From Rubripirellula reticaptiva (GTDB lineage Bacteria > Planctomycetota > Planctomycetia > Pirellulales > Pirellulaceae), in NCBI RefSeq assembly GCF_007860175.1, contig NZ_SJPX01000001.1, positions 434,001-498,000 on the forward strand: DNA of 64,000 bases, read 5' to 3'. The position numbers and the translations under genes were made by a program. Under the pieces are notes generated by a model. The model worked only from the letters and a program-made list of their open reading frames with translations. It searched no databases and was not told the origin of the DNA. Each line of letters begins with the position of its first letter. The stretch's first letter is position 1. Below are positions 1-64,000 of this stretch, one piece after another.

Positions 1-1
1 C

Positions 2-277
2 CAGGAGATCGAACCCGGCCGCTATCGAGTTTGGGGGTCCGTCAGTGTCCGATCACTTTCCAAACGCTTGGATATCGACGTCAACTGCGAAGGCGTAACC
101 ACAATTGCCGGTTATATTGGACGACAAAACGAACGCGTCCCGCGTCCCGGTGATACGGCACCGATGGATCGATTCACGCTGTCAGTCGTCGAACAAGAAG
201 ACGAAGGCGTCTGGATTGAAGTGCTTGATGGTAATCGCAGCGAACCGGGCGACCGAGACGACGAGGCGACCACATGA
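2..277 (+). CDS. CorC/HlyC-type protein, C-terminal end (partial, starts before window)
   Basis: The reading frame is open from the window edge and ends in a TGA that overlaps the next gene's ATG (ATGA). The roughly 91 residues seen match the transporter-associated CorC_HlyC domain: a beta segment (GRYRVWGSVSV), a leucine-type helix, then TIAGYIGRQNERVPRPGD and a DRFTLSVVEQED-type strand. In the family this C-terminal domain follows a CNNM (DUF21) membrane domain and a CBS pair and is linked to divalent cation (Mg/Co) export or homeostasis. The CNNM and CBS parts must lie upstream of the window. It is translationally coupled to a second CNNM protein. An in-frame TTG at 68 exists but would cut the domain, so the gene is taken as 5'-truncated by the window. 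Confidence 0.8.
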   Translation, partial: QEIEPGRYRVWGSVSVRSLSKRLDIDVNCEGVTTIAGYIGRQNERVPRPGDTAPMDRFTLSVVEQEDEGVWIEVLDGNRSEPGDRDDEATT

Positions 278-1215
278 TCCTGGCGTGTGTGTTGTTTCTG
301 ATCGGTTTATCGCTGAGCGCATTCTTTAGCGGTACCGAAACAGGACTCTACCGAGTGTCGCGGACGCGATTGGTCCTGGACGGGCTAAGCGGCTCGATGG
401 CGGCACGTGGGATCATTTGGTTACTAAACCACCCCGCTATTTTTGTCGCCACGACCTTGGTCGGCAACAATTTGGCCAACTACCTAACGTCATTGGCAAT
501 CGTGATGGCGGTCGCGTCTCTGTTTGGTGTCGGTTCAAGCGTTGAACTGATTGGCCCCATGCTGATGACGCCGATCGTGTTCGTGTTTGGTGAACTGTTG
601 CCGAAATATCTTTTCTATCACGCACCGTACCGAATGATCACCGCGACGCGGCCATTGCTGTTGGGCACGGCAGTGCTGTTCGCGCCCGTTTCGATCTTGC
701 TGGGACTGTTGGGGCAATTGCTACAAAAGATTACTGGCCAGACACCGTTTCGATTGCGACTCGCAATGGCTCGCGGCGAATTGGATCAAATCCTGCGCGA
801 CGGCCACGAAGCTGGAATTCTAGCCGCTGGCCAACGATCACTTGCGCAACGGCTTTTCGAAGTCGGCAACCAGACGGCGATGTCATTTGGTGTCGCAGCC
901 GATCGTTTAGCGATCGTTACCGCGCCCGTTGATGTTGACGAAGCCCGTCGTCAAGCACGCCGCCGCAATCACCCAATCGTCTTGGTCAAACGAGGCACAC
1001 AAATCATCGGCTTCTTGTGGTACGCGGACCTCTGCGCTGGTGAACCTAGCCTCGAACTTGGCCCCGCGATTCGCGGCAAAGTGAGCGATCGCCATCTCAA
1101 CATTCTGCTAAGGCTCTATGACGCCGCCAGCGATGTTGCGGTTCTGTATGACGAACACAATCGAGTTCGATGCGTTGTCACTCGGCGGCAATTGCTGCAG
1201 CCGCTAATCAAGTAG
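274..1215 (+). CDS. CNNM (DUF21) domain membrane protein with degenerate CBS region
   Basis: A 313-residue membrane protein whose N-terminal half is a CNNM/DUF21 domain: a first helix with FFSGTETGLYRVSRTRL (the family FSG-x-E motif), a NHPAIFVATTLVGNNLANYL segment, a helix ending FGELLPKYLF, and a further hydrophobic stretch near residues 130-150. The remaining part (about 165-313) resembles a weak CBS pair without a recognisable CorC_HlyC domain, so it is shorter than typical hemolysin-family proteins (400 or more residues). It overlaps the upstream CorC-type gene by 4 bases, so the two are co-translated and probably act together in divalent cation transport. Two adjacent CNNM genes, one full and one short, is a common bacterial arrangement. 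Substrate is not deducible. Confidence 0.85.
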   Translation: MILACVLFLIGLSLSAFFSGTETGLYRVSRTRLVLDGLSGSMAARGIIWLLNHPAIFVATTLVGNNLANYLTSLAIVMAVASLFGVGSSVELIGPMLMTPIVFVFGELLPKYLFYHAPYRMITATRPLLLGTAVLFAPVSILLGLLGQLLQKITGQTPFRLRLAMARGELDQILRDGHEAGILAAGQRSLAQRLFEVGNQTAMSFGVAADRLAIVTAPVDVDEARRQARRRNHPIVLVKRGTQIIGFLWYADLCAGEPSLELGPAIRGKVSDRHLNILLRLYDAASDVAVLYDEHNRVRCVVTRRQLLQPLIK

Positions 1216-1224
1216 AAGTCGCGT

Positions 1225-1542
1225 TTACGATTTCGAGTAACCTAAACTCGTCATCACGTCTAACATTTCATCGCATGTCAGATAGCGACGATGATGCTCA
1301 ATTTTGTACTGGTCGATAGCCAAAGCGAGTTCTCGTCCATCGTCGGTCAGCCCCGCATGCGAGCTCCCGAATTGACGTCGCTCGCTTCGCCCGGGAACAT
1401 TAGCGGCAAGCGTCCGGCGGTCAACGAAACTGTCCGAAGACGCGTCGCCTGAACCATGTGCCGACGGCTGCGGGCTTGGTGTGCTGACAACAAACGAGTT
1501 TTCAGGACTAGGTGAGTTACTGGGATAGCTTGACAATGACAT
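1225..1542 (-). CDS. conserved-looking small protein, function unknown
   Basis: A 105-residue ORF convergent with the CNNM gene, only 9 bases away. The first 45 residues are Ser/Pro-rich and look disordered. The last 50 (RRQFGSSHAGLTDDGRELALAIDQYKIEHHRRYLTCDEML...) are compact, with two predicted helices and the sense of a small DNA- or protein-binding domain. I recognise the pattern loosely as a short planctomycete protein but cannot name a family. The start codon is uncertain because the N-terminus is low complexity. Confidence 0.55.
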   Translation of the reverse strand: MSLSSYPSNSPSPENSFVVSTPSPQPSAHGSGDASSDSFVDRRTLAANVPGRSERRQFGSSHAGLTDDGRELALAIDQYKIEHHRRYLTCDEMLDVMTSLGYSKS

Positions 1543-1684
1543 AGGTTAGCTCGGCGCAGAGAAAGACTGTCGGATTCAGCCCGTGCGGTTTCTTCCACTC
1601 AAACCCTACGTCATAAAGCACCGACGCGCCGGGAAACTAGATTTCTTTCCTGGTTTGCAGCGATCAAAATCGTCGCAACCGTCA

Positions 1685-2617
1685 CTATCGCAACTGAACG
1701 CCAGGCGTCGAACTGGGACGAGGCTCACTGGCCATCCGTTGCTGGACATCCTGCAGTTGCAAAATTCGCTGACCTTGGTCGTATGACATCGTGCCCAACC
1801 GAGTGGCCGAAGCAAGCGAGTCGCGGGCAACTTCGATCTCGCCGCCCTCCAAAGCGAGCGCCGCAATTTCCAAATGCGGTGCCGCATCGTCTGGATTCTT
1901 CGCCGATGCCCGCACAAAGCACCGTAGCGCTTCATCGGAACGTCCGAGTTGTCGCATCGCGATGCCTTGCAGCATGTCGACCTTCGCCGGCGCAGCTTCG
2001 ATACCAACCCCATCCTGCAACCGATCAAGTGTCGCTAGCAAGCGGTCGTAACGTTTGTCAGTCAAATAGATCTCGGCCGCCTTGATTTGCACCTCGGAAT
2101 AGTCCGGCTGCAGAGCCAGTGCACGGTGATACGCGGCCAGCGCTTCTTCGTTCTTGCCCGCAGCATGCAGACAATCGCCACGCAAACGCCAAGCCTCGGG
2201 TGAATCGCGTTTGGATTGCAGTGCCAACAAACTGTTCGCGTCTGCATCGGCAGCTCGCCCGACGTCCAAATACATCCGCCCCAGCCGTTCCACAAACTTA
2301 GGATCACCGGCCGACAACCGGACCGCTTGTTCCATTTGCTGGACTGCTAGCTCTTTTTCGCCACGTTTCCAGTACGCTTCGGCCAGTCCCCAGTGAGCCC
2401 GATCGTCGGACTTTGAAACCTCCAGCGCATCGGTAAACAGCGATTCGGCCAGTTCCCAGCGCCCTTCGTGGATCGCTTGAAATCCCTTGCCCGACAAACT
2501 TCGCGCCGCGATTGATTGGCGACTCTCACCAAACCGACCGATCGCCCGACAACCGCCGAGGGTCAAAACAACCATCGCCGCAAGGGCAAAGCAGAATCGG
2601 ATGGCGGGCGGTTTCAT
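1685..2617 (-). CDS. TPR-repeat lipoprotein
   Basis: A 310-residue protein starting with a lipoprotein signal: a hydrophobic stretch then VVLTLGGC, giving a lipidated Cys at about residue 23. It is followed by at least five tetratricopeptide repeats, for example GFQAIHEGRWELAESLFTDAL, AHWGLAEAYWKRGEKELAVQQM, AWRLRGDCLHAAGKNEEALAAY and GIAMRQLGRSDEALRCF. TPR lipoproteins act as scaffolds in envelope assembly or protein complexes; no specific partner is indicated. It is monocistronic in appearance, with spacers of about 140 bases downstream and 250 bases upstream. Confidence 0.85.
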   Translation of the reverse strand: MKPPAIRFCFALAAMVVLTLGGCRAIGRFGESRQSIAARSLSGKGFQAIHEGRWELAESLFTDALEVSKSDDRAHWGLAEAYWKRGEKELAVQQMEQAVRLSAGDPKFVERLGRMYLDVGRAADADANSLLALQSKRDSPEAWRLRGDCLHAAGKNEEALAAYHRALALQPDYSEVQIKAAEIYLTDKRYDRLLATLDRLQDGVGIEAAPAKVDMLQGIAMRQLGRSDEALRCFVRASAKNPDDAAPHLEIAALALEGGEIEVARDSLASATRLGTMSYDQGQRILQLQDVQQRMASEPRPSSTPGVQLR

Positions 2618-2871
2618 CAGCGGGCCAAGAAGAAAAGGAACAGTATCAGGCTAAGTACCAAAATCTACGTGGAACCGGCAAGATAAACGTCACCGCTTTG
2701 CTACCAACCATCCCAGCATTTGCATGACGAGGTTTAACATTTGCTAGCAATCAAAACGGCAGCAAGCGTAGTGATCAGCAACACGTCTTTCAAACCAAAT
2801 TGCATCGTCAATCAACTTCACTCGGAGACAGCGCGGCAAAGTCAATCGTGTCCGCGAACGAATAGAACCGT

Positions 2872-3795
2872 TTATTCGGCGTTATCCGCTTCCGTCGCTA
2901 GCGAGACCTCAATCATCACGGGAAGGTGATCACTGGCAAACCGGCCTGCGGGCGTTAGCGGGTTCAGGGTTTGGTGAGAATGAACGTTGACCTGATCGGT
3001 GACCATGATGTGATCGATACGACGCCCATCTTCGATCGCCTCAAATCGATTGAACGTCCCCGTTGGGCCAGTGGCCGGTAACGAAGACTGGTCGCGTGCA
3101 TCGCGAAGCGGAACAACGCTGCCAGATCGAAGATTCTTCAACGGGACCGAATCCACGCTCGCATTCAGATCCCCCATCACAATGACCGGAATCTTGCCCG
3201 CCTTCCTGTCGACTAATTGGGCAATTCCTTTGCCCGAATTTTCTCTTGCCAAACTACCGCGGTGATCAAAGTGCGTGTTCAGAATGTACCACTGTTTCGA
3301 ATTTGAAAGATCTTCCAATAGCATCCAAGTCAACGTTCGCGGCAAGGCAGCATCCCAGCCCTTTGAACCAACGATCTCGGGTGTCTCGGAAAGCCAAAGG
3401 GTACCCTGATCGATCGCTTTGAATCGGTCTCGCCTGAACCCGATCGCAGCAAATTCGCCACCGTCCTTGCCGTCATCCCGTCCGACGCCAAACCACTGCA
3501 ATTCAGGAGCGCCAGCTTTGATATCGTCCAACTGCTTTAAAACAGGCTCTTGCAATCCAACGATGTCAGCTTCGGTGATCGTAGCAATCACAGTCTCACG
3601 GCGATTGGCCCATACATCTGGGCCGTCGCTCTTATTCAAATAGCGGACATTGTAGGTCATGACCTTGATACCACTTTGCTCGTTCTTCGCAAGTTCCACA
3701 CCGGGCTGCCCCCATGCAGTCGGCGCAACAACACACAGGCATAACAGCACAACAGCCATCACGCCGTCAGTAAAAAAAGCAAGTCGGTCGATCAC
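2872..3795 (-). CDS. secreted endonuclease/exonuclease/phosphatase family protein
   Basis: The frame extends upstream to 4113, but I place the start at the GTG at 3795. It has an AAAGGA ribosome site 7 bases upstream, and the protein then opens with a signal peptide (VMAVVLLCLCVVAPTAWG). The 307-residue product shows the EEP fold in order: IKVMTYNVRY, DIVGLQEP (catalytic Glu), ILNTHFDHRG, VIVMGDLNA (Asp and Asn) and FASDHLPVMIEV (terminal Asp-His). Family members hydrolyse phosphodiesters of nucleic acids, phospholipids or sugars with Mg; this subfamily, with RIDHIMVTDQV, is often exported in planctomycetes. The substrate is unknown. It stands alone, with a long gene-poor stretch upstream. 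Confidence 0.88.
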   Translation of the reverse strand: MIDRLAFFTDGVMAVVLLCLCVVAPTAWGQPGVELAKNEQSGIKVMTYNVRYLNKSDGPDVWANRRETVIATITEADIVGLQEPVLKQLDDIKAGAPELQWFGVGRDDGKDGGEFAAIGFRRDRFKAIDQGTLWLSETPEIVGSKGWDAALPRTLTWMLLEDLSNSKQWYILNTHFDHRGSLARENSGKGIAQLVDRKAGKIPVIVMGDLNASVDSVPLKNLRSGSVVPLRDARDQSSLPATGPTGTFNRFEAIEDGRRIDHIMVTDQVNVHSHQTLNPLTPAGRFASDHLPVMIEVSLATEADNAE

Positions 3796-3802
3796 GGTCA
3801 AA

Positions 3803-3808
3803 TCCTTT
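3803..3808 (-). promoter_or_regulatory. ribosome binding site fixing a GTG start
   Basis: On the minus strand AAAGGA lies 7 bases before the GTG at 3795. The longer ORF reading (start at 4113) has a low-complexity, non-signal N-terminus, whereas this start places the signal peptide at the beginning of the protein. Confidence 0.65.
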
Positions 3809-4632
3809 CGAATTGGAAGAGGGAATAAAACACCATTAGAATCTAGCGCCCGTCCGAAAGCGACCTGACGGCGAAACTGCTTCGCTCGCCCAACAAAGTT
3901 CCAGCAAATCGAGTGTCGGTAAGATACCGAATTGTCAACGTAGGAGGCCAACGAAAAACATTTCCCAGAAACATCAGCACCCGACCGCACCCCAAATTTC
4001 AGAAACGGTTCGCAACCAAAGTCTTCAAGACTTTCGGCGATCTCCAAACAGGGCAAAACCCTCAGCGGCATGTCGCTCAAATACAGATTTCCATTCACAA
4101 TGATTCGCAGCATGGGATTAGAACGCCCTTCAGCCTGCAGATTGGTACTGCGACATGCGTTTCAAATCTAGCCTTGCCGGCGGGCGACAACAGTTGGCCG
4201 GTGCGTGCTCCTTAGTTGCTGGCGATTACCCTCCGCTGTGCACTTGCTTGCCTGCATTCGGGGCGACACCCATCGGATCGCCTTCTTGAACGAATGAAAT
4301 GCATGGCAAAAGCGAACACTCCTGTTGTTAATATCACGATCAAGACACGCATGGCCAATACTGGACAGAACTCCGTCCGCGATTCAAGCAAACCGTGCTG
4401 TATCGAAACCGAACCATTCCCAGGCACGCGAAAACTTGGAGGCCCGCCCAAACGAAAGAGCGAGTTGGCAAGTAACGGATCGGCCAAGGCAGGTGCTCGT
4501 GCAAAGATAGCCAGTTGCAACTGGACCTGGTTCCACCAAGCTCCAGATTGAAGAGTCTAAACCTTTCCATCAACAAGCACACCGATACGCTCTCCATCCA
4601 CTTGGAGACTAACAAGCCGTTCAATCCGCCAT
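3809..4632. other. gene-poor stretch, no confident gene
   Basis: About 820 bases between the EEP-family gene and the ORF at 4633-4805. Overlapping open frames of 60-110 codons occur on both strands, but none has family-like composition or a good ribosome site. One minus-strand frame (4212-4520) has a single hydrophobic stretch (MRVLIVILTTGVFAFAMHF) that could be a membrane segment; this alone is not enough to call a gene. Confidence 0.5.
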
Positions 4633-4805
4633 TATTTACCCTTGATAAAAACCGCTAGCTGCGAGTTACGATTGAGATACGGAGAGCCGGATCGAGTGTA
4701 CTGAGACTCTTTCGTTAGAAGATCGAGCAAGTACAGATTCCCTCGGCCAACGATCGCGATGCTAAGATTGCGGCCAGACGCCACTGGTCCAACCACCGAC
4801 TTCAC
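4633..4805 (-). pseudogene. possible decayed ORF, C-terminal remnant
   Basis: A GTG-initiated 57-codon frame reads protein-like: GRNLSIAIVGRGNLYLLDLL and then a tail ending NSQLAVFIKGK. In the +1-shifted minus frame just upstream (about 4770-4850) another protein-like piece reads MPDGREVGGWTSGVWPQS before a stop. The two look like one beta-rich reading frame split by a frameshift. It may instead be a small intact gene or chance. The family is not recognised. Confidence 0.3.
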
Positions 4806-4888
4806 GGCCGTCCGGCATCAACGGGCAGCGTTGATATAACCCGTTCGAAAATCGATCCACCGCCGCTCCGTGTGCATGCATGCAATGG

Positions 4889-5353
4889 CTATTCGCCGCC
4901 CGACTTTTTCGAGGGGCTTAATGTGCAGCAGATGCGCCGTGTCGCAATATGGGCCGGTGTTTTAACAAATGCGTGCTCTGGCACGAGTGAATCGACAAGC
5001 CGTTCAAGGACAGCTTTGCCCATAACCTGATGTTCCGGGTCGCGGCCTCGAAACAGAACCGACACACTTACATCGTTTTGCTTTCGCAGGAGTGAAATGA
5101 CGCGGTGTAGTTGGTCGCCCAAATCCATGTCTTCGGATTCAGGACGAATCCGAACTTCTTTAGTCTTTGCAGTGCTCGTCTTGATCGACGGTCGTTGCGA
5201 TTCGTGCCCTTCTTCGCCGATCGGCCAAGCGAGCGCGTTACAGTTTGGGCAGCAGGCATCTCCAGCAAGCGAACGATTGAGCCGGAACTCGATTCCGCAG
5301 ACATCACAACGATGCGGAATTCCTTCAGGTGTGCGGGAGGATGGCTCATTCAT
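4889..5353 (-). CDS. zinc-ribbon + translation initiation factor IF-3 C-domain protein
   Basis: A 154-residue protein (ATG at 5353; a TTG two codons earlier is possible). Residues 16-38 form a zinc ribbon with CDVC and CCPNC pairs. Residues 64-147 match the IF-3 C-terminal domain: KEVRIRPESED, a helix QLHRVISLLRKQNDV, then VSVLFRGRDPEHQVMGKAVLERL and a closing strand CCTLSP. In IF-3 this domain binds the 30S P-site region and blocks 50S joining; the FRGR-x3-H-x3-G core is kept. The normal IF-3 N-domain is absent and replaced by the zinc ribbon, so it is not the housekeeping infC. Neighbours are not rpmI/rplT. Inferred role: ribosome-subunit binding under some stress or zinc condition. The domain call is strong; the role is open. 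Confidence 0.82.
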   Translation of the reverse strand: MNEPSSRTPEGIPHRCDVCGIEFRLNRSLAGDACCPNCNALAWPIGEEGHESQRPSIKTSTAKTKEVRIRPESEDMDLGDQLHRVISLLRKQNDVSVSVLFRGRDPEHQVMGKAVLERLVDSLVPEHAFVKTPAHIATRRICCTLSPSKKSGGE

Positions 5354-5832
5354 GGACAAGCATAAATTTTAGTTGAATCATGGCGGCGATCAGCAGGCCG
5401 GGACGGCCTAATTTCAAATTGCAAAACCTTGCAAACCTAACTTGGGTTCACCCGCATTCATCCTACTGACTTGAGCGTGCCGGAGCCAGTTTGCAGCTCA
5501 AGGCTTTGCACAAGTCAATCAAAACAGATGCGGACGCGAAGAATTCAAATTCTTGAGTTAGCGTATTTTGGCTCGGGCAATGGTCCGAGCAATGATTCCG
5601 ACCGCACGAGCACTGACGAATTCGCCCCGCCGACAACACACATCAGATCAAGCTCTGTTTCAAACGCCCGACCGGTCACCGTCGCAGTGATCGGGTGCGG
5701 ATCGACTAGTCAAATCCTCAGACGTCTTCTCCGGTGCATCGGACCGTTCCCAGCAAAAAGTGTTTCAGCTTTGAGCGGCATGAAAGATCGCTTGTTGCAA
5801 TCCGTAAGATGCCCCCAGCAGCGCCCTTGAAC
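5354..5832. other. 479-base intergenic stretch with two inverted repeats
   Basis: No convincing gene. A plus-strand frame at 5471-5830 has a random-looking composition. Two short inverted repeats are visible: AAGAATT/AATTCTT at 5539-5554 and GCTCGG/CCGAGC at 5571-5590 with an 8-base loop. Either could be a weak terminator for the gene ending at 5833 or an operator; neither has a T-tract. Confidence 0.5.
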
Positions 5833-6240
5833 CTATTCACTAGCAGCACTGCTCGCTTTCAACGCTCGAACCTCGGCCTCAAGGAGCAGAACACGATCAA
5901 CCAACGCATCGATTGTCGGTTGCGCAAGGCGAGTCGAACGATAGATTCTTAGTGGGTCGTCATTACTCGGCCAGTGTGGCGGCAGGTTGGCACGTACCCG
6001 CATTTCCTCAATCTGCATGTCCATTGAAACAACGGCGGGGTGCATTCCACCGAAAAGACTAGCTTCTGAGTTGCGTTTGGCAACGAGTCCCCGAATCGTA
6101 TCCGCATCTACGCTTTCTTGCACTGATGATTGATCATCCGGATCACGTGAAAACGCTTCACGTCCGCAATACACTGAGAATGCGCACGCAATCGCAGCGA
6201 TGGCTAACGTTAATCCAATGATTCTTTTAGAAGCAGGCAT
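5833..6240 (-). CDS. small exported or membrane-anchored protein, function unknown
   Basis: A 135-residue protein with an N-terminal hydrophobic segment (IIGLTLAIAAIACAFSVYCG) after a basic start (MPASKR), so anchored or secreted. The middle part is acidic and polar. The C-terminal 35 residues (PTIDALVDRVLLLEAEVRALKAS) form a short leucine-rich coiled coil. No family recognised. The proline-rich NLPPHWPSNDDPLRIYRST part suggests a folded or binding patch. No operon partner. Confidence 0.6.
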   Translation of the reverse strand: MPASKRIIGLTLAIAAIACAFSVYCGREAFSRDPDDQSSVQESVDADTIRGLVAKRNSEASLFGGMHPAVVSMDMQIEEMRVRANLPPHWPSNDDPLRIYRSTRLAQPTIDALVDRVLLLEAEVRALKASSAASE

Positions 6241-6526
6241 AGAAGAACCAAAGCAGTTCAGTTAATTGATTTGAAACCTACACGCGTCGCGCGATCGTCA
6301 TCCGCCACAACGCGATCGGCGTGTCGAACGAAACTCCTGGGCGGAACCAAGAGCCGATGTGCACCGCGACAGCACACCTGCACTTGGAAATGGCGTGTCC
6401 TTAATGTAAAGCTTTACGATACGACCAGAATGGTCGATAGCAAAGCGACCCGTGAACCCATCGAGCTTCCGGTCAGCATCTAGCTCATGATCGACAGGCG
6501 TTAAGTCGCGGAGGTCTATTCGTTAC
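6241..6526. other. intergenic, nothing recognised
   Basis: A plus-strand frame at 6271-6483 is open, but its translation is Arg/Thr-rich with no domain feel and no ribosome site. No RNA gene or repeat seen. Confidence 0.4.
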
Positions 6527-6967
6527 TCAAATATTTAGTTTCGGATTTGAATTCACCGATTTCTGTCGGTCCGGGCAAAACGGCAGCCAATCGCACGATC
6601 GAGTATCACCGAGCACCCATTGCACGAATGTGATACGATTTTGCCCAGGAAATGCGAGATAGGTTTCCGTCCAGGGATACTTCTGCGGACTGGTCTCAAT
6701 CCGCTTTGCCAGCATCAACGCAAGCTCGTCCATTAATCGTTCAAGCATCCGTCCGCGCCCGTTGCCTTCGCCAGCAGACGGACGCAACAGATTGCGGTGC
6801 AAACGGCCCCAAGATTTATCGCATTGATTCGGGTCTTGCCAGACTTCCCAGCGTTCAACCGAACCAGGACGTGCAATGATGAACCAGTGGTGTTCGGCAA
6901 ACCGGGCGTATCCCGGAATGCGGGCCGACCAAATGTCCAAGACAATCTTCGATTCAGGTTCGAGCAT
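6527..6967 (-). CDS. DUF3750-like protein
   Basis: A 146-residue protein matching the DUF3750 pattern: IVLDIWSARIPGYARFAEHHWFIIA (the family has a strand followed by a His-Trp pair), a RWEVWQD strand, and late in the protein YPWTETYLAFPGQNRITFVQW, where the family typically has YPYADEYRVWPGPNSNTF. Function in the family is unknown; the conserved His, and the Asn/Thr in the final motif, look like a papain-fold or NlpC-like active-site geometry, but that is speculation. No signal peptide here. Stands alone, about 290 bases from the next gene on the 3' side. Confidence 0.65.
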   Translation of the reverse strand: MLEPESKIVLDIWSARIPGYARFAEHHWFIIARPGSVERWEVWQDPNQCDKSWGRLHRNLLRPSAGEGNGRGRMLERLMDELALMLAKRIETSPQKYPWTETYLAFPGQNRITFVQWVLGDTRSCDWLPFCPDRQKSVNSNPKLNI

Positions 6968-7381
6968 GCGTCAGTCGGATAACAAATAGCGTTTTACCAT
7001 GTCGCCGCGATAGCGATGGCCAATAAAACTTGTTGAACTGAACCGCCTAGCTGACGCGGTTTGGTAGTCGGAGATTGCATCGAGTCGGCTTGCTGTTTGC
7101 TGCCGCTGACTTGATCATTCGGCTGATCTTCTCAACCACGTCTCGCTAACGGTCCGAGTCGCGTCAAATCGCGAAGCAGCAACCGAAAATCGAGGTAATG
7201 GTGCGGTGTTCATTGTCTAGCCGCCTGGCGCATCGAGCAAAAGCGAAACAGAGTAAAATCCGTGTCGCAACCCGGTGTCCGGTGTCACGACTGCGCGATT
7301 TGCACTGTCTGGCTTTCGTTTCGGGCCTTGCGATCTGACGAACGTTCTCGCCGCTTACTTCCCTTGCTTCTCTGTCGACTC
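6968..7381. other. intergenic, nothing recognised
   Basis: About 410 bases between a leftward gene and a rightward gene, so promoters for both should lie here. A GTG at 7262 would extend the downstream ORF but adds a Cys/Arg/Leu-rich segment without coding character. No clear -35/-10 pair, tRNA or repeat. Confidence 0.4.
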
Positions 7382-7807
7382 ATGCCCGCTACCTTTGAAT
7401 CTCTTGGCATCAAATTTCTATATCCCGATAATTGGACGATCACCAATCGATCGGCCGAAGAGGGAATCGATGGAGTCACGTTTGATTTGCCTTCCGGAGG
7501 TTTCTTTAGCCTAGAACGGGCTCGCAACCTTTCGTCCAACGAAGAATTGATCGATGCAATTCAAGCGGGGATCGCGAAAGAATATGGCGAAGTGGAACGG
7601 ACAAACGTTGACGTTCCTGGAGCCATAGCGGGCGAACGGACCGTTGATTTTCAGTTCTACTATTTGGATCTGATCATCATTTCGAGACTGATGCTTGCGA
7701 GAATCAACGACTTGAAATTTGTGATCCAAATGCAGGCAGAGAGCCGCGACTTTGACGCCAACGAGATGGTGTTTCAGGCGATTCTAAAACAGATTCGCCC
7801 AGAATGA
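7382..7807 (+). CDS. PsbP/DcrB-like small protein
   Basis: A 141-residue protein using the ATG at 7382 rather than the upstream GTG at 7262. It opens MPATFESLGIKFLYPDNWTI, the hallmark of the MOG1/PsbP/DcrB fold (a strand then YP-x-x-W), followed by GVTFDLPSGGFFSLERAR, VPGAIAGERTVDFQFYYLD and a C-terminal helix. Proteins of this fold are often lipoproteins or periplasmic proteins of unknown biochemical role; here no signal peptide is visible. It converges on the Fur gene, with only one base between the stop codons. Confidence 0.65.
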   Translation: MPATFESLGIKFLYPDNWTITNRSAEEGIDGVTFDLPSGGFFSLERARNLSSNEELIDAIQAGIAKEYGEVERTNVDVPGAIAGERTVDFQFYYLDLIIISRLMLARINDLKFVIQMQAESRDFDANEMVFQAILKQIRPE

Positions 7808-7808
7808 A

Positions 7809-8312
7809 TCAAACCAGATCTTGCTTGCGCTTTTTTCGGCGTGCCTTGCCACAATCTTTGCAAACGCCTTGCACGATCATGCGATGGCCGCTGACGCGAA
7901 ATCCCATCTCGGCCGCCACTTCATCACGAATTTGCACCAGCGGCTCGCTTTGGAACTCGATCAGTTTTCGGCAACGTGTGCAGTACAAATGATCATGGGC
8001 GGGATAACCATAGTCGAGCTCGTAGACGGTGCGTCCGTCTAGCTGGAAGCTTTTCAGCAATCCAGCGTCAACGAATTCACGCAGCGTCCGATAGACGGTC
8101 GCCGAGCTGACGTAGTTTTCTTGACCACGCCGAGGAAGTCGGTCGATCAACTCATCGGCGTCAAAATGGTCGTGTTCGCTGAAGACCGCGTCGATCAGAA
8201 ATTTCCGCTGACTTGTCTGTCTCAACCCTCGCGTTTGAAGGTATTCCTCGAATCGCTCTTGCGGCGAAAGGGAAACACTTAGCGGTTGTAGGGATTCAGA
8301 CGCAGACGACAC
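7809..8312 (-). CDS. Fur-family metal-dependent transcriptional regulator
   Basis: A 167-residue protein with the full Fur layout: an N-terminal winged helix with RGLRQTSQRKFLIDAVF and the recognition helix SSATVYRTLREFVDAGLLKS (about 69-88), then a dimerisation and metal domain with PAHDHLYCTRC (His-rich segment and the first Cys pair, C111/C114) and GVCKDCGK (second pair, C151/C154). Two CxxC pairs indicate a structural zinc site. Family members sense Fe, Zn, Mn or peroxide; which one cannot be decided from sequence. A basic tail (RRKKRKQ) is unusual but seen in planctomycete homologues. No target operon is adjacent; the CDF and cysteine-rich locus lies 3-5 kb away. Confidence 0.92.
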   Translation of the reverse strand: MSSASESLQPLSVSLSPQERFEEYLQTRGLRQTSQRKFLIDAVFSEHDHFDADELIDRLPRRGQENYVSSATVYRTLREFVDAGLLKSFQLDGRTVYELDYGYPAHDHLYCTRCRKLIEFQSEPLVQIRDEVAAEMGFRVSGHRMIVQGVCKDCGKARRKKRKQDLV

Positions 8313-8401
8313 AGCGGATCAATCAATCAAAGCGGAACCGGACATTCTTCGCCCCCAGCATACAGCAGAGGCGAATTCAGGTCAGCATTTCTTCCGTTGG
8401 A

Positions 8402-8713
8402 CTAAGCGAATTGGTCCAGCAGTCGATCAAGGGCTGCGTCCATCTTCTCGGGCGTTTCGTAGCTGCCGTCGGCGATTTGCCGACGAATATCAGCAACTCG
8501 GTCGGTCCGAATTTCGCCACCACCGGCGATTGCCGAGGTTGCGCCGAGTCGGTTGACGCCACCGGCACTGGTTGCCGCCGACGTGCTGGACAGGTCCAAC
8601 TGGTCAACCGGCGCTGCCGTCGGCTTGCCGATCGGTGCTGCCGCAGCTGGCGTTCGCCCACCACCGGAAGTTTGTGGGGTCGTCGATACTCTGAAAGGGC
8701 CGTAAATCTGCAT
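8402..8713 (-). CDS. flgM: FlgM-like anti-sigma-28 factor
   Basis: A 103-residue protein starting at the ATG at 8713, with GGGAGC about 10 bases upstream; longer in-frame starts (8749 and the 8814 frame) lack this. The N-terminal 60 residues are Pro/Ala/Gly-rich and disordered, as in FlgM. The C-terminal RTDRVADIRRQIADGSYETPEKMDAALDRLL matches the sigma-28-binding helices (R-x-D-x-V, I-x-x-G-x-Y, then a helix with A-x-x-LL). FlgM holds FliA inactive until the hook is complete. It is not next to flagellar structural genes here; the motility operon is about 24 kb away. Name based on pattern only. Confidence 0.75.
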   Translation of the reverse strand: MQIYGPFRVSTTPQTSGGGRTPAAAAPIGKPTAAPVDQLDLSSTSAATSAGGVNRLGATSAIAGGGEIRTDRVADIRRQIADGSYETPEKMDAALDRLLDQFA

Positions 8714-9164
8714 ATTGGAATTGCTCCCGTTTGGGACTGGAACCTCCACTCACACGAGGTCGCCCACCAAGGTGGACGCGTTTCCGGACGTGTGAAATGG
8801 ATGCGAAAGCGCAAAGGGCGACCGGGTCAGCACCAATCAAACCATCCTGGCATGATTGAAGTCTAGACCGTTTCCGCGTCGGTCGTCAGCGCCGCTATCC
8901 TTGTCCCAGGATGCAATCCGTCAGCGAAAAGAGACTTTTCAGCGCGAAGCGGGCGGAAACATTTAACTAATCGTCACCGTGACCGCCCGGCCTCCAGCTA
9001 ATTCTCGTAAAAGAATCACTTCCCAGGACTTCGGCACGTTATCAAAGCCGTGAAACAGCCGGCAAGAGCAAAAGACGGCTAAATTTCGCACTCCTAGCCA
9101 CATCCGGCGGAAAAAGTTTTTTTCTCTAACGCCTCGGCGACCGCCACCAACCAGCCTGGATTTG
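8714..9164. other. 451-base intergenic stretch, no gene
   Basis: Between two leftward genes. No coding frame stands out, and the 5' part should carry the flgM promoter. An A/T-rich patch (AAAAAGTTTTTTT around 9111-9123) lies about 45 bases past the stop of the gene ending at 9165 and could aid termination, but there is no GC stem directly before it. Confidence 0.4.
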
Positions 9165-11282
9165 CTACCAAAGCCTCAGCACGCTGACCAGATTGTGCTT
9201 TTTGTCAGTCCACATTGGCGCGTGTTGCAATTGCTGGGCAGTCGCCGGCACGGCCTCGGCCATCGAAGCGTGACTCCACAACGGATGGTCAGCCGACCCC
9301 ATCAACATCCACGTGGCATGCTGAGTCGACACCGACGGGTCACCTTGGCTGCGAAGGACTCGCGTTTCGAGTCCCCCGTCATGCCCCAAGCGGTGCGAAA
9401 GGGGCACCAAATCGAGATGATTGTTGGAAACGTGAATCGCCAGGATGCCATCGCTGGCGAGTCGGTCGCAATAAAGGGCGATGGCTTCGCGAGTCAGTAG
9501 GTGAGCCGGGATGGCGTCGCTGCTGAATGCGTCCAGGACGAGAACGTCAAACTTCTTGTCCGTCATTCGTTCCAAGACCAGGCGTCCGTCACCCAAATGG
9601 ACTCGGTTGGTCGCCGGACTGTCCGACAGGAACGAGAAGTTTTCGCGAGCGATCTCGACGACCGCTGAATTGATTTCGATCATGTCAAACTCATCCGATG
9701 CGCGGCCGTACGTTGCCAACACACCGCAACCGAGTCCGACGACACCAATTTTCAACTGGGGACGATCTGACTGCATCGCCACGATCGCACGGCCAATGCC
9801 GCTTTCGCGTCCGTAGTAGGTCGTGGGCTCGCCCGATGCTTCGCCGCCACGCTGCATCCCATGGATCGTGCTGCCGTGAACCAACCGCACACCCGAATCG
9901 TCTCGCAAAACTTGCAGGGTGCCAAAAAAGTTCCGTTTCGAGGTGATTGTTTCGTCTTGATCGGCCATCGACATGCTGACCATCGGAGCAATCATCAACA
10001 GTGCCGCTGCGAAACGCAAACGATAAGCAGCCGACCAGTCGTAGTCGGTTCGCATCCAGCCACGACAAGCGAAAAACAACAGAAACGTCAGCGACGTTAC
10101 CATCGAAAGCGCAAACGGCAACTCGATCGCCGTGCTCAACAGCATCGGACAAGCAATCGCCACAATGATGCCGCCGATTGCCCCACCCGCCGACAGCAAC
10201 GCGTAGTACTGGGTCAAATAGCGAGCACTCGGTTTGATGCGAGCCACTTCGCCATGACACAGCAAGCAAACGCCTAACAACATCACCATGTACATCGAGA
10301 CCTCGACGATCAACTGAATCGATCCGGGCAACAAGGTCTTGGCTTGAATTCCAAACATTGAAACCAACGTCATTGCCGCGATCATTTTCGGCTTGTACCA
10401 CTGGGGCGAGTCAAAACAAATGATGAAACTGACTAAGTACAAACTCAGCGGCAACACCCACAGAAACGGGATCACGGCGACGTCTTGGCAAACGTGATTC
10501 GTCACAACCAACAGCATCGTCGACGCTAGTGCTGGCAGGGCTACCCAGATTGCTCGTAACCGCCAATCGATCACGTCTGCCCGCGCGTCAGGATCGGTCT
10601 TCGGTGGATTTGCAGCGGTTCGGTTGACTCGGAACAACCCGATCGCCACGACGCCTTGCACCAACACAAAGACACAAAACATCAACGACCAAACGACGGA
10701 CTGGTTCGACACCGACAAAACAGGTTCGACAATGAACGGATAGCTCAGCAAGGCGACCAGCGAACCAGCATTGGACAGTGCATACAAACGGTAAACACGA
10801 TCCGAATTGTCCTGGTAACTCAGCCATGCCTGGATCAGCGGGCCGGTGCTGGAAAGCACAAAGTACGGTAATCCGACGTGAGCGGCCAACATCGCCAAAA
10901 GGTGCAGCGTCGGAGACTCGTCGCCCATCGGTTTCCAGGCATCGGAAGGCTCGATTGGCAGCACCATCGCGGCCGAGGCCAGCAGCGCCAAATGAATGTA
11001 GGCTTGGAAGGACGGCCTGAAAAACGTTCGCAGAATATGCGCGTACAGGTAGCCCCCGAACAACAGAATCTGGAAGAACAACATGCACGTCGTCCAGACG
11101 GCCGGTGTGCCGCCAAACCACGGCAACACGCATTTGCTAATAACAGGCTGCACTTGAAAGACTAGAAACGCCCCTAATAACGTTGTGGCAGCGAACCAAA
11201 ACAGGGATCGTGTGTTAACCTGCGAAACAGCCAAAGATGACGAGGCTGCCGGATCGGCGGATGATAGTGTTTGTGAGGCCAT
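9165..11282 (-). CDS. fused MFS transporter / spermidine synthase-like protein
   Basis: The product from the ATG at 11282 is 705 residues; the upstream in-frame extension to 11456 is low complexity. The first ~480 residues are membrane-spanning, with about 12-14 hydrophobic helices starting SLFWFAATTLLGAFLVFQVQPVISKC. Then comes a cytosolic methyltransferase-like (spermidine synthase) domain with VGVVGLGCGVLATYG (SAM-binding Gly loop), FDMIEINSAVVEIA and VLVLDAFSSDAIPAHLL, a motif typical of aminopropyltransferases. The fused family is widespread in bacteria; its activity is mostly untested. It is divergent from the CDF transporter, with which it shares a 157-base spacer. Confidence 0.9.
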   Translation of the reverse strand: MASQTLSSADPAASSSLAVSQVNTRSLFWFAATTLLGAFLVFQVQPVISKCVLPWFGGTPAVWTTCMLFFQILLFGGYLYAHILRTFFRPSFQAYIHLALLASAAMVLPIEPSDAWKPMGDESPTLHLLAMLAAHVGLPYFVLSSTGPLIQAWLSYQDNSDRVYRLYALSNAGSLVALLSYPFIVEPVLSVSNQSVVWSLMFCVFVLVQGVVAIGLFRVNRTAANPPKTDPDARADVIDWRLRAIWVALPALASTMLLVVTNHVCQDVAVIPFLWVLPLSLYLVSFIICFDSPQWYKPKMIAAMTLVSMFGIQAKTLLPGSIQLIVEVSMYMVMLLGVCLLCHGEVARIKPSARYLTQYYALLSAGGAIGGIIVAIACPMLLSTAIELPFALSMVTSLTFLLFFACRGWMRTDYDWSAAYRLRFAAALLMIAPMVSMSMADQDETITSKRNFFGTLQVLRDDSGVRLVHGSTIHGMQRGGEASGEPTTYYGRESGIGRAIVAMQSDRPQLKIGVVGLGCGVLATYGRASDEFDMIEINSAVVEIARENFSFLSDSPATNRVHLGDGRLVLERMTDKKFDVLVLDAFSSDAIPAHLLTREAIALYCDRLASDGILAIHVSNNHLDLVPLSHRLGHDGGLETRVLRSQGDPSVSTQHATWMLMGSADHPLWSHASMAEAVPATAQQLQHAPMWTDKKHNLVSVLRLW

Positions 11283-11439
11283 GATTTTCCCGTGCGGCGG
11301 ACGTACGACGTGAAAACTTAGGTCACTCGAATGCGCAGCCCCGCGAAAAGTTGCTCGAAAAATCAGCAGCGGTGCCCCGGATCGGCCTGCACTGTTAGAA
11401 TTCGCGACCGAACTCTTTCCTGCGTCACGAGCCAACCCA

Positions 11440-12357
11440 TTGCAGAGTCCATCCAAACGCGACGAAGCTTCTTTGGCGGTTCGCCAGCGTGTCTATGTCG
11501 ACGCTAGCAGGGCCGCCGTTTGGGGGTTAGGCGTCAATATGCTGTTGGTCGGCATGAAGCTGTTCGGTGGCATCGCGACGGGATCAGCAGCACTTATCGC
11601 CGACGCAGTCAACTCGATCGGCGACGTGGCCAGTGCGATCGCCGTGCGAGGCGCCCTTAGCGTTGCCCAATTAGAAGAGGACGACGACCACCCCTACGGT
11701 CACACCAAAGCCGAATCGATTGCCGGTTTATGCGTCGCATTGTTGGTCGCGTTCAGCGCGGGACTATTTGCGCTCGAAACGGCAAAACGGTTTGGCGGCG
11801 AATTAAAAGTCCCCGGCATGTTGGCAGGTGTGTTGGCTGCGGTTTGTGCGGTCGTCAAAGAGACGATCTATCGGTACACCAACCGAGTATCCAAGCGGCT
11901 AGATTCTTCAGCTCTGCGAGCGGCGGCCTGGGATCATCGCAGCGACGCGTGGGCTTCGGCGGGTGTGGCGATTTCATTGTTGGCGGCGCCGTACATGGGT
12001 AAGTGGGCACCGTACGTTGATCCCATGGCTGCGGTCTGTGTTTGCATCATGCTGGTCGTCACGGGTATCCGAATCTTCTCGTCAACCGCCCGCGAATTAA
12101 TGGACCAACAGGCGAGCGACGACATTGTTGATCGAGTTCGCGAACTCAGCTCAACGGTTGACGGAGTCCAAGACGTTGAAAAACTTCGTGTCCGTAAAAG
12201 TGGTCTCGAGTACTTCATCGAAATTCACGTCGAAGTCGAAGGCCACATCACAGTCGCCGAAGGCCACCGAATTGGGCATCATGTGAAAGATCATCTGCTG
12301 ATCCAAATGCCACGCGTTCGCGATGTCCACGTCCACATCGAACCGCACGAAGAATAA
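11440..12357 (+). CDS. cation diffusion facilitator (CDF) transporter, Mn-type motifs
   Basis: A 305-residue protein from a TTG start. It has six membrane helices and a cytosolic C-terminal domain ending in MPRVRDVHVHIEP. In TM2 the metal motif is ADAVNSIGD (N-x3-D), and in TM5 it is WDHRSDAWAS (D-x3-D). The Zn-type pattern is H-x3-D in both, so this resembles the Mn-CDF group more. A DDDHPYGHTKAES loop between TM2 and TM3 is the usual HPYGH. It exports a divalent cation by proton antiport; Mn is inferred from motifs. It is followed by a stem-loop and then two cysteine-rich exported proteins on the other strand. Confidence 0.9.
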   Translation: MQSPSKRDEASLAVRQRVYVDASRAAVWGLGVNMLLVGMKLFGGIATGSAALIADAVNSIGDVASAIAVRGALSVAQLEEDDDHPYGHTKAESIAGLCVALLVAFSAGLFALETAKRFGGELKVPGMLAGVLAAVCAVVKETIYRYTNRVSKRLDSSALRAAAWDHRSDAWASAGVAISLLAAPYMGKWAPYVDPMAAVCVCIMLVVTGIRIFSSTARELMDQQASDDIVDRVRELSSTVDGVQDVEKLRVRKSGLEYFIEIHVEVEGHITVAEGHRIGHHVKDHLLIQMPRVRDVHVHIEPHEE

Positions 12358-12360
12358 GAG

Positions 12361-12376
12361 ATTGCGATAACGCAAT
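12361..12376. other. small stem-loop
   Basis: ATTGCG-ATAA-CGCAAT, a perfect 6-bp stem with a 4-base loop just after the CDF stop codon. No T-tract; may contribute to transcript-end structure together with the next stem-loop. Confidence 0.45.
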
Positions 12377-12389
12377 TCCGCAAAAAGCA

Positions 12390-12413
12390 GGCCGCTTGAT
12401 CACTCAAGCGGCC
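12390..12413 (-). terminator. stem-loop between CDF and cysteine-rich gene (likely bidirectional)
   Basis: GGCCGCTTGA and its exact reverse complement TCAAGCGGCC are separated by TCAC, a perfect 10-bp stem. On the minus strand it is followed closely by TGCTTTTTG, a T-run suitable for Rho-independent termination of the cysteine-rich gene. On the plus strand there is no T-run, so termination of the CDF mRNA here is weaker. Confidence 0.7.
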
Positions 12414-12497
12414 GGCCATAAATCAGCAGTGAACGTTATTCAACTTGAGCGATACTCAACATGAACGCGACGTTCTACTTGCTTGTCGCAAGTCGAG

Positions 12498-12932
12498 TCA
12501 CTTATCGCAACTAGGGCAAACGCATTCTGCACAGGTGCAGTCTTCGTCGTCACAGCACTTGCAACCAGCTTCGCAAACGCCGCACTCGCATCCGGCACTC
12601 GCGACGTCGTTGTTGACCGATGCCAATTCGGTCGCTGACGCAGCAGTCGCCGACGCTGGGCATGTTCCGCCGCTAGCACAGCAGCTTGGGACCGCGTCGG
12701 CCTTCATCACGAACGTGGTGGCCGCATCACATCCGCAGGCTTCACAAGCACACGAATTGCATGTGCAGTCGTCACCATCGCAACAACCACAGCCTGCATC
12801 GCATTGGCCGCATGGGCACGTTGCCGCAGCCGCAGTTGAATGTGGGCACTTGCCATCACAATTCATCACAGACGAAGAAGCGGATGCCACGAGCGCAAGG
12901 GCAACGTAAGCGCCAATCATCAATTGATACAT
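12498..12932 (-). CDS. exported metallothionein-like cysteine-rich repeat protein
   Basis: A 144-residue protein from the ATG at 12932 (an upstream frame to 12986 lacks a signal). It starts with a signal-like segment (MIGAYVALALVASASS) and has about 28 cysteines. Two modules repeat: CPCGQCDAGCGCCDGDDCTC and CECGVCEAGCKCCDDEDCTC, each followed by a further C-x-C run; the shared pattern is CxCGxCxAGCxCCDxxDCTC. The linker contains another CC and is Ala/Ser/Thr-rich. Such density suggests metal (Zn, Cu, Cd, Mn) or Fe-S binding; the secreted location is unusual for metallothioneins. Next to a CDF transporter, which supports a metal role. No named family matched. Confidence 0.72.
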   Translation of the reverse strand: MYQLMIGAYVALALVASASSSVMNCDGKCPHSTAAAATCPCGQCDAGCGCCDGDDCTCNSCACEACGCDAATTFVMKADAVPSCCASGGTCPASATAASATELASVNNDVASAGCECGVCEAGCKCCDDEDCTCAECVCPSCDK

Positions 12933-12996
12933 TTGGTTTCTCTTTTCGTTTGAAAATAGGTTTTTCTTTAACAGCAGTCGGTTCAAACGATGACCG

Positions 12997-13467
12997 CTAT
13001 TTCAACCATCTACACAAACGGGCGCATTGGTGCTGCGCCAAAAGAAACGAATTCCACACTGGCCGAGGCGATTCGGCAATCTCGCTCGGCAAGTGGTAAG
13101 AAAATGCTTGCGAGTCGACCGCAAGTAAAACCATGACGGAAGATTCCGACTGCGGTGGCGTCCATTTCAGAGGCAAATCGCCACAACAACGCAACTGACA
13201 CTGACAATCGTCGGTGTCTGTTTTGCTAGAAACCGGCTCGCTGGATACGGGAGCGTTGCAATTCAAATCCGCACGATGCTGGCAACAGGACGGCACTGAG
13301 TCTGCAAGCTCTTCAAGCGACGCCGAACCCATACACGACGCTACTTCCGCGATGTCGGCGGCCCGCTTACAGCAGCACCGCGCACTGACGACGACCGGCG
13401 CAAAAACCAACATCACCGCGGTTAGCAGTGCCAACCTAGACAGCGAAAGTCGGCGACGAAGTTTCAT
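12997..13467 (-). CDS. second cysteine-rich exported protein
   Basis: A 156-residue protein starting at the ATG at 13467 (13476 is also possible, with GAGGG very close to it). The signal peptide is RLSLSRLALLTAVMLVFAPVVVSA, and the mature end begins with ARCCCKR. Further clusters are PSCCQHRADLNC and DDCQCQLRCC; the last 45 residues are mostly Cys-poor with PLKWTPP. It lies 64 bases upstream of the metallothionein-like gene, in the same direction, so the two may form an operon, perhaps for binding or delivering metal outside the cytoplasm. No family recognised. Confidence 0.6.
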   Translation of the reverse strand: MKLRRRLSLSRLALLTAVMLVFAPVVVSARCCCKRAADIAEVASCMGSASLEELADSVPSCCQHRADLNCNAPVSSEPVSSKTDTDDCQCQLRCCGDLPLKWTPPQSESSVMVLLAVDSQAFSYHLPSEIAESPRPVWNSFLLAQHQCARLCRWLK

Positions 13468-13552
13468 GAGCGTCATGCCCTCATCATAGAAGCATCCATC
13501 AAGCAATGCGAGTTCGATTGCCAGGCCCAACAAACTGGTGATTCTTCGGTAT

Positions 13553-15388
13553 CTACTGCGCGTCTGCCATGGCGGCCAATTGGACGGTCGCCCTGCCCTG
13601 CTCTTTTTCTAAATAGGGACGTCCAAACTTGACGTTGACGTGATCCCATGGCAATTTCGCCATCAAATCGTAGGGTTCATGGATGCACTTTTCAACGTCC
13701 AATCCGGCTTCTTCGATCGATTTCCACCATCGCTGAGGATCCAAGTATTCGGTCCATCCGTCCATCCTAGCGCCGCGATCCCAAGCGGCTCGGATCACCG
13801 CTCCCATGCGTCGATCGCCGCGACTGATGACGGCTTCCAACAAACTGGTTTCAATGTCGTGACACTTGATCGTCACACTGCGAATCTTGCGGTGCGCCCG
13901 GATGATCTGATGCGATTTTTTGAAGTACTCACGCCGTTGCATCGCGTTCCACTGATACGGCGTGTGAGCTTTAGGGACAAAGTTTGACACGCTGGCGGTC
14001 ACTCGGGCGTAGCGACCGGTTACTTCTTTGCCGACCGCCGCGATCGCTTCGGCAAGTTCGACGATGCCTTCCAAGTCGACGCGTCGCTCGCCCGGCAAGC
14101 CGCACATGAAATAAAGCTTGACGCTTTCGAATCCGTTCGCGAACGCGACGCGACAACCTTCGATCAAGTCACTGTTTTTGATCTTTTTGCGAATCTGTAC
14201 TCGCATGTCATCACGTGCCACTTCGGGTGCCAGCGTCATGCTGCGCCGCCGATCGCCGGTCAACAATAGTGGCAGCGTCTTCAGTTGGTCATTGACTCGC
14301 AAACTTGGCACCGTCACGTTCACATTCTCAGGCCCAAAGACTTCGTTGAGTCGCAGCACCAACGGTTCGAAGTGCGGATAGTCGCTGCTAGAGAGCGACA
14401 GCACGCTGACTTCGTTGTAACCCGTGTTTTTGTAGCTTTCCCAAGCCGCATCAACAATCGTTTCAACTTCGCGAATCCGCAACGGGCGTTTGATCACCGT
14501 GCTCTGACAGAATCTGCACAAGTGCGGGCAACCGCGCATGATCTCGACCGCGATTCGGTCGTGCACACATTCAACGTAGGGCACAATCGGCGAAGTCGGC
14601 AGCGGCATGCCGTCAAGATCACCAATCGTGCTGGGGGCGATCGTCGCCGGCACGTCGTCGCGAGTCCGTTGCAATTCCGCAATCCGGTCGTTTGCGTAAA
14701 CAGGCTTGTAAAACCGTGGCACGTACGCACAATCCATCGCCCGCGCGATCTCGGCCAGAGATTCTTCTCGCTGGCGGCGGCCTTCGTCGCCACTTGCGAA
14801 CGAGCCATCATCTTGGCGATAGCGTTCTTTCAGCTCGATCCATAAATCGCAAACCGTCGGCAGCGCCGGCTCCCCATCGCCAATGATCATGACATCAAAG
14901 TAGTCAGCCATCGGTTCAGGGTTTTGGCAACACGGACCACCCGCCAGCATCAATGGATCGGCCATCGTACGGTCCACCGAAATCATCGGGATGCCGCCCA
15001 GATCAATCATCGTCAACACGTTTGGGGCACTGATTTCGTACTGCAATGACAAACCGATCACGTCAAAATCGGAAAGCGACGTGAAGGTTTCCAAACTGTA
15101 AAGCGGGATCTGGTGTTCTCGCAGTTTCGCTTCCATATCAGGCCACGGGGTAAACACACGTTCGGCACACCAATCGTCGCGGCGATTCATCATCGAATAC
15201 AGAACCTGCAACCCATGGTGGCTCATCCCGATCGTGTAGGCGTCGGGAAAGCCGAGACAAAGCTTGCCACGCAGCGCCGAGTGATCCTTGACGACGATGT
15301 TTCGCTCGCCGCCGACGTACTGGGCAGGAGCCTGGACGTGGGGCCAAACACGAGATTCAAGCAGTCGGCGTCGGTGGTGGTTGATCAT
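13553..15388 (-). CDS. TIGR03960-type radical SAM protein with B12-binding domain
   Basis: A 611-residue protein. The N-terminal part (about 40-180) has a B12-binding-like fold, with FPDAYTIGMSHHGLQVLYSMMN, VIGLSLQYEISAPNVLTMIDL and MLAGGPCCQNPEPMADYFDV. The radical SAM core has the Cys triad in RGCPHLCRFCQ, followed by TGYNEVSVLSLSSSDY and a late KLYFMCGLPGE. This matches the TIGR03960 family, in which an N-terminal radical SAM domain is often paired with a TIGR03936 partner (separate or fused) and linked to tRNA or rRNA modification, but the reaction is unproven. No TIGR03936 partner is adjacent. Faces away from the Rieske gene. Confidence 0.9.
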   Translation of the reverse strand: MINHHRRRLLESRVWPHVQAPAQYVGGERNIVVKDHSALRGKLCLGFPDAYTIGMSHHGLQVLYSMMNRRDDWCAERVFTPWPDMEAKLREHQIPLYSLETFTSLSDFDVIGLSLQYEISAPNVLTMIDLGGIPMISVDRTMADPLMLAGGPCCQNPEPMADYFDVMIIGDGEPALPTVCDLWIELKERYRQDDGSFASGDEGRRQREESLAEIARAMDCAYVPRFYKPVYANDRIAELQRTRDDVPATIAPSTIGDLDGMPLPTSPIVPYVECVHDRIAVEIMRGCPHLCRFCQSTVIKRPLRIREVETIVDAAWESYKNTGYNEVSVLSLSSSDYPHFEPLVLRLNEVFGPENVNVTVPSLRVNDQLKTLPLLLTGDRRRSMTLAPEVARDDMRVQIRKKIKNSDLIEGCRVAFANGFESVKLYFMCGLPGERRVDLEGIVELAEAIAAVGKEVTGRYARVTASVSNFVPKAHTPYQWNAMQRREYFKKSHQIIRAHRKIRSVTIKCHDIETSLLEAVISRGDRRMGAVIRAAWDRGARMDGWTEYLDPQRWWKSIEEAGLDVEKCIHEPYDLMAKLPWDHVNVKFGRPYLEKEQGRATVQLAAMADAQ

Positions 15389-15543
15389 GGTTCTTTGCGG
15401 GTGTCCAAAAAAGGAACGATCGGCAGTGACGATCAGGCAGGAACAATCGGGACGGCAGCGAACAGGGCGTTAAACGAAAGCGATTTTGTGGTTAGAGTGT
15501 GTCCTAACAGCCCCAGTCAATGCAAGGCAAAGAGAAAAGGTGA

Positions 15544-15891
15544 ATGACGGTGAGTGAATTTGAAGTGGTCGGAAAGGTCAGCGATTTCGAAGACAACGTC
15601 GGCCAAGCGGTCCCCGTCGACGGCCGGATGGTGGCGGTTTTCCGCAAAGGCGACGATTGGTACGCGATCGATGACCTATGCCCCCACATGGGTGCATCGT
15701 TGGCCGAAGGTCACGTCGACGACAAGACGGTGACGTGTCCGTGGCACGCGTGGCGTTTCTGTATCAAAGACGGAACTTGGGAGGATAACCCGCGAGTCAA
15801 AGTCGAAACGTTCGAAGTCAAAATCGAAGGCGACGACGTGATGGTGCGAGAAATCGAACAAGCCAAGTCAGACGACGCCAGCGACGACTGA
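15544..15891 (+). CDS. Rieske [2Fe-2S] ferredoxin-type protein
   Basis: A 115-residue single-domain protein with the two Rieske motifs: CPHMG (C46, H48) and CPWHAWRF (C65, H68), in the usual order and spacing. It looks like the NirD / dioxygenase-ferredoxin class, with no transmembrane or signal segment. NirD-like proteins serve as the small subunit of NADH nitrite reductase; the partner large-subunit-like protein in this window is 40 kb away, so the role is unassigned. It may supply electrons to an oxygenase elsewhere. Starts at ATG with AAAGGTGA just before. Confidence 0.88.
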   Translation: MTVSEFEVVGKVSDFEDNVGQAVPVDGRMVAVFRKGDDWYAIDDLCPHMGASLAEGHVDDKTVTCPWHAWRFCIKDGTWEDNPRVKVETFEVKIEGDDVMVREIEQAKSDDASDD

Positions 15892-15908
15892 TGCAATCGA
15901 GCCAACTG

Positions 15909-15932
15909 GTGCCAGCACCAAATTGCTGGCAC
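15909..15932. terminator. stem-loop between convergent Rieske and trpB genes
   Basis: GTGCCAGCA and TGCTGGCAC form a perfect 9-bp stem with a 6-base loop (CCAAAT), 18 bases after the Rieske stop and 53 bases from the trpB stop. The tail TTCCC is a weak T-tract on plus; on minus the tail is AGTTGGC. Likely transcript-end structure for at least one gene. Confidence 0.5.
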
Positions 15933-15984
15933 TTCCCTGCCGTTGGTGCAAACCGCAACGATATTTTTGGATAGCCGTTTCAGA

Positions 15985-17208
15985 CTACCAAGTCTCGCCA
16001 CGCAGCCTGGCGATTTCCATCGCGTCTTTGTCGCCGCGTCCGGATAGGCAAACGACCAAGTGTTCCTTGGGGGACATTTCCGCTGCGATCGTCATCGCTT
16101 TTGCGATAGCATGCGAAGTCTCAAGTGCCGCGATGATTCCTTCGGTACGAGCCAGCTTGTCGAACGCCGCCATCGCAGCGTCATCAACGCACTCCACGTA
16201 ATCGACTCGCCCGGTGTCTTTCCAATAACTGTGTTCGGGCCCGACGCCGGGGTAATCGAGTCCCGCGCTCATCGAGTGAACGTCACAGGTCTGGCCGTCG
16301 TCGTCTTGCATCACGTAGCTGTAACTGCCGTGCAGCACGCCGGGGCGACCGAACGTCAACGGCGATGCGTGATCCCCTGGATCATGCCCGCGACCGCCTG
16401 CTTCGACGCCGACCAAACGCACGCCTTCGTCTTCAACAAAGGGATAGAACATTCCCGCGGCGTTCGAGCCGCCACCGACACACGCAACCACGCAATCGGG
16501 CAACCGCTCGAATGAATCACGGCACTGTTCACGAGTCTCGCGGCCGATGATCGCTTGAAAATCGCGAACCATCATAGGGAATGGATGCGGACCGATCACG
16601 CTGCCGATGATGTAGTGAGTGTTCTCGACTGACGACATCCAGTCTCGCATCGCTTCATTGACGGCGTCACGCAAAGTTTTCGAACCACTTTCGACCGGAC
16701 AAATGTCAGCGCCCATCAACTTCATGCTGAACACGTTTGGCTTTTGTCGGCGAATGTCTTCGCTGCCCATGTAGACCGTGCAAGGCAATCCAAAGTGAGC
16801 ACAGGCTGTCGCGGTGGCAACACCGTGCTGGCCGGCGCCGGTTTCGGCAATCACGCGAGTCTTACCCATCCGCAAGGTCAACAACGCCTGGCCGATTGTA
16901 TTGTTGATTTTGTGGGCACCGGTGTGGTTGAGGTCTTCACGTTTTAGCCAGATCTGGGCACCGCCAACATCCTCGCTCATCCGCTTGGCGTGATAAAGCG
17001 GGCTAGGCCGGCCGACAAATGTCTTCAACAGGCCAGCAAGTTCGCGTTGAAATTCGGGGTCCTTCTTTGCCTTTTCGTATTCCTCGGAGAGCTGTTCGAG
17101 CGCGCGGGTCAACGTTTCGGGCACAAATCGACCGCCAAATTCGCCAAACCGGCCCTGGGCGTCGGGAACGGATGCCGTTGCATGCTCGGACGAAGCAGAA
17201 GTACTCAT
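15985..17208 (-). CDS. trpB: tryptophan synthase beta chain
   Basis: A 407-residue PLP enzyme that condenses indole and serine to tryptophan. Diagnostic features: [15 protein letters not shown] near the N-terminus, [16 protein letters not shown] with the PLP lysine at about residue 100, [33 protein letters not shown] (phosphate-binding Gly loop) and [12 protein letters not shown]. Length is normal for TrpB1. trpA is not adjacent, and the neighbours are unrelated (Rieske, mutM), so the trp genes are scattered in this genome or trpA lies elsewhere. Divergent from mutM across about 300 bases. Confidence 0.97.
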
Positions 17209-17506
17209 ATCGTAGCTATTGGGGTGGGCGTTGGTGATTGCAGCATCGGTTTTATGTTAGTTGAACCTCGATTCTCGCTCGCACATAACATTCGGTCAAC
17301 GCGATGAAATCGGCAGCGATCCGATTGACGCCTCCATGCACGGCAATTGACGTTAATCGACGCCCGTGTGAAATCGAAAAAACGGCTAAAATGCCGAACG
17401 GGACCGTTGCCAACGTGGCTAACGTGATGTGATGAGGCAGGCAATTCAGCTGCCGTGATCTCAGCTACTCTGAACACCTATCCTAGATTTCCGATCGGCG
17501 ACGTCC
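17209..17506. other. divergent intergenic spacer trpB/mutM
   Basis: Roughly 300 bases between two divergent genes, so it should hold both promoters. I see no attenuator-like Trp-codon leader, no strong stem-loop and no clear promoter boxes. Confidence 0.4.
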
Positions 17507-18376
17507 GTGCCTGAACTTCCCGAAGTCGAAACGATGCGTCGCGGTGTGCTGCCGATCGTCGGCAGTCGCATTGAATCGGTTGATCGACCGCCCTGCCTGA
17601 GGCGACCAATCCAGATCCGTCCTCGGATCGATGCGATCGACCGGCGGCTTCGTCACCGATTCGTGACCAGCATTGGTCGCCGCGGCAAACGCGTCATGAT
17701 CGAAATGGATGACGGCCAAGTAATGGTGATCGAGCCTCGGATGACAGGACTCGTCTTGCTGGCCGACCCGCCGACAACCGAGCATCTTCGCCTTCGAATC
17801 GTGCTGTCAGGCGGACCATGCGAACAACTGTTGTTCTGGGATCGTCGCGGACTGGGAACCGTGCGGTTACTGCATCCCAGTGAAGTCGCGTCAGTCATCG
17901 ACGTCAAACTGGGCAACGACGCACTACAAATCACACCAGACCAACTGCGAATGAAACTGTCCGCCAGCCGCCGTGCGATCAAAATTGCGTTGCTCGATCA
18001 ATCCGCGGTCGCGGGAATCGGAAACCTTTACGCTGCCGAGATTCTCTATGTGGCTGGTATCGACCCTCGAACTCGATGCGACAAGCTGACCAGACCGCAG
18101 TGGTCGCGAATCGTAGCGGCGACGGGCAAAGTGCTGCAGTTAGCGATACATCACGAAGGCAGCACGCTGAGCGACGGTACGTATCGCAACGCGCTCAACA
18201 ACGCCGGCGGCTATCAAAACTATCACCGCGTCTACGACCGAGCCGGAAAACCGTGCCTGCGTTGCGGCGATGCCGAGATCCGGCGGATCGTCCAGGCCCA
18301 ACGCAGCACGTTCTTTTGCCCGAATTGCCAGCAAAAAAGCGGGCTGCATCCGTCGGTTAGTGCCGAAATCGACTAA
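17507..18376 (+). CDS. mutM: formamidopyrimidine-DNA glycosylase
   Basis: A 289-residue protein starting at GTG, so the mature chain begins PELPEVETMRRGVLP, with the N-terminal Pro nucleophile and Glu of Fpg/Nei glycosylases. It carries GRRGKRV near residue 60 (the beta-hairpin lysine), the helix-two-turn-helix VAGIGNLYAAEILY, and a C-terminal zinc finger with four cysteines (CLRCGD... FFCPNC). It removes oxidised purines such as 8-oxoG and has AP-lyase activity. The start codon is supported by the strict need for Pro at position 2. No operon partner. Confidence 0.95.
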   Translation: MPELPEVETMRRGVLPIVGSRIESVDRPPCLRRPIQIRPRIDAIDRRLRHRFVTSIGRRGKRVMIEMDDGQVMVIEPRMTGLVLLADPPTTEHLRLRIVLSGGPCEQLLFWDRRGLGTVRLLHPSEVASVIDVKLGNDALQITPDQLRMKLSASRRAIKIALLDQSAVAGIGNLYAAEILYVAGIDPRTRCDKLTRPQWSRIVAATGKVLQLAIHHEGSTLSDGTYRNALNNAGGYQNYHRVYDRAGKPCLRCGDAEIRRIVQAQRSTFFCPNCQQKSGLHPSVSAEID

Positions 18377-18496
18377 CGCCACCCCACCAAAACCCGCTAA
18401 ATAGAGAAACTCGCTGGCGTCTGTGACTCGGCGTTAATGGATTGGCCCGATGGGCTAGAATGGGGACAGACGATCAATCATTCCAAAAGCGACTCT

Positions 18497-19558
18497 ATGA
18501 AAAACTCAATCAACCGCCGCGACTGGCTCCGCGCTGCAAGCTTGCTGACCGCGGCCGGTGGCGTAGGCTTTGGCGGTTCCACCAGTTCCGTAAGAGCGGC
18601 TGAAACCGACCGACGTGGCAACTGGAACGACTCGATCGCTAAAGGTCTCGACTGGCTGGCCCGAACTCAGTCTTCGCGTGGCCAATGGAACACCCAGGTC
18701 TACCCCACTGCGATGGCGGCACTCGCTGGCACCGCGATGATCGCTAGCGGCAGCACCACCACTCAAGGACCGTACGCTAAGGAACTCTCGCGAGCCTCCG
18801 ACTACTTGATCAGCAAATCTCGCGACAACGGTCTGATCGGCGACCCGCAAACTGATTCGCGTTACACCTACGGCCACGGTTTTTCGATGCTGTTCCTGTC
18901 GCAAATTTTGGGCGAAGAAGGACTGATCGATCGCCGCGAAGAATTGGTGCAAGTCTTAACCAAAGCGGTCGAGTTTAGCGGCAACGCGCAAACGGCGGCC
19001 GGCGGCTGGGGATATGTTTCAGCTCGCGAGGGCAACGATTTCGATGAAGGCTCGACCACGATCACTCAAGTCCAAGGCCTTCGTGGTTGTCGGAACGCGG
19101 GCATTCCCGTCAGCGGCAAGATCATCGATTCGGCCAAGGACTACATTTACGGATGCAAGAACCCCGACGGTGGCATCAGTTACAGCAGCCGGCAAAAAGG
19201 CAGCAGCCGCCCGGCGATCACAGCCGCGGCCCTGGCGGCTCTTTACAACGCCGGCGATTACGATAGCCAACACGTTCCCGAAATGCTGACGTACACCAAA
19301 GAACAATTGCACGACATCAGCGACGGGACTCGTGCGTTTGGCCACTGGCACTACACGTACTTGTACTACAGCCAAGTCGTTTACCGCCAAGGTGACGAAT
19401 TGTGGAAACCGTTTCGCGACCGACTGTACGATCGCATTGTTAGCGAGCAACGGCCGGACGGTTTTTGGGAAGGCCAGATCCATCCGGTTTACGTCACCGC
19501 ATGCAACCTGATCATGATGCAACTCGATCGCGGATACCTGCCGATTTACCAACGTTAG
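18497..19558 (+). CDS. TAT-exported prenyltransferase/squalene-cyclase-fold protein
   Basis: A 353-residue protein starting at the ATG at 18497 (an earlier in-frame ATG at 18437 precedes an implausible leader). The twin-arginine signal is NRRDWLRAASLLTAAGG followed by Ala-rich cleavage. The rest has alpha/alpha barrel repeats with the QW-like patterns GRQ-W and GGWGY (TAAGGWGYVSA), NPDGGISYSS and QRPDGFWEG, which are prenyltransferase/squalene-oxidase repeats. The Asp-rich catalytic motif of cyclases is absent, so it is probably a structural or carbohydrate/peptide-binding protein, as commonly encoded in planctomycetes. About 55 bases upstream of a large lipoprotein, same direction; may be co-transcribed. 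Confidence 0.85.
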   Translation: MKNSINRRDWLRAASLLTAAGGVGFGGSTSSVRAAETDRRGNWNDSIAKGLDWLARTQSSRGQWNTQVYPTAMAALAGTAMIASGSTTTQGPYAKELSRASDYLISKSRDNGLIGDPQTDSRYTYGHGFSMLFLSQILGEEGLIDRREELVQVLTKAVEFSGNAQTAAGGWGYVSAREGNDFDEGSTTITQVQGLRGCRNAGIPVSGKIIDSAKDYIYGCKNPDGGISYSSRQKGSSRPAITAAALAALYNAGDYDSQHVPEMLTYTKEQLHDISDGTRAFGHWHYTYLYYSQVVYRQGDELWKPFRDRLYDRIVSEQRPDGFWEGQIHPVYVTACNLIMMQLDRGYLPIYQR

Positions 19559-19612
19559 CCGCACCCAACCTTGTTGTTTTCTTGGATTCAACCTCACCCA
19601 ACTTACAATGCT

Positions 19613-22600
19613 ATGTGCCGAATTGATCGCGGTTGTTGGGTTTCGATATGTGCTTTTGTGGGTGGCCTGCTGCTGACGATCGGCTGCAGTGACCAGCCAG
19701 CATCGGTTCCGGCGGCACACGAATCGGACAAGCCAGCCGCATCAGCACCCTCCACCACGCCAATCGCCAAAGCCCGTCGGCTGTTTGGTCAGGGCGAACT
19801 TGATGCCGCCGAAAGTTGTGTCCGAGAAATCTTGTTGCGACTGCCCAGCGATCCCAATGCACTACTGCTGTCCGCGGACATCAAAGTTGCTAGGCAACAG
19901 TACCAACAGGCCATCCAGATCGCGTCGTTGATTCCTGCGACTGATACTCAGTTCAGCCGATCGCAAATCGTCATCGCCAACTGTGTAACGAAACTCGGTG
20001 GCGATATCAGCGAATCGGAAGACTTAGCGTGGCGAGCGATGGAACACGCCCTAACGACTCTGTCGAAACCGAACTCGGCCGCATCGAGCACATCCGACCC
20101 ACTTGCGATCCGCCGCTGCTTGATCGCGATGCTGAACCGGCGAGGCTACCGCAACCGAGCCTGCCAACATGTTGAATTTCTGTGCCAAATCGGCCAAGCC
20201 AATTCGTCGGAACTACTCAGCCTCGTCGCCCGGCGAAACGCGTTTCCCAACCAAGACACGCAAACATCCGATGACATCATCCAGGCCGAGCAATCCAACG
20301 GCCCCATGGCCATCGCCCGTCGCCTGCACACCAACCGCCACTACGCGGAAGCCTATCAGGCTCTGCTGCCCCAGCGAAAAACAAGATGGTCGCACCCCGA
20401 ACAGGCTGCGTTATTTGGAACCATCCTGGCCGATCAACAAGCGTGGGACGAGATCCCCGGATGGGCAGTTTCATGCCCTAAAAATGCAGACCGATACAGC
20501 GAGTATTGGTCGGCGATCGGATCATGGTTCTTTGCAAACGACCAAATGGATCTGGCAACAGGATCGTTTCTAAGAGCAGTCGAAATCGATCCTTCCAGCG
20601 CTGTCGACTACAAGCGTCTAGCTCGCTGCGCTGAAAAATCGACCACGGGCGTCGCTCCCCAACGCTTCGCCGCACGCGCAATGCAAATTGATCGGATGCA
20701 GGCCATCCTGGTCATGATTAGGCAGAACCCAGACTCGATTGAGTTGCAATCGGAAATGGCAGCCAAGTGGTTGGAGCTGGGGCGTCCGCTGGAGTACCTG
20801 CAGTGGACGGCAAACGGAGAAAACGTGGCTCCCCAACAAGCCGCCATGATTACACGTAAGCGGCGTGACCTACTCGCTCGCCGCGACTTTGCCGAGATGC
20901 AAAACAACGACGCACGAATGCAAATCACTCACCAGCAATACCCGCCTCCGAGCAACGAACAACTCGCAATCGCATTTCGCGACCGACCGACAAACGTCGT
21001 TTTCGCCACCACACCAAATTCTCCGGCGAGTTCGTCAGACATTCGCATCACGGACGTTGCCGATGCGGTTGGGATCCGATTCGAATACCTTAATGGATCG
21101 CCGCGAACGCTAAAGTACTTTCGATTGCACGAAACGCTGGGCGGTGGCATTTCGGTGATCGATTTTGATTGTGATGGCAATCCAGACCTCTACATGGGGC
21201 AAGGGTCGGGTGACCCCCCAGACGTTATCGGCGACAAATCGAATCAGTTGTTTCGCAACCACGCGAAGCGGTTCGTCGACGCAACGGAGGCCGCTGGACT
21301 GATCGACTACGGCTACACCACCGGACTTGCTGCGGGCGACGTCAACCAAGACGGATTCCCGGACCTGATGATCGGCAACTTGGGAAAGAACCGTTTGCTA
21401 ATCAATCAAGGTGACGGCACGTTTTCCGATTCAACTCACCGCCTCGGCAACGCGCCGCCGATGTACACAACTTCGCTTGCGATCGCTGATGTGACCGGCG
21501 ACGGACTTCCCGACATTGTCGAGACCAACTACGTCGACGATACCAAACTATACCAGTCTCGCGTCAAACCCAACGACCGCCTGCCCTCGGGTATCTCCCC
21601 TTCTCAGTTCGCCAATGCCCCGGACCGAGTCTTCCAAAGCAATGGCAACCGTTCCTTCACCTCAACGCCGCTGGAAACCTCGGGCGAGGATTCGGCAAGT
21701 TCCCTGGGCGTGGTTGTCACCAACATTGATTCGGAACCCGGAAATGAGATCCTGGTCGCTAACGATGTTTGGCCAAATCGATTGTGGAAACGCAACACAA
21801 CCTCCGGTTGGAACGAGACTGCCTCGGTTGACGGCATTGCGTTTGATTGCAACGGCACCGCCACCGCAGGCATGGGAATCGCATCAGGTGACTTCGACGC
21901 CGATGGAAATCTCGACTTTCACATCACGAATTTTTGGGAGCAATCATCGAGTCTGTTCCTGCAAACGTCGCCCGGCACATTTACAGACCTTGCCCCGCGA
22001 TACAACTTGGTGGGACCGACATTCGCAATGCTAGGTTTTGGCACCCAGTCGTTGGACATTAACCGCGACGGTTGGCTAGACCTGATGATATTAAACGGTC
22101 AGATCGAAGACTTCTCGGCCGCTGGCCATCCGTTTCGGATGCGGCCGCAGTGTTTCCTTGGCACCGGCGGGCAAATGAATGAAGTACCGATCGAAGGTCC
22201 CTCGGGATACTTTCAGCGCAAACAACTCGGCCGTACTCTGGCCCGTGTGGACTGGAATCGCGACGGGCGCTGGGACTTCGTCGCCAGTCACTTGGATGCT
22301 CCATCGGCACTGTTGGAAAACCAAACGGACTCAACCGGACACTGGATTCAATTTCAGTTGGTAGGCGTCAATTCCGAACGTGACGCTATCGGCGCCCGCG
22401 TGATCGTACGCAGCGGTGATACATCACGGTCGACGTGGCGAACCGCCGGTGATGGTTACCTTTGCAACAACGAACCGATCCTTGACGTTGGGTTGGGCGA
22501 CCGAGCATCGATCAGCGACGTGACCATTTATTGGCCCAGAGGGAACACGCAAACGATCACAGACGTCGCCGTTGACCACCGCTATTTGATCGTCGAAAAC

Positions 22601-22639
22601 CAATCTGGCGCGACCAAAATTGCACTGAATGCTCGCTAG
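19613..22639 (+). CDS. TPR + FG-GAP + ASPIC/UnbV lipoprotein (CRTAC1-like)
   Basis: A 1,008-residue lipoprotein: signal with LLLTIGC at residue 25. The first ~440 residues hold TPR-like helical repeats (ARRLFGQGELDAAESCV is one). Next comes a beta-propeller of FG-GAP/VCBS repeats with Ca-binding Asp motifs (FDCDGNPDLYMG, DVNQDGFPDLMIGN, DVTGDGLPDIVETN, DFDADGNLDFHITN, DINRDGWLDLMIL). It ends in an ASPIC/UnbV domain (IGARVIVRSGD, then WRTAGDGYLCNNEP and VTIYWPRG). Such proteins are abundant in planctomycete surfaces; binding to cells or polysaccharide is presumed. Start chosen at the ATG at 19613 since the frame's earlier TTG adds a non-signal leader. Convergent with a PQQ-like gene, 9 bases apart. 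Confidence 0.9.
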   Translation: MCRIDRGCWVSICAFVGGLLLTIGCSDQPASVPAAHESDKPAASAPSTTPIAKARRLFGQGELDAAESCVREILLRLPSDPNALLLSADIKVARQQYQQAIQIASLIPATDTQFSRSQIVIANCVTKLGGDISESEDLAWRAMEHALTTLSKPNSAASSTSDPLAIRRCLIAMLNRRGYRNRACQHVEFLCQIGQANSSELLSLVARRNAFPNQDTQTSDDIIQAEQSNGPMAIARRLHTNRHYAEAYQALLPQRKTRWSHPEQAALFGTILADQQAWDEIPGWAVSCPKNADRYSEYWSAIGSWFFANDQMDLATGSFLRAVEIDPSSAVDYKRLARCAEKSTTGVAPQRFAARAMQIDRMQAILVMIRQNPDSIELQSEMAAKWLELGRPLEYLQWTANGENVAPQQAAMITRKRRDLLARRDFAEMQNNDARMQITHQQYPPPSNEQLAIAFRDRPTNVVFATTPNSPASSSDIRITDVADAVGIRFEYLNGSPRTLKYFRLHETLGGGISVIDFDCDGNPDLYMGQGSGDPPDVIGDKSNQLFRNHAKRFVDATEAAGLIDYGYTTGLAAGDVNQDGFPDLMIGNLGKNRLLINQGDGTFSDSTHRLGNAPPMYTTSLAIADVTGDGLPDIVETNYVDDTKLYQSRVKPNDRLPSGISPSQFANAPDRVFQSNGNRSFTSTPLETSGEDSASSLGVVVTNIDSEPGNEILVANDVWPNRLWKRNTTSGWNETASVDGIAFDCNGTATAGMGIASGDFDADGNLDFHITNFWEQSSSLFLQTSPGTFTDLAPRYNLVGPTFAMLGFGTQSLDINRDGWLDLMILNGQIEDFSAAGHPFRMRPQCFLGTGGQMNEVPIEGPSGYFQRKQLGRTLARVDWNRDGRWDFVASHLDAPSALLENQTDSTGHWIQFQLVGVNSERDAIGARVIVRSGDTSRSTWRTAGDGYLCNNEPILDVGLGDRASISDVTIYWPRGNTQTITDVAVDHRYLIVENQSGATKIALNAR

Positions 22640-22648
22640 TGATCATTT

Positions 22649-24022
22649 TTATTCAGCGATGTTGTATGCGAACATCAAATCTTGATCACGGATGATTAAC
22701 ATGCCATCCGCGATGATCGGGTGAGCCCAGATGGCGCCTTTGTCTCGCGGCAAGTTGGTCTGTTGCGGCAACTTCAACTGGCCGGCCAGGGTCCACCCTT
22801 TACGATTCGGGTCCACTAAAAACAGCGAACCGTCCTTGTCGTAATAGCAGTAGAGGCGACCATCGGCATACGCGATCGATCCACTCCCATCACGTCCTGT
22901 TTTCTCCTCCCATAGCGTTTCACCAGTGGCCAAATCTTGAGCCATCCAAACGCCACCGTTGGCTTTCGTGAACCCGTAGATCACACCATCAACCAAAACG
23001 ACACCACCATGGTGATTCTGCATCGTCTTTCCGCTCAAATGATAAACCGTCGTAACATCGACGCCGCCCTGCCCTGCACTACCCTGCCCTGCACTGCCCT
23101 CACCTGCACCGCCCTCACCTGCACCGCTCTGACTCTTGCCGGAATGCGTTAAACTTAGCAGCGTATTGCCAGAACCATAATCACTAGTGTGATACAGAGA
23201 ATTGCCGCTGATGATGGGTGTCGGAATCACAGCGACACCGTTACCAGTCGATCCATCTGAAAAAACAAGGTCGCCCGACTTGCAATCGAACGCCAACAGA
23301 CCGGGCTTGCTGGCCGTGACATAGAACGATGTTTCACCGACGCTGCCCTTGATTGGCGAGACATAATGTGCGGGCGCGTCAGAGCCTTTGCTTTGCCAAA
23401 CTTTGCTGCCGTCCTTTCGATCAAGGGCAACCATAAAATTTGATTCACCGGGCGTCACAACGACTCGGTCACCGTCAACCAACAATGACTCGCTGTAGCC
23501 CCACATCGGAATCTTGCCGCCAAAGGATTGAACAATATCGACTTGCCATTGGACCTTGCCTGTGGTCCTTTCAAGCGACGCAAGCGTCCCAATGTCTGAC
23601 AACACAAACACTTGATCACCATCGATGGTCGGTGTGCTGCGAGGCCCACCGCCCCAACCGTGGTTGTAGTCATCGCCATTACTTGCGCGAGAAACGTTCG
23701 TCTTCCACACCGACTCGCCCGTCGCGGCATCCAGGCAAATCGCGAAACAATCGGTCGCGTCGGCCCCCAGCGTGTAGAGTCGGCCATCGACAACCGCGGC
23801 CGTCGAATATCCTCGCCCCAGGTTTTCTGCCTGCCATTTGATTTCGGGGCCCTCGGCTGGCCACGATTTCATCAAATCTTGTTTGGCGGCATGACCATCG
23901 CGATTCGGACCTCGCCACTGAGGCCAATCGGTATCCCCAGCGCTGCAGGGGCTCAAACCCAAATGAACGGACAGACCTAACAGACAGACCAACAACGACA
24001 AAGGCGCGTGACGCAATTTCAT
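22649..24022 (-). CDS. secreted PQQ-like beta-propeller protein
   Basis: A 457-residue exported protein with a signal peptide (LSLLVCLLGLSVHLGLSPCSA) from the ATG at 24022. It then has the planctomycete DWPQWRGPNRDGH motif and repeated propeller blades of the W-x(n)-TG type (ATGESVWK, TTGKVQWQ, KDGSKVWQ, ATGETLWE). It lacks the metal and PQQ ligand residues of known quinoprotein dehydrogenases that I could identify, so enzymatic function is not supported; it may be a scaffold. A region of Gly/Ala/Glu/Gln residues (SGAGEGGAGEGSAGQGSAGQ) is a 15-bp tandem repeat insertion within the blades. Start chosen by signal-peptide position. Confidence 0.85.
   Translation of the reverse strand: MKLRHAPLSLLVCLLGLSVHLGLSPCSAGDTDWPQWRGPNRDGHAAKQDLMKSWPAEGPEIKWQAENLGRGYSTAAVVDGRLYTLGADATDCFAICLDAATGESVWKTNVSRASNGDDYNHGWGGGPRSTPTIDGDQVFVLSDIGTLASLERTTGKVQWQVDIVQSFGGKIPMWGYSESLLVDGDRVVVTPGESNFMVALDRKDGSKVWQSKGSDAPAHYVSPIKGSVGETSFYVTASKPGLLAFDCKSGDLVFSDGSTGNGVAVIPTPIISGNSLYHTSDYGSGNTLLSLTHSGKSQSGAGEGGAGEGSAGQGSAGQGGVDVTTVYHLSGKTMQNHHGGVVLVDGVIYGFTKANGGVWMAQDLATGETLWEEKTGRDGSGSIAYADGRLYCYYDKDGSLFLVDPNRKGWTLAGQLKLPQQTNLPRDKGAIWAHPIIADGMLIIRDQDLMFAYNIAE
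23067..23126 (-). repeat. 15-bp minisatellite inside the PQQ-like gene
   Basis: Four 15-base units in tandem: two of the form CCCTGCCCTGCACT(A/G) and two identical CCCTCACCTGCACCG, read on plus. The length keeps the reading frame and codes for GAGEG/GSAGQ-type pentapeptides. Copy number could vary without disrupting the frame. Confidence 0.85.
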
Positions 24023-24093
24023 GGGCGACAAAGCAGAGTTTAAGTGAAGGCGGGAAAGTCGGCGGGGCATCGGGAACTGAATTATAGCAACAC

Positions 24094-26034
24094 TCAATGG
24101 ACAATTGATTGAGAAACCTCGCTGGTTTGCAAGATCACCATATCTCGGTATCGCCCACCCTGTGCCAACAGTTCCTCGTGAGTCCCGGTTTCAAGGACTT
24201 CGCCATCGCCCAGCACCACAATTTTGTCAGCGTTCTTGATGGTGCTTAACCGGTGCGCAATCACAAACGCTGTCCGATCCTTCAGCAACTCTGCTAGGCT
24301 GGTTTGGATCATCCGTTCACTCTCGCTGTCCAGGTTACTGGTCGCCTCGTCAAGAATCAGGATCTTCGGATCCGCCAAGATCGCGCGCGCGATCGCCAAT
24401 CGCTGCCTTTGCCCGCCCGACAGTTTGACGCCACGTTCACCGATGATCGTGTCGTAGCCTTCGGGCATCTTGCGGATAAATTCGTCGGCCGCTGCCGCAG
24501 TCGCCGCTGCAATCACTTCGGCATCGGTCGACCGACGCCTCGCATACGCGATATTTTCGCGAATCGAACCGTCAAACAAGAACACGTCCTGTTCGACAAT
24601 GCCAAGCAGGCTGCGGTAACTGGACAATTCGATGTCGCGAAGGTCTCGGCCGTCTAGACAGATGCTGCCCGACGTCGGATCGTAAAACCGCGCGATCAGA
24701 TTCGTCAGCGTTGTCTTGCCGGCACCACTACGCCCGACCAGCGCCACCGTTTGCCCCGCCTCGACCTCGATCGAAACGTCGCGAAGCACCGTCGGCTTGG
24801 TTTCAGGGTAAGCGAACGTAACGCCGCGAATCGAAATAGCGCCCTGGACGTCTGCTCGCCTGAGCGACTTGGCAGTGCCACGAGTCGGCAGTTCGTCCTC
24901 GATTTCCAACACGTCTAGAACTCGGTCGAGTCCCGCCAAGTTGTTTTGAAACGTCACTGCGCTACCCGCAATCGTTGCCAGAGGCCCCAACAACATCGTT
25001 AAGTAAACCAAGAACATCATCAAGTCACCAAGCGTCAATTGACCTTCGATGATTTGGTAACCGCCGTACAACAACAGCCCTGTCGAAGCCAACGGAATGA
25101 TGACTTCCCAAATGGTTTCGATGATGCGTGTCCACCACCACGTGAACAATTGTTGCCGGACCAGAAAGTCACCTTCGCGAACAAACCGAGATGATTCGCT
25201 GCGACTGCGCGAGAATGTACGCACAACTCGAATACCGCCGAATGTTTCGGTCGCCCCCGCATCGATTTTTTGACGTTGCTTCCGAATGTCGCGGTACAAC
25301 GGACGAATCCGATTGATCCAAGTTCGATGTGTGACCCAAACAATTGGAAGCAGCGCTAAGCCGCAGATCATCAGTTTCCAATCGACCAACATCAAGATAA
25401 TCAGACTGCCGACAAACTGAACAATCGCACGCCACGGGTTGTACAACATGCTGAAGATCAACTCGGACACTCCGCCGGCGTCTTCGCGAATCAAACTCGC
25501 CACGCCGCCGCTCTTCATGTCATAGACGCGGTGAAGTGGCAATCGGATCGCGTGGTCGAATACACGGCGACGAATCGAAATTTGTGTTTGGTTAACCGCC
25601 TTGGTCGCCGTCCAACGACTGATCAGGGAAACCACGGTCCCCAGTGCGGTGACTAGGACCACGACACCAGCGATCGCGTACAACAATCCCATCTGGGTTT
25701 GCGGATGGGGCAGCGCCTCGATCCACATCGGTAACGGCTTGGGAGGAGTCGTCAATGCCGAATCGATTGCCAGCTTTGTCCCAAAGGGCGGGATCAACTG
25801 CAATCCGATGCCCATGGTCAAGAACATCATCGACGTAAAGATCTGTCCTCGATGCCCCGCAATCAGACCATAAAATGCTTTGAACAACTCCCAGAACTTC
25901 CGTTCTCGCACTCCCAACTTTTTGGGGTTTCGATCACTGTGGGGATTCCCGGTCGGCCGTTCTTTCGCAGCATTTCGCGTGCGGACGGTCTCGCGGTATT
26001 CATTAAAACGGCTGCTGCTGGGATCGGTAGGCAT
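24094..26034 (-). CDS. ABC exporter, fused permease-ATPase (MsbA/MDR-like)
   Basis: A 646-residue half-transporter with six membrane helices (about 60-355) and a C-terminal ATPase. Walker A is GRSGAGKT (434-441), the signature LSGGQ is at 538-542, Walker B is ILILDEA (558-564), and the H-loop His is at 594. Functions as a homodimer or with a second half-transporter, exporting lipid, peptide or drug; the polar N-terminal 45 residues are extra. No partner is adjacent. The genes on either side are not related, so the substrate remains unknown. Confidence 0.93.
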   Translation of the reverse strand: MPTDPSSSRFNEYRETVRTRNAAKERPTGNPHSDRNPKKLGVRERKFWELFKAFYGLIAGHRGQIFTSMMFLTMGIGLQLIPPFGTKLAIDSALTTPPKPLPMWIEALPHPQTQMGLLYAIAGVVVLVTALGTVVSLISRWTATKAVNQTQISIRRRVFDHAIRLPLHRVYDMKSGGVASLIREDAGGVSELIFSMLYNPWRAIVQFVGSLIILMLVDWKLMICGLALLPIVWVTHRTWINRIRPLYRDIRKQRQKIDAGATETFGGIRVVRTFSRSRSESSRFVREGDFLVRQQLFTWWWTRIIETIWEVIIPLASTGLLLYGGYQIIEGQLTLGDLMMFLVYLTMLLGPLATIAGSAVTFQNNLAGLDRVLDVLEIEDELPTRGTAKSLRRADVQGAISIRGVTFAYPETKPTVLRDVSIEVEAGQTVALVGRSGAGKTTLTNLIARFYDPTSGSICLDGRDLRDIELSSYRSLLGIVEQDVFLFDGSIRENIAYARRRSTDAEVIAAATAAAADEFIRKMPEGYDTIIGERGVKLSGGQRQRLAIARAILADPKILILDEATSNLDSESERMIQTSLAELLKDRTAFVIAHRLSTIKNADKIVVLGDGEVLETGTHEELLAQGGRYRDMVILQTSEVSQSIVH

Positions 26035-26176
26035 GGTTTAGTAGTAGTGTCGAATCGACATTTCGGCAAGGGATGCCTGCTCCGCTGTCCACTCTCCCCC
26101 ACCGCTCCACCCGCTCGGTGGCGACTCGCTAAGATAGTCAGTTTCCCGCCCGCCACGTGCGTTACAAGCAAGCCCC

Positions 26177-28219
26177 ATGACACCGATCGACTACTTTGTG
26201 CTGGTCACGTACTTCGCAATCATGATTGGAATCGGATTGTGGGCGATGCGAGGCGTCAAGAACCAAGAAGACTATTTCATGGGTGGGCGCGGCTTTGGCA
26301 AGCTGCTGCAAACATTTGCTGCGTTTGGTGCTGGCACTGGCGCCCACGAACCGGTGACCGTCGGACGCACCGGATGGACCAGCGGACTGAGTGGTGTTTG
26401 GTCGGCGCTGATGTGGCTATTCGTGACGCCGGTCTACTGGATCACGGCGGTGTGGTATCGCCGTATGCGGCACATGACACTCGGAGACTGGTTTGTCGAA
26501 CGGTACGAATCACGAGCACTGGGCGCGGCTTACACGCTGTTCGCGATCGTCTTTTACATGTTCTATTTGTCGACGATGTTTTCTGCGATTGCGAAATTCG
26601 CGGTGCCGCTGTTGGGTGTCGAAACCGGATGGTTTGGCTATGACCTAAAATACACTTTGATCCCCGTGATTGCGTTGGTGGTGATCGGCTACGGAGTGCT
26701 CGGTGGTTTGGCGGCTGCCTACGTGACAGATCTGATCCAAGGCGTCTTCATCATCCTGTTGTCAGTCATGCTGATCCCGTACGGATTGTGGGCGCTCGCG
26801 GCCAAATTCGGTGGCGCAGGCGAAGACAGTTTGATGGACGGTTTTCGAATCATGCACGCACGTGTCTCAGACGATTACTTCAATCTGTTCGCGGGTCCTA
26901 GCAGCGGCGAGTTTCCGATTCAGTACATCTTGTCACTTTCTGTTCTGGCGATGGTTGGCATCGTCGTCCAGCCTCACTTCATCGCCACGGGCGGCGGATC
27001 GGCAAAGACCGAAGACGAAGCTCGTATCGGTTTGGTGACTGGCAATTTCCTAAAACGACTGTGCACCGTTGGCTGGGCACTGACCGCGCTGATCGCGTTA
27101 GCATTGCTCGCCGACAGCCCCGAAATCGCAGGCGATCCGGACAAGGTCTGGGGCGTCGCTGCAAGAGAAATCCTGGGCCCACTCAACATGGGACTCGTCG
27201 GACTGATGTTGGCGTGCTTATTGGCTGCGATGATGAGCTCGGCCGATTGCTACATGATCGTGACATCGGCGCTGGTGGTTCGAAACGTCTATGCACCCTA
27301 CATCAATCCGAATGCGGACGAAAAGAAGTACGTCCTCGTTGGTCGATTGACAGGCTTGATCATCATCATCGGTGCGTCCGTGGTGGCGCTGCGTTTTTCC
27401 GATGTGTTTGGCCAATTCAAGATGGCGATGGAGTTGCCGATTCTATTCGCCGCTCCGTTTTGGGTGGGCATGTATTGGCGACGGGCAACGCGAACGGCGG
27501 TTTGGGCAACGATGGCTTTTTCGATCCTGTTCTTTTTTGTGCTGCCGCCGATCGTCCCAAACCTAATGCCAAGCTTGGCACAACAAGAATCACTTGCCGC
27601 GACAACCGAGGTAGTCCGGACGACGATTCGTCGAAAAGCCACTGAATCCGACGTTGCCCGCCACGAAGCGTTCATCGCAGCCAAAAAATCTATCGAAGAA
27701 TCCGGTGGCGACATCACTGTCCTTGGTTCAGAACCTGCCAACGCGAGCGTTGGCCAACCCATCACAGTAGTCTCCCAAACGGGCGGCAAATCCATTTTCT
27801 GGACCGACAGTGGCTCGCTAAATCTCGACTTTCTGGTCTACGACGCGATCGGAATTGATTTATCGGGTGCCTCCAAAGCGACGCTGGAAACGTTGCGTTT
27901 GCCGTCGCGAGTACTATTACCGTTTGCGATCTTGGTGTTAGTCAGCTTGGTGACGCGGCGAGGAACCGACCAGACTCTGCACCGATACTTTGCCAAGATG
28001 AATACGCCGGTGCTTGCCGACCCGATCGCCGATCGCGAGCGACTCGAAGCGGCCTACGCGGGTGAGCAATCGATTCGCAAAGTTTTCCCCAACAGCGATC
28101 TAGAATTTACCTGGCCGACGATCAAGGACGTGATTGGATTCACTGCCTGCTGCGGCATTTGCGCCATCATCATCGGACTGCTCGTTTGGTTGGCCAGCAT
28201 CGGTGCAACAACCGTTTAA
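26177..28219 (+). CDS. sodium:solute symporter (SSS family)
   Basis: A 680-residue integral membrane protein with about 13 helices. Opening helix IDYFVLVTYFAIMIGIGLWA is followed by EDYFMGGRGFGKL, a classic SSF family motif, and FGAGTGAHEP. Later segments include GVLGGLAAAYVTDLIQG and FKMAMELPILFAAPFWVGMYW. It is longer than usual (about 500 residues), with a soluble insert near residues 460-545 between helices (TTEVVRTTIRRKATESDV). It imports an organic solute with Na+; no substrate-specific residues recognised. Starts at ATG, divergent from the ABC exporter. Followed by an SGNH hydrolase about 110 bases later. Confidence 0.92.
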   Translation: MTPIDYFVLVTYFAIMIGIGLWAMRGVKNQEDYFMGGRGFGKLLQTFAAFGAGTGAHEPVTVGRTGWTSGLSGVWSALMWLFVTPVYWITAVWYRRMRHMTLGDWFVERYESRALGAAYTLFAIVFYMFYLSTMFSAIAKFAVPLLGVETGWFGYDLKYTLIPVIALVVIGYGVLGGLAAAYVTDLIQGVFIILLSVMLIPYGLWALAAKFGGAGEDSLMDGFRIMHARVSDDYFNLFAGPSSGEFPIQYILSLSVLAMVGIVVQPHFIATGGGSAKTEDEARIGLVTGNFLKRLCTVGWALTALIALALLADSPEIAGDPDKVWGVAAREILGPLNMGLVGLMLACLLAAMMSSADCYMIVTSALVVRNVYAPYINPNADEKKYVLVGRLTGLIIIIGASVVALRFSDVFGQFKMAMELPILFAAPFWVGMYWRRATRTAVWATMAFSILFFFVLPPIVPNLMPSLAQQESLAATTEVVRTTIRRKATESDVARHEAFIAAKKSIEESGGDITVLGSEPANASVGQPITVVSQTGGKSIFWTDSGSLNLDFLVYDAIGIDLSGASKATLETLRLPSRVLLPFAILVLVSLVTRRGTDQTLHRYFAKMNTPVLADPIADRERLEAAYAGEQSIRKVFPNSDLEFTWPTIKDVIGFTACCGICAIIIGLLVWLASIGATTV

Positions 28220-28329
28220 AACATCTTTATTCGTACTGGCAGGCGAAGGCCCGACGGCATTTCCGATCGGCAATCTTTTGGCCAACCATTTCTGTTCAAC
28301 GCTTTTTCTCACTCACCCAAGGTCTCGCC

Positions 28330-29232
28330 ATGCGTTCCGCTCTCATTTGTTTCTTCGCCCTGTTCGCGACCTTGGCCATCGCCGATTCGCCTTCGTTTCC
28401 ACTCGCTGCACAACGCATTCTGGTTCTTGGTGACTCGATAACGTATTCCGGGCACTACATTGACGTGATCGACGCGACGGTGCATGCCAACGGTTACTCG
28501 CCCGAGATCATCAACTTGGGATTGCCCAGCGAAACCTGCAACGGATTGACGGAACCCGACCACCCCTTCCCACGCCCCAACGTTCAAGAACGTATCGATC
28601 GAGCACTCGCAAAGATCAAGCCGGACGTTGTCGTGGCTTGCTACGGAATGAACGATGGCATCTATCATCCGTTCAGCGAAGACCGTTTCGAGGCCTACAA
28701 AAGAGGCATCGGCCAAATCATCGACAAGGTTCACGCCAGCGGCGCCAAGCTGGTCTTGCTGACGCCGCCACCTTTTGATGCGGTGCCAGTTCGTGCCAAA
28801 GGAAAACTTGCACCGATCACCGCCGACGAGTTTGGCTTCAAGACGGTCTACGAGAACTACGACCATGAGGTCATCAAGAAATACGCCGAATGGATCATGC
28901 AGCAATCTGACCGCGTTGAAATGGTGATCGACTTACACAGCCCGATCACGTCGTATCTAGAAGCCAATCGGGCTATCGACCCTAATTACACGGTCGCCCC
29001 CGATGGAGTCCACGCGTCGACCGAAGGTCACCAAATCATCGCCGACGCGATCCTGGATGCCTGGGGGCTAGCGGATCGTGAAACGGCGGACGAGACAGAC
29101 GTCAAAAACAGAGCCAAGCGTCAAGCAATCATGAAGGCAGCTTGGTTGACCGAGGTCGGCCATGATCGCCCCGGCATCAAAGCCGGCCTGCCAATCGCCG
29201 AAGCACAAAAACAGGCGGATCAGATCAAGTGA
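28330..29232 (+). CDS. secreted SGNH/GDSL hydrolase
   Basis: A 300-residue esterase-type protein with a short signal peptide (RSALICFFALFATLAIADS). The SGNH blocks are visible: block I VLGDSITYS with catalytic Ser at about residue 36, block III YGMND, and block V DGVHASTEGH with the Asp-His pair. Long planctomycete members are sometimes linked to sulfatase or polysaccharide operons as acyl or acetyl esterases. The upstream in-frame ORF start at 28159 overlaps the symporter and is rejected in favour of the ATG at 28330. Same direction as the symporter, so co-transcription is possible. Confidence 0.88.
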   Translation: MRSALICFFALFATLAIADSPSFPLAAQRILVLGDSITYSGHYIDVIDATVHANGYSPEIINLGLPSETCNGLTEPDHPFPRPNVQERIDRALAKIKPDVVVACYGMNDGIYHPFSEDRFEAYKRGIGQIIDKVHASGAKLVLLTPPPFDAVPVRAKGKLAPITADEFGFKTVYENYDHEVIKKYAEWIMQQSDRVEMVIDLHSPITSYLEANRAIDPNYTVAPDGVHASTEGHQIIADAILDAWGLADRETADETDVKNRAKRQAIMKAAWLTEVGHDRPGIKAGLPIAEAQKQADQIK

Positions 29233-29283
29233 TTTTTTCCAGTGCCACCGCGACGTCAGTGCCCATCGAAACTCTTGAGGACG

Positions 29284-30141
29284 TTACGAACTAGCGCTGC
29301 GGTAACTCAGCAGCGCCCGCCGGAATACCCATCGGCTAACAACGAGGCTCAAGACCGTTGCGACCAAGGCCCAGGCCAGCAACATCCATTCTTCGTTTGT
29401 TCTAGGACTGATCGGCTTTGCGATCAAACGCGCTGGTACGTTGACGACCAACAACACGGGAATCACAAACGTGAAGAACCCATACATCGGCGTCCCCCAT
29501 CCACGGTTGTACATTTCCATCGGATAGCGACTGAAGTTGGTGATGTAGAACCAAAAATTGTAGAGCGTCTGGTTTCGTCCTAACCAAATACTCGTTGCAC
29601 TTAAACAGATCATCAAGCTGTACATCATCGCGACACCGCAACCTAAAAAAATGACGTACAACACCAACGACAATACTGTCGGAACCATCGGATCAATCTC
29701 TCGGGTCGCCAACTGGTAAAGCGAAACGCCTGCGATCAACAGGCCCGCAAAGAAGTTCGAAAGTGCACTCCAGTCGATTCGCCGAAACGAGATCAAAAAC
29801 TGCGTATCGATCGGTTTCAAAAGTGCAAAGTCCAAACCGCCCGTACGAATCAGCTCGCTGAATTCTTCGGCATTGGGCATGAAGAATGCCTGGACCAGAC
29901 TGTTGATGAACCAAGTCGTGGCAATGAACAAAAAGAACTTTGGTTCATCCCAACCGCTGTCTTGGCCAATCGTTTTGGTGTGCTGAAACAGGATCAAATA
30001 GAACCCGACGTTCATCGCTGTCCATCCGATACTGCTGACGCACTGCAGTACAAAGTTAGTCCGAAACGTCATGTCGCGAACCATGCTGTTGCGAGCGAAC
30101 GTTAAAAAGACTTTCCGATAGCTGGGGTTTACGTTGCTCAA
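29284..30141 (-). CDS. ABC-2 type permease, second of a pair
   Basis: A 285-residue six-helix permease starting at TTG 30141. The ribosome site GGAGG (30150-30154) lies inside the last codons of the upstream gene, 8 bases ahead, and the TTG is 4 bases past that gene's TGA. An open frame to 30444 is an overlap artefact. Features include MVRDMTFRTNFVLQCVSS, FFLFIATTWFINSLVQAFF and a cytosolic elbow FSELIRTGGLDFALLKPID. The ABC2_membrane_6 family (DUF990-like) exports polysaccharide-like or small molecules with a separate ATPase. No ATPase gene is adjacent. Translational coupling to its partner is likely. Confidence 0.88.
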   Translation of the reverse strand: MSNVNPSYRKVFLTFARNSMVRDMTFRTNFVLQCVSSIGWTAMNVGFYLILFQHTKTIGQDSGWDEPKFFLFIATTWFINSLVQAFFMPNAEEFSELIRTGGLDFALLKPIDTQFLISFRRIDWSALSNFFAGLLIAGVSLYQLATREIDPMVPTVLSLVLYVIFLGCGVAMMYSLMICLSATSIWLGRNQTLYNFWFYITNFSRYPMEMYNRGWGTPMYGFFTFVIPVLLVVNVPARLIAKPISPRTNEEWMLLAWALVATVLSLVVSRWVFRRALLSYRSASS

Positions 30142-30145
30142 CCGA

Positions 30146-31024
30146 TCAGCCTCCGTATCCGCTGTAACGTCGGATGCCACGCACATAGGCAACCCGACAA
30201 ATGATGATGAAGAACGCCAACCAAGCCGCCTCGATGGCCAATTCCATCGGCAACTCGTCTTCGGGAATTTTCCCCAAGAAAACAGCCGCCGGAAAATACG
30301 CCAAGTACTTGAATGGCAAAAAATTGACGAATGACTCAATCCCGGGCGGCAACATCGAGAGCGGAAACATGTGCCCCGACAAAAAGAAGCTGAACAACAT
30401 GTAGACAAACAACAGCGACGAGACTTCCAAGAACCAGAAACCAATCATCCCGATCGCGGCTTCCAGGAAGAAGCCAATCAGGAATCCCATCACCAGCGAA
30501 CCAGCAAACGCGACAACGATCGCCGGCGAAGGCCATCCGGCCACGAAGTAACTGCGGCATAGATAAAACACCAACGCAAACGGCAACGTGGCAACGGCAT
30601 AGTACGCCAACTTGTGGGCGATCCGTGTCAGCAACAAGAATCCGATCAGATCGATCGGCTGGATCAGATACCGTTTGATCTCGCCTTCGCGGATCTCTTT
30701 GGCGATTCCCGACGCGAGTCCTGGCATGCTTGAAAAAGCACGGCTGATCATCGTCAACAAGTAGTACGCCACGATCTCGCGAAATCCGAAACCGCCAATC
30801 GATGCCGCGTCTTCACCTTCGGCTTCACCGATTGAATCAAAGACGGCGTACCACAAAAAGATCTGAGTAATGATTGGCAGAAACCGCATCAACGTGCCGA
30901 GCGCAAAGTCACCGCGATAGACCAGACGCTCACCTAGCGCTGTTGAGAGTATCGTTCGCCAAAGCGAAAGACGCTGCTGCACCCCAAATCGCTGCGGAAC
31001 AGATGCAATGGCAGAAAACAGCAT
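30146..31024 (-). CDS. ABC-2 type permease, first of a pair
   Basis: A 292-residue permease of the same ABC2_membrane_6 type as its downstream neighbour, with the characteristic REGEIKRYLIQPIDLIGFLLLTRIAHK cytosolic segment near the middle and six hydrophobic helices. Ends GYGG just before the TTG of the second permease. In characterised systems a third gene encodes the ATPase; here it would be encoded elsewhere. The region upstream (31025-31298) is untranslated and should carry the promoter. Confidence 0.88.
   Translation of the reverse strand: MLFSAIASVPQRFGVQQRLSLWRTILSTALGERLVYRGDFALGTLMRFLPIITQIFLWYAVFDSIGEAEGEDAASIGGFGFREIVAYYLLTMISRAFSSMPGLASGIAKEIREGEIKRYLIQPIDLIGFLLLTRIAHKLAYYAVATLPFALVFYLCRSYFVAGWPSPAIVVAFAGSLVMGFLIGFFLEAAIGMIGFWFLEVSSLLFVYMLFSFFLSGHMFPLSMLPPGIESFVNFLPFKYLAYFPAAVFLGKIPEDELPMELAIEAAWLAFFIIICRVAYVRGIRRYSGYGG
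30150..30154 (-). promoter_or_regulatory. ribosome binding site inside upstream gene, deciding a TTG start
   Basis: GGAGG on the minus strand is part of the last codons of the first ABC-2 permease (GGA TAC GGA GGC TGA). It sits 8 bases before the TTG of the second permease. This supports TTG at 30141 and tight translational coupling. Confidence 0.75.
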
Positions 31025-31298
31025 GGCAAGAAGAATGAAGGTTAGAAAGGTGCGCTACAATGTTGTCAACGATACGCTGTTGATACTCGTTTGCCGACCT
31101 TTATGCGATCCCCAACCAGGCCTCCTTCGCACACAGAGTGGCTCCACCCAAGCAACAAATCACGTCTGCATCAGATAAACTGAGGGTTCGACGCGTGACG
31201 AACAAACGCCGCCAAGCAAGGTCTCACGCGACCGTTTCCCATCTGTGTCGTCCTGAATCGCGGCGCATTCCCCGCCCTACCCTCCGAAGAAACTCACC

Positions 31299-32204
31299 AT
31301 GAAATTCAATTTGGCTTCTATCCGCATTCTGTTTTTTTGTCTGTGCATGGCGTCCGTTGGAACAGCCGCCGAACCAGTGACGCTGCGGCTTTGGGCGAAC
31401 GGTGCTCCCGATGTCACCGCCGACCAGGATGGCGATACGCCTGACTTGATCATCACCAAAGTCGAATCCGACGTGCCGACGGCGGGCGTGATCATTTTAC
31501 CGGGCGGCGGCTATGGCGGTCATGCGATGGACCACGAGGGGCATCAGTTCGCCGCTTGGTTCGAATCGCTTGGCGTGTCATCGGCAATTTGCACCTACCG
31601 GCTTCGCGGCAAAGGAAACGACGGCAAGGGATACGGTCACCCAGCGCCGATGCTGGACGCCCAGCGGGCCATTCAAACCATGCGAACCAACGCACAGCAG
31701 TGGAACATCGACCCGAACCGTATCGGAGTGATTGGATTCTCGGCCGGCGGGCATTTGTGCTCGACAGTATCCACGCAATTCCATGACGCGAATGCCGATG
31801 CGAACGATCCCATTGACCGAGTGTCCTCGCGTCCCGACTTTTCCATTTTGTGCTATCCGGTGATCACGATGGATCCGTCATTCACCCACGGCGGAAGCCG
31901 CCGAAACTTGCTAGGCAAAAATCCTGACTCCGATCTGGCCAAGTCATTGTCCAACGAGACTCGCGTGACCTCGCAAACGCCACCGACGTTCCTGTTTCAC
32001 ACGGTCGAAGACAAAGCCGTTCCGGTCCAGAATAGTCTGCGATACTTTGACGCCCTGATCGAGCATGGCGTAGCATCGGAGCTACACGTCTTTCCGCACG
32101 GCCACCACGGATTGGGGCTAGCCGCCAACACACCAGGCGCGTCCCAGTGGCCAACACTTTGTGAAAATTGGCTTCGAGAATTGGGTGTAGTTACCGTCAA
32201 GTAG
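31299..32204 (+). CDS. secreted alpha/beta hydrolase (acetyl-esterase/BD-FAE-like)
   Basis: A 301-residue protein with signal peptide (SIRILFFCLCMASVGTAAE). The oxyanion motif ILPGGGYGGH is at about 66-75, the nucleophile elbow IGFSAGG has Ser at about 148, and a catalytic His is in VFPHGHHGLG near residue 267. The LWANGAPD start of the mature domain is a common signature of planctomycete endo-1,4-beta-xylanase or acetylesterase-like hydrolases. Likely removes acetyl or other ester groups from polysaccharides outside the cytoplasm. Monocistronic. Ends 27 bases from the convergent fliO stop. Confidence 0.88.
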   Translation: MKFNLASIRILFFCLCMASVGTAAEPVTLRLWANGAPDVTADQDGDTPDLIITKVESDVPTAGVIILPGGGYGGHAMDHEGHQFAAWFESLGVSSAICTYRLRGKGNDGKGYGHPAPMLDAQRAIQTMRTNAQQWNIDPNRIGVIGFSAGGHLCSTVSTQFHDANADANDPIDRVSSRPDFSILCYPVITMDPSFTHGGSRRNLLGKNPDSDLAKSLSNETRVTSQTPPTFLFHTVEDKAVPVQNSLRYFDALIEHGVASELHVFPHGHHGLGLAANTPGASQWPTLCENWLRELGVVTVK

Positions 32205-32230
32205 TCCGGCGGCCGCATCGCGACGAGACG

Positions 32231-32953
32231 CTATGCGGTTGTCGAAAACAAACGGCCTCGCGAACGAGGCGTTTCAGCCGCAGGCGTTTGGAACGACTGC
32301 GGCTCGCTGGTAAAACCTGGTGTGGCAGGTTCTTTTTCGATCGACTGCAAGGTGCTGGCAAAGTTGCGTTTGGAATCGCCCAAACACGCAGCCGTCAATC
32401 GGCGAACTTCCTCGGGATCGGTAATTTCCGATAGCTGACGGACTTCGGTGGCCGTTTGCGACAGCACCAAAATTCGGCTGCCACATCGAATCATGGTCAA
32501 GCGAGTCCGCGCGTCGATCGGCGAACTTCCAAGATGTTCGACAACGTCACGAGGAATCGCGCCCGGCGCGATCGAACGCGACCCGAACTTCCGAGTCAAC
32601 CAAACCATTGCGGCGAACAACCCCAGCACAACGGCCAGACTCGACGTCACGGTCACCGCAGGAATGGCAAAATGATTCTTGGGCTCGTCAGCCGATTCGC
32701 CCTCCGCTTTGGTCAATTCCGATTGCGGATGGAACGCGGGAAACTTGGTGGGCTTTCCATCGAGCATTCGCGTTGGCGGATCAGCTGAAATTGGCCCTCT
32801 GGTCGAGCCAGAGTTTGAAACAGTCATCGCGCTGCCACGAGCGTAGACCGATGCGGTCCCCATTTCCTGGGCACTGACTGTCCGATGGCTGATCCCGATC
32901 GAAATCGCGACCAGCAGAAACAGCAACGGAAATCGAGAGGAATTAGACATCAT
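32231..32953 (-). CDS. fliO: FliO-like flagellar biosynthesis protein
   Basis: A 240-residue protein with two consecutive ATGs at 32953/32950. It has a signal or anchor at the N-terminus (RFPLLFLLVAISIGIS), a periplasmic Ser/Pro-rich stretch, a second hydrophobic helix (VTSSLAVVLGLFAAMVWL) and a cytosolic domain with VVEHLGSSPIDARTRLTMIRCGSRILVLSQ, matching the FliO pattern. FliO helps assemble FliP in the export gate. The usual partners fliP/Q/R are not here. Last gene of the leftward flagellar operon. Identification rests on operon position plus the domain pattern; the family is fast-evolving. Confidence 0.78.
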   Translation of the reverse strand: MMSNSSRFPLLFLLVAISIGISHRTVSAQEMGTASVYARGSAMTVSNSGSTRGPISADPPTRMLDGKPTKFPAFHPQSELTKAEGESADEPKNHFAIPAVTVTSSLAVVLGLFAAMVWLTRKFGSRSIAPGAIPRDVVEHLGSSPIDARTRLTMIRCGSRILVLSQTATEVRQLSEITDPEEVRRLTAACLGDSKRNFASTLQSIEKEPATPGFTSEPQSFQTPAAETPRSRGRLFSTTA

Positions 32954-33004
32954 GGACACGACTGGGTAGAGGCACAACGTCGGTCAAGAACGCGAGATTT
33001 CGGA

Positions 33005-33505
33005 TCAGGCGCCGACCAGTTCAGTGACTCGTATACAGAAATTGTCGTTCATCACCAAGACTTCTCCGCGAGCGATCAATCGGCCGTTGACAAAGATGTC
33101 GACCGGATCACCCGCTAATTTGTCCAACGCAACCACACTGCCGCTACGAAGCTGAAGAACTTCTTCCAGACGCATTTGCGTGCGGCCAAGCTCAATGCGC
33201 AGATCCATCTCGACTTCGCCGAGCAATTCGATTGGCGCACGTTCAGCCGGTGAAGAATCGGCAGCGAGATCATTGAAACTGAACGGTGACGGCTTGGCTT
33301 CGGTCGAAACATTTCCGCCGACCGCTTCATCGAGCGACTCGGAAGCTTGATTGAGCAGTTTTTCGATATCGTCGGTGTTGAGATGTTTCTTATCGTCGGC
33401 ATCAATGGGTTTGGGCGCATCGGCGACGTCGGCTTTTGCTTCGCTAGCGGTGGGTTCACCAGCTTGGAGTGCGCCGTCTTTAGGCTCGTCGGTCGGATCA
33501 GCCAT
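33005..33505 (-). CDS. fliN: flagellar motor switch protein FliN
   Basis: A 166-residue protein; the ATG at 33505 has GGAAGG 8 bases upstream, better placed than the alternative ATG at 33511. The first ~85 residues are acidic and Ala-rich (disordered), as in many FliN/FliY. The C-terminal SpoA domain has ELLGEVEMDLRIELGRTQMRLEEVLQL and ends GRLIARGEVLVMNDNFCIRVTE, the FliN signature. Part of the C-ring controlling rotor switching and export. FliM, its normal partner encoded beside it, is not found in this window. Confidence 0.93.
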   Translation of the reverse strand: MADPTDEPKDGALQAGEPTASEAKADVADAPKPIDADDKKHLNTDDIEKLLNQASESLDEAVGGNVSTEAKPSPFSFNDLAADSSPAERAPIELLGEVEMDLRIELGRTQMRLEEVLQLRSGSVVALDKLAGDPVDIFVNGRLIARGEVLVMNDNFCIRVTELVGA

Positions 33506-33586
33506 GTTCATACCCTTCCTTGGACGATTGATTCATCGAAAGTGAGGCTGCAGTTTCACGCGTGAAACGGCAGCAATCGACTTCCG

Positions 33587-34150
33587 TTACTGTTCGATCA
33601 GTTGATAGGACTTAAACCCGACGCCTAGCAACAGGTCTTCTTCGAGTAAGTGGTTACATTTCGTCAAAATCCCACGTTCGAGCAAGCCCAAATTGTTTTC
33701 GCCCAGTTCTTCCATCGAGCTGTTTCGAATTTTCATACGAATGACGTTGCGAAGCCGGCCCTCTTTGGTTCCGAACTCTTCTTTCATCGTATCTTCGTTC
33801 TTTTTGCGGATCAGTCCGTACAAATCCAGTTCGACCCGGTAGGTTCGTTCCGTATCGTGCGGGCTGAAGATTTCGCCGTACATTCCCAATTGAAATTCAA
33901 CGACTTTATTCTCGTCGGACGCTTGTTCTTCCGCTTCGACCTCACCTTCTTGGACCGATTTGATCAGCTTTGCTTCGGCCAGAGCGCTAACATCTTCGGC
34001 GCTTGGAACGAAGAAAAAGAACATTGCGGTTTCTAACAAGATCACGACCGCGACGAACGCAATGATCAGCGTTCGGCCACCGCCACCGCTCGCCGGTGCA
34101 CCAGCTTCCGATTCGGTTGCTTCTTCGGTTACGTTTGCTTCATCTGCCAT
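33587..34150 (-). CDS. fliL: flagellar basal-body protein FliL
   Basis: A 187-residue protein: acidic cytosolic N-terminus, one membrane helix (TLIIAFVAVVILLETAMFFFF, about 27-47), then a periplasmic SPFH-like FliL domain with VEFQLGMYGEIFSPHDTERTYRVELDLYGL and a helix LLERGILTKCNHLLEEDLLL. It stabilises the stator in motile bacteria. Its ATG overlaps the motB stop (TAATG), so translation is coupled. Position between motB and fliN is canonical. Confidence 0.9.
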   Translation of the reverse strand: MADEANVTEEATESEAGAPASGGGGRTLIIAFVAVVILLETAMFFFFVPSAEDVSALAEAKLIKSVQEGEVEAEEQASDENKVVEFQLGMYGEIFSPHDTERTYRVELDLYGLIRKKNEDTMKEEFGTKEGRLRNVIRMKIRNSSMEELGENNLGLLERGILTKCNHLLEEDLLLGVGFKSYQLIEQ

Positions 34151-34926
34151 TACTGTTTCTCCTGGCTTGAATCGCCAACTTTGATGGTCGCGGCGTTACG
34201 CTCATCTGCGGTCCCGGCCAAGTCGTCCACGGTCTCATCGAGCATGAAGACTTCGACCCGAGCATTTTTGGAAATCGACTTACCTTGTCCACCGCGACTC
34301 ATCGGTTCGCTATCGGCGGCGGAAGAAATTCGAAATCGGTGCGGGTTGATTCCCGCCTGATTGATCAAGTAACGCTGCACAACTGAAGCTCGTCGGATGC
34401 CCAGCATCACCGCCTCGTCCGATCCCTCGGTACGTGCGGCGAACTCAGCCGAAACGTGACCGCGAACTTCAATTTTTTGTGGTTTGCCGCGCAACTGCGA
34501 GGCGAGGTCTACGAGTACCGCTTCGGCAGATCGGGAGATCGTGTCCGAACCGATTTCGAAAAACACAACCGATCCCACGGCGGTGACTTGCCCTGGACGG
34601 ATAATGCGAACGAGTGGTTCTTCGCCTGTGGGTGCCTTTTCAGGAACACCACCGTTGGCGGTGTCCTTTTTCTTGGCTCGACCGGTCGTTGCCAGCGGCT
34701 TGAATGCGGTACTGCGTGGCCGTGCATCGCCAGGCGCTAGAGCGTCAAGCGTTTTCGCATAGCCGAATTGTTGCTGCATTGAATCGACAAGCGCCTGGTA
34801 CGTTTCCTCTTCCTTGATCTCGCTAAGCGACACCAACATGATGAAGAACGTCAACAACAGACTCATCATGTCGCCGAACGTCACAACCCATTCCGGGATG
34901 CCGATGACATCTTCTTCTTGGTCCAT
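34150..34926 (-). CDS. motB: flagellar stator protein MotB
   Basis: A 258-residue stator subunit. The N-terminal helix contains PEWVVTFGDMMSLLLTFFIML with the proton-accepting Asp at about residue 19. A Lys/Ala-rich plug region is followed by a C-terminal OmpA/peptidoglycan-binding domain (FEIGSDTISRSAEAVL, IEVRGHVSAEF, RRASVVQRYLINQAGI). Anchors MotA to the wall; planctomycetes contain peptidoglycan in the relevant lineages. Stop overlaps the fliL ATG; start lies 3 bases past the motA stop. Confidence 0.95.
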   Translation of the reverse strand: MDQEEDVIGIPEWVVTFGDMMSLLLTFFIMLVSLSEIKEEETYQALVDSMQQQFGYAKTLDALAPGDARPRSTAFKPLATTGRAKKKDTANGGVPEKAPTGEEPLVRIIRPGQVTAVGSVVFFEIGSDTISRSAEAVLVDLASQLRGKPQKIEVRGHVSAEFAARTEGSDEAVMLGIRRASVVQRYLINQAGINPHRFRISSAADSEPMSRGGQGKSISKNARVEVFMLDETVDDLAGTADERNAATIKVGDSSQEKQ

Positions 34927-34929
34927 GAT

Positions 34930-35691
34930 TTACTCGGCTTCGCGTTGTTTAGGAGGCAGGAATGTGCGCAGTTTTTGGTCGATCGCTCGTGGACTTTCGC
35001 CCGACTGGATCGCCATGACTCCACGAATCGCGATTTCAAGACTGATGACTTCGTTGCGGCTGATCAGTCCTAGCTTTTCGGCAAATGGACAACAAACCAC
35101 GTTGGCGACGATAGCGCCGTAGAGCGTCGTGATCAACGCGACCGCCATACCAGCACCGATCCCCGAGGGGTCCGACATGTCTTGAAGCATCATGATCAGC
35201 CCCATCAGAGTCCCGATCATCCCGTAGGCAGGTGCAAACCGGCCAAGTTGGTCCATGATGCCTTTACCTTCGCGGTGGCGACACTGGATTGCCTCGACTT
35301 CGGTCCGCAGCACCTCTTCGACAATCTCAGGCGTGCTGCCGTCGACAGCCATTTGGATGCCGGTTTTTACCAAAGGATTTGAAATATCAGCAACCTTGGA
35401 CTCCAGTGCCAACAATCCGTCGCGACGAGCCGTTTCGGCAAGTTCGACGATCTGCTTGATCAGGGCCAACCGGTCTTCGCCTTTGTTGAGCAAGACCTTC
35501 AACATGATCATCGGCGACTTCAACATGCTGCCCAGCGGGAATGCGATCAGCGCGGCTGCGACTGCACCACCACACACCACCAAGAACGATGGAATGTCAA
35601 TGAACGCAGAAAATGGTGCGTTACCCATTGCAATCGATCCGACGATCAATCCGACGGCAAGCAGCACGCCGACGAGGCTAGCGATATCCAT
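34930..35691 (-). CDS. motA: flagellar stator protein MotA
   Basis: A 253-residue four-helix protein. Opening helix IASLVGVLLAVGLIVGSIAMG, then DIPSFLVVCGGAVAAALIAF, a cytosolic loop with REGKGIMDQLGRFAPAYGMIGTLMGLIMML and a final helix AGMAVALITTLYGAIVANVV. It forms the ion channel with MotB; whether H+ or Na+ is used is not resolved, though the DFG-free MotB helix with FGDMMS looks H+-type. Encoded just upstream of motB. Confidence 0.95.
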   Translation of the reverse strand: MDIASLVGVLLAVGLIVGSIAMGNAPFSAFIDIPSFLVVCGGAVAAALIAFPLGSMLKSPMIMLKVLLNKGEDRLALIKQIVELAETARRDGLLALESKVADISNPLVKTGIQMAVDGSTPEIVEEVLRTEVEAIQCRHREGKGIMDQLGRFAPAYGMIGTLMGLIMMLQDMSDPSGIGAGMAVALITTLYGAIVANVVCCPFAEKLGLISRNEVISLEIAIRGVMAIQSGESPRAIDQKLRTFLPPKQREAE

Positions 35692-35723
35692 GGTTCGTTA
35701 TCTATCTGTTCGCGAAATACGTC

Positions 35724-35951
35724 TTAGAGGGATGATGTTTCAACGCTGTGATGCATATTTGGCATCGGCATGAAGTGTTTTTTCTGCTGATAGTCGACGG
35801 CTCGTTCAATCACGTCGTCCATCGATTCCTTCACGACAATTCGATCGCCCGATGTCAACGTAATGAACGTGTCGGGGCGGCGTTCGACGTATCGAATCAG
35901 TTCGGCATTGAGCACGAAAGGTTCGTCATCGAGTCGAGTGAGCTTGATCAT
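35724..35951 (-). CDS. flbD: FlbD-family protein
   Basis: A 75-residue protein from the ATG at 35951; the upstream frame to 36014 is discarded because this start gives the family N-terminus MIKLTRLDDEPFVLNAELI. The pattern ITLTSGDRIVVKESMDDVI, then a Gln/Lys/His-rich tail, matches FlbD (pfam06289). These small proteins occur at the head of motA-motB operons in many bacteria; their role is unclear. First gene of the leftward flagellar operon, about 30 bases from motA. Confidence 0.85.
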   Translation of the reverse strand: MIKLTRLDDEPFVLNAELIRYVERRPDTFITLTSGDRIVVKESMDDVIERAVDYQQKKHFMPMPNMHHSVETSSL

Positions 35952-36209
35952 CAAAATACCCCGGTGCTTCGACGCAAACGCTTGTTTGCGTGGCAGCCAC
36001 CGATCACTTGACAACGTGTCAACGAACGGTCCGCCAATGAATGCTAGGACACGTTGCGCGACGGAGACGGATGAGGCGAAAAAGAAACACCATCTTCCCT
36101 GTTTGTCCGGACCGGGCGATCCGTTACAGACCGCACAACCAAATCAACCCGTATCAAAGCTGAGATGATCAGCGACGAAAGACTCGATTGCACTGCAGAA
36201 CCAACACGA

Positions 36210-36920
36210 TTAACCTCGCGATGGCCGGTACAGATCAAGACTCGATCGGCCCGCCAGGCTGGCGTAGATGGCAACGATCTCTTTCAATCCCAGCAAAAAT
36301 GACTTCTCCGTCATTGGCTCGCCAGCAGACGATGTTCCGATCGCAAAGTAATAGTCCGCTGGAATCCCGAACGCCAATTCGATTTCCGACAAATCGTCTG
36401 TCGCAACGATGACTGCTTCGACATCGACGGTTTGCGTTTCGCCATACGGGGTCGCGTAGGTGATTCGAAAATCGGGGGGGATGTCACTGGTGTCTTCATC
36501 CGGTTCGTCAGCCTGAACATCCACCGTTTCGATGCGAGTCACTTTGGCGGGACAACGCAAGCGGTCTCGAAGCAAATCAGTCTGCATCAACGGTTCCAGC
36601 GCACCGCCGATCCATTCCTTGTATGTCATCGGCAGTGTCGAGATTGTGTCGGACTGCTGAGCAGCGAGCGCTGAAACCGCCAAGGGTGACAACGATCGAT
36701 CGGGCAGCATCGGCAGCGGATCTTCGTCGTGCCCGCGATGCGAATTCGCGATCGAGGTGGCTTCGATGATCGTGACGTCATACCCCATGAAACGACCATA
36801 CAACGCAGCTTCGATCCCCAGCGGTCCTGCGCCGATGACCGCAATCGAACCCGGCGGATCTAATGTCGCAGCATCGTCATCAAGTTCTTCATCAGGCATC
36901 GGTTCAGCGTCGTTCGTCAT
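36210..36920 (-). CDS. half-size FAD/NAD(P)-binding protein
   Basis: A 236-residue protein with start at the ATG at 36920. An acidic lead (EELDDDAATLDPP) precedes a Rossmann motif SIAVIGAGPLGIEAALYGRFMGYDVTIIE (GxGxxG plus acidic end of strand 2), then a region ending VEAVIVATDD. The fold resembles the FAD domain of pyridine-nucleotide reductases, but the second NAD domain and C-terminal dimerisation parts are absent, so it is about half the normal length. No redox Cys pair seen. About 30 bases downstream of thiO in the same direction, so possibly one operon. Function unknown. Confidence 0.7.
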   Translation of the reverse strand: MTNDAEPMPDEELDDDAATLDPPGSIAVIGAGPLGIEAALYGRFMGYDVTIIEATSIANSHRGHDEDPLPMLPDRSLSPLAVSALAAQQSDTISTLPMTYKEWIGGALEPLMQTDLLRDRLRCPAKVTRIETVDVQADEPDEDTSDIPPDFRITYATPYGETQTVDVEAVIVATDDLSEIELAFGIPADYYFAIGTSSAGEPMTEKSFLLGLKEIVAIYASLAGRSSLDLYRPSRG

Positions 36921-36965
36921 AAAAATGGACAGCAAAGAGTAAAAGTGTCGTAGAAGAATATCGTT

Positions 36966-38129
36966 TTAATTCGGTTGCGTCTGCTGTTTGCCGACGCGAA
37001 AGGCATCCAAGTTGATCGCGGGTTCTTTACCCGTGATTAAGTCGGCAATCACCACCGCAGTACCGGGCGACAAGTGGATGCCGCTGCGAAAGTGACCGGC
37101 CGCGACGTACACGTTTGTGGTATCGGGAACTCGTCCGATCATTGGGAAACCGTCAAAGGTCAGCGGCCGCAATCCGGACCACTGAGCGAGACGATCAGCT
37201 GACTTCAATTCAGGAATCAACGAAACGGCAAAATCCGACAACGAATCTAGCATCGCTTCGTCAGTCCCCAACTGGAACCCGACCTCTTCTTCGCAAGATC
37301 CAACCAAAGTCGCCCCGTCGTCGCGGCACATCACATACCGATGCCCGACGTTCACAACGCTTCGCACCAATGGCTTGTCCGTTTTCAGCAACAGGACTTG
37401 TCCGCGAATCGGCACGATCGACTGCTGCAGTTGCAAGGCGTCAGCAATTTGCCCAGTCCATGTTCCTCCGCACATCACAACCGCATCCGCTTCGAACCAA
37501 TGATCGCCGCTGCGTACCGCGGGCGGTGACGCCAGCACCGCATTTACCGGTGACATTCGAATCTTGTCGACAGGTGCATCTTCAATCACAGAGACTCCGG
37601 CGCTACGGCACGCCACCGCAAGAGCCTGCAAGAAACGCGGTGTTCGAATTTGGTACTCGTCTGGCACCCACCATGCCGACGCCATCTGTTTTCCAGTGGC
37701 ATCAACACGGCCAACCCAATCTCTGATCGCCGGCTCGCGCCGCGCAACCTCATTAACATCCACCGATTCGCACACGATCCCCAGTTCGTCCCAGTAACCT
37801 GTCATCCCGACCATCGCAGCACGCTCGCCAGGCGTATCGGCCAAATACCATCCGCCGCAACGGTGAAAACCGATGTCGATCGACGAGATATTGTTTAGCT
37901 TTGCGATCCAATCTGGAAACAATCGATGCGACAGCCCGCGTAGTTGATCGATAGGGTCGGTCGCCGAATCAAAATTTGCCGGCGGCAAGATCCCAGCTGC
38001 GGCCCATGATGTACCACGACCGAGCTTGTCGCGATCGATGACCGTGACTCGCAAGCCACGGTTTGCCAATTCCCACGCGATACTCAATCCGACCGCGCCG
38101 CCGCCGACGATTAGAATGTGCTGAGTCAT
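36966..38129 (-). CDS. thiO: glycine oxidase-like FAD enzyme (ThiO)
   Basis: A 387-residue flavoenzyme of the DAO family. N-terminal Rossmann ILIVGGGAVGLSIAWELANRGLRVTVIDRDKLGRGTSWAAAGILPP, then GEVLLL-type beta region and a C-terminal GLRPLTFDGFPMIGRVPDTTNVYVAAGHFRSGIHLSPGTA, typical of ThiO/glycine oxidase, which supplies dehydroglycine for thiamine thiazole. No thiS/thiG beside it, so an amino-acid oxidase or sarcosine-type substrate is possible. Its ATG overlaps the stop of the upstream DUF2064 gene (ATGA). Confidence 0.8.
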   Translation of the reverse strand: MTQHILIVGGGAVGLSIAWELANRGLRVTVIDRDKLGRGTSWAAAGILPPANFDSATDPIDQLRGLSHRLFPDWIAKLNNISSIDIGFHRCGGWYLADTPGERAAMVGMTGYWDELGIVCESVDVNEVARREPAIRDWVGRVDATGKQMASAWWVPDEYQIRTPRFLQALAVACRSAGVSVIEDAPVDKIRMSPVNAVLASPPAVRSGDHWFEADAVVMCGGTWTGQIADALQLQQSIVPIRGQVLLLKTDKPLVRSVVNVGHRYVMCRDDGATLVGSCEEEVGFQLGTDEAMLDSLSDFAVSLIPELKSADRLAQWSGLRPLTFDGFPMIGRVPDTTNVYVAAGHFRSGIHLSPGTAVVIADLITGKEPAINLDAFRVGKQQTQPN

Positions 38130-39025
38130 CGCTTGTTTCCGAGTCTGTCGAGCGGGATTTGAGGATACGATTCGCCGCGAAGGATGCGTTCGACTTGGTC
38201 GCCTAGACCGCTGGTCGCGAACTCGCCGATAGAAGCCTTGCTGACTGAGCCACTTCCAATGCCGGACGGCGTCTGGTCACCTGCCAACGACTGACGCAGC
38301 CGATTGAGCTCAACGATGGTGTCGATGTCCTCGCGTTGGTCCACCAGCGCCAGTTTCAAACCGGCCCTGGCGACTCGATCGACCGTGATCGACAACACGT
38401 CAGCGGTGCTCCAAGGCATGTCGCAAAAGATTTTACCCAGTTGATTTGAGGCGGCGTGATGCCTGCGCATCCCGATTAAATAGTATCCGCCATCGGCCGC
38501 CGGTCCCAACACCACGTCATGATCCAACATCGCCAGTGCAGCTTGTTCGACGTCGGCCTGCGTCAATGTGGGACAGTCCGCGCCGATCAAAATCACGCTG
38601 CCGGCCTTCGATTCCTTAGCTTCCTTGTCCTGGGCACCCAATGAACGCTCGCCCATGTCGCGAAACCAGTGATTCATCCGGTCTCCCAAATCACCGTGAC
38701 ATTGAACTGAATAAGACCAATCGTCTTGAATTCCCCACGACGCCAACTCGTCTAGCAGCAACCTTTCAGCGTTCGGGGGTGAGAAAACCAGCGACCGCGA
38801 ATCACCGGCATGACGAAGCGAGAGACAAAGCTGTTGAACGAACAAACGATGTATGCGTGCTGCTTGATCTTCGCCAATTGATGCCGCCAAGCGTGTCTTG
38901 ACGTCACCGGGACGCCAATACTTCATCATCACTCCCAGATGAAAACGAGCTTCGTTCGATTCGGATTGTACGGCTTGCAACGAGAGGTCATGCAAAGGAA
39001 CGCCAGCTAGCCACAGAGAAAACAA
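38126..39025 (-). CDS. TIGR04282/DUF2064 glycosyltransferase-like protein
   Basis: A 299-residue ORF with GVMMKYWRPGDVKTRLAASIG, the family motif (K-x-P-x-G-x-V-K-T-R), VILIGADCPTLTQADVEQA, VVLGPAADGGYYLIGM and IFCDMPWSTADVL, the nucleotidyl/glycosyl-transferase A fold pattern of DUF2064. Members near arsenosugar or cofactor genes are called ArsG-like; here the target is unknown. Its N-terminal 30 residues before the motif are not family-like, so the true start may be downstream (Met at ~33 or a TTG at 38980). It is coupled to thiO by a 4-base overlap. Confidence 0.78.
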   Translation of the reverse strand: MFSLWLAGVPLHDLSLQAVQSESNEARFHLGVMMKYWRPGDVKTRLAASIGEDQAARIHRLFVQQLCLSLRHAGDSRSLVFSPPNAERLLLDELASWGIQDDWSYSVQCHGDLGDRMNHWFRDMGERSLGAQDKEAKESKAGSVILIGADCPTLTQADVEQAALAMLDHDVVLGPAADGGYYLIGMRRHHAASNQLGKIFCDMPWSTADVLSITVDRVARAGLKLALVDQREDIDTIVELNRLRQSLAGDQTPSGIGSGSVSKASIGEFATSGLGDQVERILRGESYPQIPLDRLGNKR

Positions 39026-39200
39026 AGGATCGGGAAATACGTCGCAAGATTCGGCGTAGACGATTAAACTAGAGGCTCAAGCAAAATGAATTGGTGGGTT
39101 CCAAGGGCGGAATTTTCCTTATTCGCTTAACTCGTCCCTTTAAACTTGTTATCTTCTCACAACTCCAACCTACTCTCCATGGGGTCACGGCCGGCAGCCC

Positions 39201-40796
39201 ATGACACAGCAACAGCTAACCTCGCAACGATTCCTCGAGATCGTCGCCAAGAGCGGCCTCGTTGACGCGAAAGCTACGGACCGGTTGGTCGCGAAGGTCA
39301 AGGAAAAGCTAGACGGAGCGCTGCCGTCTAACCCCAAAAAGTTGGCGGGGCTGTTCAAAAAAGAAGGTCTGTTGACGAGCTGGCACATCGAAAAGTTGCT
39401 GGCCGGCAAATACAAGGGATTCTTCCTGGGCAAGTACAAATTGCTCGGGCACATCGGCACTGGCGGAATGAGCAGTGTTTATCTGGCCGAACACGTCCGC
39501 ATGGGCGATAAGCGGGCAATCAAAGTGTTGCCCAAGAGTCGCGTTCGTGACGCGACTTATCTGGCCAGATTTCAGTTAGAAGCCAAAGCGATCGCGTCTC
39601 TCAATCACCCAAACATTGTGATGGCGTATGACATCGACAACGAGGGCGACGTTCACTACATCGTGATGGAGTATGTCGACGGGCTGGACCTGCAACAGTT
39701 GGTCAAGCGAGACGGCGCCATGGACTTTTCGACAGCCGCCAGCGTGCTTGGGCAAGCAGCACGCGGGCTCGAACACGCTCATCAGAATGGCGTCATCCAT
39801 CGAGACGTCAAACCGGCAAACCTGTTGATCGATCCCCATGGCATCGTGCGGCTGTTGGACATGGGACTGGCCCTGGTTGCCGCCAGCGACGACGAATCGT
39901 TAACGGTCGCTAACAACGAAAACGTGTTAGGCACAGCCGACTATCTAGCGCCCGAACAGGCTCTCAACAGCCACAAAGTCGATCACCGCGCCGACATCTA
40001 TGGACTCGGCTGTACACTATACTTCTTACTGACTGGCAAGGCACCGTTTAGCGACGGAACTCTTGCCCAACGTATCGCTAAACATCAAACCGAAATGCCA
40101 ACTTCGATCCGCCAACTGAGGCCCGATTGCCCCGGCGAACTCGAAGGTATCTGCGTCAAGATGATCCAAAAGGATCCAAAGTACCGATACCAGACCGCCG
40201 CAGATGTTGCCGAAGTCTTAGAAAAGTTTGCAGTCGCCGTTCCCAAGGGAACGGCAGTTATCGCTGGACTCGGTTCGCGTCCCGGATTTGACGATACCGG
40301 TTCATCATCAATCTCGCTGGACGATCTTAATCGTTCATCTATCGGGCATGGTGACACGATCAGCAACAAGAACGACGACACATTGACCAGCGCTCGCAGC
40401 AAACTGATCCGCGAAGGGATTAGTTCCGGTGACAGCGGTCGCTTGGTCGATGTCAAACAGCGACACGACATTGTCGACGGTAGTTTTCTGGATCTGCAAC
40501 TAGAATCTGGCTATCGCCCGAATTCCGAAGTGGGATCAAGAGGGAACCACGATGGTTCATCCGGTGGACGATCGTCTGGCTCTTCGTTGAGTGGAATTTC
40601 AGGGGCCTCGGATGTCCACGACCAGCGACATCAATTCTCGAACTCTCGCCCGCCAAGCGACCGACAGCGCGGTGGAAAAGACAGTCATGGCAAGGACAAG
40701 AAAGGCATCGACCCCATGTTGATCGGCGCTCTGGTGACTGCGCTGTTCATCGTCGCCTTATCGATCGGCTTCTTCTTGGCTCGCGTGACGAGCTAG
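39201..40796 (+). CDS. transmembrane Ser/Thr protein kinase
   Basis: A 531-residue Hanks-type kinase with the planctomycete-style N-terminal domain ([12 protein letters not shown]..., about 1-75). Kinase core: Gly loop GTGGMSSV (86-93), Lys at ~108 in RAIKVL, catalytic HRDVKPAN (200-207), the DFG position reads LLDMG (D220-M-G), activation segment ends APE (250-252), and [10 protein letters not shown] follows. Then a Ser/Gly/Asp-rich linker (~345-500) and a single C-terminal membrane helix ([20 protein letters not shown]). Six bases before a PlsC-family acyltransferase, so the two are likely one operon. Confidence 0.94.
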
Positions 40797-40802
40797 CCGC
40801 CC

Positions 40803-42041
40803 ATGACCGTGGTCCTTGACCGACCCTACCAGTTCATTCCGCCTCACCGCGGCAACTGGTGGCCATCCTTTATCCAGACATTTCGACTGGTCGACTTCTA
40901 TTTAAAAAAGAAGGAGGGCGTTGTCGATTACGAGTGTCGTGGACTCCATCACTGGGAAGCCTCGCTGAAACGTGGCGACGGTATCCTTTTAGCGCCCAAC
41001 CATTGCCGTACTGCCGATCCGTTGGCACTAGGTTGGCCAGCACGCGAATTAAAGCATCACGTGCACGCAGTTGCATCATGGCACTTGTTCAACACCGGAC
41101 GTTTCGATTCCTTCGCCATCCAGAAAATGGGCGGCTTTAGTCTCAATCGCGAGGGGACCGATCGCGCGTCCCTTGAAATCGCAATTAGCATCCTTGTTGA
41201 TGCGAATCGACCTCTGATCTTGTTTCCCGAAGGCACGACCAACCGCACCAACGATGTTCTTAAACCGCTACTCGACGGCGTCGCCTTCATTGCCAGAACC
41301 GCCGCCCGACGCCGCGCCAAAGACTCGGGTGGACAAGTCGTGATGCACCCGATTGCCCTAAAGTACTTGTGCGTTGGCGACACGCGTGACTGGTGCGATC
41401 AACAACTTTCCGAGTTAGAAAATCGCTTAGGCTGGGCACGCAGCACGACCTTCTCAATCCTGCAGCGGACAACTCGTTTGGCCGAAGCATTGTTGTCGCT
41501 CAAAGAGATCCAGCACATCGGCACTGTTCAACCAGGTAGCCTGCCAAGCCGACGCGATCACTTGATCGAAAGAGTGCTCGACGTAAGTGAAATTCGGTTA
41601 GGAGTCTCGCGCGATGCCGATGGAATTCGCGGCCGGGTTAGAGCGATTCGCACCGAAATCGTCGCCCAGCATTTCGCAGCTATTAAAAACGGCAAAGAAC
41701 CGCTTGCTAGCCGAGATCGACTTGCCCGTGACGTAGATGCATCCGACTTAGCCCAGGATTTGATGTCATACCCCAACTGCTACATGCAACCTGACCAAGC
41801 GACCGACACGCGTATCGTCGAAACGATTCAACGGATGCAAGAAAGTTTCCTCGGCCGCTCGGATATTGGCGTTCCATTAAAAGTAGTGATTCAGTGCGAT
41901 GAGCCAATTCTGATTCCTGCTGAGAAAGCACCTCGAGGAGAAAGAGACCCACTGATGAACCGGCTCCAAGAAAGACTGACCATCATGCTGGAAAGTCTTT
42001 CAGCCGAAGCTCGAAATGCGGCCGACGCAGGCCTTTCCTAA
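40803..42041 (+). CDS. lysophospholipid/glycerol acyltransferase (PlsC family)
   Basis: A 412-residue protein with the PlsC motifs: LAPNHCRTADPLALG (HxxxxD), a GGFSLNREGTDR segment and LFPEGTTNR (the FPEG substrate-binding motif). The C-terminal ~200 residues are an extra, mostly polar, domain not seen in the 240-residue PlsC proteins. The family transfers acyl groups to lysophosphatidate or related lipids. Starts 6 bases after a transmembrane kinase gene, which hints at regulation of membrane lipid synthesis by phosphorylation; that link is inference. Confidence 0.85.
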   Translation: MTVVLDRPYQFIPPHRGNWWPSFIQTFRLVDFYLKKKEGVVDYECRGLHHWEASLKRGDGILLAPNHCRTADPLALGWPARELKHHVHAVASWHLFNTGRFDSFAIQKMGGFSLNREGTDRASLEIAISILVDANRPLILFPEGTTNRTNDVLKPLLDGVAFIARTAARRRAKDSGGQVVMHPIALKYLCVGDTRDWCDQQLSELENRLGWARSTTFSILQRTTRLAEALLSLKEIQHIGTVQPGSLPSRRDHLIERVLDVSEIRLGVSRDADGIRGRVRAIRTEIVAQHFAAIKNGKEPLASRDRLARDVDASDLAQDLMSYPNCYMQPDQATDTRIVETIQRMQESFLGRSDIGVPLKVVIQCDEPILIPAEKAPRGERDPLMNRLQERLTIMLESLSAEARNAADAGLS

Positions 42042-42145
42042 CCACGATTGGTCTCCATTGGACGCCTTGCAACATAGTTTCATCACGGAAGCTCACCAAC
42101 CGACCGTTTCCCGATTTCATATTGTCATCAACCAGCAAGACCAAC

Positions 42146-43249
42146 ATGATCATTGGCGTCCCGCGTGAAGTGAAAATCGACGAGTACCGTGTCGCGATGC
42201 TGCCTGTCGCGGTCGAAATGCTTACTCAAAAAGGTCACAAAGTCTTAATCGAATCGGGTGCCGGTTTAGGCAGCGGACTTGCCGACCATGACTACCTTTG
42301 CGCAGGCGCTGAAATGGTTGCCACGGGTGCCGACGTTTTCGCCCAAGCAGATTTAATTGTCAAAGTCAAAGAACCGCAGGCTGCTGAATACGAGCACATT
42401 CGGCCCGGCCAAATGCTATTCACCTATTTTCATTTTGCCGCAAACCGAACGCTGACCGATGCGATGGTCAGCAGCGGCTCAACCTGCTTGGCATACGAGA
42501 CATTGCGTGATGAAAAAGGTCGGCTGCCGCTGCTAACACCGATGAGCGAAGTGGCGGGGCGAATGAGCATCCAAGAGGGTGCCAAGTACCTTGAAAAGCC
42601 ACAAATGGGACGCGGCATCTTGTTGGGCGGCGTCCCCGGCGTCGCACCCGCGCACATCACCATCCTCGGTGGCGGGATAGTCGGTGCGAACGCTGCAAGA
42701 ATCGCAGCGGGATTTCAAGCTGACGTAGCAATCCTGGACGTCGATCTCGATCGACTTCGCTACCTCGACGACGTGATGCCGGCCAACGTCAACACTCTGT
42801 ACAGCGACCGCCACAACATTCTTGAACAGATCGAACGAGCCGACTTGGTGATCGGAGCAGTGTTAATTCCCGGTGCCAAGGCGCCGCAATTGGTTCGCGC
42901 CGAAGATTTGAAACGAATGAAACCTGGCAGCGTCATCATCGATGTTGCCGTCGATCAAGGTGGCTGTATCGAAACCAGTCACCCGACCACGCACAGCGAA
43001 CCGACCTACGTGATCGATGAAGTGGTCCACTACTGTGTCGCCAACATGCCGGGTGCCGTCGGTCGCACCAGCACCTTTGCACTCTGCAATGCAACGTTGC
43101 CATGGGTGCTACGCTTAGCCGAAATGGGTGCATCCGAAGTCATCAATTCAACCAATCCGTTACGCAGCGCGATCAACATTCACGCCGGCAAGATCGTCCA
43201 CTCCGGCGTCGCGTCTGCGTTTAATCAAGCGGCGTCACCACTTATCTAA
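42146..43249 (+). CDS. ald: alanine dehydrogenase
   Basis: A 367-residue protein with MIIGVPREVKIDEYRVAMLP at its N-terminus, VLIESGAGLGSGL, the pyruvate-binding KVKEP and the Rossmann segment ITILGGGIVGANAARIAAGFQADVAILDVD. SVIIDVAVDQGGCIETS and AVGRTSTFALCNATLPW are also Ald signatures. It reversibly deaminates L-alanine with NAD+. A TTG at 42122 adds eight residues; the ATG at 42146 gives the family N-terminus and is chosen. Follows plsC after about 100 bases, so probably a separate unit. Confidence 0.95.
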   Translation: MIIGVPREVKIDEYRVAMLPVAVEMLTQKGHKVLIESGAGLGSGLADHDYLCAGAEMVATGADVFAQADLIVKVKEPQAAEYEHIRPGQMLFTYFHFAANRTLTDAMVSSGSTCLAYETLRDEKGRLPLLTPMSEVAGRMSIQEGAKYLEKPQMGRGILLGGVPGVAPAHITILGGGIVGANAARIAAGFQADVAILDVDLDRLRYLDDVMPANVNTLYSDRHNILEQIERADLVIGAVLIPGAKAPQLVRAEDLKRMKPGSVIIDVAVDQGGCIETSHPTTHSEPTYVIDEVVHYCVANMPGAVGRTSTFALCNATLPWVLRLAEMGASEVINSTNPLRSAINIHAGKIVHSGVASAFNQAASPLI

Positions 43250-43287
43250 TCGCGGGCAAGGGACGTAAGTTGTCGCTCGCCAACGAC

Positions 43288-43995
43288 CTACACCGGCCAG
43301 GGTCTGCCAACCCACAGCAACTTGCCCCAACTCGTTTCACACTGCTGCGTCTCAAAGTGCTTTTCAAAACTTTGCATCAAGACATCCGGCATCCCTAGCC
43401 ACTGGTAATACGTTTCCGCTTCATGCTCGGTCATCGTCGCCAACGCATCACCCTTCGGATAAAGTCGGCGAACGATCGGCTGATTGGTGATCGCATGAGC
43501 CAACTGCAGGAATGTGGTCATCCAAGGCTCGACCACATACAGTCGGCCCTCTGGCTTCAATATTCGACGCATCTCAGATAACGACTCATCCAAGTCGGCG
43601 GGCAAGGTTGGCAAGTGATGCAGACCACCTTGCACGATCGCAATGTCATAAACAGAATCGTCCATCGGCAGCGATCGACAATCCGCTAAATGAAGCTGGG
43701 CTGGTCCGTCGTATCGCTCCAACAACGTATCCGACAAGTCAACGCCTTCGACGTTCGTGAACCCCAATCGCTGTAGCGCAACCAAACCGCCGCCGCGACC
43801 GCAAAAAAGTTCAATCACGGACGACTTCTTGTCCGCCTTGTCCAATCCAAACCTGCGAAGCCGTTTCAGAAATTTCTCGATTTCTTCCTCCGGCGTTTCA
43901 AATCGTTCATACGCAGCTTCCCATTGCGGGTCACAGCACAACTGCCCCGCAGCGACATGACGAACGATGTTCGCCGTTGATTGAGCGTCACTCAT
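43288..43995 (-). CDS. class I SAM-dependent methyltransferase
   Basis: A 235-residue protein with motif I VIELFCGRGGGLVALQRLGFTNVEGVDLS, motif II YDIAIVQGGLHHLP and an LKPEGRLYVVEPW post-motif, the typical Ubie/Methyltransf_11 fold. Substrate unknown. Its ATG overlaps the stop of the upstream glycosyltransferase (ATGA), so the two are co-translated; a lipid or glycan methylation step is plausible. Confidence 0.88.
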   Translation of the reverse strand: MSDAQSTANIVRHVAAGQLCCDPQWEAAYERFETPEEEIEKFLKRLRRFGLDKADKKSSVIELFCGRGGGLVALQRLGFTNVEGVDLSDTLLERYDGPAQLHLADCRSLPMDDSVYDIAIVQGGLHHLPTLPADLDESLSEMRRILKPEGRLYVVEPWMTTFLQLAHAITNQPIVRRLYPKGDALATMTEHEAETYYQWLGMPDVLMQSFEKHFETQQCETSWGKLLWVGRPWPV

Positions 43996-45191
43996 GCGCG
44001 TGCTCCCTGGTTTTCGCTAGCCGGGTGGCGATTCGCAAAGTTACGACGGTGCATTTTCAACACTCCCGCCATCAATGCCGCCATCGCTGTTTGAAATCCG
44101 ATCGCGACCAAGGTCACCCCCGGAACGACCAATCGCATCGTCTGCGGATAATCAAGACGTCCGAAATCCACGCGATACCACTGCACGATAACCGCCGCGA
44201 TCAAGACAACGCCGATTGCCGCAGCCACCAAACCGAACACCAAGCCGCGTTCGACGGTTAGCTTTTCCAATCGATCGTGAGGCGGCATCATGCCTTCGCG
44301 TGCGGCAAAAATTCGAGCCAAAGTGGCAAGCAACACACATTGCCAACCCAACAATCCCGCCAGACTTGCCACCAACAGTGTGTGAACGTCCAGCGCCGCA
44401 CCGCCAATTCGAACTTGCGGAATCGCCAGCGCGTAGCCGATCAGAGCAATCGCAATCAAAACCAAGCCGGGTCTAAAAAAGGTCCATTTCGGGCTGAAGA
44501 CCAAGAACAATCGCAGCGTCCGCCAACCATCACGAAACGTTCGCAGATGGGGACCATGTATCTTGCGTCCATCCGGATGAAGCGTGATCGGCACCTGTGA
44601 CATCGTCGCGTGATGCAATCCGCTTTTGATGATCATCTCGGTCGCGAATTCCATTCCCGGCGATCGCAAATCCAATCGATCGTAAAGGTCGCGAGTAAAT
44701 CCTCGCATACCACAGTACACATCGTTGATCGGAATCCGGAACATCAAACGCACTAACCAAGACAGCGCTGGATTTCCAAACCAGCGGTGCAGAAACGGCA
44801 TCGCCCCAGGCATCACTCGACCACCCCCGCGAGGCAACCGACAACCTTGCACCAAGTCAAACCCTTCACGCAGCCGTTCGACGAACGCCGGTATTTCAAG
44901 AAAGTCATAGCTGTCATCGGCGTCACCCATGATCACGTACTTGCCGTGCGCCGCCTCGATGCCGTGCATCAGCGCCGCGCCATAACCTCGCTCGACAACG
45001 TCAACCGTTCTTGCGCCCAAGCCTTCGGCGATTGACTTTGATGCATCCGTACTGCCATTGTCCGCGATCACGACTTCGCCGCGGATCCCAGCTTCGTCCA
45101 TCGCCCGGATTGCTTTCTCGATGCAAATGCCGAGCGTGTCAGCTTCGTTGAGACATGGCATAACGACCGAAAGTTCTAAGTTGTCGATCAA
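43992..45191 (-). CDS. membrane glycosyltransferase, family 2
   Basis: A 399-residue protein from a TTG start at 45191 (GGCAGGGC just upstream). GT-A domain: LSVVMPCLNEADTLGICIEKAI, then GEVVIADNGSTDAS, YVIMGDADDSYDF (metal-binding Asp) and a GCRLPRGGG-to-GMRGFTRDLYDRL region. The C-terminal half has four or more hydrophobic helices (RPGLVLIAIALIGYAL and others), as in dolichol-phosphate mannosyltransferase-like enzymes with a DPM-GtrB membrane tail. Likely moves a sugar to undecaprenyl phosphate. Coupled to the downstream methyltransferase. Confidence 0.88.
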   Translation of the reverse strand: MIDNLELSVVMPCLNEADTLGICIEKAIRAMDEAGIRGEVVIADNGSTDASKSIAEGLGARTVDVVERGYGAALMHGIEAAHGKYVIMGDADDSYDFLEIPAFVERLREGFDLVQGCRLPRGGGRVMPGAMPFLHRWFGNPALSWLVRLMFRIPINDVYCGMRGFTRDLYDRLDLRSPGMEFATEMIIKSGLHHATMSQVPITLHPDGRKIHGPHLRTFRDGWRTLRLFLVFSPKWTFFRPGLVLIAIALIGYALAIPQVRIGGAALDVHTLLVASLAGLLGWQCVLLATLARIFAAREGMMPPHDRLEKLTVERGLVFGLVAAAIGVVLIAAVIVQWYRVDFGRLDYPQTMRLVVPGVTLVAIGFQTAMAALMAGVLKMHRRNFANRHPASENQGARA

Positions 45192-45239
45192 TGCCCTGCC
45201 TTCGTATCAACGGTTCGGTGACAATGAAAAATAGTCGCT

Positions 45240-46154
45240 TTAAGCAATCATCGATTTGATTCGAAACTCAAAATCGCTCAACTGAAGCTCTCGCTTGATA
45301 TCGACTATTTTATATAGCGGCTTCCCACCGTAAAACGCCGACCATTCCGTGAATGAACTGGGCGGACCAATCAAACAATCACAACCCGCTAGAGTATACA
45401 TGTCAACTTGAGGCGATTCTTGACTGATCCGAACGTTGACACCACTAAATTCATCGGCGGAAAATTTTGCATCAGAGCAAACGACAAACTCGATCGTTTG
45501 GTCCGGATAGAGTCTCGTGACTTGACGCATGATAGCCAAGTAGGCAGACGCAGGGTAAAAGTATTTGCCATCGAGATACGTTCTATAGTCACCATGGCGA
45601 ATGTGGACCCCTACCACCATCGAAGCCCGTGACCGCGCGGACTCAAGAACCGAATCAACTCGCTGTTGGTCCGACAACGTAGGTTGAAAGAAGTCGCGGA
45701 CTTTCTCGACATGCTTGACGACTAATTCCGAACAGCGATAGCGGTACCCGCGAACCCATACATTTCTCTGTTGCGCAAGCGTTAAAAAGGGATCCTTGTT
45801 GATCTGGCACGATTGCCCCAGGTCAATCGAATGAATCGTCATCGGCCAGTGTTTCAGCCCAACCGTCGTTGACGTTTCCAGCAAGGCGTGCAACGATTGA
45901 TACAGAACTCCCCTGCTCCACTGCGGTATCGCCAGCCGACGCATACCCTGGCTGGTGGCATCAATCTTATCCGATACTCCTGGTAAATACCGACACCACA
46001 AATCGCTGTGCTGCGTGCCACGAAATAGGTGTGCGTACTTATAGAACGATGGGTTCGCGATTGGTATTTGGTGTTCAACCGAAAACGCGATGAAGTGTGA
46101 AAACAGCTTCAGTCGGTTTCCCAACCGACCTGTTTTCCGAGCGATGATAATCAT
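45240..46154 (-). CDS. glycosyltransferase family 11-like (fucosyltransferase fold)
   Basis: A 304-residue protein using the ATG at 46154 (a TTG five codons earlier is weaker). The N-terminus IIIARKTGRLGNRLKLFSHF and the motif VVGVHIRHGDYRTYLDGKYFY resemble GT11 alpha-1,2-fucosyltransferase (H-x-R-x-G-D). A late GPPSSFTEWSAFYGGKPLY segment also fits. It would add a sugar to a surface glycan. Base composition is visibly more A/T-rich than neighbours (38% and 47% GC in two 60-base rows I counted), which suggests recent acquisition. Part of the surface glycan block. Confidence 0.7.
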   Translation of the reverse strand: MIIIARKTGRLGNRLKLFSHFIAFSVEHQIPIANPSFYKYAHLFRGTQHSDLWCRYLPGVSDKIDATSQGMRRLAIPQWSRGVLYQSLHALLETSTTVGLKHWPMTIHSIDLGQSCQINKDPFLTLAQQRNVWVRGYRYRCSELVVKHVEKVRDFFQPTLSDQQRVDSVLESARSRASMVVGVHIRHGDYRTYLDGKYFYPASAYLAIMRQVTRLYPDQTIEFVVCSDAKFSADEFSGVNVRISQESPQVDMYTLAGCDCLIGPPSSFTEWSAFYGGKPLYKIVDIKRELQLSDFEFRIKSMIA

Positions 46155-46208
46155 GTTCGTTAATCGCAACCATCAAGAATGATGAACCCGGCATCCAAAC
46201 CGGTGCCT

Positions 46209-47618
46209 TCAACTGATCGGTCGAGCAGCTCGAGTCCGCTTTGACAACACAATTGCGAGACCGGCGCCGACGACCAGGGCAGCAACGGGCTCCAGCACCA
46301 TTCGATACCGATACGCTGGAATCTCGAAACTGCCTGTGATGACTGTGAAGTAACCGAAACACATGGCAAGCCACAAACCCTGCAACCGGGTGGGCCTGTG
46401 AACCACCATCGATAGTGTGGCTATTGCGATCAGGATCATCAATCCCGTATTCGCCCAAAGCAAATTGCTAGCTCGATAACGCAGAATCCCGTCGACCAAC
46501 GGGATCGATTTTTGCCACTTGGTCTGGCCAAAAAACTGTCCAGTGTCTCCCTGTGTCGGCAAATCAGTCGCGCGTGTTCGCCAGACGTTGACGTAACGAC
46601 GCACCGCCTTTGCCGCGAACACTCGCGGCGACTTCTTGATCGCTTCAATCGCGACTGCTTTCATCAACTGATCCGCTTGTGGATCACTAAGTCCCGATCG
46701 AGTTAACCCATCCGAAACCAACCAAGTCGCATCGCGTCCCTCAACCACTCCCACTCGATCGAGCCGAGCCTTCAGCGACCGGCCGGAAACCGAATCGGGA
46801 ATGGCCAGCCCCGCCCCCGACCCGTCTTGAAACGTGACGACCCACAGGTTCCGACCGACAAACTCCGTCAGAAACGGTTTTCCAAACATCACCTGATTTC
46901 GCGCTAGCCAAGGCATCACCATCGCAGCGATCACGCCGCCGGCGATCAAGACATGTAGCACTCGGCTACGCATCTTCAACCCGTATGACTTCAACCCCAA
47001 AGCCGCCGAAGGGCGACGCATCGATCGGCGACGAAGATGAACCATCCCCAAAAAGATCACGTGAGGAATCCAAAGCAACAAGACGATCGGACGAGTCAAC
47101 AACATCAGCGCAAACGTTACTCCCACCCAAACAGCTGACGTATTGGTCTCTCGTTCAAAGTAAGATTGAGTTGCCGATAAGTTCAGCATCAGCGCAAACA
47201 CGAACAGCGACTCGGACAGCAACGTGGCGCTAAAGACAATCGCAGAAACCGCCGGCAATGAAACCAACAGCGTCAGCGGCAATGCCAACGGCAAACGAGT
47301 GATCCGCTTCGCCAACCGGGCAGCGATCCACAACGATGCCACCCAAAGCAGCCCTTGGATGACCACGATCCAAAGCAGAGCTTGCGAACCGGCGACCGAC
47401 CGCACCGTCGCGACGAACCACGGATACACCGGCGTCCGATAAGCGATCGGCTGATCCATCAACAACAGATCCCCGCCCATCACGCTGGTGCTCAGTCGCC
47501 AATAGCCGGCCGCATCCATTTCAATAGAAACCGGCCCACGCGCAAGCACCGCTGCCGTCTTCACCGCGATCAGTACCAGCAACAAGACAACAACGAATTT
47601 ACGCAAATGACGACTCAA
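46209..47618 (-). CDS. PMT/GT39-like membrane glycosyltransferase
   Basis: A 469-residue protein from a TTG at 47618, with many hydrophobic helices from the start (FVVVLLLVLIAVKTAAVLA). An early MDAAGYWRLST places an acidic residue after the first helix, as in GT39/ArnT-type glycosyltransferases, and is followed by PVYPWFVATVRSVAGSQALLW and FSATLLSESLFVFAL. A soluble segment near 255-360 is extracytoplasmic. Transfers a sugar from a lipid carrier to a protein or glycan; acceptor unknown. The start has no good ribosome site, so a downstream TTG is possible. Confidence 0.78.
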   Translation of the reverse strand: MSRHLRKFVVVLLLVLIAVKTAAVLARGPVSIEMDAAGYWRLSTSVMGGDLLLMDQPIAYRTPVYPWFVATVRSVAGSQALLWIVVIQGLLWVASLWIAARLAKRITRLPLALPLTLLVSLPAVSAIVFSATLLSESLFVFALMLNLSATQSYFERETNTSAVWVGVTFALMLLTRPIVLLLWIPHVIFLGMVHLRRRSMRRPSAALGLKSYGLKMRSRVLHVLIAGGVIAAMVMPWLARNQVMFGKPFLTEFVGRNLWVVTFQDGSGAGLAIPDSVSGRSLKARLDRVGVVEGRDATWLVSDGLTRSGLSDPQADQLMKAVAIEAIKKSPRVFAAKAVRRYVNVWRTRATDLPTQGDTGQFFGQTKWQKSIPLVDGILRYRASNLLWANTGLMILIAIATLSMVVHRPTRLQGLWLAMCFGYFTVITGSFEIPAYRYRMVLEPVAALVVGAGLAIVLSKRTRAARPIS

Positions 47619-47718
47619 ACTAGGAGGGCAATTAAAACAACCATCCTAGCGGATCATCTGACCCAATACCGATAGCGGCAATCGTCACGAACGAAATCCC
47701 GAAAGACGACTGAAGTCT

Positions 47719-48201
47719 TTAGTTTGCAAGCTTCGGCAGGTAACTACTTCGCCTTGCCGAGGGTCGATCCAGTCGGCGGACCGTGTCGATGTGGGTTGGA
47801 TTTTCAACATGCAAGATAAATTCTTCGACGAACAACTGTCGCGCGTACAAGACACGCTCGAATTGACCGATCAAATCGTGGTGCGGCGTGTATTTACCAA
47901 AAATCGCCGCCTCGGCTTGCGCTTCCAATTTCGAAACCGCTTGCCATTGGTGAAATAGCCGATTGAAGTGCCGAGGGTTCTTGGCAGCCAACGAAAGCCT
48001 CGCCGTTTCGTCGTCCCAGCGATCGACCAGACGTTCGTCAAAACGATCGATACCACGGATCTGAATTACAGTTTTTTCAAATGCCTTCACTTCACCGTGA
48101 TACTGTGCCGCCAAACGGGCAAGCGGTGTTGAGTCAGCGGCCTGGGAAACGACCGGCATGCACACGACGATGAACAAAAACGCAGTAACGTAACGTGACA
48201 T
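47719..48201 (-). CDS. small secreted protein, function unknown
   Basis: A 160-residue protein with a signal peptide (MSRYVTAFLFIVVCMPVVSQA). The mature part is helical and charged: AAQYHGEVKAFEKTVIQIRG, RFNRLFHQWQAVSKLEAQAEA and LIGQFERVLYARQLFVEEF. No Cys and no recognised domain. Stands alone between the glycosylation block and RNase R. Confidence 0.65.
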   Translation of the reverse strand: MSRYVTAFLFIVVCMPVVSQAADSTPLARLAAQYHGEVKAFEKTVIQIRGIDRFDERLVDRWDDETARLSLAAKNPRHFNRLFHQWQAVSKLEAQAEAAIFGKYTPHHDLIGQFERVLYARQLFVEEFILHVENPTHIDTVRRLDRPSARRSSYLPKLAN

Positions 48202-48387
48202 ATTGGCGAGCCCAAATGAGTGGTTGGTAATCCGGGATTAGGTGCTGCATGGATCATGCCAATCGTGACAAAACTAGCAGGCTGTGCTTTTCGGCGGTTT
48301 TTATTCGTGCCTGCGGTCGTTCCGACCACCACTGCAACCGTATGGTGATCATTCGACGATCATCCGATCGACGACACCAATGTCGTC

Positions 48388-50646
48388 TCAACGATTCTTG
48401 CGTTTCTTTTTACCGCGCCGTTCCGCCTGCCTTTTCGCCTTGTATTTCGGTTTCGAAGAACTCGTCTTGGCCAGCGGTTTCGACTCACCACGGGCTGTCT
48501 GGTTCTTGATCACTTCGAGGTACAGTTGCCGATCCTGCAAATCGACCTTGGCAATTCGAACGGTCAGCAGATCTCCCAGACGGTATCGATTGCCTTCCTT
48601 GTGACCCTGCAAAATGTTGCCACGACGTTCGAACCGATACTTGTCGTCCGGCAATGTCGTAATCGGCACAAAACCGTCGACGGGCAACTTGATGCATCTT
48701 GCGTGAATGCCGTCGGCAAAGACTCGGCTGATCACCGCTTCCATCGTTTCGCCGATGTGCTTTTTCAAGAAGTGCAGCAACTTCAATTCGATCAAATCAC
48801 GTTCGGCTTGGGCCGCATTGCGTTCCATATCGCTGCAGTGGAACCCGAGTTTTACCAGCGATGTGAACGGATCGTCCGGTGTCTTCACGCCATCGAGCAA
48901 CTTCTGAACCAAGCGGTGAACCGTCAAGTCAGGATAGCGGCGAATTGGGCTGGTGAAGTGACAATAATGTTCCATGTCGAGCGCGTAGTGCCCATCGGTT
49001 TGCGGGCCATACACGGCCTTGTTCATGCTCTTGAGCACTGCAAAGTTAACCGCGTCTTCAAGTGGCGTCCCCGCAACCATGTCCAAGACGGCTTGAATCT
49101 CGAAACGACTTTCGACGTTATCGACTTTCAATCCCAAGTCTTTACAGAACATGCTCAATTGTCGCAGCTTGCGACGCTCGGGCGATGGGTGAATTCGATG
49201 AAGGTATCCAAGTCCAAGTCCATCCAGCCATGTCGCAACAGCTTGGTTGCCAGCCAACATGAACTCTTCGATGATCTGATGGCTTTCAGTATTCTCGGTT
49301 CGAAACGCGCCTTTGACTTTGCCGGAACGATCAAATTCCAATTTGATTTCGGGCATGTCCATCGATAGCGCGCCACGTTTGAAACGGGCCTTTCGCATTT
49401 GCATGGCAAGCTTGTGCATCCGCAGCAACAAGTCGCAAACCGGTTCGCCCCATTTCTCAGGAAACGTTTCGGGCGCCGCCAAGAACTGATCAACTTGTTC
49501 ATAGTTCAAACGCATGTCGCTGTGGATGGCGGCGTTATGAACCTCGATGTGCGTGATCGTCAAATCATCGAGCATTTCGATCTCGACCGTTTTGACCAAC
49601 CGAATTTTATCGGGCTGCAAACTGGCTAAGTGATTGCTGATGATTTCCGGAATCATCGGTATCACACGGTCGGGCAAGTAGACACTGGTCGCTCGGTGCT
49701 TGGCTTCTTCATCAAGCGCGCCGCCGATCGGAACAAAGTGGCTGACGTCGGCAATGTGGACCCACAACCGCCAACGGTTTTCTTCGCGTTCTAACGAAAT
49801 CGCATCATCAAAGTCGCGCGCATCAAATGGATCAATTGTAATCGTAAGTAGCTTGGTTAAGTCCTTACGTCCGTCTGGGACAACACCGTCTTCGAATGCG
49901 TCGGCTTGCTTGCGAGCATCATCCAGCACCGCTTCGGGGAACTCATCCGGCAGCGCGTACTGACGCATGATGGTCAGAGTATCGATCGCCGGATTGCTGC
50001 TGCTGCCCAGTCGTTCCAAGATCACCGCTTCGCCGCCCGATCCATCGTCGAGCGGGTACTCGACCATTTCGACGAACACCTTGTCATCGTTTTCAAGTGG
50101 CAACCCACGAACGTCACCGACCGACACAGGTTGTTCGTAGGGTGTCCCATCAAGGAACACGAAAGGCTTTCCGCTGATCAACCGAAACGTACCGGTGAAC
50201 TGCCGGCGTGCACGCTGCAGCACCTCGGTGACCGCCGCTTCGTTGCCGCCTTTGCGACTCGGGCGGACTTTGGCTTGGACCAAATCACCTTCCAACGCCC
50301 CACCAGTCGAACCGGGTGGCACAAAGAGGTCTTCAACCAAATCGGATCCGGCATCACCGGAATGATTCGGACGCAGAAATCCAAATCCGCCGCCCATCGC
50401 ACGGCGAAATGTTCCGCGGACGGTGTCCTGGGGACCGCCAATACTGCCGGTGCTGAAAACCAGATGATTCGATCCGTAGACGAGACGGCCCTCGAGGACC
50501 AATTGTTTGACCACACGCCTGAGTTCACGATAGCCATCGCCATCGAGATTCATCAAAGCCGCGATTTGTTTGGGTTTGCTCGGCTTGTAGTCTGCCGAGA
50601 CGACCAATCGCATCAAGCGATCGGCCAATTCATTTGAGATATCCAT
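48388..50646 (-). CDS. rnr: ribonuclease R
   Basis: A 752-residue 3'-5' exoribonuclease starting at the ATG at 50646; the frame to 50727 is spurious. Order: N-terminal winged helix region (PSKPKQIAALMNLDGDGYRELRRV), two cold-shock domains (GTFRRAMGGGFGFLRPN, FTGTFRLISGKP), the RNB domain with IDPFDARDFDDAIS (catalytic Asp cluster) and HFTSPIRRYPDLTVHRLVQ, an S1 domain (GETMEAVISRVFADGIHARC) and a very basic tail (KKKRKNR). Degrades structured RNA and rRNA. Two long antisense open frames inside it are artefacts of codon bias. Confidence 0.96.
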   Translation of the reverse strand: MDISNELADRLMRLVVSADYKPSKPKQIAALMNLDGDGYRELRRVVKQLVLEGRLVYGSNHLVFSTGSIGGPQDTVRGTFRRAMGGGFGFLRPNHSGDAGSDLVEDLFVPPGSTGGALEGDLVQAKVRPSRKGGNEAAVTEVLQRARRQFTGTFRLISGKPFVFLDGTPYEQPVSVGDVRGLPLENDDKVFVEMVEYPLDDGSGGEAVILERLGSSSNPAIDTLTIMRQYALPDEFPEAVLDDARKQADAFEDGVVPDGRKDLTKLLTITIDPFDARDFDDAISLEREENRWRLWVHIADVSHFVPIGGALDEEAKHRATSVYLPDRVIPMIPEIISNHLASLQPDKIRLVKTVEIEMLDDLTITHIEVHNAAIHSDMRLNYEQVDQFLAAPETFPEKWGEPVCDLLLRMHKLAMQMRKARFKRGALSMDMPEIKLEFDRSGKVKGAFRTENTESHQIIEEFMLAGNQAVATWLDGLGLGYLHRIHPSPERRKLRQLSMFCKDLGLKVDNVESRFEIQAVLDMVAGTPLEDAVNFAVLKSMNKAVYGPQTDGHYALDMEHYCHFTSPIRRYPDLTVHRLVQKLLDGVKTPDDPFTSLVKLGFHCSDMERNAAQAERDLIELKLLHFLKKHIGETMEAVISRVFADGIHARCIKLPVDGFVPITTLPDDKYRFERRGNILQGHKEGNRYRLGDLLTVRIAKVDLQDRQLYLEVIKNQTARGESKPLAKTSSSKPKYKAKRQAERRGKKKRKNR

Positions 50647-50848
50647 TGCTGAAGGATATCCGATTTCGCAGCAAGCCCTAACGGGCCATCCTATCCACGA
50701 CGGCCGTAGGACAGGAATCTCCCACAAGAATCTGGCTGCAACCCGAAGTTTTTTGCGTTTCGAGCGCCTCTAGGAGCTAAGTTTCGGTGCCCGTAGATCC
50801 GGGGGGTGTTCCTCTAGAGTTTCTTTCGTAGTGCTAGAAAGCGATCAA

Positions 50849-52528
50849 ATGTCGGTAAATTTCGATAACTCCAGTCAAGCTGAGGCGTTGCGGCGACTGC
50901 GACGAGCCGGCAGTTTTGGCGCCATTGCCCTGGTCGGGATCGGCGGATTAGTGGGACTGACCCTTTGGGTTTTCATGTTCTGCCAGATCGAAGTCCCCAG
51001 CGGAAAGATCGCAGTCTTGACCAAAAAGACCGGTCAAGAGATTTCCAACGAAATGGAAATCGTGCCCGAAGAACAATCCGGCAAGTTCAAAGGCATCGAA
51101 GAGAAGGTGCTGACCGAAGGCCGCTATTTCTATAACCCCTGGAATTGGGACTGGGACGTCGTTAGCCAGGTCGAAGTCCCCGAAAACCGCCTTGGCGTTC
51201 GCATTCGACTTTACGGTGACGACCTAGGCTATGGCAATTTGATCGCCGAAAAGCAAACCGAAAAAGGCATCTTCGGCGAAGTCCTTCGACCTGGACGCTA
51301 CCCGCTTAATGCGATCGTTTACGAAGCCAACACTCAGCCGAAACCGAACCGCAACAACTTCATCGAACTGGTCGAACTGCATCAACCCGTTGTGATCCCT
51401 GCCGGGTTCATCGGTGTGGTGACGCTGCTGTCGGGACCGCCCGCTGATGACCCCAATCAATTGATCGTCGAAGCCGGCAAGCGAGGTGTTCAGAAAGAAA
51501 CACTCGATCCGGGCGTTTACTACATCAACCCCTACGTCAAACGAGTCAACCTGGTCGATTGCCGGAGCCAACGATTCAATTTGTCCACCGGCGGCGAAAT
51601 GGGCTTCCCAAGCCGCGACGGTTTCTGGGTCAAACTTGATGGTCGAATCGAATTCCGAGTCGACCCGGTTCGCGCCGCAGAAGTCTTCGTGACCTACAAC
51701 GATGGGTTCAATGACCGCGGGAACGATGCCGTCGTCGAAGAAGAGATCATCCAAAAAATCATTCTGCCCAACGCCCGTTCATTCTGTCGTTTGCGTGGCA
51801 GTGACAACTCGGGACGTGACTTCATCCTGGGCGAAAAACGACTGGAATTCCAACAAGACTTTCAAAAAACGCTGGAAGAGCTTTGCGAAACTCAAGGTAT
51901 CGAAATTATCCAAGCTTTGATCACGCGAATTTCGCCGCCGCAACAAATCGCACTGCCCGTTCGCCAACGTCAAATCGCTGCGCAACAATCGGAACAGTAC
52001 GTAAAAGAAATCGAGCAACAGCTTAGCGAGCAAAACTTGAAAGTTGAGCAAGAACTGGTCAAGCAAAAGCAAGTCTTGATCGCCGTTGAACAAGAAGTCG
52101 TCAAACTGACCGTCGAAGCACAACGCCAACAGGAAGTCGCTGTCATTGGCGCCGAACAACGCCGGAAGGTTGCCGAAGTCGAACTGTCTGCGGCAAAAGA
52201 TCAGGCCGATGCAATCACCGCACGCGGGAACGCAGCGGCAGAAGTCATCAACTTTGAAAACGAAGCAGAGGCGGCCGGATGGAAAAAGTCAGTCGAAGCC
52301 TACGGCGATAGCGGCGACGAGTTCGCGCGATGGGTCCTGCTGAAGAAGCTGGCGCCAAGCTACCGCCAACTGATGGTCAACACAGCCGACAGTCCTTTGA
52401 TGGACATTTTTAGCGAATTCAATCCTGAGGTTGAGACGGCAGACAAGCTTGAAATCAAACCAGAAACGAAGCCAACTGAAGACAAAAACGCACGATCCGA
52501 CAACCAAGATTCGGGAGCCCAGGAATGA
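50849..52528 (+). CDS. SPFH/band-7 membrane protein, first of a pair
   Basis: A 559-residue protein from the ATG at 50849 (GTG at 50831 possible). One N-terminal helix (23-45) is followed by three related beta modules ending in G-x-Y-x-x-N-type turns: LTEGRYFYNP (~88-97), LRPGRYPLN (~146-154) and LDPGVYYINP (~219-228). Then an SPFH-type domain (~235-370, with a GYG-free RDGFWVKLDGRIEFRV strand), a long coiled coil (~370-475, rich in Glu/Gln/Ala/Lys) and an acidic tail. Flotillin- and HflK-like proteins form membrane cages or microdomains. Its stop overlaps the ATG of a related gene. Confidence 0.88.
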   Translation: MSVNFDNSSQAEALRRLRRAGSFGAIALVGIGGLVGLTLWVFMFCQIEVPSGKIAVLTKKTGQEISNEMEIVPEEQSGKFKGIEEKVLTEGRYFYNPWNWDWDVVSQVEVPENRLGVRIRLYGDDLGYGNLIAEKQTEKGIFGEVLRPGRYPLNAIVYEANTQPKPNRNNFIELVELHQPVVIPAGFIGVVTLLSGPPADDPNQLIVEAGKRGVQKETLDPGVYYINPYVKRVNLVDCRSQRFNLSTGGEMGFPSRDGFWVKLDGRIEFRVDPVRAAEVFVTYNDGFNDRGNDAVVEEEIIQKIILPNARSFCRLRGSDNSGRDFILGEKRLEFQQDFQKTLEELCETQGIEIIQALITRISPPQQIALPVRQRQIAAQQSEQYVKEIEQQLSEQNLKVEQELVKQKQVLIAVEQEVVKLTVEAQRQQEVAVIGAEQRRKVAEVELSAAKDQADAITARGNAAAEVINFENEAEAAGWKKSVEAYGDSGDEFARWVLLKKLAPSYRQLMVNTADSPLMDIFSEFNPEVETADKLEIKPETKPTEDKNARSDNQDSGAQE

Positions 52529-54111
52529 GTTTGACACGAAACAAATCGCTCGCCGGACTGATATTCAGCTTCGTTTGGGTCGCCGTCTTTATGTATCTCG
52601 GATTCCTGTGGTTCCTCTGCCGCGTTTACGTGCCAGACGGTCACAGCCTGTTGCTGCGTTACAAAGGACCGCTGGTCATCCACACCGCAGGCGAACCCGA
52701 ACCGGGACGTCTTGCACGCAAAGGTGAAATCGGCGTCATGGAAGAGATGCGCGGCCCCGGACGACATTTCTACAACCCGATCTACTGGGAACGCACAATC
52801 GTGCCGGACCAAATCGTCTATCCGGGCCAGATCGCAGTCGTGACCAGCAAGGTAGGTACTCCGTTGCCTGCCGGCGAGTTTCTGGTTGACGGTGACCTAG
52901 ACGGTGATAACCGAGCCAACCAAAAAGGAATCTTGCGCAAGGTGTTTGGTCCCGGCCGATACCGTGCCAATCCCTATGCGTTTGAATTCAAAATTGTCGG
53001 TCGCGAAGTGACCACGATCGGTCGTCAAGAAAAGACCAGCGGCTGGGTCGAAATCCCGACCGGATATGTGGGCGTCGTGACGATGCAAACCGACAATCGG
53101 GCAATCGGTGTAAAAGCAGGTATCCAAGACAAGGTCATGCAGCCAGGCTTGTATCCGGTCAATCCCAAAGAGCAACAAATCGACATCATCAACGTCGGCT
53201 ATCGCGAAACGAGTATCCAAGTCTCGGAAATGGTCGACAGCATGAAAAAGCCGATGTACGACGAACAGGGTGAACCGCTTGCCGTTGCCGGAACGGGGAT
53301 TAACTTCCCGAGCAACGACGGTTTCGACATCCAGTTGGACTTCTCGACCATTTGGGGCGTGATGCCCATTCACGCCGCGGACATTGTACGGACGTTTGGA
53401 AACATCGACGCCGTCGAAGAAAAAGTGATCGAGCCGCAAAGCGAAAGTATCTGTCGCAACAACGGATCGAAGATGGGCGCCGTTGAACTCTTGATCGGCG
53501 AATCGCGAGAAGAGTTTCAGACATCAGTCAGTGACGAATTCAAATCCGTGCTAGCCAGCAAGAACATCTCGCTGCTGTACGGTTTGGTTCGCCACATCTA
53601 CATTCCCAAAGAAGTCCGCGAACCGATTCAAAAGGGCTATGTCGCTGACGAACTGCGTCTGACACGCGACGAAGAAACGAAAACAGCACGGATTGAAGCT
53701 AAGCTTCGGGAAGCCGAAAGCAAGGTTCTGCTAGAAGCCGAACGGACTCGCGTCGATACCGATCGAATGCGAGCAGGTGTTGCAGCCGAAGGCGAAAAGA
53801 AAGCGAAAGAAATCGAAGCATCGACGACGCAACTGATTGCCGCAATCGATCGCGAAACCGCCGAACTTGATGCCCAAAAGACGGTTTTGCTTGGACGGGC
53901 CGAATCATCGGCTAAACAGGTCGCCGCGGAAGCCACCGCGGACATGTTTCGCTTGGCAGTGGAAGCGTTCGGATCACCCGCCGCTTTCAACAAGTGGGAA
54001 TTTGCCGAACAATTGCCTAGCGACCTAGAACTAAAACTGTTTTACGCCGGCGAAGGCACCCTGTGGACGGACCTGAACAACATCCAACCGACCCTACCCC
54101 TGAAAAAGTAG
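52525..54111 (+). CDS. SPFH/band-7 membrane protein, second of a pair
   Basis: A 528-residue protein related in layout to its upstream neighbour, with which it overlaps by 4 bases. N-terminal helix (10-32), then repeated modules with GPGRHFYNP (~77-85), GPGRYRANP (~142-150) and QPGLYPVNP (~206-214), an SPFH region with FPSNDGFDIQLDFSTIWGV, and a coiled coil (~370-470). Likely forms a hetero-oligomer with the first protein, as HflK/HflC do. No protease is beside them. Followed by a very strong terminator. Confidence 0.88.
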   Translation: MSLTRNKSLAGLIFSFVWVAVFMYLGFLWFLCRVYVPDGHSLLLRYKGPLVIHTAGEPEPGRLARKGEIGVMEEMRGPGRHFYNPIYWERTIVPDQIVYPGQIAVVTSKVGTPLPAGEFLVDGDLDGDNRANQKGILRKVFGPGRYRANPYAFEFKIVGREVTTIGRQEKTSGWVEIPTGYVGVVTMQTDNRAIGVKAGIQDKVMQPGLYPVNPKEQQIDIINVGYRETSIQVSEMVDSMKKPMYDEQGEPLAVAGTGINFPSNDGFDIQLDFSTIWGVMPIHAADIVRTFGNIDAVEEKVIEPQSESICRNNGSKMGAVELLIGESREEFQTSVSDEFKSVLASKNISLLYGLVRHIYIPKEVREPIQKGYVADELRLTRDEETKTARIEAKLREAESKVLLEAERTRVDTDRMRAGVAAEGEKKAKEIEASTTQLIAAIDRETAELDAQKTVLLGRAESSAKQVAAEATADMFRLAVEAFGSPAAFNKWEFAEQLPSDLELKLFYAGEGTLWTDLNNIQPTLPLKK

Positions 54112-54130
54112 TGTTTGTTCGAGGTTACGA

Positions 54131-54164
54131 AAAACGCCGCGTGTTTCGTCCCACGCGGCGTTTT
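54131..54164. terminator. strong bidirectional Rho-independent terminator
   Basis: AAAACGCCGCGTG and its exact complement CACGCGGCGTTTT (13-bp stem) around an 8-base loop TTTCGTCC, followed on plus by CTTTTC. The A-run at the other end gives a T-run on the minus strand, so it can stop transcription from both the SPFH pair and the convergent porin gene, whose stop is 30 bases away. Confidence 0.9.
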
Positions 54165-54193
54165 CTTTTCAAATTCTCGGTGACTAAGTTGCC

Positions 54194-55855
54194 TTAGAAC
54201 TGGGTTTGATACTGGAAGTAGAAGAAGTCAGCATCGTTGCTGCTTGCTACGCCCGGTGTCGTCTTGTAGTAGTCGCCCGCATTGAAGTGCGAGTAGCCGA
54301 CCAACACGTTGTTCCGAGCGTTCAAGTTCACGTTGAACAACACGTCGATTTCTTGGCCAAGTTCTTTGTCACCCGCCGCATTGGCTGCGTTGTACGGCGC
54401 CATGGTAACACCGTACGGGGTGGTCGATTGGTCCAAGAAGAAGTGGTGGTACCACAACAGCAACGACACTTTTTTGCTGAACAACGGTGTGATGAACTGA
54501 GCATTGATGTCGTGCAAGTTGCGACGACCAAACAAGTCCATGAAACCGTTGTACTTGTGCGCAAGTGGGAACAAGTGATCAAAGCTGTCGTCACCGCGAG
54601 CTGCTGGGACGTCATCGCCACCCGATGCGTAGTCATACCAGAACCAAACGGTTGGCTTCCAATCGCCGAAGTCTAGCTTACGTCCCAAACCGCCCGTGAT
54701 GAACTCGGCGCTGTGATCGCCAAATCCAGGACTGTTCGATCCAAATTGGACGCCGCCTTCGAACTCGTACAACAGTCCACCATCGGTATCACCCGCTACT
54801 CGAGTACCAATCGTGTGGTAGTCGAAGTCGGCATCATCGTTGTTGTAACCAAGGTAATAGGCGTCAACCGTTCCGATATCCAAACCCTTGCGAGTTGCGT
54901 AGACACCATAGAACTGTTGATTTTCGTTGGCATCGTCGATTTTGTCTTCGGTCGACGCGTTTCGGTTGACCGGGTTGGTCCAAAATCCGTCGACGTCCCA
55001 GTTATCGCCGATGTAAGTTCCGCGCACACCTTGGAACGTGCGGCGGGTATTAGCCCAATCGAGTGGAGAAACTAAGCGCTGAGCCCCAAGCAACAATTCT
55101 TGACGTCCAACACGAAGCGTTAAGTCTTCGGTCAACTTGGTGTCCAAGAACAAGTTCTGGATCTCACCACGGTTCTCTTCGATCGGGCGATTGTTAAAAA
55201 TCTCGCCGCCCGAGTCGGCGTACAAATACTCACCGTAAAGTCGGAAGTATTCATTGACCCGATAGTTGGCAAAGAACCGCAAACGGGTCAGCCAAAAATC
55301 ATCATCGCGGCCCGTCAAACCGAGGCCGCGCATGTTGTTTTCATCGTGGTAACGCACACGCGCTTCGCCACCAATGTCGAGCTTGCCGTCGTACATTCCC
55401 TTCAAAGAATCGCCCAGCATCGGCTTGCCGTCGTAGCAGGGGTCATTTAGATAGCTGAAGTCGTTCGCATAGAAGACGCCCTTGTAGGCACCCTTCATCT
55501 TGGCGGCAGCGGCCTCTTTCTTTTCCTTGGTGCAGCATGGCGTGTTGCAGCAGTTGCAAGGGGCCGCATCCATCAGAATCGGTTGCGAGTAGGTTTCGCT
55601 AGGGCTCGCGATGGGCGCGGGCATCACGTCGATCGATTCCTCGACCGGAGCGTCGATCGCAATCGGCTCGGGAATGGCAACCGACTCACCGCCATCCTGT
55701 AGCGGCGAGTAGACGGTGACTTGTTGGACTGATTCGCCCAGCGATAAGTCAACGATATCGGAAGGCGAGTCGGCGAAAGCCGCTTGCCCTGTCATGAGGC
55801 CGCTCAGCAGTAATCCTGCGAGCGCACGCCGGCGCGAATGGTAGAAAGTTTGCAT
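54194..55855 (-). CDS. outer-membrane alginate-export-type porin
   Basis: A 553-residue protein from the ATG at 55855 (AAGGAACC upstream) with a signal peptide (RALAGLLLSGLMTGQAAFA). A Pro/Glu/Ile-rich linker leads to a short cluster APCNCCNTPCCTKEKKE (five Cys in nine residues). From ~150 onward the strands have the alternating pattern of an 18-stranded beta barrel of the Alginate_exp family (LDIGGEARVRYHDENN, LTLRVGRQELLLGAQRLVSPLDWANTRRTFQGV, and a C-terminal FFYFQYQTQF ending in Phe, as in outer-membrane proteins). It probably lets anionic polymer, nitrate or other solutes pass. Faces away from the nitrate/heme locus across 590 bases. Confidence 0.85.
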   Translation of the reverse strand: MQTFYHSRRRALAGLLLSGLMTGQAAFADSPSDIVDLSLGESVQQVTVYSPLQDGGESVAIPEPIAIDAPVEESIDVMPAPIASPSETYSQPILMDAAPCNCCNTPCCTKEKKEAAAAKMKGAYKGVFYANDFSYLNDPCYDGKPMLGDSLKGMYDGKLDIGGEARVRYHDENNMRGLGLTGRDDDFWLTRLRFFANYRVNEYFRLYGEYLYADSGGEIFNNRPIEENRGEIQNLFLDTKLTEDLTLRVGRQELLLGAQRLVSPLDWANTRRTFQGVRGTYIGDNWDVDGFWTNPVNRNASTEDKIDDANENQQFYGVYATRKGLDIGTVDAYYLGYNNDDADFDYHTIGTRVAGDTDGGLLYEFEGGVQFGSNSPGFGDHSAEFITGGLGRKLDFGDWKPTVWFWYDYASGGDDVPAARGDDSFDHLFPLAHKYNGFMDLFGRRNLHDINAQFITPLFSKKVSLLLWYHHFFLDQSTTPYGVTMAPYNAANAAGDKELGQEIDVLFNVNLNARNNVLVGYSHFNAGDYYKTTPGVASSNDADFFYFQYQTQF

Positions 55856-56445
55856 AGGGACGAGGTTCCTTCCTCTAGTGAGATTGGTCGGGTCTGATGG
55901 CGAATAAACGAGACTGGGGCGATGGATTAAAGCCAAGTCGTTGCGATCCGCCTGAATCAACAACCTTTTGCCAACCGATCCATGGCGGCAACGCGACACT
56001 CTCCAACTCCGGCGTGCTGGTGTGCATCTTGGATCAGATATCGGCGTTCACGATTGAAATACGTGACGTCGTTTCGACTGACACAACATCCGAAACATTT
56101 GCTGCAATCCGAACAACCGATCAACTCGAAGTGCCCTGTCCACGCGCAATCGCTGCATCCCAGATATGCAGGAGCAGGAAACGGCTCAACCCAAAACCGG
56201 CGGTTTGGCTACCTGAGACGCAATTGCGTGGTGTTTAGCGGAGCCAATTTTGACTTAGCCCGTGTGAATCCGTGTTTCACAGGCAGGCGGTACGTCGGTT
56301 GCTTCTCGAGATCGATCGATATGCGTCGTTGATGCACAGGTATCGGTGTGTCACCGCGACGGTTCGCTAGGCGGAGCGATCCCTATAAAAATTCTACGAG
56401 GCTATTCCAGCCGCGTTGTTTGATTGCACCAAGGGAACTTCGCAT
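55856..56445. other. 590-base divergent spacer, no confident gene
   Basis: Lies between the leftward porin and the rightward reductase fusion, so it should carry both promoters. A plus frame at 55897-56238 (113 codons) is open but its composition is not protein-like. An A/T patch around 56388-56398 (TATAAAAATTCT) might serve as a -10 region for the fusion gene. No repeat or RNA gene seen. Confidence 0.45.
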
Positions 56446-58485
56446 TTGTCGATCGCGACCGAGAACAAGTCACTGCCGCCCACATTCGCCGCGAACACAT
56501 CGCTCGTTCGAACGAGACTGCTGATCGTTGGTGGAGGAATGACTGCACATCAGCTTTGTCGGCAATTGGTTAACAGCGGTGCGATTAAAAACTTTGATGT
56601 CACGATCTTTGGCAGCGAGTCCAGGTTGGCTTATGATCGCGTCAACTTATCTCGGATGTTTGAAGGGCATGGCGAGACAGGCCTGCTGCTAGCCCGTCGC
56701 GATTGGTACGACGAACACGAAATCGAATTCAAAACGAATTGTGTCATCAAGCACCTCGATCGCTCAGCACGCAAGATTGTTGACGATCACGGCAACCACT
56801 ATCCCTACGACAAGTTGGTACTGGCAACCGGCTCGCGAGCGTTCGTCCCACCGGTCCCAGGAAGTGACTGCGAAGGAGTGTTCGTTTACCGAACCATCGA
56901 TGATCTAGAAAGAATTCATCACCACATCACTCAACGTAAAGCCACCGTTGGCGCCGTAATCGGCGGCGGACTACTTGGCCTGGAGGCCGCAAAAATCCTG
57001 CGAGATCGCGGGCTGCAAACATCCGTGATTGAAATGGCACCAGGGCTAATGCCCCGGCAACTCGACCGAGACGGTGCCGCCAGATTGAAACAGCATGTCG
57101 AGTCAATGGGCGTCGACGTCCATTTGGTTCGGCGTACAGAATCGATCAAGACCAATCAGATGGGGCAATTGACGATCCACTTCGGAAATGCGGACCCGAT
57201 CAACGTCGATGTTTTGATCATCGCGGCCGGCGTGCGGCCGAACGATTCCCTCGCTCGTGAATCAGACTTGGCGGTGGGCCCCAGGGGCGGCATCGCCGTC
57301 GACGCGAGATTGCAAACGAAGGATCCCAACGTGTTTGCCATCGGCGAATGCTGTAGTTTTCGCGATCACATCTATGGGTTGGTTGCACCGTGTTACCGGA
57401 TGGCCGATGTGTTGGCCAGTCGGCTAAGCGGTCAGGAAATCATGTTCCAAGGTGCCGATGAGTCAGCCGAACTAAAATTGCTAGGCGTCCAAGTCGTCAC
57501 GCTCGGCCGCGTAATCGGCGAATCAACCAACGGTATCGTGCTGGCTCATCGTGACGATCAATCGTATCGAAAAATAATAATCGAACGAGGAAAGTTGGTT
57601 GGCGCCGCGTGCGTGGGACCATGGGAAAGCGTTCCGCAGATTCGTCAAGCAATCGCCAAACAGAAAATGATCTGGCCGTTGCAACGGTCACGTTTCCTGC
57701 GGACGGGATCGCCTTGGGCGCTCGGTGATGCGCTGCCGATTTCCCTTTGGCCCGCCGATGCAATCGTTTGTAGTTGCCTGGGTGTGACGCGAGGCCAGAT
57801 CAGCCAAGCCGTCATCGACGACCAAACAGATGTCGACGAAATTGCTCGCGTCACCGGCGCATCAAGCGCATGCGGCAGTTGCCGATCGCTGTTATGTGAG
57901 ATGACCGGAAGAGACTCGTCGTCGAAGCCGGCGGCGGGTTCGAAAACGATGTTAGCGGCTTCGATCGTGGCGGCAGTGACTGCACTGCTGTACTTCACAG
58001 TTCCTGCGCCAAAATTTGCCACCAGTGTCACCGATGCATGGCGTGACATTGATGTGCTTTGGCGAAACGACTTTCCTCGTCAAGTGACCGGATACACGAC
58101 ACTCAGTCTGACATTAGTCGGGCTGACGTTTTCTCTACGAAAGCGATTGCAGTGGTTTCAATTTGGAACCTACGCATTTTGGCGTTCAGTGCATGCCGTA
58201 CTCGGTGTCTTGGTCATCATCAGCATCGCTGTCCATACCGGGTTACGAATGGGCGAGAACCTAAATTTCATTTTGGCGGCAACCTTCTTGAGCGTTGCCG
58301 CCGTTGGATCGCTCGCAGGATTTGCCAGCGGAATGGAATCGCGAACCACCGGTGCCACCGCCATGTTCATTCGGCGATGGCGCCCCAGGTTGACGCAAGT
58401 GCATACGTGGTTGTTCTGGCCACTGCCCGCTTTGGTGGTATTGCACATCGTTTCCTTCTATTGGTTCGCCGACGGTGGAAATTGA
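56446..58485 (+). CDS. NirB-like FAD reductase + Bfd [2Fe-2S] + membrane cytochrome b-like fusion
   Basis: A 679-residue protein from the TTG at 56446 (AAGGGA 9 bases upstream; TTG at 56416 also open). Residues ~23-410 are a pyridine-nucleotide/FAD reductase like the NirB/NasB N-terminus: LLIVGGGMTAH, LVLATGS, VGAVIGGGLLGLEAAK, VFAIGECCSF. Residues ~438-485 are a Bfd-like [2Fe-2S] domain, VCSCLGVTRGQISQAV through SACGSC (Cys 442, 444, 476, 479). Residues ~500-679 form four or five membrane helices with His at ~583, 597, 653 and 667, matching paired heme ligands of cytochrome-b/ferric-reductase type. The siroheme/4Fe-4S reductase part of NirB is absent. Stop is 1 base before the cytochrome c ATG. 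Confidence 0.8.
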   Translation: MSIATENKSLPPTFAANTSLVRTRLLIVGGGMTAHQLCRQLVNSGAIKNFDVTIFGSESRLAYDRVNLSRMFEGHGETGLLLARRDWYDEHEIEFKTNCVIKHLDRSARKIVDDHGNHYPYDKLVLATGSRAFVPPVPGSDCEGVFVYRTIDDLERIHHHITQRKATVGAVIGGGLLGLEAAKILRDRGLQTSVIEMAPGLMPRQLDRDGAARLKQHVESMGVDVHLVRRTESIKTNQMGQLTIHFGNADPINVDVLIIAAGVRPNDSLARESDLAVGPRGGIAVDARLQTKDPNVFAIGECCSFRDHIYGLVAPCYRMADVLASRLSGQEIMFQGADESAELKLLGVQVVTLGRVIGESTNGIVLAHRDDQSYRKIIIERGKLVGAACVGPWESVPQIRQAIAKQKMIWPLQRSRFLRTGSPWALGDALPISLWPADAIVCSCLGVTRGQISQAVIDDQTDVDEIARVTGASSACGSCRSLLCEMTGRDSSSKPAAGSKTMLAASIVAAVTALLYFTVPAPKFATSVTDAWRDIDVLWRNDFPRQVTGYTTLSLTLVGLTFSLRKRLQWFQFGTYAFWRSVHAVLGVLVIISIAVHTGLRMGENLNFILAATFLSVAAVGSLAGFASGMESRTTGATAMFIRRWRPRLTQVHTWLFWPLPALVVLHIVSFYWFADGGN

Positions 58486-58486
58486 A

Positions 58487-59875
58487 ATGCAGACAAGATG
58501 GTTTGCAGGACAGGTGAGTCAGTGGTGGTTGTGGTCGGGCCTCAATCTTGCGTTGATCGCGTATTTTGGCTACGCCTTCGTTGCCCCCCCGTCGTCGGTC
58601 AAAGCTTCATTACTGCCTGGCGAGACCACTCATGGCCACTATCAAATCGAACTGGATTGCAACGCATGTCATCTTGCGGCCGACGATCCCGAGCGTCATT
58701 CCGCCGGCAACGTGATGACGGATGCGTGCAACCGATGCCACGCCAATCAATTGACTCTCGTCAACGACACACACCCAGCGAAAAAGTTTCGCGACCCCAG
58801 CAATGCGGATTTGCTGGAAATCTTGGACGCGCAAGACTGTCTGACTTGTCACCGCGAACACGTGCCCGAACAGACCGTGTCGATGGGTTTGACACTTCCA
58901 ACGGACTACTGCTGGCACTGTCACGAAGATATCGGCGACGCCCGCTCATCCCATGCTGAAATGAAATTCGATTCGTGCGCAACGGCCGGTTGCCACAACT
59001 ATCACGATAACCGAGCTCTGTACGAAAAATTTCTAGATGTGCACTATGGCGAGGCGGATCATCTGGTATCGGCCATCGTTCCATCGAGAAATCTCAAGCA
59101 ACAGTGGATAGAACGGCACCCAGACAAGAGCCAACTTTATATCGCCGACGCGGACGGCCCAAGCAACGAACCAGCGGGATCGACCATCGAAACCGATTGG
59201 GCCGAGACAGCGCACGCAGCTGCAGGAGTCAACTGCGGCGAATGCCACAATGAAAAAAAAGCCTCCGGTGAAACGTCCTGGAACGACCGAGTCGCGATGT
59301 CGGTTTGCGAGCAATGTCACAAGTCCGAGGTTGATTCATTTCAAACCGGAAAGCATGGGATGCGGTTGTCCATCGGAATGTCACCGATGCTGCCTTCGTT
59401 AGCACGATTGCCAATGCACGCTGGCGCTTCGCATCAAGAACTGAACTGCAACGCGTGTCATGAAGGCCATCGATTTGACACCCGGCATGCGGCAGTGGAA
59501 GCCTGCCAGAAGTGCCATGCCGATTCTCACTCTTTGGCTTATGCGGATTCCTCTCACGCCCAGCTTTGGCGATCCGAAATGGCTGGCGAATTGCCGACCG
59601 GAAGCGGCGTTTCGTGCGCCACTTGCCACCTGCCAAGGCTGACAGGCGACGACGGAATTTGGGTCAACCATGATCAAAACGCGGTATTGCGTCCAAGCGA
59701 GACGATGGCACGCGAAGTTTGTGGCCACTGCCATGGCCTTGAATACGCCCTTAGCGCGTTGGCCGACCCAGAACTAGCAATCTCTTGCTACGACCAACCG
59801 CCGCACATTCGAATCCGTTCCCTGCAAATGGCTCATGAATACTTCGAAGCCCGTCGTCAGAAGAGTTCCCGCTGA
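58487..59875 (+). CDS. membrane-anchored cytochrome c with eleven heme motifs
   Basis: A 462-residue protein beginning one base after the fusion gene's stop. One N-terminal helix (about 14-32, WWLWSGLNLALIAYFGYAF) anchors it; the rest is periplasmic. I count ten CxxCH motifs (C58, 81, 118, 142, 250, 274, 321, 340, 377, 412) and one CATAGCH (C164, a CX4CH site), plus many spare His for axial ligation. Paired spacing in places recalls cytochrome c3/NapC-NrfH-like multiheme proteins. It probably carries electrons away from (or to) the membrane cytochrome b of the preceding fusion. Terminal partner unknown. Confidence 0.88.
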   Translation: MQTRWFAGQVSQWWLWSGLNLALIAYFGYAFVAPPSSVKASLLPGETTHGHYQIELDCNACHLAADDPERHSAGNVMTDACNRCHANQLTLVNDTHPAKKFRDPSNADLLEILDAQDCLTCHREHVPEQTVSMGLTLPTDYCWHCHEDIGDARSSHAEMKFDSCATAGCHNYHDNRALYEKFLDVHYGEADHLVSAIVPSRNLKQQWIERHPDKSQLYIADADGPSNEPAGSTIETDWAETAHAAAGVNCGECHNEKKASGETSWNDRVAMSVCEQCHKSEVDSFQTGKHGMRLSIGMSPMLPSLARLPMHAGASHQELNCNACHEGHRFDTRHAAVEACQKCHADSHSLAYADSSHAQLWRSEMAGELPTGSGVSCATCHLPRLTGDDGIWVNHDQNAVLRPSETMAREVCGHCHGLEYALSALADPELAISCYDQPPHIRIRSLQMAHEYFEARRQKSSR

Positions 59876-59928
59876 CGACCAATCAATCCATTCCCTAGTT
59901 CCCTGCCCTACCCTTGGAGTTCTCTACG

Positions 59929-60585
59929 ATGAAACGACACAATTGCCCGAACATTTCGGCGCGACCTCAACGCCGTCGCGCTAAATCAATGCTTTCCGCA
60001 TTTGCAGTAACCGCGACTGCTGTTGCGATGCTTTGCACTACCGGATGTGGTGAACCTGCGGCTGCTTCGGCGACACCATCGGCTGGCATTACGCCGCAAA
60101 AGTTCGCTGATGGAGTCCACGCGGTGATGATGGCTGACCGAACCGTTTACGCCACGCACGTCGTCACCAACTTGAAAAAGCAATCGTCACCCGTTACAGC
60201 CGACGAATACTGGATGGACTCGACCAATGCGATTCCATTGCCGGCCCAAATGTTTCGCATGGGCGCCGAACTCGTCGACGAAAATCCCGAAGCGGGATTC
60301 ACGTATTCATTGCGCAGTGAATGGCCACTCAACGAGCAGCACAAAGCCAAAAGCGAGTTCGAAACGGCGGCGCTTAAGTACATCACTGCCAATCCGGGCG
60401 AGAACTATTACGGCGAAGAAGAACTTGGCGGCAACAAGTATTTCGTTGCGGTTTACCCCGATCGCGCCGTCGCTGAGGCATGTTGGACCTGCCACAACGA
60501 CCACCCCGATCGTGCCGCGGATTATCCCGAGTTCGGCAAGGACGATGTGATGGGTGGAGTTCTGGTACGTGTACCGATTCCATGA
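59929..60585 (+). CDS. Tll0287-like (DUF3365) heme lipoprotein
   Basis: A 218-residue protein starting at the ATG at 59929 (GGAG 11 bases ahead). A lipoprotein-type signal ends LCTTGC (Cys ~40). The domain matches DUF3365/Tll0287-like proteins: FADGVHAVMMADRTVYATHVV, IPLPAQMFRMGAELV, a central YSLRSEWPLN, and one heme motif CWTCHNDHP (185-189) near the C-terminus, with GGVLVRVPI at the end. The family is thought to sense redox or gas through c-type heme. Third gene of the rightward heme locus, 53 bases after the cytochrome c. Confidence 0.82.
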   Translation: MKRHNCPNISARPQRRRAKSMLSAFAVTATAVAMLCTTGCGEPAAASATPSAGITPQKFADGVHAVMMADRTVYATHVVTNLKKQSSPVTADEYWMDSTNAIPLPAQMFRMGAELVDENPEAGFTYSLRSEWPLNEQHKAKSEFETAALKYITANPGENYYGEEELGGNKYFVAVYPDRAVAEACWTCHNDHPDRAADYPEFGKDDVMGGVLVRVPIP

Positions 60586-60637
60586 CCTAGAGCCCTACTC
60601 AAATGCAAACTCAATCCATCACTTAGGAACATTCAAC

Positions 60638-61060
60638 ATGACACCACAGCAAATTACTCTCGTGCAGGACTCCTGGGCACAGGTGAAGCCCATCTCGGAA
60701 CAGGCCGCCGAATTATTCTACGGACGACTTTTCGAACTCGATCCGTCGCTGAAAACGCTCTTTAAAGGCGATATGAAGGACCAGGGAAAGAAGTTGATGG
60801 CTACCCTCAATCTCGCAGTCACATCGTTGACGAAATTGGAAACGATTCTAGCGGCAGTGCAAGAATTAGGACGTCGGCACGTTCAATACGGTGTGCCTGA
60901 TTCGAGCTACGCCACAGTGGGCGAAGCGCTGCTTTGGACGCTGGACAAAGGCCTGGGAGAAGCATTCACCGACGACGTCAAAGCCGCCTGGACCGAAACG
61001 TATTTGACGCTGAGCAACGTCATGCTTGACGCCGCGCACGACGCGCAGGCGGCAAGCTAG
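60638..61060 (+). CDS. single-domain globin
   Basis: A 140-residue globin from the ATG at 60638 (AGGAAC upstream; the longer frame from 60554 is unlikely). Globin landmarks: LFKGDMKDQGKKLMATL with CD1 Phe (~42) and a Gln (~49) at the distal E7 position, proximal His 81 in LGRRHVQYGV, and GEALLWTLDKGLGEAFTDDVKAAWTETY for helices G/H. The pattern is like bacterial (Vitreoscilla-type or flavohemoglobin N-domain) globins, without a reductase domain. Beside nitrate uptake genes it may bind NO or O2; inference. Confidence 0.88.
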   Translation: MTPQQITLVQDSWAQVKPISEQAAELFYGRLFELDPSLKTLFKGDMKDQGKKLMATLNLAVTSLTKLETILAAVQELGRRHVQYGVPDSSYATVGEALLWTLDKGLGEAFTDDVKAAWTETYLTLSNVMLDAAHDAQAAS

Positions 61061-61366
61061 ACCGCGAACGACAGCGCCGCAACGAGGTGCTGTTTTCTGA
61101 GGCAGGTGCATCGACACCTGCCATCTCGCTAAGCAGCTGCACGAGCTCCGCTGGGTGGCCGGCCCCCCAGACTCTTCAACGCCGCCACAAGCCTTGCGTG
61201 CGAATACGCACCATTGAACCAACTTACCGAAACGCTTGATGCACCTTGCGAGGGAATCCGAACGCGTGAAACCTGTTTGGCTCATCGGTTGCTTCACTTC
61301 GAATCCGACGAGAAGTCTAGTACTTCGCAGCTCATCCTCTTCGCACCTCATCCAATTTGATCCCGA
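61061..61366. other. 306-base spacer between globin and nrtA
   Basis: No gene. It holds a perfect 8-bp stem-loop (61101-61122). The spacing suggests a separate promoter for nrtA, but no clear NtcA-type or sigma-54 site was seen. Confidence 0.5.
61101..61122 (+). terminator. stem-loop after the globin gene
   Basis: GGCAGGTG-CATCGA-CACCTGCC, a perfect 8-bp stem, 40 bases after the globin stop. It lacks a T-tract (followed by ATCTCGC), so it may be a Rho-dependent end, a processing site or a regulator-binding inverted repeat. Confidence 0.45.
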
Positions 61367-62878
61367 ATGCAAATGCTTCACATCGGACTCCGAGCGCCTC
61401 ATCACTTGCTCCTGTTACTTCTGATGCTCGCATCGATTGCCGGTTGCAGCAGCAACGCAATCACGCTGGAAGATTTGGAGGCAGCGGCGGCAAAGCTGGA
61501 GAAAGCTGATGAAGAAAGAGTTGTCGCGGACGGCGAGACAGCTTCAAGTCCGACCGAAGAATCGGCCGTGACTGAGATTTTAAATATCGAAAAGCCGAAC
61601 TTAAAGTTTGGCTTTATCAAGTTGACGGATTGCGCGCCGCTGGTCATCGCCAAAGAAAAGGGCTACTTCGAAGACGAGGGGCTCAGTGTTGAAGTCGAGG
61701 CACAATCGAACTGGAAAATTCTTCTCGACCGAGTCATTGATGGCCAATTGGACGGCGCTCATATGTTGGCCGGACAACCGATTGGAGCCACGATCGGTAT
61801 CGGAACGACGTCACCGATCATCACCGCCTACAGCCTTGATTACAACGGGAACGGCATCACGGTCAGCAATGAAATCTGGACCAAGATGCAAGAGAACGAC
61901 CCCGAGCTGAAAAAGCCGCAGCCCAAGCATCCGATCTCGGCTAACTCGCTTAAGCCGATTGTTGATCAATACAAAAGAGATGGTAAAGATTTCAACATGG
62001 GCATGGTATTTCCCGTGTCGACGCACAACTATGAAATTCGCTACTGGCTAGCAGCGTCGGGAATCCATCCTGGTTTCTACAACGAGCAAAACATTCAAGG
62101 CACCGTAGACGCAGATGTGATCCTGTCGGTCACTCCTCCGCCACAAATGCCGTCGACCTTAGAAGCCGGCACGATTCTGGGCTACTGCGTCGGTGAACCC
62201 TGGAATCAGAAAGCCGTTGTCGATGGAATTGGTGTTCCCGTCACAACGAACTATGACATCTGGAAAAACAACCCCGAGAAAGTGTTCGGGGTTTCCGAGC
62301 AGTGGAACGAGAAGTATCCGAACACGCACATCGCCGTCGTCAAAGCGTTGATCCGAGCCGGCAAATGGCTCGATGAAAAAGACGCAGATGGCAACTTGGT
62401 GAATCGCCAGGAAGCTTGTCAGATTTTGAGTAAGAAGGACTACGTCGGAGCTGACGTGGGCGTGATCGAAAAATCCATGTTGGGAACGTTCGTCTTTCAG
62501 AAAAGCGACGTTCGACCGATGCCCGATTTCAACGTTTTCTTTGACCACCAGGCAAGCTTCCCTCACTACAGCGACTGCGTGTGGTTTCTAACCCAGATGC
62601 GTCGTTGGGGACAGATTACCGAACCCAAGCCGGCCAGTTGGTACGCCGAAACGGCCAAGAAAATCTACAAGCCGTCTATCTACCGCAAAGCTTCGGCGAT
62701 GCTGGTTGCCGAAGGCAAGGTCGACGCGGACGCGTTCCCGGCCGCCGACTACGACGGCTATCGCGAACCGACTTCGGAATTCATTGACGGCAACACCTAC
62801 GACGCAAAAGACCCAATCGGCTACATCAACAGCTTTACGATTGGGAATAAAGAAGATAGCACGCTCGAGAAGCAGTAG
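61367..62878 (+). CDS. nrtA: nitrate-type ABC transporter substrate-binding lipoprotein (NrtA-like)
   Basis: A 503-residue lipoprotein (two ATGs, 61367 and 61373) with signal ending LMLASIAGC. After a Glu/Ala-rich linker the NrtA fold begins [45 protein letters not shown], then [20 protein letters not shown] and a [12 protein letters not shown] segment. NrtA binds nitrate/nitrite with high affinity at the periplasmic face; the specific ligand residues (Trp, Gln, His, Lys pattern) are not verified. Followed by an NrtB permease after 211 bases. Confidence 0.9.
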
Positions 62879-63089
62879 CTCGAAAACAGCACGTGATGAG
62901 TCACTCGCTGACACTTCGACGGCAGCAAATGATCGCGACCGTCCATAGGCCGAACGTTCTCGATCGGTTGACCGCCTCAATCGGTCGAGTTTGTGAAGCG
63001 GCCATGAAGGGTCGGGTGCTGTGGTCCGGTGCCCGTCGCCCGGCCCGGCCGCGGATCGTTTTTTTTGAAACATACAAGGTTTGAGACTT

Positions 63090-64000
63090 ATGAACTGGCG
63101 TGGTAAAGCTCTTCGATTTTGTGAAGTCACGGGTATGCCCGTTCTAGAACCCTTTGTCCGGCTTGCTGCGGGAGAGGATCCCAAGGAGCAATTGGCAGGT
63201 ATCGCCAAGTATGTGCTGTTGCCAGCGGTTGCCGTCGCAATCTTTCTTGCGATGTGGTCAGCCGCAGCAAAAACGATCATCACCGAAAGTGGCGAATTGC
63301 CCAGCCCAACTGCCACTTGGCTGGCAGGTAAGGAGTTGTTCGCGATGCATCAACAACAACGCGCCGACGATGCGGCAAAGAAGCAAGACAAGTTAATGCA
63401 AGCTGTACAGTTCATGGTCGATGCCAAAAAGCTTGAACGCCGAGCGTCCTCGGCCAACGATACAGACAAAACAACTTTGCTTTCCAACGCTTTGATTTTA
63501 AAGAAAAAGGCCGTTCAAGCTGCCAACTATACGCCGACAAGTGCGCCCACATTTGTCGATCAGATCTTCACAAGTTTAAAGACCGTCTTCTTCGGATTCA
63601 TCCTTGCAACCGTGATCGCGGTGCCCGTAGGCGTGCTTTGCGGCATGAGTTCTTGGTTCAATGCGGCGATGACACCGTTTATCCAAATCTTCAAACCCGT
63701 GTCGCCACTTGCATGGCTTCCGCTTGCCGCGGTCGTGATCATTTGGGCGTACCGAAATTCACAGCCGGGCGAGACCTTCTTTGACAAAGCATTCTTGATC
63801 TCGGCGGCGACAGTTTCTCTTTGCTCGCTCTGGCCAACCTTGGTCAACACGACGCTCGGCGTCGCGAGCGTTGACAAAGATTACTTGAACGTTGCTCGCG
63901 TCTTGAAATTGTCTTGGTGGCAGAAGCTCTACAAGATCATCTTGCCAGCAAGTCTTCCCCTGATGTTCGCGGGACTTCGAATCAGTTTGGGTGTTGGTTG
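63090..64000 (+). CDS. nrtB: NrtB-like ABC transporter permease (partial, runs off window)
   Basis: An ATG at 63090 with AAGG 10 bases ahead opens a frame that continues to the window end (303 codons seen). A first helix (YVLLPAVAVAIFLAMW, ~41-56) and ITESGELPSPTATW are followed by a ~75-residue Lys/Ala/Asp-rich, hydrophilic stretch, then the BPD_transp_1 core: SLKTVFFGFILATVIAVPVGVLCGM, PVSPLAWLPLAAVVIIW and the EAA-loop-like NVARVLKLSWWQKLYKIILPASLP. It is the membrane component for the nitrate-type importer. The soluble insert between the first and second helices is larger than in the roughly 280-residue cyanobacterial NrtB. Confidence 0.88.
   Translation, partial: MNWRGKALRFCEVTGMPVLEPFVRLAAGEDPKEQLAGIAKYVLLPAVAVAIFLAMWSAAAKTIITESGELPSPTATWLAGKELFAMHQQQRADDAAKKQDKLMQAVQFMVDAKKLERRASSANDTDKTTLLSNALILKKKAVQAANYTPTSAPTFVDQIFTSLKTVFFGFILATVIAVPVGVLCGMSSWFNAAMTPFIQIFKPVSPLAWLPLAAVVIIWAYRNSQPGETFFDKAFLISAATVSLCSLWPTLVNTTLGVASVDKDYLNVARVLKLSWWQKLYKIILPASLPLMFAGLRISLGVG

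Follow-up and report, generated by a model that had tools for sequence, protein, structure and literature searches.

Nitrate assimilation is usually described as cytoplasmic. In NOX/ferric reductases, electrons from cytoplasmic NAD(P)H and FAD pass through two b hemes, held by spaced His pairs, outward across the membrane. The catalytic heme of the HAO/NrfA superfamily is a CXXCK or P460-type heme 4. In the narK-bjgb-flp-nasC nitrate assimilation operon of Bradyrhizobium japonicum, a single-domain globin is found together with an NAD(P)H flavoprotein, NO detoxification is coupled to assimilation, and the operon protects from NO; in the portion of the report drawn on here, neither a multiheme cytochrome nor a Tll0287 protein nor a membrane heme domain is named (PMC4724949). 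For the Tll0287-like (sCache_heme) proteins, the portion of the published work used here describes a signalling-type, Cys-lacking member that binds NO and releases it slowly, and a stand-alone, Cys-bearing member that releases it fast. Mutating the axial Cys away left NO release no slower, and thus the loss of this residue is by itself not enough for an NO binder; redox roles were given to the stand-alone proteins from one Cys-bearing example (PMC12889525).

Here we describe a heme locus in the window, i.e., the whole 64,000-nucleotide stretch of Rubripirellula reticaptiva DNA that was analysed. It codes for a reductase-membrane fusion (FUS), an 11-heme cytochrome (MHC), a Tll0287-like heme protein (TLL) and a globin (GLB). 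As judged by titles and abstract starts, no description of the FUS-MHC-TLL combination was recognised among the papers listed from the open-licence PMC literature. The module is shared by many bacteria that are only distantly related; most of them import nitrate, and it may help them against toxic NO arising from nitrate use.

A conserved heme gene module

The four ORFs are arranged as given in the preliminary description, all on the same strand with gaps of 1, 53 and 52 bases, and their Pfam domains confirmed the types of protein (Table 1). In the ORF list, the longest ORF of FUS begins 30 bases upstream of the TTG start. Nitrate importer genes do adjoin the heme locus, the NrtA-like gene lying 306 bases past GLB.

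Table 1. Genes of the heme locus and its neighbours, in window positions
Feature	Position	Strand	Description
Alginate_exp-type outer-membrane porin	54194-55999	-	Divergent from FUS; Pfam 9.2e-65
FUS	56446-58485	+	TTG start; NirB-like FAD/NADH and [2Fe-2S] part fused to membrane part
MHC	58487-59875	+	Undecaheme cytochrome c
TLL	59929-60585	+	Tll0287-like (sCache_heme) c-type heme protein, 218 aa
GLB	60638-61060	+	Single-domain globin, 140 aa
NrtA-like nitrate-binding protein	61367-62878	+	Pfam NMT1_2 3.4e-93; first gene of nitrate importer/assimilation cluster
ABC importer permease	63081-64000, on to window-scale 64205	+	BPD_transp_1 1.4e-21

Within the window's family, 38 genomes encode FUS, which is accompanied by MHC and TLL in all 38 and by a globin in 31. 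All four genes keep their order in 30 of these loci and FUS-MHC-TLL in 37, and the order extends to other phyla, which upholds the view of a conserved unit. Among the best 80 of 290 MHC matches from one genome collection, which span six phyla, FUS was present at 80 loci and TLL at 78, both loci lacking TLL ending at a contig edge. The two counts are not independent, as the 38 family loci and the planctomycete share of the 80 come for the most part from the same species. Two of the 80 (L118 and L119) have an identical gene map. The conservation of order is far beyond chance. It had been set beforehand as the refutation test for the heme locus. Relative to narK-bjgb-flp-nasC, the conserved core here is FUS-MHC-TLL and the globin is optional.

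The module is patchy, being found in 2 of 13 drawn genomes of the window's own genus. In a tree of 63 MHC rows, Planctomycetota, Lentisphaerota and Poribacteria each formed one group, and Pseudomonadota and Verrucomicrobiota did not, a pattern that fits an old trait with some transfer. The alignments comprised 37 of 38 MHC rows (A1), 32 of 39 FUS rows (A2) and 31 of 39 TLL rows (A3), and two further ones chosen subsets of near and distant loci (A5, 81 rows; A6, 57 rows).

Association with nitrate assimilation

The heme locus is followed by genes for a nitrate importer, a nitrate reductase, NirA and a CysJ-like reductase, a cluster that runs on past the window end; the nitrate/nitrite reductase genes sought beyond 64 kb occupy 68764-71037 and 71043-72863 in window-scale numbering. 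The link with nitrate assimilation is borne out within the family, in which this nitrate reductase occurs in 36 of 38 module genomes versus 54 of 161 others (Fisher p about 1e-12, uncorrected for relatedness). The total is thus 90 rather than 94 of 199 genomes, as four genomes with only a 33-36% match (G003, G022, G037 and G109, none with the module) were left uncounted. In other phyla, an NrtA-like protein was found in 45 of 50 carriers, 41 of these at at least 49% identity (50 of 51 loci, L119 having been dropped). A cluster of NasT-like genes, two members of which were typed as ANTAR, occurs in 14 of 80 loci. Of the 54 loci of at least 18 kb, 22 have a nitrate gene nearby and 32 have none by the thresholds used. 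As in Bradyrhizobium, a globin gene and a gene for an NAD(P)H flavoprotein stand beside assimilatory nitrate genes, and a role in NO protection is putative.

FUS combines a NirB-like dehydrogenase with a putative membrane heme domain

Pfam assigned Pyr_redox_2 (7e-55), Rubredoxin_C and Fer2_BFD domains to FUS, whose dehydrogenase part, with a BFD-type [2Fe-2S] domain, comprises residues ~24-490. Residues 25-493 match positions 1-471 of the 794 of the NirB model TIGR02374, with 439 bits against a curated cut-off of 578. FUS thus resembles NirB over the first part of that model, but it falls below the cut-off and has neither the siroheme half nor a NIR_SIR domain (Pfam); the place of the siroheme half is taken by a membrane domain whose two HX13H pairs (H583/H597 and H653/H667) would hold two b hemes. 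Cysteines 442, 444, 476 and 479 and H583, H597 and H653 are kept in all 91 aligned FUS sequences and H667 in 90 of them, six short pieces (two of L057, and L106, L128, L148 and L155) being left out of the count.

The AF2 model of the membrane domain has long helices (pLDDT 88). Foldseek gave no match at E <= 0.001 and VIA-align none above the bundle background, and naming a fold family was dropped for want of a usable match in either. In Pfam, the domain matched no NOX/ferric reductase family, the only hit being a sub-threshold DUF4405. Unlike NOX and ferric reductases, FUS has a dehydrogenase of the NirB/pyridine nucleotide-disulphide type with a BFD cluster. Motifs for the path from NAD(P)H through flavin, [2Fe-2S] cluster and heme b to c hemes, as proposed in the preliminary description, are present in FUS and MHC.

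MHC lacks a heme motif at the catalytic place of its superfamily

The count of 11 hemes proved right: ten CXXCH and one CX4CH motifs are found in MHC of the window and in all 81 aligned sequences, which include it. MHC begins with a hydrophobic helix, which would anchor it in the membrane with the hemes in the periplasm, and is composed of an N-terminal cytochrome c3-like pentaheme part (Pfam Cytochrom_c3_2) and a C-terminal hexaheme part of the HAO/NrfA superfamily. The predicted fold of the C-terminal half is similar to that superfamily, and in a profile alignment hemes 6-11 correspond to hemes 2, 3, 5, 6, 7 and 8 of an HAO-like protein. MHC shares with HAO, NrfA and octaheme nitrite reductase their common fold and non-catalytic heme arrangement, but differs in its extra N-terminal pentaheme part and in the lack of a catalytic-heme motif. 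At the catalytic place, profile alignments to two HAO-like sets revealed no CXXCH or CXXCK in the window's MHC, and between hemes 7 and 8 Cys is absent altogether from 80 of 81 sequences, the exception being one stray Cys in L047. The alignments to an NrfA set were all short and local and have no bearing on the catalytic heme. Six further His are invariant, equal in number to the C-terminal hemes, which fits bis-His electron-transfer hemes.

Because its HAO/NrfA-like half has no heme motif at the catalytic place, MHC is probably a wire rather than a nitrite reductase. Nitrite or NO reduction at the cytochrome is unsupported for the same reason, and the reading of MHC as a nitrite/NO reductase of canonical type was rejected. 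Over most of residues 44-178 the AF2 model of MHC is poor.

TLL and the globin

TLL matches the Tll0287-like family PF11845 (2.8e-18; 67 bits, cut-off 24.1) as its one Pfam domain and has a lipobox-like N terminus. The CXXCH motif is present in 57 of 57 TLL sequences, as in sCache_heme proteins (PMC12889525, as far as the portion used here describes them). TLL lacks a Cys at the presumed axial place, as do signalling sCache_heme domains, but is not fused to a signalling module. Searches of PDB sequences with TLL and its profiles found no Tll0287-type relative. In a tree with 26 module rows (L197, a module TLL fetched again, was dropped), the module TLLs, which are stand-alone proteins, formed a clade of their own, and the clade sister to it is mainly a signalling one. 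The sister group has one stand-alone domain and five in signalling proteins, namely an MCP, a HAMP protein, a histidine kinase and two protein kinases; these six rows were checked with Pfam, and elsewhere the labels signalling and stand-alone denote ORFs of at least 280 aa and below 280 aa.

GLB belongs to the Pfam Globin family (5.9e-17), its closest solved structures being 3wfw and 3s1i. Tyr28, Gln49 and His81, which we take to be positions B10, E7 and F8, are invariant in 63 of 63 single-domain globins of the module (one short globin, L128, was left out), so GLB appears to have the distal-pocket Tyr and Gln and the proximal His of NO dioxygenase single-domain globins. With 69 of 432 bits against the Hmp model and no fused FNR-type reductase, it is not a flavohemoglobin Hmp. 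A globin of either of two families was found in 57 of 80 loci (51 single-domain, 7 truncated); the other 23 have no recognised globin, some owing to a short contig. Hmp scored over its cut-off in 20 of 38 module genomes, the window's own included, versus 32 of 161 others, and GLB was rejected as a substitute for Hmp since Hmp co-occurs with the module. Three loci (L114, L125 and L129) have an Rrf2 gene close to the module. The L114 copy, the only one scored, ties between RirA and NsrR below both cut-offs; a firm identification of the Rrf2 gene as NsrR was rejected, and no NO-specific regulator could be assigned near the module.

A putative electron line to the periplasm

Building on the components, cofactor motifs, order, spread and nitrate link demonstrated above at the sequence level, and on the missing catalytic-heme motif of MHC, we tentatively favour a reading to which we give somewhat less than an even chance: FUS-MHC-TLL may be an NADH-driven electron line from cytoplasm to periplasm for NO or nitrite handling in nitrate-assimilating bacteria, with a putative substrate. 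NAD(P)H would reduce the FAD of FUS, and electrons would then move through the [2Fe-2S] cluster and the two membrane b hemes to MHC. As a wire, MHC would hand them to TLL or, in certain lineages, to a small monoheme cytochrome c. TLL would bind and reduce NO, or nitrite, at its open-type c heme, and GLB, or a truncated globin in some lineages, would clear NO on the cytoplasmic side.

The nitrate arm of this reading comes from the co-occurrence of the nitrate reductase, NrtA-like and NasT-like genes with the module. The NO arm comes from the two globin families nearby, the invariant globin residues, the position of TLL as sister to signalling domains, and its lack of the presumed axial Cys. It leans as well on the NO binding by a Cys-lacking sCache_heme member and on the Bradyrhizobium operon, in the portions of both sources used here (PMC12889525; PMC4724949). 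We counted against it that TLL is stand-alone, that a missing Cys is not sufficient for NO binding, that 23 of 80 loci lack a recognised globin and that Hmp is not replaced, and further that at 32 of 54 long loci the thresholds used place no nitrate gene in the vicinity and that no NO-specific regulator is assignable.

If confirmed, the module would represent a periplasmic, NADH-powered arm of nitrate assimilation and bear on the fate of NO, possibly of N2O, from nitrate-fed non-denitrifying bacteria. It also offers a clean case of a catalytic cytochrome family that has lost its catalytic heme site, with another heme protein kept alongside. In a more specific version, which we regard as doubtful, the module is a split periplasmic N-oxide reductase, in which MHC keeps the wire, a docked TLL gives the catalytic heme, and cytoplasmic NADH powers the periplasmic reduction of NO or nitrite. 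Such a reductase would amount to a catalytic use of the sensor-type Cache fold.

Other explanations of the module

Homology of FUS to the N-terminal half of NirB would also suit a module that mainly feeds nitrate assimilation. In that case the FUS head would serve the cytoplasmic nitrate reductase as a diaphorase of the Flp/NasB type, with an electron-balancing side branch made up of MHC and the membrane hemes. Growth on nitrate requires Flp, which is presumed to supply NasC, according to the portion of the source used (PMC4724949), and in one genus four loci (L048-L051) have the FUS ORF beginning 78-229 bases after the end of the nitrate reductase ORF. However, the nitrate reductase has its own partner, an adjacent gene for a DmsB/DmsC-type Fe-S/membrane-anchor fusion, both in that genus and in the window's genome, where NirA is likewise followed by a CysJ-like reductase. 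Nor does the diaphorase role account for MHC, TLL or the conservation of the membrane His pairs, and the module is missing from 54 of the 90 family genomes that have this nitrate reductase. We regard this role as unlikely.

We also consider it unlikely that TLL is a periplasmic NO or redox sensor whose redox state is set or read by MHC and FUS, with no bulk catalysis. The mainly signalling sister clade and the tight NO binding reported for a signalling sCache_heme member (PMC12889525, in the portion used) would agree with sensing, but TLL, with 218 aa and one Pfam domain, has no output domain, and an 11-heme wire with a dedicated NADH dehydrogenase would be costly for sensing alone.

Rather improbable is an extracytoplasmic reductase of ferric iron or of another metal or oxidant, akin to NOX/FRE, that supplies iron for the iron-rich enzymes of nitrate assimilation. 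The route from NAD(P)H and flavin to two membrane b hemes recalls that architecture, part of MHC is weakly similar to a DmsE-family decaheme model (36 bits, cut-off 192), and there are porin neighbours. Yet the recurrent neighbours, as far as they were typed, are nitrate, globin, cytochrome, reductase and porin genes, and the globin and TLL go unexplained. Least probable is that MHC itself is an NrfA/HAO-type periplasmic nitrite or NO reductase, a form of the periplasmic nitrite/NO reduction that the preliminary description had put forward as possible, given the motif-free and, in 80 of 81 sequences, Cys-free stretch at the HAO catalytic CXXCH and the six extra His.

Porin-homologous ORFs lie near the module in 11 of 38 loci of the window's family, and 11 of 54 distant loci have a cluster of porins in which two members were assigned to Alginate_exp as well. 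The porin is thus a recurrent neighbour and possibly part of the unit.

Composition and proposed electron path of the module

The genome of Rubripirellula reticaptiva measures 7.85 Mb, with the window at 434001-498000 on its contig C1. The preliminary description proposed four rightward ORFs separated by 1, 53 and 52 bases; the ORF check bore out both their stops and these gaps, and Pfam confirmed the parts as the reductase fusion FUS, the cytochrome c MHC, the Tll0287-type protein TLL and the globin GLB. The 11 hemes attributed to MHC were also recovered, as ten CXXCH motifs and one CX4CH, with the same count in 81/81 aligned sequences.

Coordinates of the module and associated features
Feature	Location	Strand
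FUS	window 56446-58485	+
MHC	window 58487-59875	+
TLL	window 59929-60585	+
GLB	window 60638-61060	+
Alginate_exp-type porin	window 54194-55999	-
DmsB-DmsC-like fusion together with the nitrate reductase it precedes	L011:4977-9037 (66977-71037 in window numbering carried on past 64000)	
NrfA-family protein, same genome	C6:366100-367452	
Flavohemoglobin, same genome	C6:728842-730059	
Further Tll0287-type protein, same genome	C6:765899-766297	
Further Tll0287-type protein, same genome	C6:565092-565451	

Tentatively, and with slightly less than even confidence, we propose that NADH would reduce the FAD of FUS, from which electrons would pass to the [2Fe-2S] center, two membrane b hemes, MHC and then TLL, where NO or nitrite would be the final acceptor; the globin would act on the cytoplasmic side. 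One of the closest known systems is the narK-bjgb-flp-nasC operon of Bradyrhizobium japonicum (PMC4724949), in which a single-domain globin and an NAD(P)H flavoprotein couple NO detoxification to nitrate assimilation. The rivals are electron supply to nitrate enzymes, sensing, ferric reduction and catalysis by MHC.

Conservation and spread

The FUS fusion was found in 38 of the 199 Pirellulaceae genomes searched, one copy being split over two ORFs. MHC and TLL stand beside it in all 38 loci and GLB in 31; two of the seven GLB-less loci (L052 and L058) stop at a contig edge. Conservation of gene order, which the preliminary description had set as a test, was observed: FUS-MHC-TLL-GLB occurs in 30/38 family loci, and TLL-GLB precedes FUS-MHC in L054. 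Within the window's own genus the module was present in 2 of the 13 genomes drawn and is therefore patchy. Locus L057 (genome G036) has open MHC and GLB genes but two ORFs each for FUS and for TLL, reflecting either a decaying copy or assembly errors.

Of 290 relatives detected with an MHC profile in a genome collection, the best 80 were kept. According to their record titles, these belong to Planctomycetota, Verrucomicrobiota, Lentisphaerota, Poribacteria, Myxococcota (one) and Pseudomonadota, and many are metagenome bins. FUS accompanies MHC in all of these best 80 of 290 and TLL in 78; the two loci without TLL both stop at a contig edge. The MHC tree places Planctomycetota, Lentisphaerota and Poribacteria in one group each and needs two changes for Pseudomonadota and four for Verrucomicrobiota, a pattern consistent with an old unit that has undergone some transfer. 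A profile of the FUS membrane domain matched 11 of 392 evenly drawn genomes of the phylum, four only weakly; the domain is therefore rare in the phylum outside some groups.

Association with nitrate genes

Nitrate reductase was present in 36 of 38 module genomes (all except G063 and G176) versus 54 of 161 others (Fisher p about 1e-12, uncorrected for relatedness). An NrtA-like gene starts 306 bases after the module and opens a nitrate assimilation cluster that extends beyond the window, continuing with a permease, two ATPases and a GAF-like protein (under its cut-off), then one gene in which a DmsB-like Fe-S part is joined to a membrane anchor resembling DmsC, a molybdenum reductase, and finally a protein of the NirA family (892 bits against a cut-off of 523) and a reductase resembling CysJ (732 bits against 432). 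The molybdenum reductase scored 478-501 bits for NasC, halobacterial NasA and Fdh-alpha, each under cut-off; we read it as an assimilatory nitrate reductase because NirA and the importer adjoin. Nitrate and nitrite reductase genes, which the preliminary description had proposed to look for past 64 kb, are thereby represented by this enzyme and the NirA family protein. To judge from its sequence, the DmsB-DmsC-like fusion suggests quinol rather than NADH as donor of the nitrate reductase.

Among the best 80 of 290 wider loci, NrtA (at least 45% identity) lay close by in 23, and 14 had a NasT-like gene, which was typed as ANTAR in two. An NrtA-like protein (E <= 1e-30) was detected in 45 of 50 carrier genomes from other phyla (50 of 51 were used), a figure without matched control; 41 of the 45 share 49% identity or more, and the five carriers without one are three Poribacteria, a Myxococcales MAG and a Hyphomicrobiaceae MAG. 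Counting against the nitrate link, 32/54 loci of at least 18 kb had no close nitrate gene at the same thresholds.

The divergent porin gene on the other side of FUS has homologous ORFs in 11/38 family loci, most of which also contain the nitrate importer, and a porin cluster, two members of which were typed to the same Pfam family, occurs in 11/54 distant loci. The porin is a candidate for a channel that passes nitrate or nitrite through the outer membrane.

TLL and a possible NO link

TLL belongs to PF11845. In PMC12889525, the signaling sCache_heme member assayed, which is devoid of the axial Cys, held NO and released it slowly, whereas the stand-alone member assayed, which has the Cys, released NO rapidly, also after Cys-to-Ala replacement. 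As read from positions, the 57 module TLL sequences have no Cys outside the N-terminal signal/lipobox region and CXXCH. In another group, 6/7 rows show the Cys presumed to be axial in canonical stand-alone forms; the remaining row is a fragment. In the TLL tree, the 26 module rows form one group (96/99), adjoined (91/84) by a group of six that by Pfam comprises five signaling proteins (MCP, HAMP, histidine kinase and two protein kinases) and one stand-alone. TLL thus has the build of a stand-alone protein but a sensor-like sequence.

A small monoheme cytochrome c, mostly directly after TLL, was observed in 21 of the best 80 of 290 loci (L114, L115, L116, L121, L127, L129, L136, L153, L156 and others; two typed by Pfam) and may be a further electron carrier of the module. 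Elsewhere in the window's genome are genes for an NrfA-family protein, a flavohemoglobin and two more Tll0287-type proteins, one of which has the canonical axial-type Cys.

FUS and MHC

The BFD cysteines of FUS (442, 444, 476 and 479) are kept in 91/91 aligned sequences and its four membrane histidines, paired as HX13H, in 90-91 of 91. The NCBIfam NirB match was below cut-off and covered the first 471 of 794 positions only. The membrane domain was predicted as a bundle of long helices (pLDDT 88), to which fold searches with the predicted structure gave no family name. FUS would share its working principle with NOX/ferric reductases, with a dehydrogenase of a different type. Catalysis by MHC, despite its HAO/NrfA-like C-terminal half, is at odds with its apparent nature as a wire lacking a catalytic heme. 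Every single part of the module is a known family; what appears undescribed is this HAO-like wire, the fusion, the constant partnership with TLL and the occurrence of the cassette across phyla, and searches of open PMC papers, judged mainly by titles and abstract openings, yielded no description of the combination.

Globins and NO

Tyr28, Gln49 and His81 of GLB are kept in 63/63 sequences, and the solved structures nearest to it are 3wfw and 3s1i. Among the best 80 of 290 loci, 57 have a globin of either kind, and six without GLB have a truncated globin (two typed as PF01152), inside the gene run in five (L114, L125, L136, L144 and L150). A seventh match, in L123, is weak (28% identity) and accompanies a single-domain globin. 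Four proteobacterial loci, all with a truncated globin, carry a reductase of the FNR type that includes a plant-type ferredoxin domain (two copies typed); the globin precedes the reductase in L136, L144 and L150 (the fourth is L138), and the pair is possibly a split flavohemoglobin. The module does not replace Hmp, which scored over cut-off in 20/38 module genomes versus 32/161 others. Three Verrucomicrobiota loci (L114, L125 and L129) have a regulator of the Rrf2 family upstream of TLL, the copy in L114 scoring equally for RirA and NsrR, both under cut-off.
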